64,000 nt of DNA. It comes from Thermotoga profunda AZM34c06. Lineage in GTDB: Bacteria; Thermotogota; Thermotogae; Thermotogales; DSM-5069. This document shows positions 1 to 64,000 of this stretch, piece by piece (within the stretch, counting starts at the first letter, position 1; each line of letters starts with the position of its first letter). Location: NCBI RefSeq assembly GCF_000828675.1, contig NZ_AP014510.1:1941413-2005412 (forward strand), read 5' to 3'. The notes beneath the pieces are model-generated. The model did not search any database. It was not told where the DNA came from and was given only the letters and a program-made list of their open reading frames with translations. A program made the translations under genes and the position numbers.

Positions 1-636
1 CTCATCATTCCTGGTTGATAGAGCTTTCATGTTTGCAAATCCAGCTATTGGTAGTGGAGCAATTGTGGCTTCTGCTCCACCAACGATTGCAACATCTGCA
101 TATCCATGTCTTATGAGCATACTACCCATTGCCACGGCATGACCTGATGCTGCACAAGCACTTACTGGGGCGAAATTGATCCCTTTCAATCCATGCTCTA
201 TCGCTACAATTCCTGAAGCCATATTTATTAAGAGCATTGGTATTAGAAATGGACTGACCTTTGAAGCTCCAGCCGATAAGAATTTATTGTTCTCTGTATC
301 CAGAGTTATAAAACCACCCATACCCGAAGCTATGAGAACTGCAGTTCTCTCTGAGAAATCTGGTAAATTAATCTTTGCCTGATCCAACGCCTCTTTGACT
401 GCAACGAGTGCAAAGTGAACAAACCTGTCTGTTCTACGTGCAAGTTTTTTGTCGATGAATTTTTCAGGATCGAAATCTTTTATCTCTGCTGCTATTTTCA
501 CTGGTAAATTACTTGCATCAAAACTCGTGATTGTATCAGCTGCTATTTTTGAATCTTTCAAGGATTGAAGTACTTCTTCTTTTCCTATACCAATTGGTGA
601 AATTATTCCCATTCCAGTGACAACAACTCGGCGCAC
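1..636 (-). CDS. fabF: 3-oxoacyl-ACP synthase II (N-terminal part, cut by window edge)
   Basis: This is the beginning of a FabF-type condensing enzyme, which elongates acyl-ACP with malonyl-ACP in fatty acid synthesis in the cytoplasm. The translated start reads VRRVVVTGMGIISPIG, the standard KAS II opening, and further on there is the typical SERTAVLIASGMGG stretch. The start is a GTG at 636, supported by an AGGAGGT ribosome binding site at 644-650. Only about 212 of the usual 410 codons are inside the window, so the catalytic Cys-His-His region cannot be fully checked. Family assignment is firm. Confidence 0.93.
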   Translation of the reverse strand, partial: MRRVVVTGMGIISPIGIGKEEVLQSLKDSKIAADTITSFDASNLPVKIAAEIKDFDPEKFIDKKLARRTDRFVHFALVAVKEALDQAKINLPDFSERTAVLIASGMGGFITLDTENNKFLSAGASKVSPFLIPMLLINMASGIVAIEHGLKGINFAPVSACAASGHAVAMGSMLIRHGYADVAIVGGAEATIAPLPIAGFANMKALSTRNDE

Positions 637-658
637 TCAATCTACCTCCTTTGCGTTC

Positions 659-694
659 ATTATACCCATCAAAGAAAAAGGCGGTCAAACCGCC
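659..694 (-). promoter_or_regulatory. fabF promoter overlapping an upstream terminator
   Basis: On the minus strand a GGCGGT-TTG-ACCGCC hairpin (694 to 680) is followed by a T-rich run, so it looks like the terminator of the leftward GGDEF gene. Its loop and 3' arm contain TTGACC (688-683), which lies 18 bp from a perfect TATAAT (664-659). The fabF promoter therefore seems to reuse terminator DNA as its -35 box. The pattern is read directly; activity is inferred. Confidence 0.6.
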
Positions 695-932
695 AGTTTA
701 CTCAGTGAAAAATGTGGTTTTATTTTTTTAACATTGAAAATCCCCTTAACAGAAATATCTGTCTTTATGAGTGATAAAGAATTATTAGTAAAAATATTAT
801 TTAACCGAAATCGGATGAATTAACCAGGTAAGATGATCTTCAGCTACAGATTGCATCGGTGGCAATAGTTGAATTAAAAACAATTTTGACATCTTCAAGC
901 CGCCTTGAATTCACAAATAAGTAATATTAATG
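695..932. other. intergenic, no gene seen
   Basis: AT-rich stretch between the 3' end of the GGDEF gene and the fabF terminator/promoter. Short open frames here lack ribosome binding sites and recognisable protein sequence. Confidence 0.6.
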
Positions 933-2660
933 TCACATCTGATCTCTCGACAACCGTGAGTAGAAGGCAAATGATTCACTTCTCTTTTTGGAGAAATATA
1001 GAGCCATGTCCGCGTTTCTGAGAAGAGTCTCGAGATTGTCTCCATCGGTTGGATAGAAGGCTATACCAAAATTCGCAGAGATCGAAAAAACATTGTTTTC
1101 AACAACCAATGGTTCTTGAATTACCTTCAGTAATCGCTTTGTGAATGTGGTGATCTCTTCAGTAGAAAAATTCGACAAGAGAAATACAAATTCGTCTCCA
1201 CCCAACCTCGCTACAATGTCATTTTCGCGAATGCTCTTTTGAATTCTTAGAGCAATCATCTTGAGCAACTGATCGCCAACTGAATGACCAAATTTATCGT
1301 TGACTTGCTTGAATTTGTGAAGATCCATGAAAAGCAAACATGCAGATCTGTTCGTTCTTCTGGCAAGTGAAAAGATCTTCTCGGCAAATTCTTCGAGTAA
1401 TCTTCTATTCGCCAAACCAGTTAAAGGATCGTGATATGAGTAATATTCCATGATGCGTCTTTGTTCTTCAAGCTCTTCCTCAAGTTTGATCCTCTCAAAG
1501 AGTAATCCAACCTGACCCGCAAAGAGTTCTGCAACTTCTATTGACTCTTGTGTAAATGCATTTTCATCTTCGAAATTATCCAGATTGAAGAACGCTATCG
1601 TGTCATTTTTCACTATGACAGGTATTGACAAGAGAACTTTTATCTGATTCACGCGACCTTCCGAGTACAGAAAATCTCTTTTTTCACTGTTCAAGAGTTC
1701 CTCGTTGATTTTGTGCAAATTCTTGATGATCTTCACCTTACCATCCTGTCCTTGTGCAAGTTCCTCTGGCCTGAAGAATAGATTTCCAACAATCTTTTGA
1801 TCATATCCATAGACATTTGTAAAGACAAAAACATCGCCTTTTTTCATCAACAGGCTTCCCGCTTGAGCACCTGGAACGAGTTCAACGGCTTTTTGCAAAA
1901 TATATTGTGATGCATCATGGATCCGTCCATTTAACACAAGTTTTGTGAATTCAAGCAATGCATCCTGAAAGGTGTTTTTTTTCAGCAATTCATTTCTCAA
2001 GATTCTCTCGACTCTCACCATTCTAATCGTAGTGACCAGCTCGAATAAAACAGTGGCAAGAACCGAAAAGATACCCGAAATGACAAATTCACTCAGCGAA
2101 AGAAAATCTTTCTTTGGATTACATTTAATACTATCTATGAGTACAAATTTTCCTTCCTCACAAACTACGATATCTACCAAGCCCAGTAATTCAAGTAATA
2201 ATTTTGTATCTATCAACACAACTATTGCTTCATTCGGGAGATAATCAGATGCATCGTGTATTTTGAACAAAAGCCTAATTTTATCTTGAAAAACAACGAC
2301 ATACTGTTCTGAAATCAGTTTTTCAACATCAAGACTTTCAAAGTAGATCTGATCAATAACTGGATATCTTGTCTTGATTTCATTAAATTTTTTGTCAATA
2401 TAAATCTGATCGTTATTTAAAATAGCTCTATAGATTGAACTTTGTCCGAAATCATTATCAAGTGTTTTCGCAATAAAATCAACGGCACTACGAAGCGTAC
2501 CTCGAGCTATCTTGATCTTTTCCTCGAAGCGCTCTAAGTTCAATGAATAGAAAATCCATACACAAACACAAAAAGTTATGACAGACAAGACAGATAACAA
2601 TACAACCTTTTTCAATAAGATCCCCCTCGAGCTTTCAATTGCATAACCAATAATATTCAT
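933..2660 (-). CDS. membrane-anchored GAF-GGDEF diguanylate cyclase
   Basis: Predicted to make cyclic di-GMP from two GTP at the inner membrane. An N-terminal membrane helix (about residues 17-37) is followed by an extracytoplasmic sensor segment, a second helix (about 190-212), a GAF-like domain (about 245-395), a short coiled linker and a C-terminal GGDEF domain (about 410-570). The active-site motif is intact (RLGGDEF), and an RxxD inhibitory I-site (REND) stands five residues before it, as in product-inhibited cyclases. No EAL domain is present. It is a stand-alone gene, divergent from the amidohydrolase at 2828, and its leftward transcript probably ends at the hairpin at 680-694. The signal is unknown. 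Confidence 0.9.
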   Translation of the reverse strand: MNIIGYAIESSRGILLKKVVLLSVLSVITFCVCVWIFYSLNLERFEEKIKIARGTLRSAVDFIAKTLDNDFGQSSIYRAILNNDQIYIDKKFNEIKTRYPVIDQIYFESLDVEKLISEQYVVVFQDKIRLLFKIHDASDYLPNEAIVVLIDTKLLLELLGLVDIVVCEEGKFVLIDSIKCNPKKDFLSLSEFVISGIFSVLATVLFELVTTIRMVRVERILRNELLKKNTFQDALLEFTKLVLNGRIHDASQYILQKAVELVPGAQAGSLLMKKGDVFVFTNVYGYDQKIVGNLFFRPEELAQGQDGKVKIIKNLHKINEELLNSEKRDFLYSEGRVNQIKVLLSIPVIVKNDTIAFFNLDNFEDENAFTQESIEVAELFAGQVGLLFERIKLEEELEEQRRIMEYYSYHDPLTGLANRRLLEEFAEKIFSLARRTNRSACLLFMDLHKFKQVNDKFGHSVGDQLLKMIALRIQKSIRENDIVARLGGDEFVFLLSNFSTEEITTFTKRLLKVIQEPLVVENNVFSISANFGIAFYPTDGDNLETLLRNADMALYFSKKRSESFAFYSRLSRDQM

Positions 2661-2827
2661 TCAGATTAAAAAATCATTATAAAAATCGTGCTAAAGGATG
2701 AATAGATGATGAAAATTCACAATACTCTTTTGATAGTCAGTATGTTGAGTAGAAATTATTTCGACCAGAAATTAGATCTCGTATGATAAACTTAAAGTAC
2801 GTATTGCTAACATATGGAGGTGATTTG

Positions 2828-3985
2828 ATGAAGATTCTTTTTAAGAATGCCACGGTTTTTCCAATCACAAAAAAGCCATTCAAAGGAGATGTACTGGTTG
2901 AGAACGGAAAGATCAAACAGGTCGGTGATCAAATCAGATCGAGCAAAGGTGTTGAAACCATCGATCTAACCAACAAGTATCTCTTCCCAGGCTTCATCGA
3001 TGCACATTCTCATATCGGCCTTTACCCTGAAGGACTTGGATCAACTGAAAGTGAAGGAAATGAGATGACAGATCCAGTTACGGCACATTTGTATGCGCTC
3101 GACGCCTTTTATCCTGATGATTCCGCAATAAAAAAGGCTCTCTCTGGCGGTGTGACAACTGCATTCGTAGTCATGGGTAGTGCAAATCCCGTTGGGGGAC
3201 AGGGATTTGTCGCCAAATTCAGCGGAAAAACAGCAACCCAAATGTGTGTCATGAATCCCGTTGGTGTGAAGATGGCCTTTGGTGAAAATCCAAAGCGCGT
3301 TTATTCTGAAAAGAAAGTTCTTCCAAACACAAGAATGGGTACTGCAGCAGTTATAAGGACTTTCTTACTCAAATCGCGTGACTACATGAAAAAGAAAGAG
3401 CTCGCTAAAAAAGAGAATAAAGAATTCACCGATACAGATCCTAAGTACGAGGTGGGGGAAAAATTGCTGAAAGGTGAATTGGTTGCGAGAATGCATGCAC
3501 ACAGAGCAGATGATATACTCACAGCCATAAGGATAGCAGAAGAATTTAATATCAAATTTGTTATAGAACATTGTACAGAGGGATATAAAGTGGCAGATAT
3601 CTTGGCAGCAAAAAATGTACCCGTTGTCGCCGGACCATTACTAACTTTTGCGACAAAACTCGAATTGAGAGATATGACAATGGAAGCCTTGAAGATTCTC
3701 ACTGAAAAGGGCGTATTGACTGCTCTTATGTGTGATCACCCTGTTATACCACTTGAGTATGCAACCGTTCAGGCTGCAACAGCCATGAGATATGGAATGA
3801 AAGAAGAGGATCTCCTCAAAATGCTCACGATAAACCCCGCCAAAATTCTGGGTTTATCTGACAGGATAGGATCAATCGAACCAGGAAAAGATGCCGATCT
3901 TGTCGTGTGGTCTGGACATCCATTTGATATGAAAGCCATCGTTGAAAAAGTATTCATCGAAGGTGAATTGATATACTCTCGATAA
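2828..3985 (+). CDS. amidohydrolase (imidazolonepropionase-like)
   Basis: A metal-dependent hydrolase of the amidohydrolase superfamily, probably cytoplasmic. It has the N-terminal beta-sandwich segment, the HxH metal motif (HSH in FIDAHSHIG), later metal-ligand candidates in MHAHRADD and IEHCTEG, a DHP aspartate near the end, and the closing GSIEPGKDADLVVW typical of the family. An open frame extends upstream to 2783, but GGAGGTGA at 2816-2823 places the start at the ATG at 2828. Substrate cannot be predicted; cyclic ureas, amino-acid derivatives and dipeptides are all handled by relatives. A bidirectional terminator follows directly. A paralogue of a different subgroup lies at 21681-22940. 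Confidence 0.85.
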   Translation: MKILFKNATVFPITKKPFKGDVLVENGKIKQVGDQIRSSKGVETIDLTNKYLFPGFIDAHSHIGLYPEGLGSTESEGNEMTDPVTAHLYALDAFYPDDSAIKKALSGGVTTAFVVMGSANPVGGQGFVAKFSGKTATQMCVMNPVGVKMAFGENPKRVYSEKKVLPNTRMGTAAVIRTFLLKSRDYMKKKELAKKENKEFTDTDPKYEVGEKLLKGELVARMHAHRADDILTAIRIAEEFNIKFVIEHCTEGYKVADILAAKNVPVVAGPLLTFATKLELRDMTMEALKILTEKGVLTALMCDHPVIPLEYATVQAATAMRYGMKEEDLLKMLTINPAKILGLSDRIGSIEPGKDADLVVWSGHPFDMKAIVEKVFIEGELIYSR

Positions 3986-3987
3986 AG

Positions 3988-4017
3988 ACTAAAAGGCGGT
4001 ATCAACCGCCTTTTAGT
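3988..4017. terminator. bidirectional terminator
   Basis: Perfect 13-bp inverted repeat ACTAAAAGGCGGT / ACCGCCTTTTAGT with a 4-nt loop between convergent genes. U-rich arms on both strands allow termination both ways. The stop codon of the leftward gene (4002-4004) lies in the loop, so the last codons of that gene form part of the stem. Confidence 0.85.
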
Positions 4018-4415
4018 GCCTCAAATATTAAATGTAATACTTTTAGGATTGCTTCATGTTGGGGTAGTGATACAATTAATGTTTTTTTCCTCATTCCAGC
4101 AGTCGGAGATGTCAATATACATTCTTTGTGTTGTGCGAGTAATTCACACAAATAAGTTTCAAGTGTATAAACTCTTTCATCACAGATTCTTTTCACCGCC
4201 GTACTGGAAACTGCCGCACTTCTTACATCCACACCACCCAAGATGAGTAAGAGATCAACCGATCTTTCCGCCTCCTCAAAGATTAACTCTGCTATTTGAT
4301 CAACATCTTGTGGTACTCTTTTGATCTTCACCTGTACTGGTAAAAGAACCAGTGTCTTTTCCAATTTTTCAACGAATGAATCATCTCCATCAACAATCAG
4401 ACAAGTGAAATTCAT
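4002..4415 (-). CDS. divergent MogA/MoaB-like molybdopterin-binding-fold protein
   Basis: Small protein (about 137 residues) that I match by pattern to the MogA/MoaB/CinA molybdopterin-binding fold. It has DLLLILGGVDVRSAAVSSTAV where MogA has the GGTG...DVT.EA element, and a closing SPTAGMRKKTLIVSLP where MogA has AVAGxRGxTLIVxLPG. The GTG and PGS loops that hold the cofactor are altered (GVD, PQH), so normal molybdopterin adenylation is doubtful. The chosen ATG at 4415 has GGAG about 10 nt upstream; starts at 4427 or 4433 are possible. It follows nfnB by less than 10 bp and is probably co-transcribed with nfnAB. Function unknown. Confidence 0.55.
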   Translation of the reverse strand: MNFTCLIVDGDDSFVEKLEKTLVLLPVQVKIKRVPQDVDQIAELIFEEAERSVDLLLILGGVDVRSAAVSSTAVKRICDERVYTLETYLCELLAQHKECILTSPTAGMRKKTLIVSLPQHEAILKVLHLIFEALKGG

Positions 4416-4423
4416 ATCCAAAA

Positions 4424-5839
4424 TCATCTCCAAGGATCATATTCACCCGAGAGAAATTTATCTATCCAATAAGCTGCCCTCTTACCTGCGCCCATCGCTT
4501 CAATAACGGTTGCTGCTCCCGTTACTATATCTCCACCGGCAAAAACTTTCCTAAGGCTGGTTGCACCAGTTTCACTATCGGCAATTACATAACCATATTT
4601 GTTGAGTGTCAAGCCTTTGAACTGACTCAGCAAAAATCTATTTGCATCTGTACCTATAGCCTCCACAACCATATCGGTTTCTATTATAAATCTACTATCT
4701 TCGATCGGAATAGGTCTTCTCCTTCCAGATTCGTCTGGCTCACCAAGTTCCATACTTATGCACTCAACTCCAGTTACTCTACCTTTCTCATCTCCTATGT
4801 ATCTGAGTGGTTGAGTCAACCATTTGAATTTTATACCCTCTTCAACAGCATGGAGATATTCCTCTCTTCGAGCAGGCATTTCTTGTTCCGTTCTTCTGTA
4901 GACAACTACTACATCCTTTGCTCCCAATCTCAAGGCACTCCTTGCCGCATCCATTGCAACATTTCCACCACCAACTATCACAACATTTTTCCCTTTTTTC
5001 ACAGGTGTATCGTACTCTGGGAATAGATATGCCTTCATGAGATTAACCCTGGTCAAAAATTCATTGGCAGAATAAACTCCATTGAGATTTGTACCTGGTA
5101 TTTTCATAAACTTTGGTGTACCTGCACCAACACCTATAAAGATTGCATCATATTTGTCCAAAAGCTCTTCAACTGGTATTGCCTTACCAACAGGTGTGTT
5201 CAAATGAATTTTCACCGATAATGATTCAATATACCTGACTTCTCTTTCAACTATTGATTTTGGCAATCTAAACTCTGGTATACCATAAACCAATACCCCA
5301 CCAGGTTTGTGTAAGGTTTCAAAAATATCAACTGAATATCCCATCTTTGCAAGATCTGCCGCAACAGTTAGTCCGGCTGGGCCAGAGCCGATTACTGCGA
5401 TCTTCTTTTCTCTCGGAGGTTGTGGATCCACTTTTAAATCTTTAATATTGGCTGCTTCCCAGTCTGCCACAAATCGTTCAAGTCTACCAATTGCAACTGG
5501 CTCTGAACCAGGTATTTTACCGACAACACATTTTTCCTCACATTGAACCTCCTGTGGGCAAACTCTCCCACATATCGCAGGAAGATTGTTGTATTTTTTG
5601 AGAATCTTTGCAGATTCTTCAAAGTTTCCTTCTTTGATTTTTCTTATGAAACCCGGTATATCTATACCCACTGGACAACCACTCACACATGGATGTGCTG
5701 GACATTGTAAGCATCTTCTTGCCTCGAGAACTGCTTGTTCTTCAGAGTAACCAAGTGCAACTTCAGAGAAATTCTTAATTCTCTCATGGGGTTCCTGCTC
5801 TGGCATTGGTGTTTTTCTCGCTGGTGGTCTTACAGCCAC
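4424..5839 (-). CDS. nfnB: NADH-dependent ferredoxin:NADP+ oxidoreductase, large subunit (NfnB, GltD-like)
   Basis: Large subunit of the flavin-bifurcating Nfn transhydrogenase, which couples reduced ferredoxin and NADH oxidation to reduction of two NADP+. The N-terminus carries two cysteine clusters for 4Fe-4S centres (CLQCPAHPCVSGCPVG and CGRVCPQEVQCEEKC). Two Rossmann motifs follow, for FAD (IGSGPAGLTVAADLA, about residue 150) and NADP (VVIVGGGNVAMDAA, about 290), and a GGD...GAATVIEAMGAGKRAA ending. The 471-residue length fits NfnB. The same fold serves as glutamate synthase small subunit, but the adjacent nfnA, overlapping by 10 bp, makes Nfn the better call. Confidence 0.92.
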   Translation of the reverse strand: MAVRPPARKTPMPEQEPHERIKNFSEVALGYSEEQAVLEARRCLQCPAHPCVSGCPVGIDIPGFIRKIKEGNFEESAKILKKYNNLPAICGRVCPQEVQCEEKCVVGKIPGSEPVAIGRLERFVADWEAANIKDLKVDPQPPREKKIAVIGSGPAGLTVAADLAKMGYSVDIFETLHKPGGVLVYGIPEFRLPKSIVEREVRYIESLSVKIHLNTPVGKAIPVEELLDKYDAIFIGVGAGTPKFMKIPGTNLNGVYSANEFLTRVNLMKAYLFPEYDTPVKKGKNVVIVGGGNVAMDAARSALRLGAKDVVVVYRRTEQEMPARREEYLHAVEEGIKFKWLTQPLRYIGDEKGRVTGVECISMELGEPDESGRRRPIPIEDSRFIIETDMVVEAIGTDANRFLLSQFKGLTLNKYGYVIADSETGATSLRKVFAGGDIVTGAATVIEAMGAGKRAAYWIDKFLSGEYDPWR

Positions 5840-6669
5840 GAAAGATCACCCACACTTTCTTTGAATTTTTTCAAACTCAACTCTTCTTCCTCTCGATATT
5901 GAGTCAATCTCATGAGCAATTCATCCCAATCAACCTTTGTTCCATCGAATTCCGGGCCATCAACGCATGCAAATTTCATCTGGCCATCCACTGTAACTCT
6001 GCAAGCACCACACATACCCGTTCCATCTACCATGATTGGGTTCAAAGACACCCAAATCTTCAATCCAATTTCCTTGGCTTTGAGACTACAGAACTTCATC
6101 ATGATAGTCGGTCCGACGGCCCAAGCGATATCTATTCTCGCTTTGCTCATGACTAAATCCATACCATCTGTGACAACACCTTTCAAACCCATTGAACCAT
6201 CATCTGTTGTGACAATCAATTCGTCAGCGAATTTTTCAAATTCTTCGAGCATTATCACATATTCTTTACTACGCCCTCCCAGTACGACAAACAACTTGTT
6301 GTTGTGTTTCTTGAGCTCCTTTGCGATTGGCAGTAACGTTGCTATACCAACTCCACCACCAACCAACATAACATTTCCAAAATGTTCTATCTCGCTTGGA
6401 TTACCCAAAGGTCCTATAACATCTGCCAAAAAATCGTTCTCATTTTTCATACACAACTCGTATGTGGTCTTTCCAACTGCTCTCACAACCATGCGAAAGC
6501 TGTCTTCATAGATATCAGCTATCGTCAAAGGTATCCGTTCACCTTTCTCAGTGGTTCTCACTACAACAAATTGTCCTGCCCTTGCCTTACTGGATATTTG
6601 GTGATTCTCTACAACAAAATCATATACCTGGGGTGCGAGTTTTGATTTTCTTATAATCCTGTTTTCCAA
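5830..6669 (-). CDS. nfnA: NADH-dependent ferredoxin:NADP+ oxidoreductase, small subunit (NfnA)
   Basis: Small subunit of Nfn, related to ferredoxin-NADP reductases and PyrK. A beta-barrel FAD domain (about residues 1-100) is followed by an NAD-binding domain opening with VMLVGGGVGIATLLPIA. A C-terminal cysteine set (GMCGACRV ... FACVDGP) should hold a 2Fe-2S cluster. The start is a TTG at 6669 preceded by AGGAGGTG with 7-nt spacing. The reading frame overlaps nfnB, giving a translationally coupled pair. Together they would supply NADPH from ferredoxin and NADH, in keeping with the Etf-dehydrogenase and FeFe hydrogenase elsewhere in the window. Confidence 0.92.
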   Translation of the reverse strand: MENRIIRKSKLAPQVYDFVVENHQISSKARAGQFVVVRTTEKGERIPLTIADIYEDSFRMVVRAVGKTTYELCMKNENDFLADVIGPLGNPSEIEHFGNVMLVGGGVGIATLLPIAKELKKHNNKLFVVLGGRSKEYVIMLEEFEKFADELIVTTDDGSMGLKGVVTDGMDLVMSKARIDIAWAVGPTIMMKFCSLKAKEIGLKIWVSLNPIMVDGTGMCGACRVTVDGQMKFACVDGPEFDGTKVDWDELLMRLTQYREEEELSLKKFKESVGDLSWL

Positions 6670-6721
6670 AATCTTTCACCTCCTCTAAACTTCTCTGTCC
6701 CTGTCTATTTAATTATAGACA

Positions 6722-6750
6722 TTGACATGTAACAACTTTAGGGTTAATAT
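6722..6750 (+). promoter_or_regulatory. consensus sigma-70 promoter of the C-rich RNA
   Basis: TTGACA at 6722-6727, an exact 17-bp spacer, and TATAAT-like TAATAT at 6745-6750 on the plus strand. Both flanking genes run leftward, so this promoter drives neither. It points straight into the structured RNA that ends at 6840. Confidence 0.8.
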
Positions 6751-6757
6751 TTTTATT

Positions 6758-6835
6758 GGACAGCGACCCCCCTATCCCCCCTTGGATGGAACCAAGCTGC
6801 CTGAGGAGCCTGCACAAGACGGGCTCCTCTTTTCC
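6758..6835 (+). ncRNA. candidate small RNA with paired C6 tracts
   Basis: A roughly 78-nt transcript is predicted from the promoter to a rho-independent terminator. GG(A)CAGC at 6758-6764 pairs with GCUGCC at 6796-6801, with one bulged A. A second helix UUGG/CCAA (6782-6785 / 6792-6795) sits directly against it and closes an AUGGAA loop. Between them lies an unpaired GACCCCCCUAUCCCCCC segment (6765-6781) with two C6 runs. The terminator is GAGGAGCC / GGCUCCUC (6803-6810 / 6822-6829) followed by UUUUCCUUUUU. I recognise no known family. Exposed C-runs could base-pair with G-rich ribosome binding sites, which is inference. Confidence 0.68.
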
Positions 6836-6843
6836 TTTTTCAT

Positions 6844-6871
6844 AAAGAAAAGTCAGCGTTCACAGCTGACT
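6844..6871 (-). terminator. terminator of the leftward haem-protein pair
   Basis: On the minus strand AGTCAGC (6871-6865) pairs with GCTGACT (6857-6851) and is followed by TTTCTTT. It lies just downstream of the stop codon at 6900. Confidence 0.8.
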
Positions 6872-6899
6872 TATTCAATCGTGATGCTTTTCCACTATA

Positions 6900-7262
6900 T
6901 CAAAAAAGCCATGGAACAAAAAAGTGGATAAAGAAAAGTACTATGACTACAAAGTCCGTGTATCTGTGAAAGATCATCCATCGTTTCTTTAAGAACTTTC
7001 TCAGAAGATAATACACAAAAAGTAACACTATCCCAAGCCAGAGAATAAATCCCGTGTGGAATGTTATTCTGCCGAGTGCCAAATAACCATGCAGGATACC
7101 AGTTGCCACTAAAGTAAAACCCGTAAATCTGTGTATCTTTGACCCGTATTGTAAAAACTTTCTCATTGTTCTGAAATTCTTGAAAATTCTGCGCATTGGA
7201 AAAAGTGAAAAATTATAAAAAAGCAGTACAACGCTTATCCATGCAAAAATTTTGTACATCAT
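6900..7262 (-). CDS. small membrane protein with paired H-x13-H haem-ligand pattern
   Basis: A 120-residue inner-membrane protein with about four hydrophobic helices (near 5-22, 45-65, 68-90, 100-120). Histidines 44 and 58, and 99 and 113, form two H-x13-H pairs on separate helices. That is the spacing used for two stacked b-type haems in ferric reductase, NADPH oxidase and cytochrome b domains. No flavin or NAD domain is attached, so another protein must supply electrons. Its start overlaps by 4 bp the stop of the cytochrome b5-like gene at 7259, which strongly suggests joint function. The haem assignment comes from pattern only. Confidence 0.65.
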   Translation of the reverse strand: MMYKIFAWISVVLLFYNFSLFPMRRIFKNFRTMRKFLQYGSKIHRFTGFTLVATGILHGYLALGRITFHTGFILWLGIVLLFVYYLLRKFLKKRWMIFHRYTDFVVIVLFFIHFFVPWLF

Positions 7263-8221
7263 AGGATACTAAAACCCACTTTAACAAATTCTTTGAGCAC
7301 ATCAGTACTGACATGATCATGTGAGCAAGATCCTTCTAATTCACATTCAAATTGAGAAGTGTAATCTTTTCCTGCCAGTGCATCTGAATCTACTCCCAAG
7401 CTTTTTTGCCAATTAATATTTGTAACATCATAAACGATATTCCCGACCATGATGAAGGCTTTGTACGTTTCAATCCTACTCGTTGCACGAATTGATTTTC
7501 CATCGAATTTAGCAAGATCTTTCTCATCAAAAACCAAAAGACCTATTGGATAAATTCTCGACAGCATGGCTTCATGACCTGGTTGTTGTCTTATTTCAAA
7601 AGTAAGTTCACTGCCAGCAGGATAGCCATAATGTGAACCATCCTTCAAGGTTTTTGACTGAGTCATATCATAAACAACACCAAAGGCAGAGACATAAGCC
7701 TTGTTTTTGTTCTTCCCATCGAATTTCGCTAATTGATCAGGAGTGAATACAAGAATCGCAAACGGTGTAACTCGTTCGAGTAACTTCGCACCATGAGGCG
7801 ACAATTTAAGAATATCGTAAGTCAATTCTGCACCCGCATTGTGTCTATTCTGATGAACGCCACTTTTCCAGCGTGCAGAGTTAGAAACATCATAGACTAC
7901 ACCCCTTACTGCAACCAAAGCGGGTTGTTTTTTACCATCATAGGCGATTAGATCATCAATTGTCAGTGCCAAAATACCCACAAATCTGTCCTCAGTTAAA
8001 AGTTCTGGTTTGATTTCAGATTTTGTCAAAAATTTCTTGTTTGCATTGATCCTAAATACATTGCCTTCAATCGAAACATACTCATCGGTTTGGAGAAATC
8101 TCTGAAGGCTTACAAGTGTTATATTGCCATTGAATTTTGTCACATCAAAAGTACGTAGATCTACCTGAGCAATAACCAACAAAGCAGGAAGAACAAGGGC
8201 GATAAGCGCAATCTTATTCAT
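7259..8221 (-). CDS. exported multi-domain cytochrome b5-like haem-binding protein
   Basis: The 320-residue protein has a signal peptide (about residues 1-19) and at least three tandem cytochrome b5-like haem/steroid-binding domains, each opening with LxxFDGK or LIAYDGK and VVYDVS/VVYDMT. Domain 1 (about 88-157) keeps candidate haem ligands H123, H127 and H143 in the GVHQxRHxAGAELT ... SPHG arrangement. Domain 2 (about 160-230) keeps H197 and H216 but has Tyr at the second ligand position. Domain 3 (about 233-320) has lost these and instead shows C293, C299, H301 and H303. Residues 25-85 look like a further degenerate copy. It probably acts outside the cytoplasmic membrane with the di-haem-type protein encoded next. 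Confidence 0.75.
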   Translation of the reverse strand: MNKIALIALVLPALLVIAQVDLRTFDVTKFNGNITLVSLQRFLQTDEYVSIEGNVFRINANKKFLTKSEIKPELLTEDRFVGILALTIDDLIAYDGKKQPALVAVRGVVYDVSNSARWKSGVHQNRHNAGAELTYDILKLSPHGAKLLERVTPFAILVFTPDQLAKFDGKNKNKAYVSAFGVVYDMTQSKTLKDGSHYGYPAGSELTFEIRQQPGHEAMLSRIYPIGLLVFDEKDLAKFDGKSIRATSRIETYKAFIMVGNIVYDVTNINWQKSLGVDSDALAGKDYTSQFECELEGSCSHDHVSTDVLKEFVKVGFSIL

Positions 8222-8297
8222 TCAGATACCTCCTTGTTTCTTATTGTAGCATAAAGTGTGAAAAATTGTAGTTATTTCAACAAAGGATGGACTATAC

Positions 8298-8483
8298 TCA
8301 ACTCTTTATTGCACCCTCAAGGATACCTGAGATGATCTTCTTCTCGAAGATCAGGAAAACAACGATTATAGGAATACCAGCAACCGTTGAAGCAGCCATC
8401 AAAGTTGGCCAAGTGAAAACATTCAATTTTTGATACAGTGCCAAGCCTATTTGTACAGTTCTCATCTCACGAGAAGTTGTCAA
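8298..8483 (-). pseudogene. C-terminal relic of a MalG-type sugar ABC permease
   Basis: About 60 codons match the end of carbohydrate ABC permeases: REMRTVQIGLALYQ, then a membrane helix with AGIPIIVVFLIFEKKII, then the usual terminal G-AIKS. Upstream of codon about 16 the frame turns to unrelated sequence, and the N-terminal helices and EAA loop are missing. The break lies beside the restriction-modification cassette and is probably linked to its arrival. It is not expected to make a working protein. Confidence 0.8.
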
Positions 8484-8916
8484 TAGTGAACTACAACTTA
8501 ATTTTGTCAACAGGCAATTCATCTCCATCTACAGAGTATGGAGACTTCCTGCCATTATTGTCATTATAATGTTAAAGGACAATGATTTTCTTTAACGGAA
8601 AGATCCTATCTGGGACCAGTAGCCAAAGTTCTATGGAACGAATAATTAATTAATAAGGCTTGCCCACCCCAAGTACCATATCTTTTGAGGACAGAAAAAC
8701 TGGTAAATTTCAAATAGTACCATCAAAATGCCCAGAAGTTTCGATTATCCTACCACGTAGAAGAAGCTTTTTAGCGCATTGCTTCCGAATCTATGGTTCA
8801 AATAATCGGAATGATCAAGAAATTTTCCATAGTGTGTTACAATAAAGTTGTAATGAAAGAGAAGAACTTCAAGTTTGAGTGGTGTCAACTTAGAGGAGGT
8901 ATTAATAAGCCCAGTC
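8484..8916. other. non-coding junction upstream of the restriction-modification pair
   Basis: No coding sequence recognised. It joins the broken permease to the methyltransferase. A possible extended -10 (TGTGTTACAAT, near 8832-8842) precedes the methyltransferase, with no convincing -35. No terminal inverted repeats or transposase remnant were found. Confidence 0.5.
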
Positions 8917-10200
8917 ATGAATAATTCAGATTTTTCACACAACAGGAATATAAATAGATCAACAATAATCATAGGCGATAGCAGAAAAATGATAGAAGTC
9001 GGCACAGAAAGCATAGATTTTATTGTAACATCACCTCCGTATTGGCACATCAAGGACTACGGAATTCCAGGTCAGATAGGATATGGACAGTCTTTGCACG
9101 AATATCTGATAGATTTATACAGAGTATGGAAAGAATGTTACAGGGTTCTTAAACCCGGGAGAAGACTGTGTATTAACATTGGCGACCAATTTGCACGCTC
9201 CGTAGTTTATGGAAGGTACAAGGTAATCCCGCTGCATGCAGAGGTTATAGCTCAGTGTGAAGATATTGGTTTCGATTATATGGGGGCAGTAATATGGCAG
9301 AAAAAAACGACTATGAATACAACTGGTGGGGCAAATATTATGGGCTCATATCCTTATCCACCAAACGGAATGGTTGAAATAGATTACGAGTTCATATTAA
9401 TCTTTAAGAAACCCGGGGAATACTCTAAACCTTCTAAAGAGATAAAGGAAGAATCCAAGCTATCAGAAGAAGAATGGAAAGAGTATTTTTACGGACATTG
9501 GTATTTTGGTGGGGTAAAGCAGATAGACCACGAAGCTATGTTTCCTGAAGAATTGCCTAAGAGATTAATTAAAATGTACACATTTGTAGGTGATACTGTC
9601 CTTGATCCATTTTTGGGAAGCGGAACAACTGCGAAGGCCGCTTTAGATTTAGAAAGAAATTCAATTGGCTATGAAATAAATGAGAACTTCTTGGATTTTA
9701 TACTGAGAAAAATCAATGTCAATGATGATTTGTTCAAAAGAAAGACGGTGGAAGTAATTAAAAGGGAAAATCAAGTTACAGTTGATAGTGTGTACTATAT
9801 ACCAAGAATAAAAGACAGCAAACCACAAATCGATCCAGCCAAATTTAAATTTGCTGGCGATAGGTTATACAGGGTTACAGAGATCCTTGGAGAAAACACT
9901 ATAAAGTTAGATACAGGCTTGGTTGTGATGTTTTTAGGTGTTAAGGTAACGAAAAAGGAAGAGACAATTAGGTATTTAAAAGAGTATGTTTTGAGAAAGG
10001 AAGTGTTTCTCAAATTTGACAACAACGGAATTAGAAGCGAGAAAACTATCGAAGCTTACGTTTATCTAAAAAATAGGATCTTTATAAACGCTTACCTCAT
10101 TCGATCTGGTCTGGCAATTGCAGACTCTTCAAAGGAATACAAATACAAGATGACTTTTGAAAAATTACAGGTAAGTGCACAAACTTTGAGAGAAGGATAG
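8917..10200 (+). CDS. beta-class type II DNA methyltransferase with C-terminal inactive SNase-like domain
   Basis: Modification enzyme predicted to methylate cytosine N4 or adenine N6. TSPPYW (motif IV, about residues 52-57 counted from an alternative TTG start at 8875) precedes DPFLGSGTT (motif I, about 244-252), the order of beta-class enzymes. Residues about 330-440 match the staphylococcal-nuclease/OB fold: an opening EILGENTIKL, a FLGVKV strand, VFLKFD, EAYVYLKN and AYLIRSGLA. The SNase catalytic Asp/Arg/Glu/Arg positions are replaced, so this part probably binds DNA rather than cuts it. The start is uncertain: GGAGGT at 8895-8900 is 16 nt from the ATG at 8917. Codon use is more A-rich than that of neighbours, which fits transfer. 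Confidence 0.85.
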   Translation: MNNSDFSHNRNINRSTIIIGDSRKMIEVGTESIDFIVTSPPYWHIKDYGIPGQIGYGQSLHEYLIDLYRVWKECYRVLKPGRRLCINIGDQFARSVVYGRYKVIPLHAEVIAQCEDIGFDYMGAVIWQKKTTMNTTGGANIMGSYPYPPNGMVEIDYEFILIFKKPGEYSKPSKEIKEESKLSEEEWKEYFYGHWYFGGVKQIDHEAMFPEELPKRLIKMYTFVGDTVLDPFLGSGTTAKAALDLERNSIGYEINENFLDFILRKINVNDDLFKRKTVEVIKRENQVTVDSVYYIPRIKDSKPQIDPAKFKFAGDRLYRVTEILGENTIKLDTGLVVMFLGVKVTKKEETIRYLKEYVLRKEVFLKFDNNGIRSEKTIEAYVYLKNRIFINAYLIRSGLAIADSSKEYKYKMTFEKLQVSAQTLREG

Positions 10201-10203
10201 TCT

Positions 10204-10890
10204 ATGGCAAGAGAATGGATACTGAATATGGCAACCAACAGATGGGGGTTAAACAAAAAAGACTCCGTTGGACCATTATCTGAGTGGATACGAACCTGTA
10301 ATCCAAAAAATACTGAGGATTGGGAGAAATTCTACTTTGGAAAACTTTCGGAATTCCTTCAAAACAAGGGAATCAAATTAACTCCTGAACAATACCTTCA
10401 AGATCTTGGAAAAAAGCTTTTTGTGAAAATATCAGAGGTAATTCAATCAGAAATCGATGAAGTAACCGAAGAAGATTGCATTGAATATATTCGGAATCTT
10501 GTTATAGAAAGAACATTTATGGGTTACCAAACTGAGATCAAAACTATATACGGGAAGCTACAAAAAGTATTGGAAGTCAAAATAGAGCCAGCTCCCGATG
10601 AATGGGACAGACTTTACAACGTTGATTTTTTTATCAATGTTAACAAAAAATACATAGGAATTCAGGTGAAACCAATAACTTATAACCAAACTCCTGAATT
10701 ATATAGATGGAAAGAATGGTTGGCAGAAAGTCACAGAAAGTTCGAAGAAAGATTTGGAGGAAAAGTATTTGTTGTTTTTTCATGCAGCGTGGAGAATGGC
10801 AAGAAAGAAATCTACAATAAAGAGATTATTGAAGAAATAAAAAACGAAATCAACAGGTTGAAGAAAAATATTAGAATTTCGAAGGAATAA
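10204..10890 (+). CDS. probable type II restriction endonuclease partner
   Basis: A 228-residue protein encoded 3 bp after the methyltransferase stop. Its pairing and size fit a type II restriction enzyme. A PD-(D/E)xK-like core can be read as D141 in YNVDFFI followed by I-G-I-Q-V-K (Q154, K156), with Gln in place of the usual acidic residue. The N-terminus (EWILN..TNRWGLN ... VGPLSEWIR) reminds me of the MjaI family, which cuts CTAG, but I cannot confirm this without a search. It has the same AT-rich, Lys/Glu/Ile-rich composition as the methyltransferase, and the two were probably acquired together. Confidence 0.65.
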   Translation: MAREWILNMATNRWGLNKKDSVGPLSEWIRTCNPKNTEDWEKFYFGKLSEFLQNKGIKLTPEQYLQDLGKKLFVKISEVIQSEIDEVTEEDCIEYIRNLVIERTFMGYQTEIKTIYGKLQKVLEVKIEPAPDEWDRLYNVDFFINVNKKYIGIQVKPITYNQTPELYRWKEWLAESHRKFEERFGGKVFVVFSCSVENGKKEIYNKEIIEEIKNEINRLKKNIRISKE

Positions 10891-10941
10891 TAAACGCTGG
10901 CATGTAACCGGTCCTCGTATGAGGAAAGCTGTCAGCTTCTA

Positions 10942-11300
10942 TCAACCTTTCACGCAATGATTTTTTATAGACAAAGCACTATGATACCTTAGACTGCCTG
11001 CATGTATTACGGGAGGTACGAAACCCTTATCAAGCGTGTACATCTTCAAGAACGGTGTTAATCCGGCACCATAACCATAATCACAACAGTTGAAATGACA
11101 ATATCCAAGTTTCCAAGATGATTCTCTTGTAATTTCTTCCCTATCTTTGTGATATTATTTGGACTTGTTGTGAAGTTATCGTCGAAGATTTCCATAAGCA
11201 CCTTTTTGAAAGTTTTTTGATTATAGCTGACCTTAACCATGAACACGTAGACTTCCAAATCAAACTTTGAACCATAACCTATCTCAAGTTTTCTGAAAGA
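10942..11300 (-). pseudogene. relic of a TrpB2-type tryptophan synthase beta chain
   Basis: Two pieces of a PLP-dependent TrpB2 enzyme remain in different frames. Upstream, about 11100-11295, reads FDLEVYVFMVKVSYNQKTF and LMEIF...SP, matching the family's middle. Downstream, about 10942-11092, reads [13 protein letters not shown] then [17 protein letters not shown] and a stop, matching the conserved LLKMYTLG...FVPPPIHAGGLRYHG segment. The stretch between them and both ends are deleted or frameshifted. It cannot encode an active enzyme. The call rests on remembered family motifs, not a search. Confidence 0.7.
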
Positions 11301-11847
11301 GACAAAGTACATCGATCACGCTCAAATCCTCGTGGCTATCTTGACAACTTCTGCCATGACCAGGAAAGTGTTTTGCGCAGGAGTACAAACCAGCTATTTT
11401 GTATCCATGAATCGCTGCTTTTCCCATTTGTGCCACTATTTCAGGATCATTTCCATAACTTCTGTAGCCAATCACTGGATTTGTTTTGGAAAACAACAAG
11501 TCCAAAACCGGTGCGAAGACCATGTTCATTCCAAGATCTTTCATGAATTTTCCAGCCATGGCACAATAATTCTGCACATAAGATGGCTCAACTCTACCAA
11601 ACAAAAGATTGCCGGGAGATGGTGGAACAAATGGAATTACTTCGATTTGCCCACCTTCGTGGTCTGTCGATAGCAGAATATTTCGTCCTTTAATCTTATA
11701 GATCATCTCAAAAAACTCAGATTGATCTTCGAAGATCTTTGGATACAAAAGTATGCCACCAACATCTTTGTTGACTAAATACTGGTACTCTTCAAGGTTT
11801 GATACACCACAAAAGAATAATCTTTCAAAATTTTTCATCGTCAACAC
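11301..11847 (-). pseudogene. truncated GH3 beta-N-acetylhexosaminidase (NagZ-like)
   Basis: The N-terminal two thirds of a NagZ-type barrel are present: LLSTDHEGG near residue 60, NMVFAPVLDL, and the diagnostic KHFPGHGxxxxDSH motif (KHFPGHGRSCQDSH), which holds the Asp-His general acid pair. Shortly after, near HEDLSVIDV, the frame runs into unrelated sequence and stops, so the catalytic Asp nucleophile is absent. The breakpoint abuts the TrpB2 relic. It overlaps the end of the ROK regulator by 7 bp, suggesting an old operon. A complete homologue is at 44404-45909. Confidence 0.82.
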
Positions 11848-12890
11848 CCTCTGTTTTGTATAACAAAATTGGCAAAATCAAGATCATCAAAAAATTTTTT
11901 AAGAAAGGCTATTACAGAACCAAACGCAACTGTCTTTGAGCCATTTGTATCAAGTTTCCAGTTGATCTTTTTGATTTTCCTCAAAGTGACCTGTTCTTCG
12001 ACCTTGTTGATAATGTCCCGAATAATCGTGTCGTCAAGTAGGTAGAAATCTCCACCAAGAATAAAGAGTTCTGGATCAACGAGATTCACTGCGGTAGCTA
12101 TTTTGAAAGATATATGTTGTTTAAACTCGTCAAGACTTCTCTGATCTCTCAAAAGCACCTCTCTGTTTTTTTCTAAGTCTTCAATAGTTAGTCCACGTAA
12201 ACTGGTCAACGGTACGCCTTCGCCGAGTTCACCTGCAGAACTGTTACTTCCTTCGTACAAAGATCCATTGATCACTATTCCTGCACCGAGACCGACTGGT
12301 TTTGAAAGATCATATGGTATCGCAAAGAGAAAATACACAACATTCCTCGCATCATTCAAATAACATGCAGCTGCAGCATTTGCATCGTTCAAGATCATGA
12401 ATGGCATTCCTGTGATGCTATTAACGGAAAAGTCTTTAAGGCACAGTGCCTGAGAGAAGATTATTCGTCCTTTCGATGAATTTATAATTCCAGGTACTGC
12501 AATGGAAATGGCATTTGAATCCTTGTTCGTGTTTATTATTTCGCAGAGTATTTTTTCAAAATTATCAGAATTGATATTTACAGTTTTTTTCTGAGTCGAA
12601 TATCGATTGGCAACAAAATCAACCTGAACTGTGCAAATTTCTCCCTGTTCTACAGACAGACCAACTATTTTCAACCACTCTGGATTCAGTGATAACAATC
12701 GCGACTTTCTACCACCTGAACTACTTGCGGGTAAATAGTCCTTGACAAGGATAATTCCACAATTTAGGAGAAATCTAAGATTTCTTGAAATTGTTGACTC
12801 ATCCACACCGAGTTCGGTTCCAATATTCTGCGCAGTAGAAGGCTTCATACTGAGGGACTTGAGTATTTTATGCTGAATTGAGTTGATCAA
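11841..12890 (-). CDS. ROK-family transcriptional regulator (NagC/XylR type)
   Basis: Sugar-responsive DNA-binding protein of 349 residues. An N-terminal winged helix-turn-helix (about 1-60; STAQNIGTELGVDESTISRNLRFL) precedes a ROK sugar-kinase-like domain with ISIAVPGII, NDANAAAACYL and a GLGAGIVINGSLYEGSNSSAGELG segment. The Cys-rich zinc motif of typical ROK proteins is not evident. It stands upstream of, and overlaps, the broken NagZ-like gene, so its original target was probably an amino-sugar or beta-glycan locus. It may now control genes elsewhere. Confidence 0.88.
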   Translation of the reverse strand: MINSIQHKILKSLSMKPSTAQNIGTELGVDESTISRNLRFLLNCGIILVKDYLPASSSGGRKSRLLSLNPEWLKIVGLSVEQGEICTVQVDFVANRYSTQKKTVNINSDNFEKILCEIINTNKDSNAISIAVPGIINSSKGRIIFSQALCLKDFSVNSITGMPFMILNDANAAAACYLNDARNVVYFLFAIPYDLSKPVGLGAGIVINGSLYEGSNSSAGELGEGVPLTSLRGLTIEDLEKNREVLLRDQRSLDEFKQHISFKIATAVNLVDPELFILGGDFYLLDDTIIRDIINKVEEQVTLRKIKKINWKLDTNGSKTVAFGSVIAFLKKFFDDLDFANFVIQNRGC

Positions 12891-13148
12891 AATTACACCT
12901 CCATTTGGTTGATTGCATCCTGCAACTAACTTACCAAATCAAAACCACAAAGTCAAAGAACATCAATGGCCATATCAACCCAAAGAATGCGATATATCCT
13001 TTTTATCATCGAATTTCTTATCTTTTCTTATTATTGCTCGTAATTTCTCATCATTTGGTGAAAAAGTATGAATGATACGAAAACTATCTTTTTACTTCTT
13101 CATATGCTTGATGTAGGTTTCAAGCGGTTTTTCCGAGATTCAAAATCA

Positions 13149-13772
13149 TTATTTTGGTATATACAAGGAAAAGTCTGACTCCAAGTTGTTCACCTTTGAA
13201 TCCTTCCAAGTGATTATCTTTGTTGGGTGTTGTTTTGTTCCAACTCCATAGACCAGGAAACACACCATGGGTTTTCCAAGAATGACTGTACAATCTCTTG
13301 GTATTTGAACAGCATACTGCGTTTGAATAGAAGGGCCCTTGAAGTAATAAAATTTGTATGGTGCTAATCCAGGTTTCAATTCTCTTGAAAAATAAACCGC
13401 ATCTCCCTTTCTAAAAGTAACCCAGACATTTTCCTGACCCATCACAAAGATTCTTATGTATCCTGTTGTTGGATCATCATACAATTCTTCAATAATCCTT
13501 TCCAGATCTGTAGATGTGTTGGAAAGAAAATTTGCAGCAGAAATATATTTGTCAATCACCGAATTAGGACCCATGGAAGTTTCAAGTCTCGATATTCTTT
13601 CACTCAATTCACTTATCTTCTTGTTCAAGCTTCCAACCATCGCTTCTTGGTTTTTTCTTTGTTTGACATAATAAAAAAATGAAAATGTAGATAGAGCAAG
13701 GCCACTGATCAAAGCAATTATGAACAAAAAAACGAGAAAGCTCACTAAAAATTCACTTTTTTTCCTTACCAC
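13149..13772 (-). CDS. uncharacterised membrane-anchored coiled-coil protein
   Basis: I do not recognise this 207-residue family. It has an N-terminal membrane helix (about residues 10-33), a heptad-like stretch (about 38-68; NQEAMVGSLNKKISELSERISRLE) and a mostly beta C-terminal part (about 95-205). The topology suggests an exported domain on a short stalk. It overlaps rodA by 7 bp and follows it in the same direction, so a cell-envelope role is plausible but not shown. Confidence 0.6.
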   Translation of the reverse strand: MVRKKSEFLVSFLVFLFIIALISGLALSTFSFFYYVKQRKNQEAMVGSLNKKISELSERISRLETSMGPNSVIDKYISAANFLSNTSTDLERIIEELYDDPTTGYIRIFVMGQENVWVTFRKGDAVYFSRELKPGLAPYKFYYFKGPSIQTQYAVQIPRDCTVILGKPMVCFLVYGVGTKQHPTKIITWKDSKVNNLESDFSLYIPK

Positions 13773-14860
13773 AATTGACCTCCTTCCATCTCCTTACCGG
13801 CTCTACCCACCGCGTAAGATTTTTCAACAACCCCAAGTTGTACGCAAAAGAATAGTGTCGAAGAACCACCATAACTCACGAAAGGTAATGGAACACCAGT
13901 CACCGGTGTCAATCCCATTGCCATGCCCATGTTTACAAAAACTTGTAAAACAAACATCGCCATGATACCAACATTTACGAGCTGCCAAAATTCATTCTTT
14001 GCGAGTCTTATCGCGTTGGCTATTCTAAAAGTCAGTAGAGCATAGAGAACGACACAGATACCGATACCCAAGAAACCAAATTCTTCTCCTATGACTGATA
14101 CTATGAAATCTGTGTGATTTTTTGGCACATATCCCCAGTTCGTCGAAAGGCCTTTTAAATAACCTCTTCCCAATAAACCACCAGAACCAATCGTGTGGAG
14201 TGATTGAGTGACGTTGTAAGCACTACTCTGCTTGTACATCGATGGAGATAGAAATGAGATGATCCTTTCTCTCTGATAATCTTTAAGCCCAAAGAAATAC
14301 AATAAAGGCATCAGCGCGATAAAAAAAATCAAGATTATGAGTATAATTTTCAACGGAATCCGTGAACAAAAGACAATAACAAACCACAACATGGTGATCA
14401 AGATCGCCGTACCAAGATCTGGTTCAATCGCCACAAGTAAAGCAAGTGTACCAGTAGTCAATAGTGAAAAAAACATATGTTTTGTTGAAGCATTCACCAA
14501 CAGTGTTGCAGTAACAAGAATTACACACATCTTCGCGAGCTCTGATGGCTGAAAATAACCAATTCTCAAATCGAACCAACGCCGAGCACCTCCGGAAACT
14601 GTACCAAAGAGAAGAACAAGCACAAGACTGAAGATACAGAGTACGTATAAAACCCAAGAGAGTCTGTGTAAATCCCTTTCTCTGAGTAACATCGTCAAAA
14701 ATAATGCAGCCAGACCCAGTATATCCCAAAGTATCTGCTTTCTCACAAACATAATTCCATAATCTCTGGTGGCACTGTATATCGCAAAAAGACCTATTAT
14801 CATTAGGAGAGCCACTATTATGGGTATGAAAATGTCAATCCTTCTGTTTTCCCAAGGCAT
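13766..14860 (-). CDS. rodA: RodA peptidoglycan glycosyltransferase (SEDS family)
   Basis: Polytopic membrane enzyme that polymerises lipid II for side-wall growth. About ten hydrophobic helices are visible, with SEDS landmarks: GARRWFDLRIGYFQPSELAK, EPDLGTAILI, and the large loop YNVTQSLHTIGSGGLLGRGY followed by PKNHTDFIVSVIGEEFGFLG. These read as RodA rather than FtsW. The ending VPLPFVSYGGSS is also typical. It overlaps ttuA by 26 bp at its start and the coiled-coil gene by 7 bp at its end, so the three genes form a leftward operon. Confidence 0.93.
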   Translation of the reverse strand: MPWENRRIDIFIPIIVALLMIIGLFAIYSATRDYGIMFVRKQILWDILGLAALFLTMLLRERDLHRLSWVLYVLCIFSLVLVLLFGTVSGGARRWFDLRIGYFQPSELAKMCVILVTATLLVNASTKHMFFSLLTTGTLALLVAIEPDLGTAILITMLWFVIVFCSRIPLKIILIILIFFIALMPLLYFFGLKDYQRERIISFLSPSMYKQSSAYNVTQSLHTIGSGGLLGRGYLKGLSTNWGYVPKNHTDFIVSVIGEEFGFLGIGICVVLYALLTFRIANAIRLAKNEFWQLVNVGIMAMFVLQVFVNMGMAMGLTPVTGVPLPFVSYGGSSTLFFCVQLGVVEKSYAVGRAGKEMEGGQLW

Positions 14861-15737
14861 CCTTTACCCTCTCTCTCATCCTGCAAAAACTACACTTCTC
14901 CGAAGTTGTTGGATAACCACATAAACAGCATTCTTTGAGTTCAACGTTATCATTTTTGAATAACTGTGATCTTTGAAATTGTTTATAGAACCTGAGTTTT
15001 GTCCCGGGTTGACTGACTTCAAGATTATTGAGAACACTTTTGTATCTCAAGGAACTTGCATCCTTAGAGAAGGGGCATTTCTCATCCTGGAAGGGTATGT
15101 TGTTCAAAAGAGCATATGTGTATATCTCCTTTTCTGTCAGCCAAACCAATGGTTTTGCTTTCGCCACAAGCTTTTGATGAGTTTTTGGCATGAAAGGAGC
15201 CTGTCTTTGTAGATATCCTGTATTCCAGCTCAAAAGATTCCCCAACAAAAAAGATACCTCATCATCAAGATTGTGACCTGTCACTAAAACATCATATCCA
15301 TTCTCAAGTGCTATCTTGTTCATTAAATACCTTCTGACACTTCCACAGATTGAGCAAGTTGGTCTTTTGAGTAAGCGTGCAATTTGAGGCACAGTTAGGC
15401 CTTCAAAAAATTCCTTTATGTCCACAAACTTCAATTGCGAACCCATTTTCTTTGCAAATTCTGAGAGCGAATCCAATTGAATATTCGTGGTACCAACATC
15501 GATGATCAAACCATCGGCTTTGTATCCGAGTTTGGTCAAAACATACCACAAGGTCATGCTGTCCTTACCGCCCGAAACTGCTACGAGTACCCTGCTATTT
15601 TTCCCAAACATCGAGTATTCATTTATCGTATTCTCAACACGTCTTTCAAAATAATCAACAAAATGTTTGCTGCAGTAGGATGCATTGTGCTGTCGAAGAT
15701 GTATTATTGCAACGTCAGAACATTTTTTACATTTCAT
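14835..15737 (-). CDS. ttuA: tRNA-5-methyluridine(54) 2-sulfurtransferase (TtuA)
   Basis: Makes the 2-thio group of m5s2U54 in the T-loop of tRNA, a heat-stabilising modification of thermophiles. The layout is complete: an N-terminal zinc site (CKKCSD ... CSKH), an ATP pyrophosphatase loop VAVSGGKDS (about residue 55), CxxC at RPTCSICGSVRR for the 4Fe-4S cluster, GHNLDDE, and a C-terminal zinc site CCLCG ... CSFCR. The 300-residue length is normal. TtcA is a relative, but the two zinc sites favour TtuA. It begins a leftward operon and is divergent from the DUF2520 gene. Confidence 0.9.
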   Translation of the reverse strand: MKCKKCSDVAIIHLRQHNASYCSKHFVDYFERRVENTINEYSMFGKNSRVLVAVSGGKDSMTLWYVLTKLGYKADGLIIDVGTTNIQLDSLSEFAKKMGSQLKFVDIKEFFEGLTVPQIARLLKRPTCSICGSVRRYLMNKIALENGYDVLVTGHNLDDEVSFLLGNLLSWNTGYLQRQAPFMPKTHQKLVAKAKPLVWLTEKEIYTYALLNNIPFQDEKCPFSKDASSLRYKSVLNNLEVSQPGTKLRFYKQFQRSQLFKNDNVELKECCLCGYPTTSEKCSFCRMRERVKDALGKQKD

Positions 15738-15813
15738 TGGCCAACCTCCTATGAGTCTTTCTCATAAAATAATTCTATCATCGTGTGGTTTAATTAATTA
15801 CGGTGAGAGGATC

Positions 15814-16611
15814 ATGTTTATCAATGTCGTGGGAACCAGTAAGGTTAGTTTAGTCATGTGCAAGGTACTCGCAAAAAAAGATTTCTCGATAGGTTATGTC
15901 ATTTCACGTTCAAGAGAAAGAGCTTCGGCATTTGTGAGAAAAATCGGTCAGGGAAACCCGATCAGTTATGATGAAGATTTTCTCTTGAGAGACATTGTTT
16001 TCATATCTGTACCAGACAGTGTGATAAGTTCGGTTTATTCAAACCTGAAGGAAAAATTGAGTGCAGATGTAAACATCTACCATTTCAGTGGTTTCTTATC
16101 TTCAGATATCTTTGAAGATGCCGATGAACGTGGATGGGGAAGAGGATCGATCCACCCAAATCTTTCATTTGCCGACGAAAAAATCGCTTTCAAACTGATT
16201 GAAAAGTGTTGTTTTGGAATCGAGGGAAATGAAAAAGGACTTGATCTTGCAAGAAAGATAGTTCAACAGATATCCAATTATTGGGTAGAGATAACCCCAC
16301 AAGCAAAGGTGGCTTACCATTTAGCTGCCGTGTTGGCATCGAATTTCAATGTTGGACTTGCTTATCTTGCCAAGAAGTTATACGATCTATATGGTATAAA
16401 TGGTTTTGAAAAGATCATACCATCTTTAATGATGAGTACCTCAAAGAATATCTCAACTCTTGGTGTTGAATCTTCATTAACAGGACCAGTTGCCAGAGGT
16501 GACTGGGATGTCGTTGAAAACGAAGGAAAGCTTTTCGAAAATTGTTTTCCAAAGTACAAAGATCTATATATGTTAATGATAGAAGTGTTGAAAGAGATTA
16601 AAGAGAGGTGA
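15814..16611 (+). CDS. Rossmann-fold DUF2520 oxidoreductase-like protein; candidate ketopantoate reductase
   Basis: A 265-residue NAD(P)-type protein of the pyrroline-5-carboxylate-reductase-like/DUF2520 family. It has an N-terminal Rossmann segment (VVGTSKVSLVMCKVL), IVFISVPDSVISSVY, and a helical C-terminal domain including KVAYHLAAVLASNFNVGL. The open frame begins earlier, but the ATG at 15814 has GGTGAGAGG upstream and starts the conserved fold. The panB start is 4 bp after its stop. No PanE/IlvC is seen in the window, so it could be the reductase that turns ketopantoate into pantoate. That role rests on position only. Confidence 0.75.
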   Translation: MFINVVGTSKVSLVMCKVLAKKDFSIGYVISRSRERASAFVRKIGQGNPISYDEDFLLRDIVFISVPDSVISSVYSNLKEKLSADVNIYHFSGFLSSDIFEDADERGWGRGSIHPNLSFADEKIAFKLIEKCCFGIEGNEKGLDLARKIVQQISNYWVEITPQAKVAYHLAAVLASNFNVGLAYLAKKLYDLYGINGFEKIIPSLMMSTSKNISTLGVESSLTGPVARGDWDVVENEGKLFENCFPKYKDLYMLMIEVLKEIKER

Positions 16612-16615
16612 GAAG

Positions 16616-17413
16616 ATGAATGTTCAAAAACTCGTATCTATGAAAGGCAAACAACCGATTGTAATGATCACTGCCTATGATGCACCATTTGCAAATATAG
16701 TCCATCAAGCAGGTGTTGATGCCATCTTGGTTGGTGATTCAGTTGCGAACAATGTTCTTGGTTATTCTGACACCCTGCCAGCAACGATGGAAGATATGAT
16801 TCGCCACACCCAAGCCGTAAGGAGGGGTGCCCCAGAGGCGTTTATAATAGCAGATATGCCATTTTTGTCTTATCAATGTTCGATGGATGAAGCCGTTAGG
16901 AACGCAGGAAGATTTCTAAAGGAAGCAGGTGCAAATGCAATAAAACTTGAAGGAGGTTCATTCTATGTCCCTTTAATAGAAAGACTTGTGAAAGCAGGTA
17001 TACCAGTAATGGGACATCTTGGCTTGACACCACAATCTGTAAACGTCTTCGGTGGATACAAAGTACAAGGCAAAGATGAAAAGAGTGCCAAATATCTTCT
17101 TGAAGAAGCAAAAGCCATTGAAAAAGCGGGAGTTTTTTCAATAGTTCTCGAAATGGTCGTGGAAGAAACAGCCAAAATGATCACTGAAAGCCTTTCAATA
17201 CCGACAATCGGTATTGGGTCTGGTAGATATTGCGATGGACAAATTCTGGTACTTCACGATTTACTCGGTTTGAATCCATCTTTTCTTCCAAAATTTGCCA
17301 AAAGATATGCAAACCTCTACCAAGAATCTTTAGAAGCAGTCCAAAGATATGCTTTTGATGTTCGAAATCGTGCTTTTCCATCAGAAGATAACGTTTTCAA
17401 GGTTGGTGGATGA
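16616..17413 (+). CDS. panB: 3-methyl-2-oxobutanoate hydroxymethyltransferase
   Basis: First step of pantothenate synthesis: adds a hydroxymethyl group from methylenetetrahydrofolate to ketoisovalerate. Conserved stretches are ITAYDAPFA near residue 20, ILVGDSVANNVLGY with the metal-binding Asp, ADMPFLSYQ, AIKLEGG, VMGHLGLTPQ and TIGIGSG...DGQILVLHDLLG. The length of 265 is typical. It lies between the DUF2520 gene and sbcD, overlapping the latter by 4 bp (ATGA). The next pathway gene, panC, is at 61795. Confidence 0.96.
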   Translation: MNVQKLVSMKGKQPIVMITAYDAPFANIVHQAGVDAILVGDSVANNVLGYSDTLPATMEDMIRHTQAVRRGAPEAFIIADMPFLSYQCSMDEAVRNAGRFLKEAGANAIKLEGGSFYVPLIERLVKAGIPVMGHLGLTPQSVNVFGGYKVQGKDEKSAKYLLEEAKAIEKAGVFSIVLEMVVEETAKMITESLSIPTIGIGSGRYCDGQILVLHDLLGLNPSFLPKFAKRYANLYQESLEAVQRYAFDVRNRAFPSEDNVFKVGG

Positions 17414-18528
17414 TCTTGAAGATTCTTCATACTTCAGACTGGCACCTTGGTTTGGAATCTTGGACTGGTTCTAAATCAGTCGACAGATTAGATGAGACCA
17501 AAAAGGCTTTGCTACATCTTGTGCAGATTGCAGAACAGGAAAAAGTTGAACTGGTATTGATAACAGGAGATGTTTTGCACAGTAGAGTATCGCCGAAAAT
17601 AGAAGCCCTTAATGTACTCAGTGATATTCTTGCAAAATTTTCAGAGATCGCACACACATTTCTTGTGCTTGGCAATCACGATTGGCAAGGTCTTAAAGCT
17701 TGGAAGAATCTACCTATAAGAAATCTGACAATTGTCGATTATCCAGAACAGATAACCACAGAACATTTCAAAATCTTTTTTCTACCCTATACAGATCCAC
17801 AGAGATTGCTCGGTACAACGGAAGATTCGACAGCCTTAGTTGGAGAATACTTGAATGATTTTTTGGTAAAGGTACGCAATCAGATAGATGAAAAGAAGAT
17901 AAATATATTGGCTGGGCATTTATTGATCGAAGGCCTGATTGAATCAGATAAGGAAATCGCCCTGGGTGTACAGATTAAAAAATCGGTTATCCCAACCGGA
18001 TTAGATTATGTTGCTCTTGGACATATACATAACAATTCAATAGTTCAACAATCTCCAATTACATGTTATGCGGGCTCACCAATTACGCTTGATTTTGGCG
18101 AGGAACATGACATAAAGGGTGCCTTTATAGTCGAGTTCGATCGGCACAAAGCTCACATTCGTCATGTCAGTACACCTTACAAAAGGCTCAAGACCTTCAG
18201 GATGCCTGATTATTCAGAATCATCACTGGAAATCTTGGCAAAGCAATTGAGAGATTTCGATGGATATGCAAGGGTGATATTTGAGAATCTTGCTTCAAAT
18301 GAAGTTAGGAAGTATCTGATGGAAAATTTCGAATGTGTAACAAAGGTTGAGTTCAGAACAGATATAAAAGAAAAAGATCTTTCCTTTGCAACTCGTCAGA
18401 AAATCGATGTGATAGATCTATATCGTAATTATGTAAAGGGAAGATTTGGTGAATTGGAAGAGTCCATGGTGAGATTGGTCGAGAAATTGTTCAAGGAGGT
18501 TGGTGAGGATCAGACCACTCAGTCTTGA
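17410..18528 (+). CDS. sbcD: DNA repair exonuclease SbcD (Mre11-like)
   Basis: Nuclease subunit of the SbcCD/Mre11-Rad50 complex that trims blocked or hairpin DNA ends. Calcineurin-like metallophosphatase motifs are in order: HTSDWHLG, ITGDVLHS, LGNHDW, AGHLLIEG and LGHIHNN, giving the expected Asp/His/Asn metal ligands. The 372-residue length fits. The start overlaps the stop of panB by 4 bp, and the next gene, sbcC, begins 26 bp before its stop, so the two are translationally coupled. Confidence 0.95.
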   Translation: MILKILHTSDWHLGLESWTGSKSVDRLDETKKALLHLVQIAEQEKVELVLITGDVLHSRVSPKIEALNVLSDILAKFSEIAHTFLVLGNHDWQGLKAWKNLPIRNLTIVDYPEQITTEHFKIFFLPYTDPQRLLGTTEDSTALVGEYLNDFLVKVRNQIDEKKINILAGHLLIEGLIESDKEIALGVQIKKSVIPTGLDYVALGHIHNNSIVQQSPITCYAGSPITLDFGEEHDIKGAFIVEFDRHKAHIRHVSTPYKRLKTFRMPDYSESSLEILAKQLRDFDGYARVIFENLASNEVRKYLMENFECVTKVEFRTDIKEKDLSFATRQKIDVIDLYRNYVKGRFGELEESMVRLVEKLFKEVGEDQTTQS

Positions 18529-21058
18529 AGTGAGCAATTTTCTTGGGATAGAAAAGTGTAAAGTGGATTTCAAGGAAGGTGTGTTTTTGATTCTTGGGCA
18601 GAATGGTGCTGGGAAGTCTTCCTTGCTCGAAGCAATTGTCTTTGCGCTGTATGGAACAGGTATCAGGTATGGAAAAAAAAGTCCTCAAGATTATATGCGC
18701 TCATCGACTTCCACCTGCCAAGTAAAACTCTCTTTTTTGAAAAACGGAAAGAAATACGAAGTATTCAGGCGAATAAGATCGTCGGGCACTGAGGCTTTGC
18801 TCACGGAAAATGACGCAATAATAGCCACACAGAGAACTCACGTGGATAGGGAACTCCAAAGGATTTTGGATACAACATACGAGAGTTTCATAAGTACCTT
18901 TTTCCTGCCTCAAGGAAGGGCAACATATTTACTCACAGCAAAAAGATCTGAGATCAACGACATAGTATTTGATGTGCTCTTTCCCAAGAAAATTCTCAGA
19001 TCTGTACAGGAAAAGGTCAGTGAAATCGTTAAAAACCTTCAGATGGAGCACGAAAAGATGCAAGCTCGTCTTGGTGATCTGAGAATAAGATCTGAACAAA
19101 TTCTTGGCACGGCAAATCCAGAAAAAATAGATTTGTGTAACAGAAAATTGAAAGATCTTCAAGAACAAATTGAATCTACAGAGCAGAAATTGAAATCAAT
19201 TGAACAAGAGAGAATTTTCTGGCAGCAAATAAGACAGATTGAAAAAAACCTAAAAGACTTGGTATATGAGAAAAATAGGTTGATCTTTGAAGCTGAGGAA
19301 GAAAGAAAGATAAACCTTGCAAAATCTATTGGAGGAGATTATCAAATTCTTTCGGCTATTCGTGAAAAATTCGAGTTATCGCAAAAACAGCAAAATAGTA
19401 TACAGGAACAGATTAAAAAATATGAAAATGATATTCTAAAAGCCAAACGGGACTTGGAAAACCTCGAAAGGAATAGAAGCGAGATCGAACAGAATATAAA
19501 TAAACTTAACACCGAAAGAGAAAAGCTTCAAAAAATCGATTTACAGAGCGAGCCTTTTTTGAACAATTTGAATCAATTAAAAACTATGAAGTCATTCCTG
19601 GAAAAAGAGAAATTAAATTTAAAAAGTAATATTTCCAAGATTGAAAAGCAAATATCTGAGAAACAAAGTGCTCTGATGGGAATCACTAATTCACTTCAAC
19701 TTCTGCAAAAAGAATTTGACGAAATAAAGCAACAAACCGTTATATGGATGTCCCAAGAAATAGCACAAAATCTGCAAGATGGTGACACGTGTCCTGTATG
19801 TGGAAACGTTTTTCACAAAATCACGGTTACACGACAAAAAGCCGATGTACAGAGATATCACGAACTTAAACAATCAATTGAAGAAGAGCAAAGACAAATC
19901 GAACGATTGATCTTTGAGATCAAATCTCTATCCCAAGAAAGAGATAGTACAAATGAGAGGATGAATCAGATCAGTAAAGATCTCGATGATTGTGTAGATA
20001 AAATAGGCAAAATTGAGAACGAACTTCAGATCATGGGTTATGATAGTTCTATCAAGCAAAAGATAAATGAATTTTCAAAAGAAATCGAATACCTACTCGG
20101 GAAGAAAGGTCAGGTTCAATCGAGTATTTCAAAACTGGCAGAGTCAAAAGAACAATTGAATAAGAGAATTGATGAATTAAGTAAAGATCTTCAATCTCTT
20201 TCTTCACAAATTGAAAAACTACAAATTGAACTACACGAAAGCGAAAAAATATTCTCAGAGAAATTGGGTAAAACTGGGTTGACGTTCAAGGAATTCGAAA
20301 TTTACAGTAAGAAAGAACTGCCCAGTCGCAGTAACCTTGAGATGCTTCAAAGAATCGAACTACAGATTGAAAAAAATCATGAAGAACTCGACAAACTCAA
20401 GAATTCTGTCTCACTCGAATATGAGGTGTGTGAGAATAATTACAGGAAATTGATAAATGAACTTGAAGCCATCAAAAAACACAGAGATGAATACATCAGA
20501 CAAAAGGCGATAATCGAACACTTGCTGGAAGAGTTGAAAAATATCGAAGAACAAAAAGAGAATTTGCAAAAGGAATTTGAAACGATTCATAGAGAATATC
20601 AAATTGCAAGTTCAGTAAAAGATACTTTATCAGCCAGAGAATTTCAATCGTTTGTCACTAACATGGTCCTTGATGAAATAATAGCGAGAACAAACAACAT
20701 GCTGGATACTCTGACCGATGGAAGATTCAAGATAAAGATCAATGAAATGGGGTTTTCGATCGTAGACGGGAATACTGATAGAAGTGCTGATGGTCTTTCT
20801 GGTGGTGAAAAGACAATAGTTTCACTTGCGTTAGCAATTGCAATCGCCGAAACAGCTACTGGACAAATGGAACTCTTTTTTATAGATGAAGGATTTTCTG
20901 CCTTAGATGAAGAGAATAAATCACGCATAGCAAGCGCTCTGAAGCAAATGGAAAAGCTGAATAAAGTGATTGGCTTTGTCACGCATGATCCACAATTTGC
21001 CGAGTATTTTGACAGGAAACTCATAGTTGAAAAGGGTGGTGTAGTCAAATGGATTTAG
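18503..21058 (+). CDS. sbcC: DNA repair ATPase SbcC (Rad50-like)
   Basis: ATPase partner of SbcD. Walker A GQNGAGKSS lies near residue 35, followed by long heptad-rich coiled coils (about 170-420 and 450-690) interrupted by the zinc-hook CPVC (GDTCPVCGN, about residue 430). Then come ABC signature LSGGEK and Walker B LFFIDEGFSALDE near the end. I prefer the GTG at 18503, giving the protein start MRIRPLSLEV, with GGAGG at 18496-18500; a TTG at 18500 is too close to that site. Length about 851. The following HEAT gene starts inside its last codons. Confidence 0.95.
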   Translation: MRIRPLSLEVSNFLGIEKCKVDFKEGVFLILGQNGAGKSSLLEAIVFALYGTGIRYGKKSPQDYMRSSTSTCQVKLSFLKNGKKYEVFRRIRSSGTEALLTENDAIIATQRTHVDRELQRILDTTYESFISTFFLPQGRATYLLTAKRSEINDIVFDVLFPKKILRSVQEKVSEIVKNLQMEHEKMQARLGDLRIRSEQILGTANPEKIDLCNRKLKDLQEQIESTEQKLKSIEQERIFWQQIRQIEKNLKDLVYEKNRLIFEAEEERKINLAKSIGGDYQILSAIREKFELSQKQQNSIQEQIKKYENDILKAKRDLENLERNRSEIEQNINKLNTEREKLQKIDLQSEPFLNNLNQLKTMKSFLEKEKLNLKSNISKIEKQISEKQSALMGITNSLQLLQKEFDEIKQQTVIWMSQEIAQNLQDGDTCPVCGNVFHKITVTRQKADVQRYHELKQSIEEEQRQIERLIFEIKSLSQERDSTNERMNQISKDLDDCVDKIGKIENELQIMGYDSSIKQKINEFSKEIEYLLGKKGQVQSSISKLAESKEQLNKRIDELSKDLQSLSSQIEKLQIELHESEKIFSEKLGKTGLTFKEFEIYSKKELPSRSNLEMLQRIELQIEKNHEELDKLKNSVSLEYEVCENNYRKLINELEAIKKHRDEYIRQKAIIEHLLEELKNIEEQKENLQKEFETIHREYQIASSVKDTLSAREFQSFVTNMVLDEIIARTNNMLDTLTDGRFKIKINEMGFSIVDGNTDRSADGLSGGEKTIVSLALAIAIAETATGQMELFFIDEGFSALDEENKSRIASALKQMEKLNKVIGFVTHDPQFAEYFDRKLIVEKGGVVKWI

Positions 21059-21684
21059 AGCAATATCGATCTCTTATAGACAGGATTGTGAACGAGAAAG
21101 GCACTCAGGCAATACCAAAACTTTTAGAGCTCTTAACAGACGAAAATGAGGAAGTCAGAGAAATCGTTTTACAAACCATTCAAAGATTTGGTGATCAAGC
21201 AATACCAATATTGATCGATAAATTCAAGCAAAAAATCCACGAACAAACCAAGAACGACATTCTTATTCTGTATTTGGTGGATATCCTTTCAGATTTGCAG
21301 GAAATGAGTATCAAAAAAGATCTATACCAACTCCTCAATAGATACGATCAAGAAAGTGCACAACTTGTTATTTACGAAGCTCTTGCAAAACTCGGTGACG
21401 GAGAGAAAATCATAGACATTGTGAGTTATTTTCTGTTAGAAGATGAATACAGAGATGAACTTGCAGAACAAGCAGTTATGGTTTTAGCACATATTGCCAA
21501 TCCTAAAGCCGTTGATTCTCTTGTGAAAGCATATAAAGACGAACGGCTTCACTCTGAGGTGAAGCCGTTCATCATAAAAGCACTCGCTATGATAACGATA
21601 AAAGATCAAAAATTGTGGGATTATCTGAACAAAATCGCGGAAAATCAACTAATAGAAGATGTTCAAAAATATCTTGAAAATTAA
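21049..21684 (+). CDS. HEAT-repeat protein coupled to sbcCD
   Basis: A 211-residue all-helical repeat protein with about five HEAT-like units. These include AIPKLLELLTDENEEVREIVLQ, QAIPILIDKF and AVMVLAHIANPKAVDSLVKAY (written here as separate short pieces). No catalytic motif is visible. It overlaps sbcC by 10 bp, so it belongs to the SbcCD transcription unit and may act as an accessory scaffold. Function unknown. It converges on the amidohydrolase gene, overlapping it by 4 bp. Confidence 0.75.
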   Translation: MDLEQYRSLIDRIVNEKGTQAIPKLLELLTDENEEVREIVLQTIQRFGDQAIPILIDKFKQKIHEQTKNDILILYLVDILSDLQEMSIKKDLYQLLNRYDQESAQLVIYEALAKLGDGEKIIDIVSYFLLEDEYRDELAEQAVMVLAHIANPKAVDSLVKAYKDERLHSEVKPFIIKALAMITIKDQKLWDYLNKIAENQLIEDVQKYLEN

Positions 21685-22940
21685 TCTTTTATCAAAACAC
21701 CTTCTTTGAAGATCATCATGATATTGTTCTTATCAGCAAGTACTCTTATATTCTCTAATGGATCTTCTTTTACAACGATTAGGTCTGCCAATTTTCCTGG
21801 TTCAATCGTTCCTGTTATATTAGACAATCCGACAGCTTCGGCAGCATTTTTGGTTGCTGCGACTATCGCTTCGATCGGAGTCATGCCAACCTTTTCCACC
21901 AAAAGAATCATTTCCAATGCATTATCACCATGCTTAAAAGCTTTTGCACCACCGAGAAAATCGGTACCAGTTGCGAGTTTCACTCCATGTTTATACGCCA
22001 ATTTTATGTTTTCCACATGTGCTTCGTAGACTTGTTCACATTTTTTCAGACCCCATTCTGGTATACCAATCGCTTGGCCGTAAACCATAATGTGTTCGAC
22101 GATTGAAAGCGTTGGTACTACTATGGCGTCTTTTTCTTTGGCTAATCTACAACATTCTTCATCTATGAAAATTGCATGAGCAATCACCTTAACACCTGCC
22201 AAAAGTGCGTTTTTGATCCCCTCAGTCCCTTGTGCATGTGCATGAACAAATCTCTTGGCATGTTGAGCCTCTTGAACGATTGCCCTCAGTTCTTCTATAG
22301 TAAACTGTGTATATTCAGGTCTGTCCCTTTCAGACAAAACACCACCTGTTGCTGAAACTTTTATGAAATCAGCCCCACACCTGAGTGCGTAACGTGCTGC
22401 TTTTTGACACTCTTCGACACCGTCACAGATTAATGAGCCCAGAGATGTTTTAAATTTTGACTCTCTTGGATCAACATAATCGATTGGTAGATAATGTTCA
22501 TCGCCGTGACCGAAGGTTTGGGAAAGTGTGTAACCTGCTGCCGATATCCTTGGTCCAAGTATCGTTCCCTCCTCAACTGCCTTCTTTATACCAACTGCGA
22601 TTGCCCCTCCCGCATCTCCTATGGTTGTAAAACCAGCTTTTAGTAATGCCTCAAGATCTTTGACAACCCTTGCAACAAGAACTTCGTATGGTACCAGCAA
22701 AGATTCCTTCACCGTATCCCCTGATCTGAAACCAGTGAGATGTAAATGAGCATCGATCAAACCAGGCAGAAGATATTTTCCACTCAGATCGAAAACTTCA
22801 GCATCCTTGGGAATATTTACAGAGCCTTTTGGACCAACTTCTTGAATGGATTTGCCTTGAATCAATACCGTTCCATCAAATGGTTTTTCCCCTGTGCCGT
22901 CTAAGATCTTTGCATTAGTCAGAGCGATGAGATTAGACAT
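21681..22940 (-). CDS. amidohydrolase (imidazolonepropionase/Xaa-Pro-type dipeptidase-like)
   Basis: A 419-residue amidohydrolase. It has an N-terminal TNAKILDGTGEKPFDG strand region, the HxH metal pair in LIDAHLHLTG (about residue 65), a Lys in FIKVSATGGV that can be carbamylated to bridge two metals (about 195), histidines in VHAHAQG and VIAHAIF, and the distal Asp in LATGTDFLGG (about 330). The ending GTIEPGKLADLIVV is standard. Relatives hydrolyse dipeptides or cyclic imides; the substrate here is unknown. It stands alone on the minus strand. Confidence 0.85.
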   Translation of the reverse strand: MSNLIALTNAKILDGTGEKPFDGTVLIQGKSIQEVGPKGSVNIPKDAEVFDLSGKYLLPGLIDAHLHLTGFRSGDTVKESLLVPYEVLVARVVKDLEALLKAGFTTIGDAGGAIAVGIKKAVEEGTILGPRISAAGYTLSQTFGHGDEHYLPIDYVDPRESKFKTSLGSLICDGVEECQKAARYALRCGADFIKVSATGGVLSERDRPEYTQFTIEELRAIVQEAQHAKRFVHAHAQGTEGIKNALLAGVKVIAHAIFIDEECCRLAKEKDAIVVPTLSIVEHIMVYGQAIGIPEWGLKKCEQVYEAHVENIKLAYKHGVKLATGTDFLGGAKAFKHGDNALEMILLVEKVGMTPIEAIVAATKNAAEAVGLSNITGTIEPGKLADLIVVKEDPLENIRVLADKNNIMMIFKEGVLIKD

Positions 22941-23085
22941 TCAAACACCCCCATCTTGAGTTTGTTTCATGTATCATAGAACAAATGCTATCAATTGTCA
23001 ATAACCAAAAGCTGTCCAAAAATAAAACTCTCTCATAACAAAAACCCAGTTTTAGTGAATAAGACAAAAGTGACTTGAAGTTATA

Positions 23086-23273
23086 CTCAACAAAGTTCTG
23101 TTATAGCGATGAATAGCAAAGTACATTGAGTTTTCTACACCAAAGTGTCATCAGAAAAGCAAAAACAAGAAATTGTTACAAACAAAAAATCGTATACTAT
23201 ATAATGGAAGGCGCCAACCAGGATCCTGGGAAAATACCCCTTCGTATATTGCCATGGGTCTAATCTTTTGGGT
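23086..23273 (+). repeat. intergenic repeat element, copy 1
   Basis: This 188-bp element recurs at 50988-51176 in the same orientation. The best-conserved core (about 23160-23208) ends with a promoter-like TTACAA-18-TATAAT. It is followed by a 22-bp variable block (23209-23230) made of two palindromes, GGCGCC and CCAGGATCCTGG, and then by a conserved tail through ATACCCC and TTCGTATATTGCCAT. The variable block sits where transcription would start. There are no terminal inverted repeats and no open frame of interest. Confidence 0.8.
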
Positions 23274-23449
23274 CATCTTTGCTTGGATTGATAAAACTGA
23301 ATATGAAAAAGACAGATGTTTTTTGTTTTCCAATCAAATGATTTTATGAAAATACTCGTTTAAAAAACTATATGCAAAAGATCAAACAAATATGCCATCT
23401 TTAGATCTTTTTCAAGATGTTCTTGGATAAAAATATGATTATTCCCCCA

Positions 23450-23477
23450 CAGGAGAGGTTATTTCTCCTGTTTTTTT
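23450..23477 (+). terminator. rho-independent terminator upstream of kamDE
   Basis: CAGGAGA (23450-23456) pairs with TCTCCTG (23464-23470) and is followed by seven T on the plus strand. With the promoter-like core of repeat copy 1 it could bound a transcript of about 265 nt (near 23210-23477). It could instead attenuate kamDE transcription. Between 23274 and 23449 I see no gene. Confidence 0.75.
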
Positions 23478-23593
23478 ACTGATTTTTTCGAAAGAGCTTG
23501 CACAGGCAAAGATGGTTATTTTATTTTCCCTCAATTCTGTGTGACTTTTTAGTTTCAATACAAATGTGATAGGATTCTTGCGGAGGTGATGAT

Positions 23594-25159
23594 GTGGATC
23601 GCCCAAAGATCAGGCTTGATAAGAAATTAGTCGATTATGCAAGAAAATTGGCAAAAGAAATAACGGACCAGATTCAGCAAGTGATCGATCAACATTCTAC
23701 AGTTTCAGTCGAAAGAGCTGTCCTCAGACTCTTTGGAATCGATGGAGTCACAGATGATCAGATTCCTTTGGTAAATGTGGTAGTAGATAAGATCAAAGAA
23801 TGGGAAATGCTCCAGGATGGTGTCACAAGACCAATTGTCAATGCCATGATTGTTCTCGACAAGAGCGCACAGGAGATAGCAGAAGCAATAGTTGATGGTC
23901 TGGATCTTAGATCTCTACCTCATGTACCAGATGAAAAAATCGATTTGAAAATGCGAGAACTATCAAGCCGTTCACTTGAGAAAATAGAAAAAACAAGTCA
24001 GTATCGGGAAAATCTCTTAAAGGAATTGGGCGATCCACCTCAACCGTATAAATATTTGATCGTCGCAACGGGAAACATTTACGAGGATGTCATACAAGCG
24101 AGAGCCGCTGTAAAACAAGGAGCAGATATCATTGCTGTTATCAGATCGACTGCTCAAAGTTTGCTCGATTATGTTCCATATGGTGCAACAACTGAAGGAT
24201 ATGGTGGAACCTACGCAACTCAAGAAAATTTCAGAATCATGAGACAAGCCCTTGATGATATAGCGAAAAAGGTAGGTAGATATATCAGACAGGTTAATTA
24301 CGCGTCGGGCCTCTGCATGCCAGAAATCGCTGCACTTGCCGCCCTTGAAGGACTTGATATACTCCTGAATGATGCGATGTATGGTATTTTGTTCAGAGAC
24401 ATAAATATGATAAGGACCTTTACAGATCAATATATCTCAAGACTCTTGTGTGCCTTTTCAGGTATAACGATCAACACTGGTGAAGATAACTATCTCACTA
24501 CCGCAGATGCCATAGAAAAGGCTCACACTGTAACTGCATCACAATTGATCAACGAACAATTTGCACTCAAAGCCGGTATGAAGCCACGATTGATGGGGTT
24601 AGGACATGCCTTTGAAATAAATCCTGAGATCGAAGATGGACTTTTGTATGAAATAGCCCACGCAATGTTGGCAAGAGAACTTTTTGCAAATTATCCAATC
24701 AAATATATGCCACCTACAAAATTCATGACTGGAAATATTTTCAAGGGATATGCAATGGAGACATTGTTCAATCTTGTTTCAGTGATGACTGGACAGAGTA
24801 TACAACTTCTTGGAATTCTCACCGAGGCGATACATACCCCATACTTACACGATAGATACCTTGCATTGATCAATGCTAATTATGTTTTCAACAACGCTCG
24901 CCATCTTGGTCGAGAGGTTATTTTCAAAAAAGACGGTTTCGTCGAGAAACGTGCAAATGAGGTACTCAGAGAAGCGGTGAATTTGCTCGAGCACACAAGA
25001 GATGTTGGTTTACTCAGGGCAATAGAAGAAGGGCAGTTCGCAGATATTCCTCGTGCAAGGGATGGAGGAAAAGGATTAGATGGTGTTTTCAAAAAATCAG
25101 AAAACTACGTAAATCCCATACAGGACGAATTGGAAAGGCGTCTGGGGGTGAGAAGATGA
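23594..25159 (+). CDS. kamD: lysine 5,6-aminomutase alpha subunit
   Basis: Large subunit of the adenosylcobalamin- and PLP-dependent aminomutase that shifts the terminal amino group of beta-lysine or D-lysine in lysine fermentation. The 521-residue protein reads end to end like KamD: opening PKIRLDKKLVDYARKLA, middle YVPYGATTEGYGGTYATQENF and later PPTKFMTGNIFKGYAMETLF. The start is a GTG at 23594 with GGAGGTGAT 6 nt upstream; an out-of-frame ATG nearby is not used. It overlaps kamE by 4 bp. D-ornithine 4,5-aminomutase is the nearest alternative, but the separate alpha/beta subunits of these sizes favour lysine. Confidence 0.9.
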   Translation: MDRPKIRLDKKLVDYARKLAKEITDQIQQVIDQHSTVSVERAVLRLFGIDGVTDDQIPLVNVVVDKIKEWEMLQDGVTRPIVNAMIVLDKSAQEIAEAIVDGLDLRSLPHVPDEKIDLKMRELSSRSLEKIEKTSQYRENLLKELGDPPQPYKYLIVATGNIYEDVIQARAAVKQGADIIAVIRSTAQSLLDYVPYGATTEGYGGTYATQENFRIMRQALDDIAKKVGRYIRQVNYASGLCMPEIAALAALEGLDILLNDAMYGILFRDINMIRTFTDQYISRLLCAFSGITINTGEDNYLTTADAIEKAHTVTASQLINEQFALKAGMKPRLMGLGHAFEINPEIEDGLLYEIAHAMLARELFANYPIKYMPPTKFMTGNIFKGYAMETLFNLVSVMTGQSIQLLGILTEAIHTPYLHDRYLALINANYVFNNARHLGREVIFKKDGFVEKRANEVLREAVNLLEHTRDVGLLRAIEEGQFADIPRARDGGKGLDGVFKKSENYVNPIQDELERRLGVRR

Positions 25160-25902
25160 ATATAGATCTGAAAAATATAAGACCCTACGGGGATCAATTG
25201 GGTGACGGGGCTGTGCAACTTTCATTCACTTTACCAATAGAATACGGTCCACTTGCACGTGAAACAGCCAAAAAATTTTGCGAAACCCTTGGTTTTCAAG
25301 ATATTGTCATAGCAACTATGGAAGATATAGGAGAGAACTTCACCTTCTTCGTAATTTATGCTAAGGCATCTGTGTCCATCGATGCTTCTACTATAAAAGT
25401 TGTTGCTCCAAAATTCAGGAGAATGACACGTGAACAACTCGATGAGCTTGTGAAGAAAGAATTCAACAGAAAAATAGTGGTGGTTGGAGCGACCATAGGA
25501 ACAGATGCACACACAGTTGGTCTTGATTCAATACTCAATATGAAGGGATTTCACGGTGATTATGGATTGGAAAGATATCACGCTTTCAAAGTATATAACA
25601 TGGGAGCTCAAGTTTCACCTGTTGAACTGGTCAAAAAGGTACGTGAAGTTGATGCCGATGTGATTCTTGTTTCTCAGGTGGTTACACAGAGAAATGTTCA
25701 CATAAGACATCTGACGGAACTCATGGACCTTCTGTACGCCGAAGGGTTAAGAGAAGACCTTTTGGTGATAGTAGGTGGGCCAAGAATTACCCACGAACTC
25801 GCCTTAGAACTGGGCTATGATGCAGGTTTTGGTGCTGGTACAGTTCCAAGTGACGTCGCCAATTTCATTGTTCAAGAGCTTTTGAAGAAATACTCTCGTT
25901 GA
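25156..25902 (+). CDS. kamE: lysine 5,6-aminomutase beta subunit
   Basis: Cobalamin-binding subunit. The DxHxxG motif (D117-A-H119-T-V-G122) supplies the histidine that replaces the dimethylbenzimidazole ligand of cobalt. K130, in LNMKGFHGDYGLERY, is the expected PLP Schiff-base lysine. The Rossmann-like B12 domain continues with ADVILVSQVV and VIVGGPRI. The length of 248 is close to the family norm. Its 3' end overlaps the convergent tRNA nucleotidyltransferase gene by 38 bp. The next lysine-pathway gene seen, kdd, is at the right edge of the window. Confidence 0.92.
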   Translation: MNIDLKNIRPYGDQLGDGAVQLSFTLPIEYGPLARETAKKFCETLGFQDIVIATMEDIGENFTFFVIYAKASVSIDASTIKVVAPKFRRMTREQLDELVKKEFNRKIVVVGATIGTDAHTVGLDSILNMKGFHGDYGLERYHAFKVYNMGAQVSPVELVKKVREVDADVILVSQVVTQRNVHIRHLTELMDLLYAEGLREDLLVIVGGPRITHELALELGYDAGFGAGTVPSDVANFIVQELLKKYSR

Positions 25903-28495
25903 GTAATCTTTTTACAAATTCTTCCTCTTGATCGTCGGTGATCATTCCATCGAGTTTTGCACAGTAAACTTTCTCAAGCATGGCACCGACGATCCTTCCT
26001 GGATTGATACCAAAATTCTTCGTCAGAAAATGTCCATTGACCTTAATCTTAGTTTGTCTTGATTTTTCCAGATATTGTTTGAGATATCCTTGAGAATCAA
26101 TATCCAAATAAGATGCCAGATAACAATATGCTTCAGGCGAGAAACCTTGAGTAACTTTGTATATATCAGAAAAGTTCAATCTCATAGAGACAATCTTTGA
26201 AAGTGGAACGATCATCTTTCTCACTATTTTCAGCTCATCGATGAATTTAGATGCCAGGCCATATCTTTCTTTTATTTGGTCTAATGCCGTATCTCCATGA
26301 TACTCAAGAAAGACAAACATCACACAATAAAATTTGTTGATCTTTCCAAAAAATTCTTCAGCCCAAGTGAGAAAACTAAAAAGCGATTTTAACTTTTCCT
26401 CCATGGTTGCTGTATAAAAGACACCGGGAAACATGTGCTTGAGGATCTCAAAATCAGAGAGCCTTTTTAGAGCAGCCACAGGATCTTTCTCTTCAAGGAT
26501 TTTTTCGAATTCCTGTCTGAGCCTCTGCCCGGTAACCTTTTCTAAATAACCTTGTTGTACTGCCTGCAACATGAGTTGAGTTGTCTGTAATTCGATTTTG
26601 AAACCAAAACGCGTTTCAAATCTCACTGCTCTCAAGATTCTGGTAGGATCCTCTATGAAACTCAGCGTGTGAAGGCATCTTATGAGTTTATTCTCCAAGT
26701 CTTTTTTAGCACCAAAGAAATCTATCAATGTGCCGAAATCCTTTGAATTGAGTTTTATCGCCATCGCATTTATAGTGAAGTCTCTTCTGTAGAGATCTTT
26801 CTTTATCGTACTAACTTCAACCTGTGGTAACTCCGTAGGGGCTTGATAATATTCAGTTCGAGCCGTTGCTATATCTATCCTAAAACCATTCTTTATGAAT
26901 ATCGAGGCAGTTAGAAATTTTTCGTATTTCACTAACTTCGCCTTTAATTCCTCAGCAGCATAGTCGGCAAAGGCAAGACCATCTCTCTCAACGACTATAT
27001 CCATATCATAGTTCGGGTTGCCCATGAGCAGATCTCTCACAAATCCACCCACTATGTATACAGGAAGATTGAGCTCATCACCATATTGACCAAGTTGCTT
27101 GAGTAAATCAATGATTTTCTTGGGCAAATTTGTTATTAGTAGATCACGAACGTCAACAAAGGCCATTTGAACAGTTTCATGAATTGCCTTTCTCATTGGA
27201 CGAGTTACTGCATCAGAAAAACTTGATCTCATCACATCTGTTCGCGTGATTATTCCAACTAATATGCCATGCTCAACGACGGGTATTCTGCCAATGTCGT
27301 TTTCAACCATTATTTGCCTGATTTTATTCAATGGAGTTTCTGGTGTGACTACTATCAATTTACTTGACATAATAGATTTGATCGGTGCATTGTGTAAACC
27401 ATGATTCATCGCTTTATCAACTGCTTTCTTTGTGACAATACCAACCAATTTATTTCCTTCGATTATCGGCAATCCATTGTGTCCCGTCCTTTCCATAATC
27501 TTATTGACTTCACCGATGGTCATCTCGGCATAGGCAACCCTTACTGGAAAAGACATAATATCTTTCGCACGCAGACCTTTGTTCAGATATTTTTTGAGCG
27601 TTTCCAGAATGATCCTTTTAACCTCCAAAACATCGGCAGTATTCAGTGTGCAACTTGCGGCCTTACGATGACCACCACCACCCAATTCTGCTATCATACT
27701 TCCGATATCAACGTCGTTTGATGACGTCCTACCGATAACACTGATTTTTTTACCTGTTCTTACGATACATATGAGCGTCTCTGTTCCTTCCAAATACCAC
27801 AATTTACTCGTCACAGCATTCAAACCACCAACGAATTTATCTGTCTCAGCAATACTGATACTAACCGTAACTCCATCGATTTGAATTGTCTCTAAGTTAG
27901 ACAGAAGAGATTCAAAAATCAATTTTTGATCATAGTTAAGATCGTATTTTATGAAGTCAGATACCTCGATCAGATTTGCCCCTTTTTGCATCAAATATTT
28001 AATCGCATCGATATCACGCACCGTGGTCGTTGTATAAAGTAGATTTCCAGTATCTTCATATATTGCTATTGCAAAAAGAGTTGCGTCGATAGAATCGATG
28101 TTTATGTTTCTCTTTCTTATTTCTTCGAGCAACATTGTAATCGTTGCCCCGACGCTTTCTAATCTCTTTTCACCCTTAATAGATATTTCTTTTATATCTG
28201 GATGGTGATCAAAAACAAGAATATCTGACACATTTTCAACAATTGCCTGAATCTGTGTGCCTAACCTTTCTTTTGAAGCGGTATCAACCACAATCATTGA
28301 TTCTACAGATTGATCGATCAAATCCTTCTCGGTGATAAAAGGGTACTTTTCTTCATATATTCCAAGATATTGAGCGAGATTCTGCTGGGGTGTCCCACTC
28401 AACACAATTGTGTAATCTGGATAAATCTTACGAGCCGCAACACACGATGCAAAACAATCAAAATCGGGGTTTCTATGGCCAACAATAATCTTCAA
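25865..28495 (-). CDS. DHH-CBS-nucleotidyltransferase fusion (tRNA CCA/A-adding or poly(A) polymerase family)
   Basis: A large three-part protein of 876 residues. Residues about 1-310 form a DHH/DHHA1 phosphoesterase-like module with HRNPDFD, DHHPD and GGGGHRKAAS. About 315-430 are two CBS motifs (AKDIMSFPV..., SIMSSKLIVVTPE...). About 480-876 form a class II polymerase-beta type nucleotidyltransferase with GGFVRDLLMG, a DMDIVVERDG metal pair, a RRDFTINAMA loop and the RNA-binding helices. In Aquifex-type bacteria this architecture serves tRNA 3'-end (A) addition; whether it adds CC, A or both here is not decidable. It overlaps the SAM hydrolase gene by 4 bp. Confidence 0.9.
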   Translation of the reverse strand: MKIIVGHRNPDFDCFASCVAARKIYPDYTIVLSGTPQQNLAQYLGIYEEKYPFITEKDLIDQSVESMIVVDTASKERLGTQIQAIVENVSDILVFDHHPDIKEISIKGEKRLESVGATITMLLEEIRKRNINIDSIDATLFAIAIYEDTGNLLYTTTTVRDIDAIKYLMQKGANLIEVSDFIKYDLNYDQKLIFESLLSNLETIQIDGVTVSISIAETDKFVGGLNAVTSKLWYLEGTETLICIVRTGKKISVIGRTSSNDVDIGSMIAELGGGGHRKAASCTLNTADVLEVKRIILETLKKYLNKGLRAKDIMSFPVRVAYAEMTIGEVNKIMERTGHNGLPIIEGNKLVGIVTKKAVDKAMNHGLHNAPIKSIMSSKLIVVTPETPLNKIRQIMVENDIGRIPVVEHGILVGIITRTDVMRSSFSDAVTRPMRKAIHETVQMAFVDVRDLLITNLPKKIIDLLKQLGQYGDELNLPVYIVGGFVRDLLMGNPNYDMDIVVERDGLAFADYAAEELKAKLVKYEKFLTASIFIKNGFRIDIATARTEYYQAPTELPQVEVSTIKKDLYRRDFTINAMAIKLNSKDFGTLIDFFGAKKDLENKLIRCLHTLSFIEDPTRILRAVRFETRFGFKIELQTTQLMLQAVQQGYLEKVTGQRLRQEFEKILEEKDPVAALKRLSDFEILKHMFPGVFYTATMEEKLKSLFSFLTWAEEFFGKINKFYCVMFVFLEYHGDTALDQIKERYGLASKFIDELKIVRKMIVPLSKIVSMRLNFSDIYKVTQGFSPEAYCYLASYLDIDSQGYLKQYLEKSRQTKIKVNGHFLTKNFGINPGRIVGAMLEKVYCAKLDGMITDDQEEEFVKRLLNESISSKALEQ

Positions 28496-29277
28496 GACCT
28501 TTTCCTCCTAAGGGTTATTTGTTGCCCTTGGTTCAGTTTGAAAAATTCTTCTGCACAACCCTGATTAACCGCTATCTCCAAAAAACCAGAACTATCGATA
28601 TGAACAAGACCCTTTCCTTTTTCCACATCGCCATATGCTTTGACATATACAAGTTCGAATTTATCATTCAAAAGAATGATATCGTCTATATCCCATCCGA
28701 GTCTTTCCACATACGATGCAGATATATTCGTTTCAATATTTCCAAAGCCATCACAGTAAACAACTTCTCCAATCACATTATCTGACTGCACTTGAGCTAC
28801 CTTCACTGGTAAAACTATATAATTTGGCAATACACTACCAACATCTTCAAACCGAACACCTTTCGACAAATGACCTGCCACAGAAGCAAAGATATCCCTT
28901 CCATGAAATGTATAAGAAGAACCGTAATGCAGCGATTTGTTGTCCAATTCTCGAACTTGTTTGACACCATAGTTGAGTGCTACATATGTGAAAATTCCAT
29001 TATCTGGTCCCACATAAAACTGTTCGTTCTTTGTCCTCATACAAATCGCTTTGCGGCTTGTACCCACACCATAATCAACAACCGCCACAAAGACAGTACC
29101 CTGTGGAAAGTCAATCGAAGCCCTCAGAAGGATATGAGCTGCCATTCTAACATCGAATGGCTTGATTTCATGAGTAATGTCAATGATGGTTGCATCTGGA
29201 TTTATCCTTTTCATAACCGCTTTTGCCACGCCAACATAATAACTCTTCAAAGACCAATCTGTCAGAAAGGCTATCAT
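28492..29277 (-). CDS. S-adenosylmethionine hydrolase (adenosine-forming), DUF62/SAM-hydroxide family
   Basis: Enzyme that attacks SAM with hydroxide, giving adenosine and methionine. It belongs to the fluorinase/chlorinase superfamily. Landmarks are FLTDWSLKSYYVG at the start, ITHEIKPFDVR, VVDYGVGTSR, YVGPDNGIFT and TFHGRDIFASVAGHLS with the catalytic-site Arg-Asp-His region. The 261-residue length fits. Its function in thermophiles is uncertain, though it limits SAM. It shares a leftward operon with the tRNA nucleotidyltransferase. Confidence 0.9.
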   Translation of the reverse strand: MIAFLTDWSLKSYYVGVAKAVMKRINPDATIIDITHEIKPFDVRMAAHILLRASIDFPQGTVFVAVVDYGVGTSRKAICMRTKNEQFYVGPDNGIFTYVALNYGVKQVRELDNKSLHYGSSYTFHGRDIFASVAGHLSKGVRFEDVGSVLPNYIVLPVKVAQVQSDNVIGEVVYCDGFGNIETNISASYVERLGWDIDDIILLNDKFELVYVKAYGDVEKGKGLVHIDSSGFLEIAVNQGCAEEFFKLNQGQQITLRRKRS

Positions 29278-29333
29278 CTTTCAACCTCCCTTTTCAAATA
29301 TAGAATACTACAGCTTTCAAAAAAACGATTGTC

Positions 29334-29363
29334 TTGAAATTTATCATTTGCGTGGTGTATACT
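29334..29363 (+). promoter_or_regulatory. promoter of the orphan peptide-binding protein
   Basis: TTGAAA (29334-29339), 18-bp spacer, TATACT (29358-29363). It is followed by AAGGGGG (29387-29393) seven nt before the ATG at 29401, an unusually G-rich ribosome binding site. Confidence 0.7.
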
Positions 29364-29400
29364 TTATGGTGTCAAAATTTTATCGCAAGGGGGTATGAAG

Positions 29401-31254
29401 ATGAGAAAATTTCTCGTAGTTTTTTTGGTCTTGGCTACTTTCTTGGTATTTGCTGAAGTTAAGAACCCTGACACAATTGTGCGACTAAATCTTGCAGGGG
29501 AACCGGACACCTTTGACCCACATTTTGCTTACGATACGGCAAGCGGCGAGGTTTTGAGCGAGGTTTATGAATGTCTCATTGAGTACGTCGGATCGAGTGT
29601 TACAGAAATGGCTCCAAGGCTTGCCACTCAAGTACCAACTGTTCAGAATGGTCTCATCAAAGACGATGGAAAAACTTATGTATTTCCTATCAGAAAAGGT
29701 GTCAAATTCCACAATGGTGCCGAACTTAAACCTGAAGATGTCGAATACAGCTTCGAAAGAGGCCTTTTATTCGATCCAGCCGGTGGTCCAATGTGGATGC
29801 TCTGGGAAGCGATGTTCGAAGTCTATGCACTCGAAGAACTCGTGGAAGCAGTTGCTGGAAAACCATATTCAGAGATGATTGATTCCAACACAGGAGAACC
29901 ATTGCCAGAGTATAAAGATACCTTGGTTAAAATTTACACAGATTATATCGATCCAGCTATCGAAGTCGAAGGAGATAATGTCGTCTTCCATCTTAAGAGA
30001 CCTTTTGGACCATTCCTATCAATACTCTGTGGCTATGCAAACTGGAGTATGATTCTCAACAAAGAATGGTCAATCGCTCAAGGTTGTTGGGATGGCAAAG
30101 CAGATACATGGTGGAGATATCACGATCTGGCAAAAGAAAAATCTCCGCTCTATGCAAAAACAAATGGTACAGGTCCATTTAAAGTAGTCGAATGGGATAG
30201 AGCACAGCAAAGGGTTACACTTGAAAGATTTGATGGATATTGGAGAGGTCCAGCAAAGATAAAGAAAGTAATTATATGGAATGTGGGCGAATGGTCAACA
30301 ATGAAAGCAATGCTTGAAAAAGGCGATGCAGACATTGCTGCAGTTCCAACTATATACCTACCCCAGATCGAGAACACACCTGGTATAACAGTTATAAAAC
30401 CTTTACCATATGTTTCGGTAACGTCCTTACACTTCAATTGGAATGTCAGACCAGATAGTAAATACATAGGTTCTGGTAAACTTGACGGCGAAGGTATACC
30501 ACCTGATTTCTTCAGCGACGAACATTTGAGAAGGGCTTTTGCATATGTAATAAATTATGATGCAGTTATAAAAGATGTCTTGAGAGGACTTGGAAGCAGA
30601 GTGCCTGCAGACTTGCCAAGCACATTGTTAGGTTACAATCCAAAATTACCGTTGTATCAATTCAGTATCACCAAGGCAACAGAAGAGTTCAAGAAGGCGT
30701 GGAACGGTGAAGTTTGGAAGAAAGGGTTCAAGCTGACATTACTGTACAACACAGGAAACGAAGTCAGAAGAACCATAGCAGAAATGATCAAGACTTACGT
30801 TGAAATGATCAACCCGAAATTCAAAATCGAAGTTCGTGGTGAGCAATGGCCTACATATTTGACTTCATACAAAAATGGCTATCTACCAGCCTTCATAATA
30901 GGTTGGGTTGCTGACTATCCAGATCCACATAACTTCATTCAGACATACTATCACTCAGCGGGAACATACGGTTTTGCACAGGGTGAAAACTTCAAGAAAT
31001 TTGTATCAACTCCAAGACCAGAACTCGGTGGCAAGAGTGTTAATCAGATCATCGAAGAAGCCGCGACAAATCCAGATCCCGCTGTGAGACAAAAACTGTA
31101 TGAACAAGTTCAAATTGTTGCTATAAACAACGTTCTTGGTGTACCTTTGTATGAAACACAAACCTTCTTCGTAGGAAGAAGCTGGGTAAAAGGATGGTTC
31201 AACAATCCAATGAGACCCGGACACGATTATTACTATCTGTGGAAAGAGGAATAA
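29401..31254 (+). CDS. extracellular solute-binding protein family 5 (oligopeptide-type ABC)
   Basis: Secreted binding protein of 617 residues for peptides or oligosaccharides. The signal peptide is at about 1-20 (RKFLVVFLVLATFLVFA). The SBP_bac_5 core includes NLAGEPDTFDPHFAYDTASG, the DGKTYVFPIRKGVKFHNG block and TNGTGPFKVVEWDR. I prefer the ATG at 29401 over 29395 because of spacing to the GGGGG site. No permease or ATPase genes adjoin it, and a strong terminator follows, so it is an orphan receptor that must use transport components encoded elsewhere. Thermotogales relatives often bind oligosaccharides, so the ligand should not be assumed to be a peptide. Confidence 0.92.
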   Translation: MRKFLVVFLVLATFLVFAEVKNPDTIVRLNLAGEPDTFDPHFAYDTASGEVLSEVYECLIEYVGSSVTEMAPRLATQVPTVQNGLIKDDGKTYVFPIRKGVKFHNGAELKPEDVEYSFERGLLFDPAGGPMWMLWEAMFEVYALEELVEAVAGKPYSEMIDSNTGEPLPEYKDTLVKIYTDYIDPAIEVEGDNVVFHLKRPFGPFLSILCGYANWSMILNKEWSIAQGCWDGKADTWWRYHDLAKEKSPLYAKTNGTGPFKVVEWDRAQQRVTLERFDGYWRGPAKIKKVIIWNVGEWSTMKAMLEKGDADIAAVPTIYLPQIENTPGITVIKPLPYVSVTSLHFNWNVRPDSKYIGSGKLDGEGIPPDFFSDEHLRRAFAYVINYDAVIKDVLRGLGSRVPADLPSTLLGYNPKLPLYQFSITKATEEFKKAWNGEVWKKGFKLTLLYNTGNEVRRTIAEMIKTYVEMINPKFKIEVRGEQWPTYLTSYKNGYLPAFIIGWVADYPDPHNFIQTYYHSAGTYGFAQGENFKKFVSTPRPELGGKSVNQIIEEAATNPDPAVRQKLYEQVQIVAINNVLGVPLYETQTFFVGRSWVKGWFNNPMRPGHDYYYLWKEE

Positions 31255-31270
31255 TCAAATTATTTCCTTG

Positions 31271-31300
31271 AACCTGGGGCTCTATGCCCCAGGTTTTTTA
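31271..31300 (+). terminator. rho-independent terminator
   Basis: CCTGGGGC / GCCCCAGG stem (31273-31280 / 31286-31293), 5-nt loop, then six T. It ends the orphan binding-protein transcript. Confidence 0.92.
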
Positions 31301-31337
31301 TTTTCATTTTCAGTGTTCTAAACAGTTTCAAGCAATG

Positions 31338-31366
31338 TTGACATTCAAAATGCAAAATGATAAAAT
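31338..31366 (+). promoter_or_regulatory. tRNA promoter
   Basis: TTGACA at 31338-31343, an exact 17-bp spacer and TAAAAT at 31361-31366, which is 11 bp before tRNA-Arg. It probably drives both tRNAs and reads on into infC-rpmI-rplT. Confidence 0.85.
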
Positions 31367-31377
31367 GAAAAAGCGGT

Positions 31378-31452
31378 GCCCCTGTAGTTCAAAGGATAGA
31401 ACGGCGGATTCCTAATCCGTAAATGGAGGTTCGATTCCTCCCAGGGGCACCA
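31378..31452 (+). tRNA. tRNA-Arg(CCU)
   Basis: Acceptor GCCCCTG pairs with CAGGGGC, and ACCA follows, so CCA is encoded. The anticodon stem GCGGA/TCCGT has one G-U pair and closes the loop TTCCTAA with anticodon CCT. The T-arm GGAGGTTCGATTCCTCC is perfect. Confidence 0.96.
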
Positions 31453-31460
31453 GAAAGAAG

Positions 31461-31536
31461 GGGCCGTTAGCTCAGCAGGTAGAGCACCTGACTCTTAATC
31501 AGGGGGTCGCAGGTTCGAATCCTGCACGGCCCACCA
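31461..31536 (+). tRNA. tRNA-Lys(CUU)
   Basis: Acceptor GGGCCGT pairs with ACGGCCC, and ACCA is encoded. The anticodon arm CCTGA-CTCTTAA-TCAGG gives CTT. The T-arm GCAGGTTCGAATCCTGC is perfect. It lies 8 bp after tRNA-Arg. Confidence 0.96.
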
Positions 31537-31635
31537 GGAAAGCGGAAGCCATGCTTCCCACCCCAAGACAAAGTCGAAGGGGTTTGAGATTGATAGAATC
31601 CAATTGGGAGGCGGGCTTTTGCCCGCTATTTTTTA
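31537..31635 (+). promoter_or_regulatory. structured infC leader with terminator (candidate L20/IF3 attenuator)
   Basis: Between tRNA-Lys and infC lie a GGAAGC-CAT-GCTTCC hairpin, a nested ACCCC..GAC-AAA-GTC..GGGGT hairpin, and a rho-independent terminator GCGGGC-TTTT-GCCCGC-TATTTTTT (31611-31633) ending only a few bases before the infC ribosome binding site. In Bacillus the infC-rpmI-rplT leader is attenuated by L20. Equivalent control here is inference. The hairpin also separates tRNA from mRNA. Confidence 0.6.
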
Positions 31636-31651
31636 TAGGGAGGTCGGGAGC

Positions 31652-32170
31652 ATAGAAAAGGAACAAGTACTGTTGAAAAATGAACAAATCAGGCACCCAA
31701 AAGTTCGAGTAATCGACTCAGACGGTAAACAAATTGGGGTTATATCTACAAAGGAAGCTATTGAATTAGCAAGGAGAAAAGGACTCGATTTGGTACTGGT
31801 TTCACCGAATAGTGATCCACCCGTTGCAAAGATCATGGACTTTGGAAAGTACATGTATCAGATCTCCAAAAGGCAGAAAGAAGCAAAGAAAAAACAAAAA
31901 ATTCAAGAGACAAAACAGATGAAGTTCAGACTCAAAATCGATGAACACGATTATCAAACAAAGCTCAAACACATAAGAAGGTTTCTTGAAGATGGTGATA
32001 AAGTCAAGGTCACAATTATGTTCCGAGGCAGAGAAATCGCCTTTGCCGACAGAGGAAAACAGATCTTGGATCGAATAGCGAATGATCTCAATGATATAGC
32101 AGTAGTTGAAGCCGATGCAAAACTCGAAGGCAGAGATATGTGGATGCAGCTAAAGCCAAAAAATGGATGA
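31652..32170 (+). CDS. infC: translation initiation factor IF-3, probable AUA start
   Basis: Binds the 30S subunit and proofreads initiator tRNA and start codon. Both IF-3 domains are present: LLKNEQIRHPKVRVIDSDGKQIG (split by family at the N-domain), PPVAKIMDFGKYMYQ, and the C-domain KFRLKIDEHDYQTK with KVKVTIMFRGRE. No ATG, GTG or TTG suits the start: the upstream frame passes through the terminator hairpin. GGGAGG (31638-31643) stands 8 nt before an in-frame ATA (31652). Many infC genes use AUU/AUC/AUA starts that IF-3 itself discriminates against. A TTG at 31673 is the alternative. Confidence 0.9.
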   Translation: MEKEQVLLKNEQIRHPKVRVIDSDGKQIGVISTKEAIELARRKGLDLVLVSPNSDPPVAKIMDFGKYMYQISKRQKEAKKKQKIQETKQMKFRLKIDEHDYQTKLKHIRRFLEDGDKVKVTIMFRGREIAFADRGKQILDRIANDLNDIAVVEADAKLEGRDMWMQLKPKNG

Positions 32171-32182
32171 GGAGGTTCAATC

Positions 32183-32380
32183 ATGAGTAAGATGAAAGTT
32201 AGTAAAACAGCAGCCAAGAGGTTCAGAGTCACAAAGAACGGTAAAGTGCTTTACAATCACGCTCGCACACGACATACAACTGGTAAAAGAAAAAGATCTG
32301 CACTCAGGGTCCTAAGGAAAAAAGATACTCTGAGAAAAGGCGACGAAAAAAGAATCAAGAAATTACTCGCCTTGAGATGA
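32183..32380 (+). CDS. rpmI: 50S ribosomal protein L35
   Basis: A 65-residue basic protein with the L35 pattern: KMKVSKTAAKRFRVTKNGKV at the start and RKKDTLRKGDEKRIKKLL at the end. It has a GGAGG site upstream. It sits between infC and rplT in the universal operon order. Confidence 0.96.
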   Translation: MSKMKVSKTAAKRFRVTKNGKVLYNHARTRHTTGKRKRSALRVLRKKDTLRKGDEKRIKKLLALR

Positions 32381-32396
32381 GAGGAGGAAATAAACT

Positions 32397-32768
32397 ATGA
32401 GAATCAAAAGATCGTTGCACGCCAAGAAAAAAAGAAGAGAAAGATTTTTAAAAGCTGCTAAAGGATATAGAGGTGCGATTAGTAGAAGGTATAAACTCGC
32501 AAAACAACATTATTACAGAGCAAAGTGGTATGCATACGTTGGCAGAAAAATTAAAAAGAGAGATTACAGGAGTTTGTGGATTACAAGAATCAATATTGCA
32601 GCAAGACAAAATGGCTTAAAATACAGCCAACTCATGCATGGATTAAAGCTTGCGAACGTTGCTATCAACAGGAAAATGCTCGCCGAACTTGCCGTAAATG
32701 ATCCATCATCGTTCAGTGAATATGTAAAGATAGCTAAGGAACACCTTGAAAAACATGCTACCGTTTAA
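32397..32768 (+). CDS. rplT: 50S ribosomal protein L20
   Basis: A 123-residue rRNA-binding assembly protein with L20 landmarks: RIKRSLHAKKKRRERFLKAA, GYRGAISRRYKLAKQ, YVGRKIKKRDYRSLWI and RINIAARQNGLKYSQLMHGL. L20 is the autoregulator of this operon in Bacillus and may bind the leader at 31537-31635. A terminator follows directly. Confidence 0.97.
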   Translation: MRIKRSLHAKKKRRERFLKAAKGYRGAISRRYKLAKQHYYRAKWYAYVGRKIKKRDYRSLWITRINIAARQNGLKYSQLMHGLKLANVAINRKMLAELAVNDPSSFSEYVKIAKEHLEKHATV

Positions 32769-32771
32769 GTA

Positions 32772-32809
32772 ATAAAGGCATCCCAATGGATGCCTTTATG
32801 TGTTATAAT
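32772..32809 (+). terminator. terminator of the infC operon followed by hydrogenase promoter
   Basis: The stem ATAAAGGCATCC / GGATGCCTTTAT (32772-32783 / 32788-32799) closes the ribosomal operon. Directly after it TGTTATAAT (TATAAT 32804-32809) is an extended -10, about 40 bp before the hydrogenase ATG. Confidence 0.75.
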
Positions 32810-32849
32810 CTATGTGAATCCTTTAACAAACTTCTCGCGAGGAGGGTTC

Positions 32850-34604
32850 ATGGTGGCTAATGTGCTTATAGAGATTAACGGGAAAAAGTATGAAGTTCCT
32901 TCAAATGTTTCGATCGTAGAAGCCTGTAACATCGCCGGAGTCTATGTACCCACTCTCTGTAACCACCCAAGACTTGAGCCAACTGGCGCTTGTCGTGTAT
33001 GCGTTGTGGAAGTGGAAGGCGCGAGGAATCTTCAACCTGCCTGTGCTACGAAGGTTCAAGATGGTATGAAAATCAAAACCAAAACCGACAGAGTTCAAAA
33101 AGCTGTGAAATTCAACCTTTCATTATTACTTTCAAGACATCCCAAAGATTGTATGACCTGCGAATCAAATGGACGTTGTGAATTTCAAGATCTCATCTAT
33201 CGTTACGAAGTCAAGGACTTATTCCCAGCCGAAGAAAAGGTCAGTGCTGTCTATGATGACAGCTCTCCTGCAATAGTCAGAGATCTTGAAAAATGTGTCG
33301 TATGCGGCAGATGCGTTAGGGCCTGTTCAGAACTCCAAGGAATGGATATTTATTCAATGGTTGAAAGAGGCTTTGAAACACTTCCTCAAACTGCCTTTGA
33401 AATGCCCGTTTATGAGACCGAATGTATCAGTTGTGGACAATGCTCGGCTTTCTGTCCAGTCGGTGCAATCACGGAAAACAGCAATGTTAGAAGGGTCCTT
33501 GAAGAACTCGAAAGACATGACAAGGTACTTGTAGTTCAGACGGCACCAGCGACAAGAGTTGCTATAGGTGAAGAATTTGGGCTTGAACCGGGTAGTATTT
33601 CAACGGGAAAGATGGTCGCAGCATTGAGAAGACTGGGTTTTGATTATGTCTTTGACACCAATTTTGCTGCTGACCTCACAATCATGGAGGAAGGCTCTGA
33701 GTTTCTTGAAAGACTCAAGAATGGTGGACCATTCCCGATGTTCACCTCTTGCTGTCCAGCGTGGATAAACATGGCTGAAAAAATCTACCCACAGTTTTTA
33801 AAGAATCTTTCCTCTTGTAAATCACCACACCAGATGTTAGGACCACTTGTAAAAACATATTTTGCAAAGAAAAAGGGAATCGATCCAGAAAAGATATTGG
33901 TCGTCTCCATCATGCCATGTACAGCAAAGAAAGACGATATAACACGGCCACAACACAAAATCGAAGATATGCCTGGCGTAGACATAGTCTTGACAACAAG
34001 AGAACTTGGAAAACTCATAAAGATCAAAAAGATTCCTTATGCATCTTTGCCTGATGAAGAGTATGACAACCCACTTGGTGAATCAACGGGTGCTGCTGCG
34101 ATCTTTGGCGTCACCGGTGGTGTGATGGAAGCTGCTCTCAGAACTGCTTACGAACTTGGTCTTGGTAAACCTTTGCCAAAGGTTGAATTCACAAGTGTCC
34201 GTGGCTTTGAAGGTATCAAAGAAGCAACAATAGATTTTGATGGCAAGAAATTGAAGGTAGCAGTGGCTCATGGAGGTGCGAATGTTCGAAAGTTACTCGA
34301 CAAGATCGTGGCAGGCGAAGCTTACTATGACTTTATAGAAATAATGGCGTGTCCAACTGGTTGTATAGGTGGTGGAGGCCAACCAAAGAGTCTCGATAAG
34401 AACGTGCTTGTAAAAAGGATGGAAGCTATATACACGATAGATGAAAGAAGTACCATAAGAAAATCCCATGAGAATCCATCGATTAAAAAGCTTTACGAGG
34501 AATTTCTCGAGCATCCATTGAGTCATGTTTCACATGAATTATTACATACAACGTACGTTGACAGATCAAAAAAGACCAAAACTTATAATCACGCAATGGC
34601 ATAA
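32850..34604 (+). CDS. FeFe hydrogenase with NuoG-like iron-sulfur domains
   Basis: Catalytic FeFe hydrogenase of 584 residues. The N-terminus has a 2Fe-2S domain (C..NHPRLEPTGACRVC ... QPAC), a His-Cys 4Fe-4S site (HPKDCMTCESNGRC), and two ferredoxin-type 4Fe-4S sites (CVVCGRCVRAC; CISCGQCSAFCP). The H-cluster motifs are complete: L1 TSCCPAW, L2 MPCTAKK and L3 ACPTGCIGGGG. The start at 32850 follows GAGGAGGG. No HydB/HydC-like subunits adjoin it. It resembles the second, stand-alone hydrogenase of Thermotoga rather than trimeric HydABC. It could evolve or oxidise H2 with ferredoxin or an unlinked NADH subunit. Confidence 0.93.
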   Translation: MVANVLIEINGKKYEVPSNVSIVEACNIAGVYVPTLCNHPRLEPTGACRVCVVEVEGARNLQPACATKVQDGMKIKTKTDRVQKAVKFNLSLLLSRHPKDCMTCESNGRCEFQDLIYRYEVKDLFPAEEKVSAVYDDSSPAIVRDLEKCVVCGRCVRACSELQGMDIYSMVERGFETLPQTAFEMPVYETECISCGQCSAFCPVGAITENSNVRRVLEELERHDKVLVVQTAPATRVAIGEEFGLEPGSISTGKMVAALRRLGFDYVFDTNFAADLTIMEEGSEFLERLKNGGPFPMFTSCCPAWINMAEKIYPQFLKNLSSCKSPHQMLGPLVKTYFAKKKGIDPEKILVVSIMPCTAKKDDITRPQHKIEDMPGVDIVLTTRELGKLIKIKKIPYASLPDEEYDNPLGESTGAAAIFGVTGGVMEAALRTAYELGLGKPLPKVEFTSVRGFEGIKEATIDFDGKKLKVAVAHGGANVRKLLDKIVAGEAYYDFIEIMACPTGCIGGGGQPKSLDKNVLVKRMEAIYTIDERSTIRKSHENPSIKKLYEEFLEHPLSHVSHELLHTTYVDRSKKTKTYNHAMA

Positions 34605-34624
34605 AAGGATTTTTTCAATTCAAC

Positions 34625-34653
34625 AAAAAAGGGCGGAAAAACCGCCCTTTTTC
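34625..34653 (+). terminator. rho-independent terminator
   Basis: GGGCGG-AAAAA-CCGCCC followed by TTTTT ends the hydrogenase transcript. Confidence 0.92.
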
Positions 34654-34688
34654 TATAAGATCACATATGTTAACACATCAAGATAATA

Positions 34689-34797
34689 TTGACTTATAGA
34701 TTAATGTATGATATATTTTGTACAAAACAGAACTAATTAAAAAGGATGTGGCGGAGACGAGGAGAAGACCATGTCCCAAGGTGGGGTATGGTCTTTT
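34689..34797 (+). promoter_or_regulatory. promoter and structured leader of the sugar ABC operon
   Basis: TTGACT (34689-34694), 17-bp spacer, TATATT (34712-34717). The leader of about 140 nt contains AAGACCAT / ATGGTCTT (34765-34772 / 34788-34795) enclosing CCC/GGG and followed by TTTT, a terminator-like hairpin 65 nt before the first gene. It may attenuate the operon. I recognise no riboswitch class. Confidence 0.65.
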
Positions 34798-34865
34798 AAA
34801 TTTCTTCAATAATTTTTGTAATCACTTAAGAAATCTAAACTACCATCTAAGGGGAGGTGTTGAAG

Positions 34866-36164
34866 GTGAAAAAGGTTTTTGTATTTATTCTGATTGTTTT
34901 TGCTGTCTTTTCACTTGCAAAAACCAAAATCCAGTTCTGGCATGCAATGGGTGGTTGGCGCATTGAAGTCATTCAAAATATGGTGAATGAATTCATGAAA
35001 CTGAATCCAGATATCGAAGTCGAAGTACAGTATGTAGGAAGTTATGAAGAAATACTTGCGAAAACCGTTGCATCAGTTCAAGCAGGTACACCACCACATG
35101 TTGTTCAACTCAACGAAATAAGTACACAGAAGATGGTTGACAGCGGTGTTATTGTACCAGTACAAGATTTGGTTGACAAAGATCCATCATTTGATGTCGG
35201 TTTGTTCCTTCCACAGGTTTTGAATTACTACAAAGTTGGTGGAAAGCTTTATTCAATGCCGTGGAATAGCTCTACTCCACTGCTTTATTACAACAAAAAC
35301 CTTTTTAAGGAAGTTGGATTGGACCCAAATAACCCCCCACGCACATACAGTGAATTAATCACAGCATGTAGAAAACTCATCAAAAAAGATGAAAAAGGCA
35401 ATATCGTTAGAACTGGAATCACCTGGCCACTCTATTCTTGGTTCTTCGAAGAGTACATGGCTCTACAAAACCAGCCGCTGGTGGATAACAACAACGGAAG
35501 AACTGCAAAGGCGACAAAGGTGGTTTTCAACAATCAAGCTGGTCTCAACTTCATGAATCTGTGGAATACCTTGACAAAAGAAGGATTGATGATCAATACC
35601 AAGCGTGCTGACTGGACGGCTGCGCGGCAATTGTTCATCTCCCAGACGGTTGGTATGCTCATTTCATCGACATCAGATGTCGCACTTCTTATGACAGAAT
35701 CTGTAAAACAAGGTTTTGAACTTGGTACAGCCTTCTTACCAGTCCCCGATGATGCACCGCGTGGTGGAGTGATTATCGGTGGTGGAAGTCTGTGGATCAT
35801 AAAACAGAAAAATCAAGCAGAAATAGAAGCGGCATGGAAACTCGTGAAATATCTTGCTGAACCAGGACCTCAAATTATGTGGCATCAAGCAACAGGTTAT
35901 TTCCCGATAAGGGTTGATGCAATACAAAAATTACAAGTTCAAGGATACTACAAAGACAACCCACACCATCTAACCGCCATCTTACAACTTTTGACAAGTG
36001 TGCAAAATTACAACACAAACGGAGCTATTATCGGCGCATTCCCTGAGGTAAGAGATGCAATTGAAACAGCTGTAGAGAAAATGATCTCCGGAACTTTAAC
36101 TCCAAAGCAGGCACTTGACGAAGCAGAAAAGAACGCAAACAAGGCTATCAAAGAATACTTCTGA
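34866..36164 (+). CDS. sugar ABC transporter substrate-binding protein (family 1)
   Basis: Secreted binding protein of about 432 residues. The signal peptide is KKVFVFILIVFAVFSLAKT. The SBP_bac_1 pattern is clear: FWHAMGGWR near the N-terminus, PWNSSTPLLYYNKNLFKEVG, and AAWKLVKYLAEP...WHQATGYFPIR near the C-terminus, as in glycerol-3-phosphate/maltose-type receptors. A GTG at 34866 with GGGGAGG 8 nt upstream is the best start. It heads an operon with two permeases and no ATPase gene. Ligand unknown; glycerol-3-phosphate and maltooligosaccharides are bound by relatives. Confidence 0.9.
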   Translation: MKKVFVFILIVFAVFSLAKTKIQFWHAMGGWRIEVIQNMVNEFMKLNPDIEVEVQYVGSYEEILAKTVASVQAGTPPHVVQLNEISTQKMVDSGVIVPVQDLVDKDPSFDVGLFLPQVLNYYKVGGKLYSMPWNSSTPLLYYNKNLFKEVGLDPNNPPRTYSELITACRKLIKKDEKGNIVRTGITWPLYSWFFEEYMALQNQPLVDNNNGRTAKATKVVFNNQAGLNFMNLWNTLTKEGLMINTKRADWTAARQLFISQTVGMLISSTSDVALLMTESVKQGFELGTAFLPVPDDAPRGGVIIGGGSLWIIKQKNQAEIEAAWKLVKYLAEPGPQIMWHQATGYFPIRVDAIQKLQVQGYYKDNPHHLTAILQLLTSVQNYNTNGAIIGAFPEVRDAIETAVEKMISGTLTPKQALDEAEKNANKAIKEYF

Positions 36165-36171
36165 TTGTGAT

Positions 36172-36196
36172 GGCTGGCTTTCGCCAGCCGTCTTTT
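36172..36196 (+). terminator. intercistronic hairpin after the binding protein
   Basis: GGCTGGC-TTTC-GCCAGCC followed by GTCTTTT, between the receptor and first permease genes. It probably stabilises or partly terminates the message so that receptor exceeds permease. Confidence 0.7.
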
Positions 36197-36211
36197 CTTG
36201 GAGGTGCCTTG

Positions 36212-37081
36212 GTGAGAAAGAAATTTCTACCTTATCTACTTTTGATACCAACTTATGTTGTGATTGTTCTGTTCATATATTTTCCTGCCTATGAATCTTT
36301 CAGTTCGAGTTTTTACCGCGTTTCTGTCTTTGGCAACAGGAAAATCTTTGTTGATTTTCAGAATTATTTGAATCTGTTTCAAGACAAAGATTATTTGGCA
36401 TCTGTTAATTTCACATTGATCTACACCGCCGTGACAGTTTTATCTTCGATCTTTTTGTCTTTTTTCCTCGCACTCTTACTCGATCAGAAAGTACCAGGTG
36501 CGAGAATATACAGAACGCTGATTTTTGCTCCTTATGCCGTTTCACACGCTGTATCAGGAGCTCTTTGGGGCTTTCTATTAAATCCCGTAGTTGGACATGT
36601 CAATTATCTTTCAAGAATCTTGTTTGGTATACAAACCCAATGGTTAACTACAAGACCCTATGCTGCGTATTCTTTGATTTTTGCCTCGATTTGGAAAACT
36701 CTACCATTCAACGTGATCTTTTATCTTGCTGCACTTCAGAGTATCTCAAGTGAAGTCATAGAAGCAAGTGTCATAGATGGTGCAAGTTCGTGGGTTCGAG
36801 TATGGAAAGTCATTTTTCCCTTAGTTTCTCCAATTACATTCTATCTTGTGATAATGAGCTTGATTTCATCGATGTTCCAGTCATTTGCCATCATAGATGT
36901 TATGACAAAAGGTGGTCCAGGAGGTTATACAACGAACATGATCTACAAATTGTTCATGGATGGCTTTAGATTTCAAAAAACAGGGTTAGCAGCCGCCGAG
37001 AATGTTATTTTGTTTGGCATCATGATGATTGTAACAATTATTTACTTCGCCTTTGGTCAAAAGAGAGTTCACTATCAATAG
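36212..37081 (+). CDS. sugar ABC permease (MalF/UgpA type)
   Basis: Inner-membrane permease with six helices. The cytoplasmic EAA loop reads EASVIDGASSWVRVWKVIFPLVSP (quoted in two parts by function: EAS...DGA then the FPL contact). GGAGG at about 36200-36204 supports a GTG start at 36212; the upstream frame runs through the hairpin. About 289 residues. It pairs with the permease encoded next. The transporter must borrow an ATPase of the MsmK/UgpC sort encoded elsewhere. Confidence 0.9.
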   Translation: MRKKFLPYLLLIPTYVVIVLFIYFPAYESFSSSFYRVSVFGNRKIFVDFQNYLNLFQDKDYLASVNFTLIYTAVTVLSSIFLSFFLALLLDQKVPGARIYRTLIFAPYAVSHAVSGALWGFLLNPVVGHVNYLSRILFGIQTQWLTTRPYAAYSLIFASIWKTLPFNVIFYLAALQSISSEVIEASVIDGASSWVRVWKVIFPLVSPITFYLVIMSLISSMFQSFAIIDVMTKGGPGGYTTNMIYKLFMDGFRFQKTGLAAAENVILFGIMMIVTIIYFAFGQKRVHYQ

Positions 37082-37091
37082 GGGTGACTTT

Positions 37092-37934
37092 ATGATGAAA
37101 AAGTCAAAAAGAAAACTCGTGAAAATAATAGTTGTCGAAATACTCTTATTGATTTCGAGCTTGATCATCTTTGCTCCTATATTTCTTGCTCTGGTAATGA
37201 GCATCCAACCACCTGAATTTGTCTTTGCTTATCCACCAAAATTTCTACCACAAGGTTTTTTCACAAAAAATTATTTAGATGCATTCAAAATAGTCCCATT
37301 TGCAAGAATGATGTTAAATAGCTTAATAATAGCTATTTTGATCACCCTTGGTAAGTTAGTGACTGGTTCGCTCTCTGGTTATGCATACGCAAATTTTCGT
37401 TTTAAAGGAGATAAAATAACTTTCTACATTCTTTTTGCCACTCTGTTCATTCCAGCCGAGATAGTTTTGATAGTTCCCCTGTTTAAAATAGTGAGTAAAT
37501 TTGGTTGGACAAATACCTACTGGGCAATGACAATACCTTTCATGGCAAGTGCAACAAATACTTTTTTAATGCAACAGCACTTCAAAACAATACCAAAGGA
37601 ATTCGAAGACGCTGCAATAATAGATGGTGCTACCAAGATACAGTACTTCACAAAAATCATTCTCCCACTCTCAAGACCAATCATAGCCGGTGCAGCGATC
37701 ATAAATTTCACGTATGCCTGGAATATGTACCTTTGGCCCTTGATCGTCGCAATGGAAGATAAAATGAAGACAGTACAGGTCGCAATAAATATGATCATAA
37801 ATGCAGAATCTTCCAACAACTGGGGTATAATCATGGCTGGTACTGTTATTGCGTTAGCTCCCACGTTAATCCTGTTTTTTGCCCTCCAAGATCTTTTTGT
37901 CAAATCACTTGTTGGAAGCGGGATAAAAGGATAA
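37092..37934 (+). CDS. sugar ABC permease (MalG/UgpE type)
   Basis: Second permease subunit, about 280 residues and six helices, with EAA loop FEDAAIIDGATKIQYF and KIILPLSRP. The start at 37092 follows AGGGGTG by 7 nt. The C-terminal segment KSLVGSGIKG is the usual MalG-type end and can be compared with the relic at 8298-8483, which ends LEGAIKS. It is the last gene of the operon. Confidence 0.9.
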   Translation: MMKKSKRKLVKIIVVEILLLISSLIIFAPIFLALVMSIQPPEFVFAYPPKFLPQGFFTKNYLDAFKIVPFARMMLNSLIIAILITLGKLVTGSLSGYAYANFRFKGDKITFYILFATLFIPAEIVLIVPLFKIVSKFGWTNTYWAMTIPFMASATNTFLMQQHFKTIPKEFEDAAIIDGATKIQYFTKIILPLSRPIIAGAAIINFTYAWNMYLWPLIVAMEDKMKTVQVAINMIINAESSNNWGIIMAGTVIALAPTLILFFALQDLFVKSLVGSGIKG

Positions 37935-37997
37935 AAAGTCCCACCTGTTTTTTTCAGTGCGAAATTCTTTTGAATGCATGTGTATATTTTTTGCATA

Positions 37998-38026
37998 TTG
38001 ACTAATGTATCCAGCAGGTATATAAT
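37998..38026 (+). promoter_or_regulatory. chemoreceptor promoter
   Basis: TTGACT (37998-38003), exact 17-bp spacer, TATAAT (38021-38026), about 95 nt upstream of the ATG at 38121. It looks sigma-70-like, not a flagellar-sigma promoter. No gene lies between 37935 and 38120. Confidence 0.8.
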
Positions 38027-38120
38027 TTGATTCAGTGTTTCTAAACATATTAAACATATTTGTAAGCAACATATAACTTAGTTCAATATTTTAACAGTCA
38101 TAAAAGGAGGATTGTTCGCT

Positions 38121-40124
38121 ATGAAAACATTGCGAGGAAAAATGTTAATGTTGATTTTGCTACCAATTTTAGCACTTGTCACAGCAGTAGCCTTTATCGC
38201 CTATTTTCAAATTAGTAAGACAGTCACATCCAACATCGAAGAAATGGCATTTGAAGTGGCAAACAAAGCATCAGATATAGTGAATGAATGGATCAATGGA
38301 CTTGTGAAAGAAGTGGAATGGCTCGCTGGGACAAATGCCGTTAACAACGCTCTAAAAAGTGGAAGTTGGGACGATTTGATGAAAAACTATCTACCACCGA
38401 GAATGAAACAAAAACCATATTTTGAAATGGCATTCATAGCATATCCAGATGGTAATGCCCCAACAACCCTTGGAAGTGTTACCAATGTTGCAGACAGATC
38501 TTACTTTATACAAATCATGAAACAGGGTAAAGACATAGCGATAAGCGACGCATTGATTTCAAAGGCAACAGGCAAACCAGTCTTTGTCATAGCATCTGCA
38601 GTAAAGGATGAAAACAACAAAACAATAGGGTTATTTGGAGCAACAATATTACTTGACACAATAAGTGATATAGCATCAAAAATCAAAATAGGTAAAGCTG
38701 GTTATGGTTGGGTGGTAGATTCTACCGGTTTAGTACTTGCTCATCCAAGCAAAGACGTAGTGATGAAACTCAACATCACCCAGGCATCAAAAGAAGGATA
38801 TAAAGGAATAGAAGAGATAGCCAAAAAGATGCTCAATTCAGAAGAAGGATTTGGTAAATTCACCCATCCAGATGGATCTGTTGATTATGCCTTCTACGCA
38901 CCCATAGACATAGTAAAAGGTTGGTCTTTTGCAGTGAGTATACCTGAAAAACAAGTACTCGCACAGGTCAACAACCTACTCATGATTATCATAATCATCT
39001 TTGCTATCTTGATTGGTATAGCAGCAATACTCATACTCTTTGTTTCCACGTCGATATCAAAACCCATTAAAGCATTGGCGAATAAAGCAACTGAATTTGG
39101 TAAAGGAGATCTAACAGTGAAATTTGAAGCAAAGGGCAAAGATGAAGTATCACAGATGGCACAAGCCTTAGAACAAATGGCAGAATCATTGAAAGAATCT
39201 ATGAGAACAATCCAAGAAGGATCAAACCAAATACATGCATCTTCAGAGAATTTAGCAAGCACAGCTCAAGAAGTGAGTGCAACCAGTGAAGAATTATCCT
39301 CACAGATGGAAGAAGTAAATAAATCAGCACAGAATGCAAGTGCATCGATACAAGAAGTGACAAGTGGTATAGAAGAAGTAGCAGCCAGTGCACAGAACGT
39401 ATCTAAATCAGCTCAAGGATTAACAGAAAAAGCATCAGAGGTGAACAATGCAGCCAAAGAAGGAGAGAAAGCAGTACAGAGTATAGTACAGATAATAAAC
39501 CAGACCAAAGAGAAATCAACACAAACAGAGAAGGCAGTGAATGAATTAAGTGAAAGGGCAAAGAACATACAAGAGATAGTACAAACAATAAACTCAATAG
39601 CAGAACAGACAAACTTATTGGCATTGAATGCAGCGATAGAAGCAGCGAGGGCAGGAGAAGCAGGTAGGGGATTTGCAGTAGTAGCAGATGAGATAAGAAA
39701 ACTTGCAGAAGAGAGTAAGAAAGCGACAGACAAGATAGGACAGATATTGAATCAGATCCAACAAGGAGCACAACAAGCGAGTATAGTTACAACTGAGACG
39801 GTGAAGGTAGTAGAGAAGGCAACAGAACAATCTGAGGTAGTAAGAGAAAGGTTAATGAATATTCTAAAACAAGTAGAGACGATAAGTAGTCAGATAGAGA
39901 GTTTAGCAGCGAGTGCACAGGAACAGAGTGCAGCGGCACAAGAGATGAGTAGTGCAATGGACAGTGCAACAAAGTCAATAACATCCATAGCACAACAGAT
40001 AGAAGAGATGACTCAAGCAGTAAAACAACAAGCTGATTCAAGTCAAAGTGTTTCAAGTGCTTCTGAAGAGTTATCTTCTATCGCTGAAACTCTTGTTGAA
40101 CAGGTTAGAAAGTTTAAGATTTAA
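38121..40124 (+). CDS. methyl-accepting chemotaxis protein with dCache sensor
   Basis: Transmembrane chemoreceptor of about 667 residues. Helix 1 is at about 10-30. A large extracytoplasmic dCache-type domain (about 35-280) includes [20 protein letters not shown] and [19 protein letters not shown]. Helix 2 is at about 285-308. A HAMP domain (about 310-360) and a long signalling hairpin follow, with the tip [21 protein letters not shown] and [24 protein letters not shown] lies 10 nt before the ATG. No CheR-docking pentapeptide is evident at the end (EQVRKFKI). Its position after a sugar importer suggests sugar sensing, though that is inference. Confidence 0.94.
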
Positions 40125-40150
40125 GAATAAATCGGAAAATTCACCCAACC

Positions 40151-40181
40151 AAATAAGGGGCATTACTGCTCCTTATTTTTT
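40151..40181 (+). terminator. rho-independent terminator
   Basis: AATAAGGGGC-ATTACT-GCTCCTTATT (one G-T pair) followed by TTTTT ends the chemoreceptor gene. Confidence 0.9.
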
Positions 40182-40298
40182 CACTCCTTAGATTTGCTTG
40201 AAAGCAACACTTCTTTTATGAAGTTGTGATAAAAATGAGCTAATGAACATAATAGTTGATGATCCTGTACAATCGATTTGATTTCGCGGAAAGAAGGG

Positions 40299-41150
40299 AT
40301 GAAAGTGAAGAGATCCAACGCCATTTTTTATCTGGCACTTGCTGCTTCTTTGTGGAGTTTGGCTGGTATTTTGATAAAACTTGTTCAATGGAATCCATTG
40401 GCAATCGCAGGTGCAAGGAGTGCGATCTCTGCACTGATTATATGGGCATATATTAGAAAACCAAAGTTCACGTGGAAATCAGATCAAATTCTGGCGGCTT
40501 TGTTTTACATGGCAACTGTTTTGTTGTTCGTTTGCGCAAACAAATTCACAACAGCAGCTAACGCGATCTTACTTCAATATGGTTCACCTGTGTATGTAGC
40601 TATCTTCGGCTCTTTAATCTTAAAAGAAAAAACAAAAATCAGCGACTGGGTAACGATTGGCCTTGTTATTTTTGGTATGTTTCTTTTCTTTCTTGATAAA
40701 CTTGGACCAAGCAGCTTTGCAGGAAACATCATGGGTGTGCTGAGTGGCGTTGCGTTTGCGTTCTTGATAATTTTTTTGCGGAAACAGAAAGATGCTTCAC
40801 CTATTGAATCGACGTTGATGGGCAACATTTTAACGGCATTAATAGGCTTGCCATTCATGTTCAGAAGTGTTCCTAATGCGATTAGCTGGGTTGGAATAAT
40901 CCTCTTAGGTGTTTTCCAGCTTGGTTTGTCTTACATACTCTATTCAACTGCTATAAAATATGTGACTGCGCTTGAAGCGATACTGATTTCTGTTATTGAA
41001 CCCATACTGAATCCCATCTGGGTCTTTTTATTTGCTGGTGAAAAACCATCTACATGGGCGTTCTTTGGTGGCACTATTATATTAACCTCAGTCACTTTGA
41101 GATATGCTTTGCCAGCGTTGAAAAATAAATCCGTGAAATCTAACGCTTGA
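40299..41150 (+). CDS. EamA/RhaT-family drug/metabolite transporter
   Basis: Inner-membrane protein of about 283 residues with ten predicted helices in two EamA halves. Typical pieces are ALAASLWSLAGILIK, NAILLQYGSPVYVAIFGSLILKE, and in the second half TALEAILISVIEPILNPIWVFLFAGE. Such proteins export amino acids, nucleosides or other small metabolites; the substrate is not predictable. The ATG at 40299 or a GTG at 40305 may be used. It converges on the FAD-dehydrogenase gene with 0-bp spacing. Confidence 0.88.
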   Translation: MKVKRSNAIFYLALAASLWSLAGILIKLVQWNPLAIAGARSAISALIIWAYIRKPKFTWKSDQILAALFYMATVLLFVCANKFTTAANAILLQYGSPVYVAIFGSLILKEKTKISDWVTIGLVIFGMFLFFLDKLGPSSFAGNIMGVLSGVAFAFLIIFLRKQKDASPIESTLMGNILTALIGLPFMFRSVPNAISWVGIILLGVFQLGLSYILYSTAIKYVTALEAILISVIEPILNPIWVFLFAGEKPSTWAFFGGTIILTSVTLRYALPALKNKSVKSNA

Positions 41151-42560
41151 TCAGAACTCATTCGGAAAGATTTTATCTGGATTGAGTATATCATTTGGAT
41201 CGATTGCTTGTTTGATCTTTTTCATGATCTCGATCTCTGTCTGAGTCAAAAAGATTCTCAGATAATCTTTCCTTTTGACCCCTATTCCATGTTCACCTGT
41301 CATAGTACCACCAAGGTCTGCCGTAACGCAGTATAATTCTTCCAAGCATTTGTGCATAGCCTCATCCCACTGTTTTTCCGCCATGTTTTCTGGTTTGAGA
41401 AAGGTCACATGAACATTCCCATCTCCCACATGACCAAAATTCAATACCTCTACGCCATTCCTTTGAGCTATGTCATAAGTTGAATTTATAAGCGTTGGGA
41501 TGGACTTTATAGGTACTCCAACATCTTCCATACAATGCTTTGGTCTAAAAGCTATGATTCCTTCAGCTATAGCCTTTCTGAATTTCCAGATCTTCATTTT
41601 TTGATGTCTATTGTCTGCAATGTAGACCTCCAATGCACCCATCTGCTGAAGTTTTTCTCCTAAGGAGATATATGCTTTTGTGAGACTCTCTTTATCAAGA
41701 CCTTCTATTTCAAAAATTAAATGGCAATCGACGCCTTGTTGTGGAATATTTTCATTCAAAAATTTAGAAGAGATTTCCACAGAATATTTATCCATCAACT
41801 CGATAGAAGTTGGTAATATGCCAGATTGACTCAAAACTTTCGGTACACAAGATACAGCAGTTTCCATATCTTTAAAAGGTGTCAGTAGTACTGCGGAATA
41901 CTTTGGCTTTGGTATCAGTCTGAGAATGATCTTTGTGATTATTCCCAGTGTACCTTCGCTACCTACAAACAACCTGATCATGTCATAACCCATAACATTT
42001 TTCATCATCTTTCCACCGAAGTTGACAATTTCTCCGGTTGGCAAGACTACTTCGAGTCCCAAGACATGAAAGGCAGTAGGGCCATATTTGAGTACCTTAA
42101 CACCACCTGCATTCTCCGCAACATTACCGCCTATGGAAGAACTTTCACTACTTGCTGGATCTCCGGCATAGAATAAACCATGCTCTTCAGCCAATTTTTG
42201 TATCTCATCAGTTATCACACCAGGTTCCACAACAACTGCCATATTTTCAAGATCCAGCTCTAAAATATGATTCATCTTTTCAAGTGAAAGTACTATTCCA
42301 CCGCTCTTTGGTATCGCACCTCCAGAAAGCCCTGTGCCGGCTCCTCTTGGCGTAACTGGTATTTTATACTCGTTCGCGATCTTCAATATTTCACTTACCT
42401 GTTCGGTATTGTTTGCAAAGACTACAGCCATGGGTAAAGAAGGTTCAACAGAACTCGTTTCATCCTTAGAATATTTTTCGATTTCATCGTATTCAGTCTT
42501 CACATTTTCTCGTCCAACGATGGACTTGAGTTTTTCTATAATTTTATTCATTTTCTTCAC
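41151..42560 (-). CDS. FAD-linked 2-hydroxyacid (lactate/glycolate) dehydrogenase, GlcD-type, Etf-associated
   Basis: A 469-residue VAO-type flavoenzyme. The N-terminal FAD domain has TPRGAGTGLSGGAIP, EPGVITDEIQKLAEEHG and AENAGGVKVLKYG. The C-terminal FAD-oxidase cap has NFGHVGDGNVHVTF and GTMTGEHGIGVKRKDY, with active-site His/Arg-type residues. It overlaps etfA by 17 bp and runs in the order etfB-etfA-dehydrogenase. That order matches LctBCD of Acetobacterium, which oxidises lactate with NAD+ by electron confurcation driven by reduced ferredoxin. D-lactate is the likely substrate, but other 2-hydroxyacids are possible. Confidence 0.87.
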   Translation of the reverse strand: MKKMNKIIEKLKSIVGRENVKTEYDEIEKYSKDETSSVEPSLPMAVVFANNTEQVSEILKIANEYKIPVTPRGAGTGLSGGAIPKSGGIVLSLEKMNHILELDLENMAVVVEPGVITDEIQKLAEEHGLFYAGDPASSESSSIGGNVAENAGGVKVLKYGPTAFHVLGLEVVLPTGEIVNFGGKMMKNVMGYDMIRLFVGSEGTLGIITKIILRLIPKPKYSAVLLTPFKDMETAVSCVPKVLSQSGILPTSIELMDKYSVEISSKFLNENIPQQGVDCHLIFEIEGLDKESLTKAYISLGEKLQQMGALEVYIADNRHQKMKIWKFRKAIAEGIIAFRPKHCMEDVGVPIKSIPTLINSTYDIAQRNGVEVLNFGHVGDGNVHVTFLKPENMAEKQWDEAMHKCLEELYCVTADLGGTMTGEHGIGVKRKDYLRIFLTQTEIEIMKKIKQAIDPNDILNPDKIFPNEF

Positions 42561-43494
42561 CTTCCAGTATTCTTACAATCTGTTCAAGTGTACTGTAAGC
42601 ATCAGCAACTAAGCCTATATCTGCTACCTTGAATATCGGTGCATATTTGTCTTTGTTAATTGCAATCACGATCTCAGATGTTTGCATACCCGCTATGTGC
42701 TGTACTGCTCCAGAAATACCTGCCGCGATATATACCTTCGGTTTCACCGTTTTTCCGCTCAAACCCACCTGATGATCGTGTGAAAACCATTTTGCGTCTA
42801 CAACTGCTCTTGTCGCACCAACTCCACCGTTGACAACTCTGGCAAGTCTTTCTGCGATTTCCGTGTTCTCTTTCCTTCTCAAACCCTTCCCGACCGACAC
42901 AACAACCTCTGCCTGATCAATCTGTGCGCTCGACTCTCTTTTTTCGGCACTTATGAACTCGCAACGATCTTTTACATCGATTATTTGTTCTAATTGGACT
43001 ATTCCTTTTCTCTTCTTTGGTTGAATTGAAAACGATTTTGGACGTACAGTAGCCATCTGCGGACGGTGCTTTGGTGTGATGATCGTTGCCATGACATTAC
43101 CACCTATAGCAGGTCTTGTTTGTAAGAGATTTCCGTTTTCATCTACATCGAGATCGGTACAATCTGCTGTCAGACCTGTTTTAAGCTTTGCAGCAAGTGC
43201 TGGCATGATCGTTCTTCCAAAAGTGGTCGCAGGCGCTAAGAGAATAGATGGTTTGTATTTGAGCACAACGTTTTCGAGATTTATCAGAAATGGATAAAGC
43301 GAGAAATGTTCAAATTTTTCCGATAACAGTAAAACAGTTGCATCGGCATAATCTTTTACATCGTCTATTTTCAAAGACTTTGGACCAACTATGAAAAGAT
43401 AAACTTCACTTTGAATCTTGTGTGCCATTTGATTTGCCTTGCCCAAGAGTTCAATTGTATTTCTATCTATCTGATTATTTATGATCCCGATCAT
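42544..43494 (-). CDS. etfA: electron transfer flavoprotein alpha subunit
   Basis: A 316-residue EtfA without an N-terminal ferredoxin extension. The C-terminal FAD-binding motif is plain: SGKTVKPKVYIAAGISGAVQH and IAINKDKYAPIFKVADIGLVAD (each within one domain). The alpha domain has LLAPATTFGRTIMPALAAKL. It overlaps etfB by 4 bp at its start and the dehydrogenase gene by 17 bp at its end, consistent with a fixed-ratio complex. Confidence 0.93.
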   Translation of the reverse strand: MIGIINNQIDRNTIELLGKANQMAHKIQSEVYLFIVGPKSLKIDDVKDYADATVLLLSEKFEHFSLYPFLINLENVVLKYKPSILLAPATTFGRTIMPALAAKLKTGLTADCTDLDVDENGNLLQTRPAIGGNVMATIITPKHRPQMATVRPKSFSIQPKKRKGIVQLEQIIDVKDRCEFISAEKRESSAQIDQAEVVVSVGKGLRRKENTEIAERLARVVNGGVGATRAVVDAKWFSHDHQVGLSGKTVKPKVYIAAGISGAVQHIAGMQTSEIVIAINKDKYAPIFKVADIGLVADAYSTLEQIVRILEGEENE

Positions 43495-44291
43495 TTTTGA
43501 ACACTTCCTTTGTATTTTCTCAAAATTCGCACTACTTCCTGAATACCTTCATTCAAATCCTTTCCTTCAAAAAAGCGACAGTCCCTTGATAATTTTGTAT
43601 TATAGACCTTCACAACTCTTGTTGGAGAACCAACCAACCCTACTTCGTTGCTTTCCAGTCTCAGGTCTTTGGCACTGTAAATCTCCACTCTCTTGGACAA
43701 AGCCAGTTTCTTACCAGATAGGGTAGGCAATCTTGGTTCACTAACACTCCTTAGGACCGATATCAAAGCAGGAAGTTTGATTCTCCATCTTTCGTAAGCA
43801 TCTTCGGTTGTTTTTTCAACGACAACAGAATCGTTCTCGAGTGATATAAACTTCGATACATAAGTCACAACTGGCAGATTCAAAAGAACAGCAAACTCAA
43901 TACCAACCTGTCCTGTTTCACCATCGGTTGCCTTTTCTCCACAGATGACAAGATCATATTCTATATTCAATCTCTTCACAGCTTCCGAGAGCGTATAACT
44001 GGTTGCCCAAGTATCAGATCCGGCAAAAGCTGAATCCGAGAGCAAAATTGCCCTATCAGCACCAAGCGCAAGTGTGTCACGTAATACCATTTCTGTACTC
44101 ATAGGTCCCATACTCAAAACTGTGATTCGGGCTTGATGAGTCTCTTTCAAAAACAAAGCGAGCTCAAGTGCATGCAGATCCAATGGATTGATAACAACAT
44201 CGAGTCCTTCTCGAATCATCGTACCAGTCACTGGATCGATCTTCACTTTATCTGTATCTGGGACCTGTTTTACCAAAACTAAGATTTTCAT
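43491..44291 (-). CDS. etfB: electron transfer flavoprotein beta subunit
   Basis: EtfB of about 266 residues. It opens MKILVLVKQVPDTDKVKIDP and continues with VINPLDLHALELAL, LGADRAILLSDSAFAGSDTWAT and CGEKATDGETGQVG, which together bind the second flavin or AMP. The upstream open frame to 44357 lacks conserved sequence; the ATG at 44291 has a GAGAGG-like site. In bifurcating Etfs this site holds the bifurcating FAD. The family resemblance to the Lct and Car types is inferred from gene order. Confidence 0.93.
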   Translation of the reverse strand: MKILVLVKQVPDTDKVKIDPVTGTMIREGLDVVINPLDLHALELALFLKETHQARITVLSMGPMSTEMVLRDTLALGADRAILLSDSAFAGSDTWATSYTLSEAVKRLNIEYDLVICGEKATDGETGQVGIEFAVLLNLPVVTYVSKFISLENDSVVVEKTTEDAYERWRIKLPALISVLRSVSEPRLPTLSGKKLALSKRVEIYSAKDLRLESNEVGLVGSPTRVVKVYNTKLSRDCRFFEGKDLNEGIQEVVRILRKYKGSVQK

Positions 44292-44324
44292 GAATTTCTC
44301 TCCCCTTCTCTTAGCTGTACATAT

Positions 44325-44380
44325 CTTATACCATAAATGACTATAATGTAAAGACATATTGCCTTGAGATTTGTTATAAT
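44325..44380. promoter_or_regulatory. overlapping divergent promoters for etfBA-dehydrogenase and nagZ-murQ
   Basis: Minus strand: TTTACA (44352-44347), 16 bp, TATAAG (44330-44325) towards etfB. Plus strand: AAGACA (44351-44356), 18 bp, TATAAT (44375-44380) towards nagZ. The two -35 boxes overlap by 2 bp, so the promoters may compete. Confidence 0.6.
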
Positions 44381-44403
44381 ACTATAAAAAAGGAGGATGA
44401 AAC

Positions 44404-45909
44404 ATGAACTTTGAACAGATGATTGGCGAACTCTTCATGATTGGAATACCAGGAAAAGAGCTTGACGATCAAACAATTAAGGCCCTTGAAGAAATCAGAC
44501 CAGGTTTTGTGATCCTTTTTGCAAGGAATATCGAATCTGCATCTCAAATCAACAATCTAATAGTACAGATCACACAAGTTGTGAAGAAACCCGTTGTCTT
44601 TGCTATAGATCAGGAGGGTGGAATTGTAACACGACTCAGAGAAGGTTTTGCCGTTTCTTGTGGTGCCATGGCACTTGCAGCAACTGGTGACAAGACAAAT
44701 GCATATCTTGCTGGAAAGATTCTGGCAAAAGAGATGAAATCAATTGGCATAACATGGAATCTTGCCCCGGTCGTTGATATAAACGACAATCCCAATAACC
44801 CAGGAATCGGTGTCAGAAGTTTTGGAGACACTCCTGAAAAAGTTGCGATCTTTTCTTCGGCATTTTATTCTGGTTTGAAGGAGATCGGTGTTGCGGCTTG
44901 TGCAAAACATTTTCCAGGCAAGGGCAGTGTGAATGTAGATGCACATTTAGATATGCCAACCTTGGATAAAGACTTGAGAGAACTTGAAAGATGGGAATTG
45001 TTACCATTCAAAGAATTGATGAATATGGGTATAGAGTCTGTTATGCCATCTCACATATATCTCCCAAAATTGCAAAAAAACAGAATGCCAGCAACAGTTA
45101 GCAAAGAAATAGTCACAGATCTCTTAAGAAAGAAATTGAGATATGATGGTATAGCTGTCGCTGATGATCTACTCATGGGTGGCATCACAAAGAATATGTC
45201 TGTTGAAGATGCTGTATTAGAGTCTTTCAAAGCCGGTATGGATGTACTCACTGTCTGTCATGAACCGACAGTACAGTTATCAGCCGTGAGATCCCTGGCA
45301 AGAAAAATAAACGATGACCCAGTACTCGAGAGCAGATTGAGAGAATCTTTGGCAAGGATTCGAAAATTCAAAGAAAAATTCGCACCAACTTTCTCAAACA
45401 AAATCGATTTGGATTTTTCACAAGATCAGAAAATAATGCAAAAAATAGCAGATCAATCTATAACACTTGTGAGTGACTCAGATCAGATGATACCTGTTCA
45501 ACTTTCAAAAGATGACTTTGTAGTAACTGTGAAGACAAGTAGACTCGTTCAAGTGCAAGAAACAGAACCCGGTGTACCATGGATCGCAAAAGAATTGTCA
45601 AAGAGATTTTCTACAAAATTTCTCGTGATCGAAAAAGACAAACCAATCGATATATCAGGAAATAGGTGTGTCTTTTTCACTGAAAATGCACATCTCTCAG
45701 ATTGGCAGAAACTTGCCATTGAGAACGTTCGAGAGAATTTCAAAAAACTATTAATAGTCGCATTGAGAAATCCATATGATTGTTTCTTGGTTGAATCTTC
45801 GTCAATTTGTTCTTATAGCTATGAAATAGTTTCTCAAGAAGCACTTCTAAAAGTACTGTTGGGAGAAATCAAACCAGTCGGACAACTACCTGTGGAGGTG
45901 CGAAAATGA
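44404..45909 (+). CDS. nagZ: beta-N-acetylhexosaminidase, GH3 NagZ-type
   Basis: Removes beta-linked GlcNAc, typically from muropeptides. The barrel domain has AIDQEGGIVTRLREGF, LAPVVDINDNPNNPGIGVRSFG, and KHFPGKGSVNVDAH, the NagZ KHFPG(H/K)GxxxxDxH motif with its Asp-His dyad. VADDLLMGGI carries the nucleophile Asp. About 160 extra residues follow the barrel, as in two-domain Gram-positive NagZ. No signal peptide is seen, so it acts in the cytoplasm. It overlaps murQ by 4 bp. Confidence 0.93.
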   Translation: MNFEQMIGELFMIGIPGKELDDQTIKALEEIRPGFVILFARNIESASQINNLIVQITQVVKKPVVFAIDQEGGIVTRLREGFAVSCGAMALAATGDKTNAYLAGKILAKEMKSIGITWNLAPVVDINDNPNNPGIGVRSFGDTPEKVAIFSSAFYSGLKEIGVAACAKHFPGKGSVNVDAHLDMPTLDKDLRELERWELLPFKELMNMGIESVMPSHIYLPKLQKNRMPATVSKEIVTDLLRKKLRYDGIAVADDLLMGGITKNMSVEDAVLESFKAGMDVLTVCHEPTVQLSAVRSLARKINDDPVLESRLRESLARIRKFKEKFAPTFSNKIDLDFSQDQKIMQKIADQSITLVSDSDQMIPVQLSKDDFVVTVKTSRLVQVQETEPGVPWIAKELSKRFSTKFLVIEKDKPIDISGNRCVFFTENAHLSDWQKLAIENVRENFKKLLIVALRNPYDCFLVESSSICSYSYEIVSQEALLKVLLGEIKPVGQLPVEVRK

Positions 45910-46808
45910 GTCTGTCTAAATTACCCACAGAATTGCCAAATCCAAAATCAAAAGATCTCGACACAAAAGACACCATTGAGATACTTAAAATCATCAACGA
46001 AGAAGATGCCGTTGTAACCTTGGCAGTGCGCGAAGTCTTACCTCAAATAAACGAAGTTGTTCACATGTGCTTAAAAGCATTGAAAACAGGTGGACGTGTT
46101 TTTTATGTCGGAGCAGGTACAAGTGGTAGGGTGGCTTTCATCGATGCCGTTGAACTCATACCAACTTACAGCTTACCAGAAAATGTCTTCATACCGATAA
46201 TAGCAGGTGGTCATGAAGCACTTGGAAGATCATTAGAAGGTGTCGAAGACGATGAAGAAGGCGCAGTGAAAGACCTTGAGAAACATCGATTAGAGTCGAA
46301 AGACGTTGTCATTGGCATAGCGGCAAGTGGACGGACTCCTTATGTTGCAGGAGCACTCAATTATGCCAAGAAATGTGGTTGTCATACTGCCTTGATATGC
46401 AATGTGAAAAATCCAGAACTCGGACCACTGGCTGATATTGTAGTAAGTGCTGAAACAGGACCAGAAGTTGTTGCTGGTAGCACAAGAATGAAAGCAGGCT
46501 CTGCACAAAAGATGATCTTGAATATGATAAGTACTACAATCATGGTCAAGATGGGCAAGGTCTTCGATAACCTGATGGTTGATGTGATGGTCCTAAATGA
46601 AAAACTAAAAGAAAGAGCTTGCAATATGATTATGCAAATAACAAAAGTCGATAAAAAAACAGCTGCAGAATATCTGGCTAAATCTGATTACAATGTAAAA
46701 CAAGCAATCCTCATGATCATGTCGGGTAAAACACTCGAAGAATGTCGAAGAGTTTTAAAGGATCATCCAAGTTTAAGGGAAGCGCTGTACATGGTCGGTA
46801 AAAAATGA
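45906..46808 (+). CDS. murQ: N-acetylmuramic acid 6-phosphate etherase
   Basis: Cleaves the lactyl ether of MurNAc-6-phosphate, giving GlcNAc-6-phosphate and D-lactate. A SIS domain shows GGRVFYVGAGTSGRVAFIDAVEL with the catalytic Glu, EGVEDDEEGAVKDL with the second Glu, IGIAASGRTPYV and AGSTRMKAGSAQKMILNM. The 300-residue length is standard. It follows nagZ with a 4-bp overlap, which defines a cell-wall recycling unit. No MurNAc kinase or AnmK is visible nearby. The D-lactate formed could feed the divergently encoded Etf-dehydrogenase. Confidence 0.96.
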   Translation: MSLSKLPTELPNPKSKDLDTKDTIEILKIINEEDAVVTLAVREVLPQINEVVHMCLKALKTGGRVFYVGAGTSGRVAFIDAVELIPTYSLPENVFIPIIAGGHEALGRSLEGVEDDEEGAVKDLEKHRLESKDVVIGIAASGRTPYVAGALNYAKKCGCHTALICNVKNPELGPLADIVVSAETGPEVVAGSTRMKAGSAQKMILNMISTTIMVKMGKVFDNLMVDVMVLNEKLKERACNMIMQITKVDKKTAAEYLAKSDYNVKQAILMIMSGKTLEECRRVLKDHPSLREALYMVGKK

Positions 46809-46851
46809 TGTATGATGCTTTTAATCTAATTTTTTGAAAGAGGGGATAGAG

Positions 46852-47601
46852 ATGGATAAGGAATACCCAATACCACTTTATTATCGAGTTTATCAGAATC
46901 TCAAGCAGAAGATTCTCGATGGGATCTACAAACCAGGGGATCGCATACCGCCTGAGTCCGAATTGGTACAGATTTACAATGTAAGTAGGTTGACGGTAAG
47001 AAGAGCACTCGAAGAACTCAGATCTGAAGGATTTATAAACAGGGCCAAAGGCAAAGGGACATTCATCACCGGTAGAAAAGAAGAAGAACAAATGAATGTA
47101 CTCAAGGGTTTTACGGACAAGGCAAAGGAAGAGGGGTTTTCCGTCAAATCTGTAGTACTCGAGAACAAGTTAGTCGAAGTTCCTCCAGAACTTGAAGAGA
47201 TATTCCAAATTGAACACGGTACAATGGTGATATTGCTCAAACGCATAAGATACATGAACGAAGATCCAGTTGCCATCGAAAGTGCATATCTAAACACAGC
47301 TGTGGATATAAGACTTTTGAATATTTTGAAGAAAGACATGTCAAAAGAATCTTTGTATGACTTTTTGAGAAATGAACTAAAACTTCCACTGGTACGTGCT
47401 TATGAGATTCTCGAGGTAACCGAGGTTTCTGGACTTGATGCAAAGCATTTGAGTGTTCCAGTTGGTACTTGCTCACTGCTGAGAAAGCGTTATACATACA
47501 CATCTAATAATCGGTGTGTTGAATTTGTCAGATCTATCTACAGAGGAGACAAATACAGATTCAAAATCGAATTAAAAACAACTGGTGTCTTTGAAAAATG
47601 A
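46852..47601 (+). CDS. GntR/HutC-family transcriptional regulator
   Basis: A 249-residue regulator. The N-terminal winged helix (about 5-75) has YRVYQNLKQKILDGIYKPGDRIPPESELVQ and VSRLTVRRALEELRSEGFINR, followed by GKGTF. The C-terminal UTRA ligand-binding domain contains MVILLKRIRYMNEDPVAIESAYL. ATG at 46852 follows GAGGGG. It lies inside the nagZ-murQ-importer operon, so it probably represses it and senses a phosphorylated amino sugar, as NagR/YvoA does. The ligand is inferred. Confidence 0.92.
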   Translation: MDKEYPIPLYYRVYQNLKQKILDGIYKPGDRIPPESELVQIYNVSRLTVRRALEELRSEGFINRAKGKGTFITGRKEEEQMNVLKGFTDKAKEEGFSVKSVVLENKLVEVPPELEEIFQIEHGTMVILLKRIRYMNEDPVAIESAYLNTAVDIRLLNILKKDMSKESLYDFLRNELKLPLVRAYEILEVTEVSGLDAKHLSVPVGTCSLLRKRYTYTSNNRCVEFVRSIYRGDKYRFKIELKTTGVFEK

Positions 47602-47623
47602 AAACCATAAAGGGGGTGCTTTC

Positions 47624-49117
47624 ATGAAAAAGTTTTTGGTGGCTATTTTGGCAGTTTTTGCAGTAGTTGGAGCTTTTGCAGTTGGTGGAAAGTTAGTCAT
47701 TGCAATGGAAACAGAACCAGTCGGCTTAGACCCGCATCTTGTGACAGCCTTTGCATCACACAGAGTTTTGGAAAATATCTATGACAGTTTACTCAAGTAT
47801 GGTGATGGTATGAAATTATTGCCAAATCTCGCCGAAGAAGCTCAGGCGGTAGATCCTTACACGATTGTCTTTAAGATCAGAGAAGGTGTGAAATTTCACG
47901 ATGGAACTCCCTTGACCGTTGAAGATGTACTTTTCAGTTTTCAAAGGATACTGAATCCAGATACAAAATCACCTGCTGCCGCATTTTATCAAGATGTCGA
48001 ATCTATCAAAGCCATAGGTGATAACAAAATCGAGTTCAAACTGAAAAAACCCATGGCAAGTGCCCTTCTACCTAACTTTGCAGGTGTGAACAGCTCGATA
48101 GTCTCGAAAAAATTTGTTGAGTCAGGGAAAAATATGCAACTTGAAACCAACGGAACAGGTCCGTTCTATCTGGCTGAATATGTGCCTGGCAATTACATGA
48201 TCTTGAAGAAAAATCCTTACTACTTTGTGAAGGACCAACCTCAACTTGATGAGATTAAGATCGTGTTCATGCCAGAAGAAGTTTCCAGAGTAGCAGCTTT
48301 GAAGAATGGCGATGTGGACATAGCGAAAATCAACGAACCATTGAATCTCAAACAATTTCCAGAAGGTAAATTTAAAATCTATCGATCACCTGTACTCAGT
48401 TACTATCTCATAGGTATCAACACTACAAGAAAACCCTTGAACGACCCAAGGGTAAGAAATGCGCTTAATTACGCCATCAACAGAGAGGCAATTATAAAGG
48501 CAGTGGTCTTTTCCGAGGGTGTTGTTACAGGACCACTGAACCCTGCCGTTCAACCATGGGCACTTCAACCAAAGGCTTTTGATGAATACACATACAACCC
48601 TGCAAAGGCAAAAGAACTTTTGGCACAAGCTGGTTATCCAAATGGTTTTGAGTTTGAAATTGTGACTTCCCAGAGATACAATTTCGATAAAGTTGCACAG
48701 GTGATTCAAGCTCAACTTGCTGAAATTGGCGTTAAGGTGAAGATCGCCTTGGTCGAATGGGGTATATTCATCAAAAGATGGCGTGAGAGTGATTTTGACG
48801 CGTTTATTTCCATGAACAGTGGATCAATAGAACCTGATGTCCAATTTTACAGAACATTCCATACAGGTGGATCAACAAATGTTTTCTTGTATTCAAATCC
48901 AAAAGTTGATGAGCTACTCGATCTTGGAAGAAGCGAAGTCGATATATCGAAGAGAAAAGCTATTTACGATGAATTACAAAGAATCATTGTAAAAGAATCA
49001 CCCGTCATATTCTTGTACAGTGCAAACCAGATTTTTGTGAGTAATGCATCTGTTGAAGGCTTTAAACTTCTTGCAAACGAGAGTCTTGTGTTCTTAAGGG
49101 AGACATATAAGAAGTGA
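47624..49117 (+). CDS. peptide/muropeptide ABC substrate-binding protein (family 5)
   Basis: Secreted receptor of about 497 residues. The signal peptide is MKKFLVAILAVFAVVGAFA. The SBP_bac_5 core includes METEPVGLDPHLVTAFASHR, VFKIREGVKFHDGTPLTVEDV and TNGTGPFYLAEYVPGNYM. The start at 47624 has a G-rich AAAGGGGG site 8 nt upstream. It overlaps dppB-like by 4 bp. Between murQ/gntR and the permeases, its likely cargo is cell-wall-derived muropeptides or amino-sugar peptides, which is inferred from context. Confidence 0.92.
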   Translation: MKKFLVAILAVFAVVGAFAVGGKLVIAMETEPVGLDPHLVTAFASHRVLENIYDSLLKYGDGMKLLPNLAEEAQAVDPYTIVFKIREGVKFHDGTPLTVEDVLFSFQRILNPDTKSPAAAFYQDVESIKAIGDNKIEFKLKKPMASALLPNFAGVNSSIVSKKFVESGKNMQLETNGTGPFYLAEYVPGNYMILKKNPYYFVKDQPQLDEIKIVFMPEEVSRVAALKNGDVDIAKINEPLNLKQFPEGKFKIYRSPVLSYYLIGINTTRKPLNDPRVRNALNYAINREAIIKAVVFSEGVVTGPLNPAVQPWALQPKAFDEYTYNPAKAKELLAQAGYPNGFEFEIVTSQRYNFDKVAQVIQAQLAEIGVKVKIALVEWGIFIKRWRESDFDAFISMNSGSIEPDVQFYRTFHTGGSTNVFLYSNPKVDELLDLGRSEVDISKRKAIYDELQRIIVKESPVIFLYSANQIFVSNASVEGFKLLANESLVFLRETYKK

Positions 49118-50067
49118 GCCTTGGTTATCTCATAAGACGTATCATTACATCGATTCCAACGGTTTTGTTTGTTGCTTTTGTAGTTTTTATAATGATACAC
49201 CTTGTTCCAGGTGATGTCGTAGATATGATTTTAGGAACACAGAATTATCTCACAAAAGAACAGATAAACCAGTTGTACAAGCAATATGGTCTCGATAAAC
49301 CTTTGATCGTTCAATTTGGCATATGGTTGAAAAATCTGGCAACATTAGATTTTGGTACATCACTTAGAACAGGAAAAAAAGTTATAGATCTGATATTCGA
49401 CAGATTTCCGGTGACCCTGGAATTGTCTGTTTTATCGATGTTCTTCGCAACTATCATAGGAATTCCACTTGGCATTATCGCCGCTATCAAGAAAAACTCT
49501 TTTGTTGATGGATTGGTCAGAGTTATCGGATTGATAGGTCTTTCGTCCCCATCTTTCTGGGTGGGGGCGATTTTGATCGTGATCTTTGCGGGACTATTCC
49601 AAGGATTCAATATATTTGGTTATGTACACATGAAGGAAGATATCTTGAAGAATTTGCAGGTGATGTTTTTACCATCTTTAACACTTGGCTTGATGCTTTC
49701 AGCTCAAATCATGAGAATGACAAGATCATCGATGCTCGATGTTTTGCAGCAGGAATACATGAAGACTGCTAAAGCAAAAGGCGTGAGTTATTCAAAACTC
49801 ATAGGGAAACATGCCCTTAAAAATGCATTGATACCAATCATAACACTTTCTGGTATTCAACTTGGATATCTCTTGGCAGGGACGATCGTCATAGAAAATA
49901 TGTTTGCATTACCTGGATTGGGAAGATTACTTTTACAGGCAGTTAACGAGAGAGATTATCCAGTTATTCAATTTGTGGTGATGTTCATAGCTTTAGTTAT
50001 TGTCGTCTTGAACATAATCGTTGACTTCATTTACACTCTTGTTGATCCACGTGTTGAATTAAGGTGA
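49114..50067 (+). CDS. peptide ABC permease (DppB type)
   Basis: A 317-residue inner-membrane permease with six helices. It opens SLGYLIRRIITSIPTVLFVAF and has HLVPGD, DFGTSLRTGKKV and the EAA-like loop YMKTAKAKGVSYSKLIGKHA followed by LKNALIPIIT. A GTG start overlaps the receptor's stop (GTGA). It works with the DppC-type protein encoded next; no ATPase subunits follow. Confidence 0.93.
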   Translation: MSLGYLIRRIITSIPTVLFVAFVVFIMIHLVPGDVVDMILGTQNYLTKEQINQLYKQYGLDKPLIVQFGIWLKNLATLDFGTSLRTGKKVIDLIFDRFPVTLELSVLSMFFATIIGIPLGIIAAIKKNSFVDGLVRVIGLIGLSSPSFWVGAILIVIFAGLFQGFNIFGYVHMKEDILKNLQVMFLPSLTLGLMLSAQIMRMTRSSMLDVLQQEYMKTAKAKGVSYSKLIGKHALKNALIPIITLSGIQLGYLLAGTIVIENMFALPGLGRLLLQAVNERDYPVIQFVVMFIALVIVVLNIIVDFIYTLVDPRVELR

Positions 50068-50076
50068 GGATCTCAG

Positions 50077-50904
50077 ATGAATAGAACTCTGAAAAGACTT
50101 TTTAGAAATCCTTTGAATTTAATTTTCTCAGTGATCTTGATCTTGATTCTTATAATAGCTATTTTCCCAGACTTTTTTGCTCGGTATGGTCCCTATTCGA
50201 TGGATTACGATGCCATACTCGAACCACCTTCTTTGAAACATTTTTTTGGAACAGATCAATTTGGCAGAGATATTTTTTCAAGATGCATTTTTGGCCTTCA
50301 GAAAAGTGTGATAATAGCATTCAGCTCGATTTTGCTCGCATCTTTTATCGGGACGATCTTTGGGCTCATAGCTGGCTATTACGGTGGAGGATACGATTTG
50401 GTCATAATGAGAATCTGTGATGGATTTTTTGCCTTTCCTTCATTGATATTGGCTCTGTTCATAGTAGCCCTTTTTGGATCAAGCCTTGTCAATTTGATAA
50501 TCGCTATAGGTGTAGTTTATGTACCAATCTTCGCAAGAACGGTGCGAGGAGCTGCTTTATCTATAAGAGAAAGTTTGTTCGTGAAGGCATCAAAGGTTAT
50601 AGGAAAAAGCGATTTAAAAATAATGCTCAACGATGTATTGCTAAACCTTTCGTCGGTTCTCATAGTAACCTTCACAACAAATCTCTCCACGGCTTTTCTC
50701 ACCGAAGCATCGCTTGGCTTTCTTGGATTGAGTGTTCCACCACCAGAACCAACCCTCGGTGGTTTGGTAGGACAAGGTACCGCCTTTTTGCTGAGTGCAC
50801 CTTGGATAACACTTTTCCCTGGTCTTGTCATCGCCGTTGTTGTGCTGAGTTTGAATATCTTAGGAGATGGATTGAGGGATGTTTTAGACCCCAAGAATAA
50901 ATAG
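50077..50904 (+). CDS. peptide ABC permease (DppC type)
   Basis: A 275-residue permease with GTDQFGRDIFSRCIFG, the standard DppC start of the permease domain, an EAA loop FVKASKVIGKSDLKIM, and SLGFLGLSVPPPEPTLGGLV near the end. It is the last gene of the operon. DppD/DppF-type ATPases are not encoded in the window, so the importer depends on ATPases elsewhere. Confidence 0.93.
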   Translation: MNRTLKRLFRNPLNLIFSVILILILIIAIFPDFFARYGPYSMDYDAILEPPSLKHFFGTDQFGRDIFSRCIFGLQKSVIIAFSSILLASFIGTIFGLIAGYYGGGYDLVIMRICDGFFAFPSLILALFIVALFGSSLVNLIIAIGVVYVPIFARTVRGAALSIRESLFVKASKVIGKSDLKIMLNDVLLNLSSVLIVTFTTNLSTAFLTEASLGFLGLSVPPPEPTLGGLVGQGTAFLLSAPWITLFPGLVIAVVVLSLNILGDGLRDVLDPKNK

Positions 50905-50987
50905 AATAGTTTATACCTTAAATCAAAACAAATAGGATGAAAATAGTTATTCAAAAACCAACGATAGTAAACTCTCAAAAGTTAGTC

Positions 50988-51176
50988 TCAACAAAGTTAT
51001 GTTATAGCGATGAATAGTGAAACAAAATGAGTTTTCTATACCAAAGTATCATCAGAAAGGCAAAAACAAGAAATTGTTACAAACAAAAAATCGTATACTA
51101 TATAATGGACAGCGCTGATCCACCGGTGGATAAAATACCCCCTTCGTATATTGCCATAGGTCTAATCTTTTGGGTT
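50988..51176 (+). repeat. intergenic repeat element, copy 2
   Basis: Second copy of the element at 23086-23273. The core from about 51061 to 51110 is identical to copy 1 over about 49 bp and includes TTACAA-18-TATAAT (TATAAT 51102-51107). The 22-bp variable block (51111-51132) here consists of CAGCGCTG and ATCCACCGGTGGAT. The tail through ATACCCCC and TTCGTATATTGCCAT is again conserved. It lies between two convergent operons. A plus-strand transcript would be antisense to the end of the SorC gene. Confidence 0.8.
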
Positions 51177-51185
51177 TGATAGATA

Positions 51186-52115
51186 TTATTGTGCCTTGCC
51201 AAGTAAGCTTTTTGCTGTATATACATCTGTTATCAATCCTGAAACCCATCCACCCTTCAAAGCGGCTTTGAGTGGTGAAACCTTTTCTTTTCCAACAGCC
51301 ATTACTACAAATATCGGTATCCTTTGAATGGCATCCCAATCAATAGACACTATTCTGTCATCAAGAGGAGTTCGCACCGGTTTTCCATTTTCGTCAAAAA
51401 ATCGCATAAGGACTTCTCCAACACAATTCAATTTCTCAAGTTGTTCCATCGTTTCCTTTGAAACTAATCTTGTCTTTAAAAGAGTACTTTCCTGACCCAC
51501 ACATCCCATGCCAACAAACGCTATATCAACTTCAGAAGCTTCTTTTAAAGCTCTTTTTATAGAAGGCTCTTCTTTTATAGAAGGATTTTCTACGAGCACA
51601 GGTACAGCTAAGGGAATGTATTGAGCACCTGTTGCTTCAGCTAAAATCCAGCTTATACTATAAGGATTTCTTTGCCCAATGAAGCTACCCGTTAGATCAT
51701 AAACAGAACATTTATGAGAAAGTTGTATATTTCTTCGAATCAAATGTGGTGCCATCGAACTGACAGTAGTACTCCATCCAAGACCAACTCTACATGGTCT
51801 GTGTTCACTTATGAATCTCAAAAGAGACTCGGCACCAAATTGGCCAAGTAGGTTTCTATCTTCAGGAGCAACAACTGCTATTTTCAGTCCAAAACGTCTC
51901 TTGAGTTCTTTTTCGAGAACATAATATTCAGGTAGAGAATGAGTTATTCGAATCTGAACAATCCCCTGACTCTTAGCTGCCGAGAGTAATCTGCTGACCT
52001 TTGTTCTTGTTATACCAAGTTCTTCAGCTATCTGTTGCTGGGTGTATTCATCCATGTAGTACATCCAGGCAACTATGGTTAAAAGATCTTCATAGTTCTG
52101 AAAGCCAAGCATCAA
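51186..52115 (-). CDS. SorC/DeoR-type sugar-binding transcriptional regulator
   Basis: A 309-residue regulator. The N-terminal helix-turn-helix (about 5-60) is YYMDEYTQQQIAEELGITRT then VSRLLSAAKSQGIVQI. The C-terminal SugarBP/SorC domain (about 65-309) has GLGWSTTVSSMAP, VAFVGMGCVG-like IAFVGMGCV and a VMAVGKEKVSPLKAAL ending. Such proteins bind phosphorylated sugars. It is the last gene of the nine-gene operon, so it probably senses an intermediate of the pathway and acts at the inverted repeats at 61159-61190. Confidence 0.93.
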   Translation of the reverse strand: MMLGFQNYEDLLTIVAWMYYMDEYTQQQIAEELGITRTKVSRLLSAAKSQGIVQIRITHSLPEYYVLEKELKRRFGLKIAVVAPEDRNLLGQFGAESLLRFISEHRPCRVGLGWSTTVSSMAPHLIRRNIQLSHKCSVYDLTGSFIGQRNPYSISWILAEATGAQYIPLAVPVLVENPSIKEEPSIKRALKEASEVDIAFVGMGCVGQESTLLKTRLVSKETMEQLEKLNCVGEVLMRFFDENGKPVRTPLDDRIVSIDWDAIQRIPIFVVMAVGKEKVSPLKAALKGGWVSGLITDVYTAKSLLGKAQ

Positions 52116-52160
52116 AGACTCTCTCCTTCAACTGACATCTTTGAACTTCTCACTTTTAGT

Positions 52161-53309
52161 TTAATCATTTTCCAATGAAGAAAGTTGACAGATTTTTTCG
52201 ATCTGATTTCTAAAAACCTTGACATTCTCCGTAAGATCCATACCCATCTTGTGAAGGGCTCCACCAATTAACAATACAACATCCTTGCCATAAAAAGAAA
52301 TCATATCACCAGTGGCACTGACGTTCATACCTCCTGCAGGAGATGGAAAAGCCTCTTTGAAAGATCCAAAAGGATCTTTGAGCCCTCGATCTATTTTTCG
52401 ACAATCTTCTTTTGAGAAAGTAAAGCGACCACCGTAGTTTGGAAATATCACCACATCTGCGCCAATCATACGTTGTATATTCCCAAACAAAACTCCAAAA
52501 TCCATAACAGACAGATACCCACCCAAAAAAGCTGGGTGGCTCAAAATTGGAAGATCGACTTCCCGCCTCAGGGTTATAAAACTTCCAAAACCACAGAGAG
52601 CCACAGATACAAGTAGTGCACCACTCCCAATCTTTTTGACAAACTCTGCTCTTTTTATCATGACCTGTTCACTCGCAGTTATGTTTGGTGCATAGATCGT
52701 GTGAAAACCAGTTTCACGATTTGCCCTGTGAACTGCCTCTGTCACTTTAACGACACGTTCTTCGAATTTTGAGAACGGTTGATCGGCAAGGCCATGATCA
52801 TCTTTGATGATATCTATACCACCAAGTGCCAAACGGTAAGCCATCTCAGCGAGTTCATCAGAAGAAAGACTCATTGGTTTGATAGCCGTTGCAAGAAAAG
52901 GTCTATTATGTATTGAAAGTCTCTCTCTTAATCCAGAGATTCCATAACGTGGACCAGGAAATATACTCTCTACAGACATAGAAAGTTGTAGATCGATTAT
53001 CTTCAGATTGGGAAACAAACTGCAATTTCCCATGATGACGTTGAAAAATTGTGTCGGTTCATTTCCTACAACTTCAACTGGGTAACTTATTGTCGCAACC
53101 ACAGAATTTTGGTATTCCTGAATTTGCTCAATCTTTCCAATCACATGGTTCTTTATCGATTTTCCAGTGAGTTCCACAGGAAATTCGATGGTTTGTTCAA
53201 CGCAAATCGCTTCAGCAACCTCTTTGGCTTTGTTGAATTTCTCAAATATCTGATATATCACTTTGAATCGTTCGCCGCTGAAAAGATATTCAGTTTCGTA
53301 TTTGATCAC
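52161..53309 (-). CDS. RuBisCO-like protein (form IV)
   Basis: A 382-residue RuBisCO large-subunit homologue, not a carboxylase. Key sites in order: PGPRYGISGLRERL (about 118-131), TAIKP with K144 at the RuBisCO K175 position, GGIDIIKDDHG with K169 at the carbamylated Lys and D171 as metal ligand, H258 in LSHPAF, NYGGRF (291-296) where loop 6 with K334 should be, AGGMNV (325-330), and LLIGGAL for phosphate. Glu204 of RuBisCO is replaced by His172. Known form IV proteins are enolases, MTRu-1-P isomerases or decarboxylases. Position after mtnK-mtnA suggests action on methylthioribulose-1-phosphate or 5-deoxyribulose-1-phosphate, inferred. Confidence 0.92.
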   Translation of the reverse strand: MIKYETEYLFSGERFKVIYQIFEKFNKAKEVAEAICVEQTIEFPVELTGKSIKNHVIGKIEQIQEYQNSVVATISYPVEVVGNEPTQFFNVIMGNCSLFPNLKIIDLQLSMSVESIFPGPRYGISGLRERLSIHNRPFLATAIKPMSLSSDELAEMAYRLALGGIDIIKDDHGLADQPFSKFEERVVKVTEAVHRANRETGFHTIYAPNITASEQVMIKRAEFVKKIGSGALLVSVALCGFGSFITLRREVDLPILSHPAFLGGYLSVMDFGVLFGNIQRMIGADVVIFPNYGGRFTFSKEDCRKIDRGLKDPFGSFKEAFPSPAGGMNVSATGDMISFYGKDVVLLIGGALHKMGMDLTENVKVFRNQIEKICQLSSLEND

Positions 53310-53323
53310 ACCGATTCACCTTC

Positions 53324-54325
53324 TTATAAGTCCTCAGCTTTTATCATTTGTTCTATCTCATCTATCTGTGGCTCTGCAAGATCGTCTTCTTCGATATCCA
53401 ATTTTTGACCTATGAGATTTTCAACGGCTTTTACAAGATTCATTGCATCCAACCCATAATATTTCATCAAATATTCTTTGCTACCTCCATGGGCATAGGT
53501 ATCTTTCAAGCCTATTCTCACAAGGCGCTTACCAATCCCATTTTCAGCCATGAGTTCTGATACCGAACTACCGAGCCCGCCAATGATTGTGTGATTTTCC
53601 ATGGTAATCACACCATACTTTGCTTTCTCAATTGCATTAAATATTGCGTCATCACCAAATGGTTTGTGAGTTGAGATGTGAAGATGTTCTATAGAGACAC
53701 CATCCTTTTTCAATATCGTGGTGGCTTTCAAAGCTTCTTCAGTCATGATGCCGCTTGTTATCAGAGTAATATCATTTCCTTTACTCAAAACACGACTTTT
53801 CCCAAGTTTCATTGGCTCTCTAAACAATCTTGGTATTTGTCCCCTCAGTTGCCTGATGTAAACAGGTCCATCGATTGATTGGGCCACATCAAGGACACTC
53901 TCTACCTCTGTCGCATCACCTGTTTCCAATATAGTCATGTTTGGAACTGTCCTTAAAATCCCAACATCATTTATCGCCTGGTGCGACGCTCCACCTGGGG
54001 TGGTTATTCCCGGTAAAAAGCCAAATATCCTCACTCTCAGATTTGGATAGGCTATACTCATTTCTATTTGATCTAACGCTCTTCTGTACATGAAAACGGC
54101 AAAAGTGTGTACGAATGGTGTGAAACCTTCCCTTGCCATACCTCCTGCTGCACTCATCATGTTTTGTTCAGTCATTCCGAAAGAATAGAATCTATCTGGA
54201 TAGGTCTCTTTGAACAAGCCTATCTCTGTGGAGTTGGTTAAATCGGCTGAGAAAACAACGACTTCTGGTTTATCAGCTGCCCATTTGACAAGATTCCTTT
54301 CATGAACTCTCGCTTCTAATTTCAT
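53324..54325 (-). CDS. split transketolase-like enzyme, C-terminal (Pyr) subunit
   Basis: A 333-residue homologue of the pyrimidine-binding half and C-terminal domain of transketolase/DXS. YSFGMTEQNMMSAAGGMAREG contains the Glu that activates thiamine diphosphate. GFLPGITTPGGASHQAINDVG, VYIRQLRGQIPR and the C-terminal TMENHTIIGGLGSSVSELMAE are typical. A roughly 30-residue acidic tail follows. It overlaps its N-terminal partner by 4 bp. In split transketolases both subunits form the active site at their interface. Context suggests C2-C3 cleavage of a ketose phosphate from the methylthioribose route. Confidence 0.9.
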   Translation of the reverse strand: MKLEARVHERNLVKWAADKPEVVVFSADLTNSTEIGLFKETYPDRFYSFGMTEQNMMSAAGGMAREGFTPFVHTFAVFMYRRALDQIEMSIAYPNLRVRIFGFLPGITTPGGASHQAINDVGILRTVPNMTILETGDATEVESVLDVAQSIDGPVYIRQLRGQIPRLFREPMKLGKSRVLSKGNDITLITSGIMTEEALKATTILKKDGVSIEHLHISTHKPFGDDAIFNAIEKAKYGVITMENHTIIGGLGSSVSELMAENGIGKRLVRIGLKDTYAHGGSKEYLMKYYGLDAMNLVKAVENLIGQKLDIEEDDLAEPQIDEIEQMIKAEDL

Positions 54326-55233
54326 CGATTATCACCCCCGAATCTTTCTTTTAGAAATTGTTGTAGCTCCTCTTTTTCCTGTTCATTCGTTATTCTTATG
54401 TAATGAAATTTTGGCGCTCTTTTTTTGAGTATTTCAATACCCTGATATGGAATAGTTCTTGCGATAACAAATAAAGGTTTTGATTCATGAGGAGTATTTG
54501 CTGCATCAATGAGTTGTTGTATATCGTGCCCATTTACTTCAACCGCCACCGCTCCAAAGGATTCCAATCTTTTTTTCAACGGTTCAATTTGATTTACCGT
54601 ATCGATCTTTCCATCTGCTGATTGTCCATTTGCATCGATTATCACATTGACAGTATCTACTTTGTAAAAAGAAAGTGTTTCAATGGCTTCCCATGTCTGA
54701 CCAATCATGAATTCACCATCTGACATGACAACCCAGTTTTTCCCAGTTTCGCCCTTTCTTTTTCTTGCCAGTGCTATTCCCAGTACCTGTGAGATTGTCT
54801 GACCAAGTGAACCAGACATCAATTCATGGCCAGGAGAATGATCGGCACCTATCATTTCGACTGTAAAACCATCCTTGTTGAACATCTCTAAACCCTCGGC
54901 GAGCATGCGATTTGTTTCAACGAGAGTAGCATATAGTACCAAAGCATAGTGCACCGGACTGAGAAAAAATCTATCAAGATGAGGCTCTTTTGGCCCGTTG
55001 TAACCATAACCGGAAAAATATTCTTTGTTGTCTTTCGATGGCACACCAGTAAAAACAGGAGGAATCTTCGGAGCTATCGAAGGACCAATGTTTAAAATTT
55101 CACCATAAAGTGTGGCGAGAATTTCTGCACTTGAACATGCTTGAGAGAGATATCCACCACCATTTTTTATTGTGAATTCAAGAACCCTGCGTCTTATCCC
55201 ATTTGCTATTTTCTTTATATCATCAACATTCAT
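54322..55233 (-). CDS. split transketolase-like enzyme, N-terminal (PP) subunit
   Basis: A 303-residue diphosphate-binding half. GHELMSGSLGQTISQVLGIAL and the ThDP/Mg motif starting at S171-D172-G173 (VVMSDGEFMIGQTWEAI) and ending at N202 (IIDANGQ) are present; the first Gly of GDG is Ser. The substrate loops of ordinary transketolase (DRF and HLDRFFLSPVH region) are recognisable. The open frame extends upstream, but GGAGGTGAT sets the ATG at 55233. It sits 16 bp after mtnA, which ties it to that pathway rather than to the pentose phosphate pathway. Confidence 0.9.
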   Translation of the reverse strand: MNVDDIKKIANGIRRRVLEFTIKNGGGYLSQACSSAEILATLYGEILNIGPSIAPKIPPVFTGVPSKDNKEYFSGYGYNGPKEPHLDRFFLSPVHYALVLYATLVETNRMLAEGLEMFNKDGFTVEMIGADHSPGHELMSGSLGQTISQVLGIALARKRKGETGKNWVVMSDGEFMIGQTWEAIETLSFYKVDTVNVIIDANGQSADGKIDTVNQIEPLKKRLESFGAVAVEVNGHDIQQLIDAANTPHESKPLFVIARTIPYQGIEILKKRAPKFHYIRITNEQEKEELQQFLKERFGGDNR

Positions 55234-55249
55234 TCGTATCACCTCCTGA

Positions 55250-56287
55250 TCATGTCGTTTCAAAAAGTTTTTTGAGGTTTTCTTTGAAAGGTGGATAAAC
55301 AATCCCTTTCTCTGTGATAATGCCTGAAATTAGTTCTGCAGGAGTCACATCAAAGGCCGGATTGAAAACCGGACTTTCTTGTGGTGCAACCCAAGTATTC
55401 CCTACACGACGAATTTCATCGGCACTTCTTTCCTCTATTGGTATATCTTGGCCTGTGGGTGTTTTGAGATCAATCGTGCTGGTTGGTGCAACGATATAAA
55501 ATGGAACCTTATGATATTTAGCAACCACAGCGAGATTATAAGTTCCTATTTTGTTTGCGGTGTCACCGTTGGCTGCTATTCTGTCTGCTCCAACAAGCAC
55601 GAGATCGATTTTGAATCTTCTCATCACCAATCCACTTGCTCCATCTACGATCACAGTATGTGGTATACCAAGCTCTTTCATCTCCCAAGCAGATAGACGA
55701 GCTCCTTGTAATCTTGGTCTTGTTTCATCCAAAAAAACATGTATATTCTTACCCATTTCATGTGCATATCTTATTACTCCTAAGGCTGTACCGTAATCAA
55801 CTGTTGCCAAAGATCCTGTATTGCAGTGATGAATTATCTTTGCCCCAAAAGGTACCAACTCAACACCATTTCTGGCTATTTTTTTATTTATTTCAACATC
55901 TTCATGCTCAATATCGATTGCTTCTTTTTCCAGAATTGCTTTTAAATCTTCAACTGAACCATTAAATTCTCGCCAGATTTTTTTCATTCTGTCCAATGCC
56001 CAAAAGAGATTTACGGCAGTAGGTCTTGAGGATCTTAAAAGATCGTCGGCTTTCTCAAGTGCTTTGATTGGATCATCATTCTTCGAGAGTTTTTGCACGC
56101 AAAGAACTATCCCATAAGCGGCCGCCACTCCAATCGCAGGAGCACCTCTCACTATCATTTCCTTAATGGCTTTGGCGACTTTATCAACGGTTTTCAATTC
56201 AAGATAGAGAGTTTTCTCTGGCAGATATCTTTGATCTAAAAGTACGAGCTTATCTTTTTTCCACTCTATAGACCTGAATGTACTCAA
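55250..56287 (-). CDS. mtnA: S-methyl-5-thioribose-1-phosphate isomerase
   Basis: Converts methylthioribose-1-phosphate to methylthioribulose-1-phosphate; relatives also take 5-deoxyribose-1-phosphate. Landmarks: MIVRGAPAIGVAAAYG, HHCNTGSLATVDYGTALG with the catalytic Cys, DETRPRLQGARLSAWEM, VGADRIAANGDTANKIGTY with the catalytic Asp, and PTSTIDLKTPTGQDIPIEER. The length of 345 fits MtnA rather than eIF2B subunits. It follows mtnK by 14 bp. Confidence 0.96.
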   Translation of the reverse strand: MSTFRSIEWKKDKLVLLDQRYLPEKTLYLELKTVDKVAKAIKEMIVRGAPAIGVAAAYGIVLCVQKLSKNDDPIKALEKADDLLRSSRPTAVNLFWALDRMKKIWREFNGSVEDLKAILEKEAIDIEHEDVEINKKIARNGVELVPFGAKIIHHCNTGSLATVDYGTALGVIRYAHEMGKNIHVFLDETRPRLQGARLSAWEMKELGIPHTVIVDGASGLVMRRFKIDLVLVGADRIAANGDTANKIGTYNLAVVAKYHKVPFYIVAPTSTIDLKTPTGQDIPIEERSADEIRRVGNTWVAPQESPVFNPAFDVTPAELISGIITEKGIVYPPFKENLKKLFETT

Positions 56288-56301
56288 ATTACTTCCTCCT
56301 T

Positions 56302-57504
56302 TCAGATGAGAGGTTTCGATTCTTTGAGAGCACGCGATAGATCTACAATTTTTTCAAAATATTTCCACGAATTGATCCATTTGATAGCGATATCCAAAGC
56401 AATACTTTCTGCCTTAGCTCGAAGGTTTTCATCTTTTATTGTCCAAAAATCATGAACATGCGCCATTCCTATTGTTCTTCTGAATATCTCTGCCGCGCCA
56501 AATCCTGCTGATTCTTTAAGAAGTCTGCGCATGTAATTTTCTCTATAGTTTTCTGAAGGCCATTCACCATTTGAATCATTTTCCCAAATACGTAAAAACT
56601 CTTGCTGAAAAACATCCCAGGTTTCTTCGAAAGATTCAACTATCCATTGTCGGTATGCATTCCTCGTACTCGGTTCTGTTCTATGTGCTTCTTGTGCAGC
56701 ATAGGCAATTGCAAGGTTTGCAAAATAGGTCCCTATATCATGTGCCATTGGACCATAGAACGCAAATTCTGGGTCAATGACCTTTGTTTTATTTTGATCC
56801 AGCATTATCGATCCTGTGTGAAGATCGTTGTGAATCAGAGCCTGTGCTTTGGTCATATAAAGCTCTTTGAAATAGAATATTTCTCCTCTGATTTTGTCGT
56901 CTTGATGAATTTGTTTTACTATGTTATCAAGTGGTTTACTCCACCTGTTATTGGGATGGTCAATATATGGTTGTGTGAATACCAAATCTTCCTGAACTTT
57001 ACAAAGTACAGGATTTGAAAAATTGATCACCATTTCCTTTTTTTTCTGCGATGACAGATAAAGGTCAGAAGTGTAAAATAGGGTTCTTGCCATAAAAATT
57101 CCTATGTGTTTGGCAACTTTTGGAAAGATCTCTCCATCTATTAAAGCTTCACGCATAACTCTCAATTCTTTGAGATCTTCTATCACCAAGACGTGCGTTT
57201 TATTATCGTAGAAATATATCTTTGGGACATAATCTGGTGCATACTGCGATTCTATGCTAAGAGTTTCGTATTCTATTCTCTGTCTGTCAACCGGCATTTT
57301 GAAGTCTGGATAACGCCATGCATATGGCAGAGCTTGTTTCAATATCACAGAATTCCCACTATCGACATTGCGAATGCGAAATATCAAATTCACATTTCCC
57401 TCGGAAATCAACTCAGACGATAACTCTCCTTTACCCAGAATAGTTTCCCTCAGATCGGTCTTTTCCACATATTCCAGAACGGTTTTTTCATTGAACTGGG
57501 TCAT
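56302..57504 (-). CDS. mtnK: 5-methylthioribose kinase
   Basis: Phosphorylates MTR at C1 with ATP. It is a protein-kinase-fold small-molecule kinase of 400 residues: SEGNVNLIFRIRNVDSGNSVILKQA (N-lobe Lys), VLVIEDLKELRVMREAL, the catalytic LIHNDLHTGSIML (Asp in HND) and metal-binding VIDPEFAFYGPMAHDIGTYFA. These are MtnK signatures rather than those of aminoglycoside kinases. The presence of a kinase instead of MTA phosphorylase implies free MTR (or 5-deoxyribose) as entry compound, consistent with the importer encoded upstream. Confidence 0.95.
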   Translation of the reverse strand: MTQFNEKTVLEYVEKTDLRETILGKGELSSELISEGNVNLIFRIRNVDSGNSVILKQALPYAWRYPDFKMPVDRQRIEYETLSIESQYAPDYVPKIYFYDNKTHVLVIEDLKELRVMREALIDGEIFPKVAKHIGIFMARTLFYTSDLYLSSQKKKEMVINFSNPVLCKVQEDLVFTQPYIDHPNNRWSKPLDNIVKQIHQDDKIRGEIFYFKELYMTKAQALIHNDLHTGSIMLDQNKTKVIDPEFAFYGPMAHDIGTYFANLAIAYAAQEAHRTEPSTRNAYRQWIVESFEETWDVFQQEFLRIWENDSNGEWPSENYRENYMRRLLKESAGFGAAEIFRRTIGMAHVHDFWTIKDENLRAKAESIALDIAIKWINSWKYFEKIVDLSRALKESKPLI

Positions 57505-57520
57505 TCATTCAACCTCCCTA

Positions 57521-58543
57521 TTAACGCGATTCTTTGCGTATGGCAAAACTGATTCCCAGAGCTGAAACCAGAACAAGCCCTTTGACAAAATCCTGTATGT
57601 ACCAAGGTGTGTTGAGCATGGTAAGACCATTCAACATCACCCCAACAAAAACTGCACCCAGAAATGTCCCCCATACGTTTGGTCTTCTCACACCAAGCAC
57701 TGCAAAACCAAAATATGTCGACGCAACCGCATCCAAAAGGTAAGGATCTCCTGCTTTAACTGCACCTGAACCTATGCGTGAAGCGAGTACAAGGCCCGCA
57801 AGGGTTGCAAGTAAAGCGCTTATTACGTAAGCAGCTGTTCTATATTTTTTCACTGGTATACCTGCTAACCTTGCAGCCTCGATGTTTCCACCAACTGCAT
57901 AGAAAGCCCTGCCAAATCTTGTAAATTCAAGAAAGAACCAAGTTACCAATACTACGCAGAGCATTATGATGACCGGTACAGGTATACCGCGAAAATTCTC
58001 GGTTTTGAACAAAAAACCTTGTCCAATCACCAAGAATTCTTTTGGTATGAATCCCTTTGTTACTTGGCGCATCGGATCCCATGGATTTGTCATTCCTCTA
58101 TATACAGCATCACCCTTTGTGATCCACATTTGCAAACCTTGAGCGAGATAAAGTGTCCCAAGTGTAGCCAGCAAATCAGGTATCCGAAGTTTCAGTATCA
58201 AGAAAGAATTGAGCAATCCGATACCAGCTCCAACCAACAGAGCACCGACTATTGCAATATACCAAGGAATTTGCCAAATAACCATTAAGGCTGTAGAAAA
58301 TATCACTGCAAATCCTGTCACGGCACCAACAGATACATCCATACCATTTACAACAACCGAAAAAGTCACACCAATCGCCACAATAGTCAAAATAGAGACA
58401 GCTCTAAGGATGTCGAAAAAGTTGTCTAAACTGAAAAAAGATCTCGTAGTCAATGAAAAAAAGACTATTAGTACAACCAGAGCAGTTATCACTCCGTATT
58501 TCAGCATGAAGTTGGTCATTTGATCTGCGAAATTCCTTTTCAC
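57521..58543 (-). CDS. ribose-type ABC permease (RbsC family)
   Basis: A 340-residue inner-membrane permease with about ten helices. Typical stretches: FFDILRAVSILTIVAIGVTFSVVVNGMDVSVGAV near the start, GALLVGAGIGLLNSFLILKLRIPDLLATLGTLY, and GGNIEAARLAGIPVKKYRTAAY, which contacts the ATPase (all quoted as landmarks, not contiguous). It overlaps rbsA-like by 4 bp. In context it should import methylthioribose or a deoxypentose. Confidence 0.92.
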   Translation of the reverse strand: MKRNFADQMTNFMLKYGVITALVVLIVFFSLTTRSFFSLDNFFDILRAVSILTIVAIGVTFSVVVNGMDVSVGAVTGFAVIFSTALMVIWQIPWYIAIVGALLVGAGIGLLNSFLILKLRIPDLLATLGTLYLAQGLQMWITKGDAVYRGMTNPWDPMRQVTKGFIPKEFLVIGQGFLFKTENFRGIPVPVIIMLCVVLVTWFFLEFTRFGRAFYAVGGNIEAARLAGIPVKKYRTAAYVISALLATLAGLVLASRIGSGAVKAGDPYLLDAVASTYFGFAVLGVRRPNVWGTFLGAVFVGVMLNGLTMLNTPWYIQDFVKGLVLVSALGISFAIRKESR

Positions 58544-60036
58544 TGTTTCACCCCCGCTGCATAACTCATTATCGCCTTTGAATCTGCATTTTCAGAATTC
58601 AGCTCAGCCACAACCTTACCATCTCTCATGACCAATATTCTGTCGGCTATTCCGACGGCTTCATTTATCTCACTGGTGGCAAGGATTACAGCAGATTCTT
58701 TCGCAATCTGAACGATCAATTGATATATCTCTCTTTTTGCTCCGACATCAACACCTTGAGTGGGCTCATCAAGCAAAAGTACCTTTGGTTTACCTCCAAG
58801 CCATCTGCTGACAACTATCTTCTGCTGGTTTCCACCAGAAAAATACTGTGCTTGACGTTCAATATCGAAAGGCACTAATCGAACCTTTTCGGCTAAATTT
58901 TTGGCGTGGTTACATTCACTTTTTTTGAGTACCTTACCCATAAAACCACAGAAATCTTTTAAGAAGGGCACAGTTATATTCTCTCTTGCAGATTTGTCGA
59001 GGATCAATCCTTCTTTTCTTCTTTCTTCTGGCACAAGATATATGCCATTTGCTATTCCATCAACTGGACTGTTTATTCTTATTTGTTTTCCATCTACGAA
59101 AATTCTCCCTTGATCGGCACGCAAAGCACCAAAGATCAACTTCAGCGTTTCTGTTTTTCCAGCACCTGTAAGGCCTGTTATTGCCAATATTTCACCCTTT
59201 CTGACACCAAAACTCACTCCGTTTACTCTGTTACGCCACTTTAAATCTTCCACTCTCAAAATTTCTTGTCCAAGTTGTCTTGTATCTTTTTTGGGGAAAA
59301 GATCCTCCTGAGGTGAATCAAGCATCGCCTCGACTATCTTTGAAAGAGGAGGTACATGATCAAAATATGCTGCCTTTCTCCCATTTCTGAGAACAGTAAT
59401 TTCATCTGCCACGATCTGAATCTCGTCCAATCGCTGACTTATATACAAAATTCCAACATTGCGTTGTTTTAACCTTTTTACAAGATCAAAGAGTTTTTCA
59501 GCCTCTATCAAACTCAGTGAAGACGTAGGTTCATCGAGTATGAGAAATTTGACTTTGTGCAGTAAAGCTCTTGCTATCACAAGTTGTTGCTTTTCGTGTA
59601 GAGACAGGTTCTCAACCTTGGCAGAAGTTGACATGGGAAAACCAATATCATTTAGATCTTTTTCTGCGCGCCCTCTCAGGTCTTTTGTGGAAATAACTGT
59701 GCCAAACTCACCTGTAGCAAAATTTTCTAAATAAAGGTTCTCAGCAACGGTGAGATTCGAGACCAACTGAGTATCGACTTCTTGATGAACTACTTCAATT
59801 GCATTATGAAATGCATCAAATGGTGCTTTTAAAGTGATTTGTTGATCATCTATCATTACAACGCCATCGTAATTGTCATAATATCCAGTTAATATCTTGA
59901 CCAACGTACTTTTACCTGCACCGTTTGCCCCCACAAGTGCATGTACCTTACCTGATTTTATTTCTATATCGACATTATCAAGGGCTAAAACACCGGGAAA
60001 TTTCTTGCTCAAATTTCTTGCCTTGAGTACTGTCAT
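58540..60036 (-). CDS. ribose-type ABC ATPase (RbsA family, two NBDs)
   Basis: A 498-residue double ATPase. NBD1 has GANGAGKSTLVKIL (about 34), signature-like NLSLHEKQQLVIARAL and LILDEPTSSL. NBD2 has GLTGAGKTETLKLIFG (about 285), YFSGGNQQKIVVSRWL and VLLLDEPTQGVD. The degenerate first signature is usual for RbsA-type proteins. No clear Shine-Dalgarno lies before the ATG at 60036; the region is occupied by a GC-rich hairpin (60047-60067). It is the only ABC ATPase gene in the window. Confidence 0.94.
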   Translation of the reverse strand: MTVLKARNLSKKFPGVLALDNVDIEIKSGKVHALVGANGAGKSTLVKILTGYYDNYDGVVMIDDQQITLKAPFDAFHNAIEVVHQEVDTQLVSNLTVAENLYLENFATGEFGTVISTKDLRGRAEKDLNDIGFPMSTSAKVENLSLHEKQQLVIARALLHKVKFLILDEPTSSLSLIEAEKLFDLVKRLKQRNVGILYISQRLDEIQIVADEITVLRNGRKAAYFDHVPPLSKIVEAMLDSPQEDLFPKKDTRQLGQEILRVEDLKWRNRVNGVSFGVRKGEILAITGLTGAGKTETLKLIFGALRADQGRIFVDGKQIRINSPVDGIANGIYLVPEERRKEGLILDKSARENITVPFLKDFCGFMGKVLKKSECNHAKNLAEKVRLVPFDIERQAQYFSGGNQQKIVVSRWLGGKPKVLLLDEPTQGVDVGAKREIYQLIVQIAKESAVILATSEINEAVGIADRILVMRDGKVVAELNSENADSKAIMSYAAGVKQ

Positions 60037-60042
60037 AGATTC

Positions 60043-60067
60043 AAAAGGCAGGGCGATGTGCCCTGCC
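60043..60067 (-). terminator. intercistronic hairpin between receptor and ATPase genes
   Basis: On the minus strand GGCAGGGC pairs with GCCCTGCC (5-nt loop), followed by TTTT, 6 bp before the rbsA-like start. It probably lets only part of the transcripts continue, so the receptor is made in excess, and it may limit translation of the ATPase. Confidence 0.7.
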
Positions 60068-60081
60068 CAACTCCCCCTTTC

Positions 60082-61128
60082 TTATTTTTTGTTCCTTTCA
60101 ACCAAAGCCTTTATCCAATCGGGCCACACTAAATTGCTTTCACCGAGACCTGGTAATGCTTTTACAAGTTCATCCATGTTAGTTATATTGTTGTCAACAA
60201 GGAACTGTCTTGTAATCAGCTGTGGTTCAACCAACAAATATTTAGGCAATTTTTCACCACCGACAAGAGCTGCTGCAGCTCTTACGGCAAGTCGACCAAC
60301 TGCATAAGAATCTGTTCCAACAGTTGCAACCCATGGGCTATTTTGTTGAATCATCATCTGAATATCTTCGGTGGTGACATCAACCGAATAAACCTTGAAC
60401 TGATTGCTCTTTCCTGCCTGCATTATCGCTCTCACTGCGCCTTTTGCAAACTCATCCCACATGGCAAGTACCGCGTTTGCTTCGGGTTTTTCTTTCATCG
60501 CGGCTTCCATTCTTGTTTGAGTGTCGGCTGCCGTTGATCCTGTAACTGCACCTATCTTGGCAACTTCTTTTATTCCAGGGAAGCGCCATTTGATTATCTG
60601 CCACATTCTGTCTCTTTTATCCAGCGGTGCAAATCCTCCTACATTGACATAGATGACATTGGCTTTCCCTGCAAAATCCACTGCCAACTGCTTACTGATG
60701 AGATAACCAATCAATAGATCGTCTTGTTCAATCTCAGGTACTCTGTCGTCGTCAACGACCAGATCAAAAGTTACCACTTTGATTCCTCTGTCCAAAGCCT
60801 CTTGGATTTTGGGCATCAGTGGATCAGGTCTTCCATGATCAATTATGATCGCATCAACCTTTTGTGCAATGAAGTTCTCGACCATGGTGACCATTCTCGC
60901 CATATCTCCATGAGCGGTTGCCTCTAAGAGTGTTATACCAAGTTCTCTTGCCATTGATTGGGCACCTGCAAGGTAACGTTCAAAGAAGCTACCCTCTCCT
61001 ACCTCTCTTACCAGAGCTATTCGCACATTCTTGGGATTTTCAAATTTTTTCGGAAGTTGAGTCTGTGCAAAGATCGAGAGAACCATGAGAATACTCAGGA
61101 GAAATACTAATACCTTAAGACTTCTCAT
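60082..61128 (-). CDS. ribose-type ABC periplasmic binding protein (family 4)
   Basis: Receptor of 348 residues with signal peptide MRSLKVLVFLLSILMVLSIFA. The Peripla_BP_4 fold shows NVRIALVREVGEGSFFERYLAGAQ, VDAIIIDHGRPDPLMPKIQEALD, a hinge with GAVTGSTAADTQTRMEAAM, and ANAVLAMWDEFAKGAVRA. GGAGGTG 9 nt upstream fixes the ATG at 61128; the longer frame would run through operator DNA. It is the first gene of the nine-gene operon. Ligand predicted from neighbours as 5-methylthioribose or 5-deoxyribose. Confidence 0.9.
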   Translation of the reverse strand: MRSLKVLVFLLSILMVLSIFAQTQLPKKFENPKNVRIALVREVGEGSFFERYLAGAQSMARELGITLLEATAHGDMARMVTMVENFIAQKVDAIIIDHGRPDPLMPKIQEALDRGIKVVTFDLVVDDDRVPEIEQDDLLIGYLISKQLAVDFAGKANVIYVNVGGFAPLDKRDRMWQIIKWRFPGIKEVAKIGAVTGSTAADTQTRMEAAMKEKPEANAVLAMWDEFAKGAVRAIMQAGKSNQFKVYSVDVTTEDIQMMIQQNSPWVATVGTDSYAVGRLAVRAAAALVGGEKLPKYLLVEPQLITRQFLVDNNITNMDELVKALPGLGESNLVWPDWIKALVERNKK

Positions 61129-61157
61129 ACCAACACACCTCCACAGAGGAATAGATT

Positions 61158-61223
61158 GTGCACATTTGTGCAACTGTGCACTTTTGTGCAAAACCAGTAT
61201 AGCATGAAAAACTCACATTTCAA
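61158..61223 (-). promoter_or_regulatory. promoter with two tandem TGCAC-N4-GTGCA operators
   Basis: Minus-strand promoter: TTGAAA (61223-61218), 16 bp, extended -10 TGCTATACT (TATACT 61201-61196). Directly downstream, over the expected start site, lie two perfect inverted repeats TGCAC-N4-GTGCA at 61177-61190 and 61159-61172, repeated every 18 bp (GTGCAC(A/T)TTTGTGCAA). The position is that of a repressor operator. The operon's own SorC protein is the best candidate to bind it. Confidence 0.8.
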
Positions 61224-61271
61224 CAGACTATTTTCATACCACAAAGGAAGGTATAATGCTCACAAAATCCT

Positions 61272-61793
61272 TCATTGATCAGTTATTCGTGATAATTTCA
61301 CTGTGGGTGATCTTTTCTCTGTGATTGTTAAGAAAAACACAAACACCCCTATATAGATAAAGATATCACCGGGGCTTATCAAAAACTTTCTTCCCCAAGG
61401 AAGTATTATCGGTATCCAATCACCTAATAGAAGTTTCATATTGAATACTTGCACAAAAACATGTTTTATCGTCAGGTTCAAGTTAAGAATTTTTGCAAAA
61501 GGTTCATAGGCAGGCATTTTTCCATTGTTCAGAAGTATTACCAAAGCATTCATGACAGAGCCAATTGCCATTAATTTAAAACCCATTAGATCTCTATTGA
61601 AGAACAATATCAGAAACAGTAAGCCATAAGAAATACTCATCAAAAAACCACGATGATTGAATGGCAACATTTGAATTATGAATGGAACAACAAATAGATA
61701 AACCATCTTAATATGAACTTTGTCAAGATGATAAATTCTTCTTTTAAAGATGATCGACAACAAGAGAGCGATCACAAATACATCCAAAATCAA
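61272..61793 (-). CDS. DUF5317-type membrane protein
   Basis: A 173-residue inner-membrane protein with about five helices. It carries NNGKMPAYEP and a LGDWIPIILPWGRKFLISPGDI segment leading into a last helix IFIYIGVFVFFLTI, the pattern of the DUF5317 family common in Thermotogales and Clostridia. Function unknown. It starts 1 bp after the panC stop and is presumably co-transcribed. It is separated from the methylthioribose operon promoter by the 48 bp between 61223 and 61272. Confidence 0.75.
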   Translation of the reverse strand: MILDVFVIALLLSIIFKRRIYHLDKVHIKMVYLFVVPFIIQMLPFNHRGFLMSISYGLLFLILFFNRDLMGFKLMAIGSVMNALVILLNNGKMPAYEPFAKILNLNLTIKHVFVQVFNMKLLLGDWIPIILPWGRKFLISPGDIFIYIGVFVFFLTITEKRSPTVKLSRITDQ

Positions 61794-61794
61794 A

Positions 61795-62643
61795 TCAATT
61801 TTCTCCCAAAATTATGTTATCTATCAATCGTGCCTTTCCAACCCAAACGGCTAATGCAACTATAACTTTTTTATTGATCTGTGACACAGGTTCTAAGGAT
61901 TCCTCATCGACTATCTCAACGTAGTCCACTTTGAGTTTGTCAAAGGATGAAAGATAATCTAAGATCTTCTCAATGATCCTTGAAGCACTTTTCTCACCAG
62001 ATCTGTACAGACTTTCTGCCATTTTTAGGGATTTATTCAGTGCAACTGCTTGCTCTCTTTCTTGGGTCGATAGGTAAACATTTCTTGAACTCATTGCAAG
62101 ACCATCTGGTTCACGCACAATAGGACATTCGATAACTTCGACATCCATGTTGAGATCTCTAACCATTCTCCTTATTATGCGAAATTGCTGTGCATCTTTC
62201 TGACCAAAATACGCGCGATGGGGTTTTACTATGTTGAACAACTTGGTCACAACCGTACAAACCCCTCTGAAATGCCCTGGTCTTGATTTGCCACACAGAT
62301 ATTTTGAAAGGCTCTCTTCATTGACATAAGTCGAATAGCCCTTTGGGTACATTTCCTCAACCTCGGGCACAAAAACAAAATCGACACCCTCTTTTTCAAT
62401 CATCGAAAGATCTCTTTTTAAATCCCTTGGATAACTCGTGTAATCTTCATTGGGACCAAATTGTGTAGGATTTACAAATATACTCACCACGGTGATATCA
62501 TTTTCCGCTTTCGAGCGCTTCACCAGGGAAAGATGACCTTGGTGGAGATAACCCATCGTTGGCACAAAACCTATGGTCTTTTCTTTTCTCAGTTTTTCAG
62601 CGAGATTTTTCATATCAGACACAGTTCTTATGATCTGCACCAT
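61795..62643 (-). CDS. panC: pantothenate synthetase
   Basis: Joins pantoate and beta-alanine with ATP via pantoyl-adenylate. Clear motifs: [19 protein letters not shown] (HxGH nucleotide-binding), [57 protein letters not shown] and [16 protein letters not shown] (KMSKS equivalent). About 282 residues. The ATG at 62643 is preferred over 62649. panB is 45 kb away, so the pathway genes are split. Confidence 0.96.
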
Positions 62644-62659
62644 GACCACCCCACAAAAA

Positions 62660-62749
62660 TGGCGGAGGCGGTGGGACTCGAACCCACAAGGGCTTTAAAA
62701 GCCCACCGATTTTCGAGACCGGCTCCTTAGCCAATTCGGACACGCCTCC
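62660..62749 (-). tRNA. tRNA-Ser(CGA)
   Basis: Minus strand: acceptor GGAGGCG pairs with CGCCTCC, then GCCA, so CCA is encoded. The anticodon arm CCGGT-CTCGAAA-ATCGG gives CGA. The long variable arm (GGGCTTTTAAAGCCC) is diagnostic of serine. The T-arm GTGGGTTCGAGTCCCAC is perfect. 90 nt. Confidence 0.95.
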
Positions 62750-62782
62750 ACTACAGATGATTATAACAGAAGGTGTTCATAT

Positions 62783-63319
62783 TCAACTCAGAAAATCCGC
62801 GAATGGTTCCTGAACCTTAACTGTGTACTCATATTGGTCATCGGTACCAAAATGTGACGTCAAGTATTCCTTTACAATCATCTGTGCCAACTTCTCTTGA
62901 TTTATCTGACTGACATAGCTGAACTTAGTTATACAAATAACATCGTCTATTCCTTTATCGATGATTGCAAATTCTGACTCGATAACATTTAGATCCACCA
63001 AGCTTGTGTATATCTGTGAAAAATCCTTGACAAAGTCAAGATTTCCCAATTTTTCTGTCTGCGCAAAATCTGCACCGGTTTTTCCAAGAAGATCGATCAC
63101 ATCTTCACCGTGTAAAACAAACAGTACAGATAGCGAAGGAAATTCTTCTTGATCTTTTAAGGCATAAACAGTAGCGTGTATTTTGCCAAAATACTCACTA
63201 TTTGCAAATTTCAGAGGTTTATTCATCTGTTTTTCTATCTTCTGCAAGGTATCATATAAATTTCGTGCCTGTTCAGTGTTTTGAAAATACTCGATCGTCA
63301 TTTCATCAAGATAGTTCAT
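62783..63319 (-). CDS. uncharacterised protein downstream of kdd
   Basis: I do not recognise this protein of about 178 residues. It is soluble, acidic, with a mixed alpha/beta pattern (VYALKDQEEFPSLSVLFVLHGED, SEFAIIDKGIDDVICITKF). No signal peptide or metal motif is evident. The ATG at 63319 is preferred (GAGGTGG upstream); an ATG at 63331 overlaps the kdd stop. Tight coupling to kdd suggests a role linked to lysine breakdown or only shared transcription. Confidence 0.6.
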   Translation of the reverse strand: MNYLDEMTIEYFQNTEQARNLYDTLQKIEKQMNKPLKFANSEYFGKIHATVYALKDQEEFPSLSVLFVLHGEDVIDLLGKTGADFAQTEKLGNLDFVKDFSQIYTSLVDLNVIESEFAIIDKGIDDVICITKFSYVSQINQEKLAQMIVKEYLTSHFGTDDQYEYTVKVQEPFADFLS

Positions 63320-63327
63320 TCTCCACC

Positions 63328-64000
63328 TCATCCATATTTTTTCATGAACAGATTATAGAGTTTTTCATTCTCTCTAACTATTTCTAACGCGAATTCTGCA
63401 TGATCTGTCGCATAACCATTTCCTATTATCATGTCAACATCTTTTCCTATTCCTTCTGCGCCAAGGGCTGCTTTTGTGAAACTCGTTGCCATTGAAAAGA
63501 AATACACTTTACCACGTTCTCTCGTGCACATAACCGAAGTCATCTCTGTGTCTGGTACATTCACGACATTTATCACAACATCGGCGAGTTTTCCATCATT
63601 CACTTTTAAAAATTTCTCATAAGTACCAACGGCATCTTGTGCATCAGCAACGATTATCTTATCTACGACACCGAGTTCTGTTAATTCCTGTATAGAACGT
63701 TCTGAATGTACGAGGCCAATCACCGTACCAGTTGGTCCAGCATACTTCTTTGCAACATAACAACAAAGCACACCAGATTTTCCGCCAGCTCCTATAATCA
63801 ACACAGTATCACCTGGTGAAACCAATCTCGCCGTTTGTATAGGTGCACCAGCTACATCTAAAATCGCAAGGGCAACAGATTCAGGCATATCATCAGGTAA
63901 TTTTGCAAACACACCCGTTTCAAACAATATGGCTTCAGCCTCGACATCAACCTGTTCTTTATCAATGTGAACTTTTGCAATTTTTTTCAGATTCAAAGGT
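63328..64000 (-). CDS. kdd: L-erythro-3,5-diaminohexanoate dehydrogenase (partial, cut by window edge)
   Basis: NAD(P)-dependent deamination of 3,5-diaminohexanoate in lysine fermentation, the step after the 5,6-aminomutase. The 224 codons present contain DDMPESVALAILDVAGAPIQ, the Rossmann motif VLIIGAGGKSGVLCCYVAKK, ADVVINVVNVPDTEM and the family ending MIIGNGYATDHAEFAL. The frame stays open to the edge, and Kdd is usually about 340 residues, so the true start lies outside. Assignment rests on family motifs and on kamDE at 23594. Confidence 0.82.
   Translation of the reverse strand, partial: PLNLKKIAKVHIDKEQVDVEAEAILFETGVFAKLPDDMPESVALAILDVAGAPIQTARLVSPGDTVLIIGAGGKSGVLCCYVAKKYAGPTGTVIGLVHSERSIQELTELGVVDKIIVADAQDAVGTYEKFLKVNDGKLADVVINVVNVPDTEMTSVMCTRERGKVYFFSMATSFTKAALGAEGIGKDVDMIIGNGYATDHAEFALEIVRENEKLYNLFMKKYG

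Follow-up and report, generated by a model that had tools for sequence, protein, structure and literature searches.

Locus of the predicted small RNA

The window, that is, the whole 64,000-nt stretch of Thermotoga profunda AZM34c06 that was analysed, carries at 5830-6669 (minus strand) a gene for an NfnA-type FAD/NAD subunit of an NADPH-linked oxidoreductase, which adjoins a GltA-like partner, and at 6900-7262 (minus strand) an ORF of 120 aa without a name, beside a cytochrome b5-like protein. Between them, on the plus strand and opposite in direction to both flanking genes, as an earlier note on this sequence had described, we found a sigma-70-type promoter at 6722-6750. Its -35 box (TTGACA, 6722-6727) and -10 box (TAATAT, 6745-6750) are separated by a spacer of 17 nt and match the sigma-70 consensus in 10 of 12 positions. 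An intrinsic terminator lies at 6803-6839 (plus strand), where a stem of 10 bp, 7 of them GC (6803-6829), is followed by the T-rich tail TTTTCCTTTT. The consensus promoter and the strong terminator claimed for this strand are therefore both present within 6722-6839. Transcription is predicted to start near 6757-6758, and the putative RNA of about 80 nt would cover 6757-6839 (plus strand), with its 5' end placed from the promoter and its 3' end from the terminator.

The sequence CCCCCCTATCCCCCC is found between promoter and terminator at 6767-6781 (plus strand). It comprises a near-invariant first tract of six C (6767-6772), a UAU that is nearly invariant across the phylum (6773-6775) and a second tract of six C (6776-6781). 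A C6-N3-C6 arrangement with at most one mismatch occurs once in the whole window against 0.01 expected, and the C runs are indeed as exceptional in this AT-rich sequence as had been suggested. Single C6 runs are below chance in the window (3 against 7 expected), with two of the three belonging to this element.

The nfnA gene, which is divergent, has a TATAAT-like box of its own on the minus strand at about 6712-6717 (within 6705-6727). The -35 region of nfnA overlaps that of the small RNA, making the divergent promoters overlapping, and the two may compete.

Conservation across Thermotogota and a paralogous copy

A BLAST search of 60 relatives recovered the element from a large part of the order, and GCAGCGACCCCCCTATCCCCCCTTG is unchanged or almost unchanged even between genera with widely differing flanks. 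A sequence-only model of the core found it in 93 of 103 Thermotogota genomes, so that the C tracts, whose loss in close relatives the earlier note had named as a reason to give up the idea, turned out to be strongly kept. A pattern search of the 103 genomes showed that many of them have a second site, a paralogue. We call the RNA of the window type A and the paralogue type B.

Type B consists of GACCCCCCTATCCCCCTTGAGATACACCCCCCACGGCTTTG and then a terminator, and is near-invariant in Pseudothermotoga, Thermotoga, Fervidobacterium and Thermosipho. It contains three C tracts, in the arrangement C6-UAU-C5-UUGAGAUACA-C6-ACGGC (G000:C1:1352345). According to the core model, two copies are present in most genomes of families f1, f3 and f5 and in some of f11, and a single copy is present in Thermotoga (type B), in family f9 and in most genomes of genus g31; the model found no core in three genera of f2 and in 2 of the 3 genomes of f4. 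Some genera have C5 where others have C6, a one-base difference in tract length. The motif UUGGA is kept in type A, while AUGGA is limited to the family of the window and the type B copies have no GGA. When about 85,000 species genomes were searched for the exact A and B pattern, 14 stretches were recovered, all 14 from Thermotogota, and the pattern was not found in viral contigs.

A probable stand-alone RNA gene

Of 83 copies, 79 are followed by a terminator and 24 are preceded by a promoter-like sequence; at 300 background positions the corresponding counts are 13 and 7. The neighbouring genes differ by family: nfnA in Pseudothermotoga, dnaB in Thermosipho and others elsewhere. The element thus has what is generally expected of a trans-acting sRNA gene, with its own promoter and intrinsic terminator and without a fixed neighbour. 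Neither type A nor type B matched anything in Rfam 15 even at E<=10, where only scores at chance level were obtained, and the 14-nt core strings were not found in the literature searched. Together with the promoter, the terminator and the phylum-wide conservation, these searches bear out the earlier proposal of an undescribed small RNA. That types A and B form a previously undescribed small RNA family is likely, and well supported by the sequence comparisons.

Of the 83 copies of types A and B, 67 have TAACA-like words upstream, where shuffled sequence gives about 27. In the window, the word takes the form TAAC-N9-GTTA and lies in the promoter spacer (6730-6746). These words are perhaps a transcription-factor site common to both types.

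Fold of the type A RNA

The predicted type A RNA folds better than its shuffles (z-score -4.7). In the lowest-energy fold (-13.4 kcal/mol), CUAUCC pairs with GGAUGG and CCCCUU forms the loop of the inner hairpin CUAUCC-CCCCUU-GGAUGG (6772-6789, plus strand). This remains the lowest-energy fold up to 70 C, with the first C tract open except for its last base, and the second tract partly in the stem and partly in the loop. An outer helix is predicted between GG and CAGC at 6758-6764 and GCUG and CC at 6796-6801 (plus strand), with incomplete conservation across genera: it is present in the genus of the window and in some other copies but missing from the Fervidobacteriaceae copies, which rules it out as a feature of the family. 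The earlier note had drawn a closed domain with both C tracts in one bulge (outer CAGC/GCUG, with UUGG paired to CCAA inside). That fold reaches only -6.5 kcal/mol and its closing helix is lineage-specific, and we do not retain it.

The UAU can pair with a flanking AUA on either side in 57 of 99 sequences, against 20 +/- 3.8 when the flanks were shuffled, a signal that is understated because the 99 include sequences that are not genuine copies. Examples are UAUC-CCCCUUGA-GAUA in type B, CUAUCC-CCCCUU-GGAUAG (L024, L046) and GGAUA-CCCCCC-UAUCC in f5. For type B, RNAalifold returned only the 4-bp UAUC/GAUA stem, without covariation. A conserved weak hairpin presenting one C run in its loop is likely; it is graded no higher since the stem does not covary, the sequences are related, and the AUA-pairing hairpin is missing from type A of Fervidobacteriaceae. 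Pairing of a C tract with the terminator stem, as in antitermination, was ruled out by inspection, the terminator of the window having no G5 run.

Relation to 6C and to the ncRNAs of Thermotoga maritima

In mycobacteria, a 5' UTR with six G is repressed through either of the C-rich loops of the B11/6C sRNA (PMC10470900). Like 6C/B11, types A and B would be small stand-alone RNAs with runs of about six C that are open or in loops. Pairing with G-rich ribosome-binding sites (RBS) would be expected in both cases, here from a computed excess over controls. The differences are nevertheless considerable. 6C has two stem-loops, each with about six C in the loop, a layout that neither type shows: type A has one hairpin with the loop CCCCUU and the first tract outside it, and in type B no hairpin exceeds 4 bp. 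6C is found in Actinobacteria, whereas all 14 stretches with the exact A and B pattern in the species genomes searched are from Thermotogota. In addition, unlike in 6C, two tracts with UAU between them form one element, there is a three-tract paralogue, and the RNA is short and terminator-ended in AT-rich thermophiles. The Rfam covariance model of 6C matched none of ten type A and B loci at E<=10, and nothing in the window at the gathering score.

Types A and B are not members of 6C, since the model is unmatched, the two-hairpin layout is absent and the phylum is different. By analogy, it is likely that they work like 6C. The earlier note had called the RNA reminiscent of 6C in principle but different in fold.

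T. maritima has been described as having few ncRNAs (PMC3636130). From its transcriptome, Latif et al. (2013) listed putative ncRNAs, 12 according to the abstract and 13 according to the text (PMC3636130). The passages of that paper on these RNAs state that their secondary structure could not be defined, and they propose no conserved family (PMC3636130). The type B copy of T. maritima (G021:C1:934707-934730, minus strand) may be one of the putative ncRNAs listed there (PMC3636130), and so has possibly already been seen as a transcript. A Thermotogae genome was also among those included in a search for RNAs in 26 genomes, as described there (PMC8632094).

Complementarity to ribosome-binding sites

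Complementarity of gene starts to both types was examined in sampled DNA, against controls in which the C tracts were left intact and all remaining letters permuted. In G012, leaving out two stretches picked for known hits (comM and dprA), 5 starts have an exact complement to type A of at least 10 nt, against 0.68 in controls, and 2 have one to type B of at least 12 nt, against 0.06. Pooled RBS hits of at least 11 nt amount to 4 against 0.6 for type A (three genomes; 0 of 60 controls as high) and to 5 against 1.7 for type B (four genomes; 2 of 60 controls as high). The genome of the window itself gives a weak signal, with 2 starts of at least 10 nt against 0.36 for type A and 2 against 0.95 for type B. 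The signal is also weak in the sampled T. maritima DNA beyond cas8b, and in the sampled DNA of G041 alone the excess is not significant. The suggestion that the C runs would be ideal for pairing with G-rich sequences is thus supported computationally, by RBS complementarity above that of C-tract-keeping controls.

The pattern GGGGGATAGGGNH, designed to leave out the RNA genes themselves, gave 58 matches in the 103 genomes, compared with about 36 when the pattern was reversed, and many of the 58 lie exactly at start codons. Candidates at start sites are comM in Fervidobacterium and dprA in three Fervidobacterium genomes; others are a Thermosipho metallophosphoesterase, a pilin-like ORF and cas8b (TM1802 family) in T. 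maritima and a near relative. The genome G021 is the one that we take to be T. maritima, with which its cas_TM1802 match is consistent. The comM RBS GGGGGATAGG is kept in 6 of 8 genomes of Fervidobacterium and its sister genus, whereas comM of Pseudothermotoga and Thermotoga mostly has an ordinary RBS. Targets are not common to different families, which rules out comM and dprA as universal ones.

For ATCTCAAGGGGG, a complement of type B, there were 19 matches against 3 for the reversed pattern, and those within families f1-f3 are mostly at gene starts. The excess of this pattern alone is modest when compared with permutations of ATCTC. G-rich Shine-Dalgarno sites are common, and permuted patterns remove part of the pattern excess. 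Among the best sites, together with comM and dprA of Fervidobacterium and cas8b of G021, is a perfect 18-nt complement of type B at the start of a GGDEF (diguanylate cyclase) gene (L391) in two near-identical Fervidobacterium species. Further start-site candidates with ATCTCAAGGGGG are a CHASE4-GGDEF protein, a pilin-like protein, a purine permease and an ATPase. In G041, purH (13 nt) and guaA (10 nt) are complementary to the third tract of type B, and guaA was found again in G012. The long complement AAGGGGGGATAGGGGG, with at most 3 mismatches, showed no overall excess in 11 genomes and only one orthologous site, and a GGGGNNNGGG-ATG search was set aside as too broad. The genes named are candidates only, and from these comparisons the target sets appear to differ between lineages.

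Some other observations concern these genes. Purine genes recur among the type B candidates: guaA in two genomes, purH and a Thermosipho xanthine/uracil permease. Purine-gene candidate sites with complementarity to type B lie at L348 8920, L451 13359, L447 1676, L395 1523 and L396 1523. Among 340 sampled gene starts of G021, cas8b (L385 7229-9737, minus strand) has the strongest predicted type B pairing, and the gene after it, cas7, ranks among the first six. A Rho_N/DUF4912 gene with GGGGGATAGGG as RBS starts about 240 nt from a type B-like core (L139 and L140, 1500-1760), which places the RNA beside a possible target; in several genomes of Fervidobacterium, a distance of about 650 nt separates type A and dprA.

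Proposed function and alternatives

We propose, with a probability of about 0.7, that the locus encodes a trans-acting sRNA (type A) of a two-member Thermotogota family, which would mask G-rich RBS and block translation. The sigma-70 promoter and intrinsic terminator would yield an RNA of about 80 nt whose C6-UAU-C6 core is kept single-stranded or in the loop of a weak C-rich hairpin. This core would pair with G-rich RBS of the AAGGGGGGAUAGGG type beside start codons and thereby prevent translation, while the third C tract of type B would allow pairing over longer stretches (UAUCCCCCUUGAGAUACACCCCCCACGG). The sequences show promoter and terminator signals, a conserved core, a paralogue and changing neighbours, and an RBS excess over controls was computed; from these we infer the production of the RNA, its pairing in the cell and the translational repression by that pairing. 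The earlier interpretation is kept as far as the small RNA and, computationally, the G-rich pairing are concerned; its exact fold is not, and type B, the extent of the family and the possible target genes had escaped it.

A different use of the same RNA would be that of a protein-binding RNA or sponge, with base pairing secondary and a protein titrated by the C tracts or by a CsrA-like GGA of the type A hairpin (AUGGA in the genus of the window). A sponge would fit the strict conservation of the C number and of the UAU, which exceeds what simple pairing with diverse RBS calls for, and the retention of UUGGA in type A. However, AUGGA occurs only in the window's family, GGA is missing from type B, and RBS complementarity above C-tract-keeping controls is unexpected for a pure protein sponge. 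We consider this explanation rather unlikely.

The other alternatives deny that a trans-acting RNA is made. For a leader, attenuator or riboswitch acting in cis on the following gene, the copies of Thermosipho could be cited, as dnaB lies about 90 nt downstream on the same strand. Nevertheless, the upstream gene has the opposite direction in the window, as it does in every Pseudothermotoga copy whose neighbour could be read, and in most of these copies the downstream gene does too; the terminators, the promoter-like sequences upstream and the changing neighbours make a leader or attenuator highly improbable. It is very unlikely, too, that the element acts as DNA, for instance as a protein-binding or recombination site. 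Long C/G tracts at a fixed spacing could be a binding site, and the RNA is known from sequence alone; against this stand the promoter-like sequences, the terminators at a fixed place and the presence of just one or two copies per genome. A small protein gene is hardly credible. A 69-aa ORF with a TTG start does cover the element, in the frame ...PPYPPLDG..., but this start lies inside the promoter, third codon positions are conserved too, and conservation ends in the terminator stem. The change between C5 and C6 is a shift of one base between genera, which would break the frame and makes a protein unlikely.

Returning to the trans-acting sRNA, the candidates would allow a wider and much more tentative picture, in which the sibling pair is a global post-transcriptional switch. 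It would possibly act on DNA uptake and processing (comM, dprA, pilin-like), CRISPR-Cas (cas8b), c-di-GMP synthesis by GGDEF proteins, and the metabolism and transport of purines (guaA, purH, xanthine/uracil permease), with target sets that change between lineages around a constant seed; we regard this as doubtful. If the phylum-wide sRNA pair is real, its almost unchanging seed would define a global RNA regulator in a deep-branching phylum, and a second, apparently unrelated case of a C-tract RNA acting on G-rich RBS would join the actinobacterial 6C. The pairing of C tracts would then have to work at 60-80 C. Natural transformation has been described for Thermotoga (PMC4029938), which makes direct testing possible.

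An in-gene complement and other repeats

Within the genus of the window, the best match to type A is CAAGGGGGGATAGGGG, inside a predicted surface-protein gene. It was found at about position 1500 of L117, L116, L115 and L124, from four species of the Pseudothermotoga group, with a match length of 16 nt in two species, 15 nt in that of the window and 13 nt in the fourth. The codons GGG GGG ATA GGG are identical in all four, forming the longest such run of this gene, in which the codon is kept at 42 of 142 conserved residues.

The sequence AATTGATGGTGGGGGGTGTTCCACTAATAAGAAGATAATACGGT, which carries an 11-nt complement of type B, occurs five times in the sampled DNA of Fervidobacterium G041 (L437 7050; L439 12400; L447 1578, 18257 and 18339). 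Finally, the inverted repeat TTGCATAAAAAAATCCCCTCTTTTGAGGTATAATTATCTCAAGGGGG is common to two f9 genomes, where it precedes unrelated genes (L389 and L390, about 1465-1515), and is perhaps a mobile or regulatory element.
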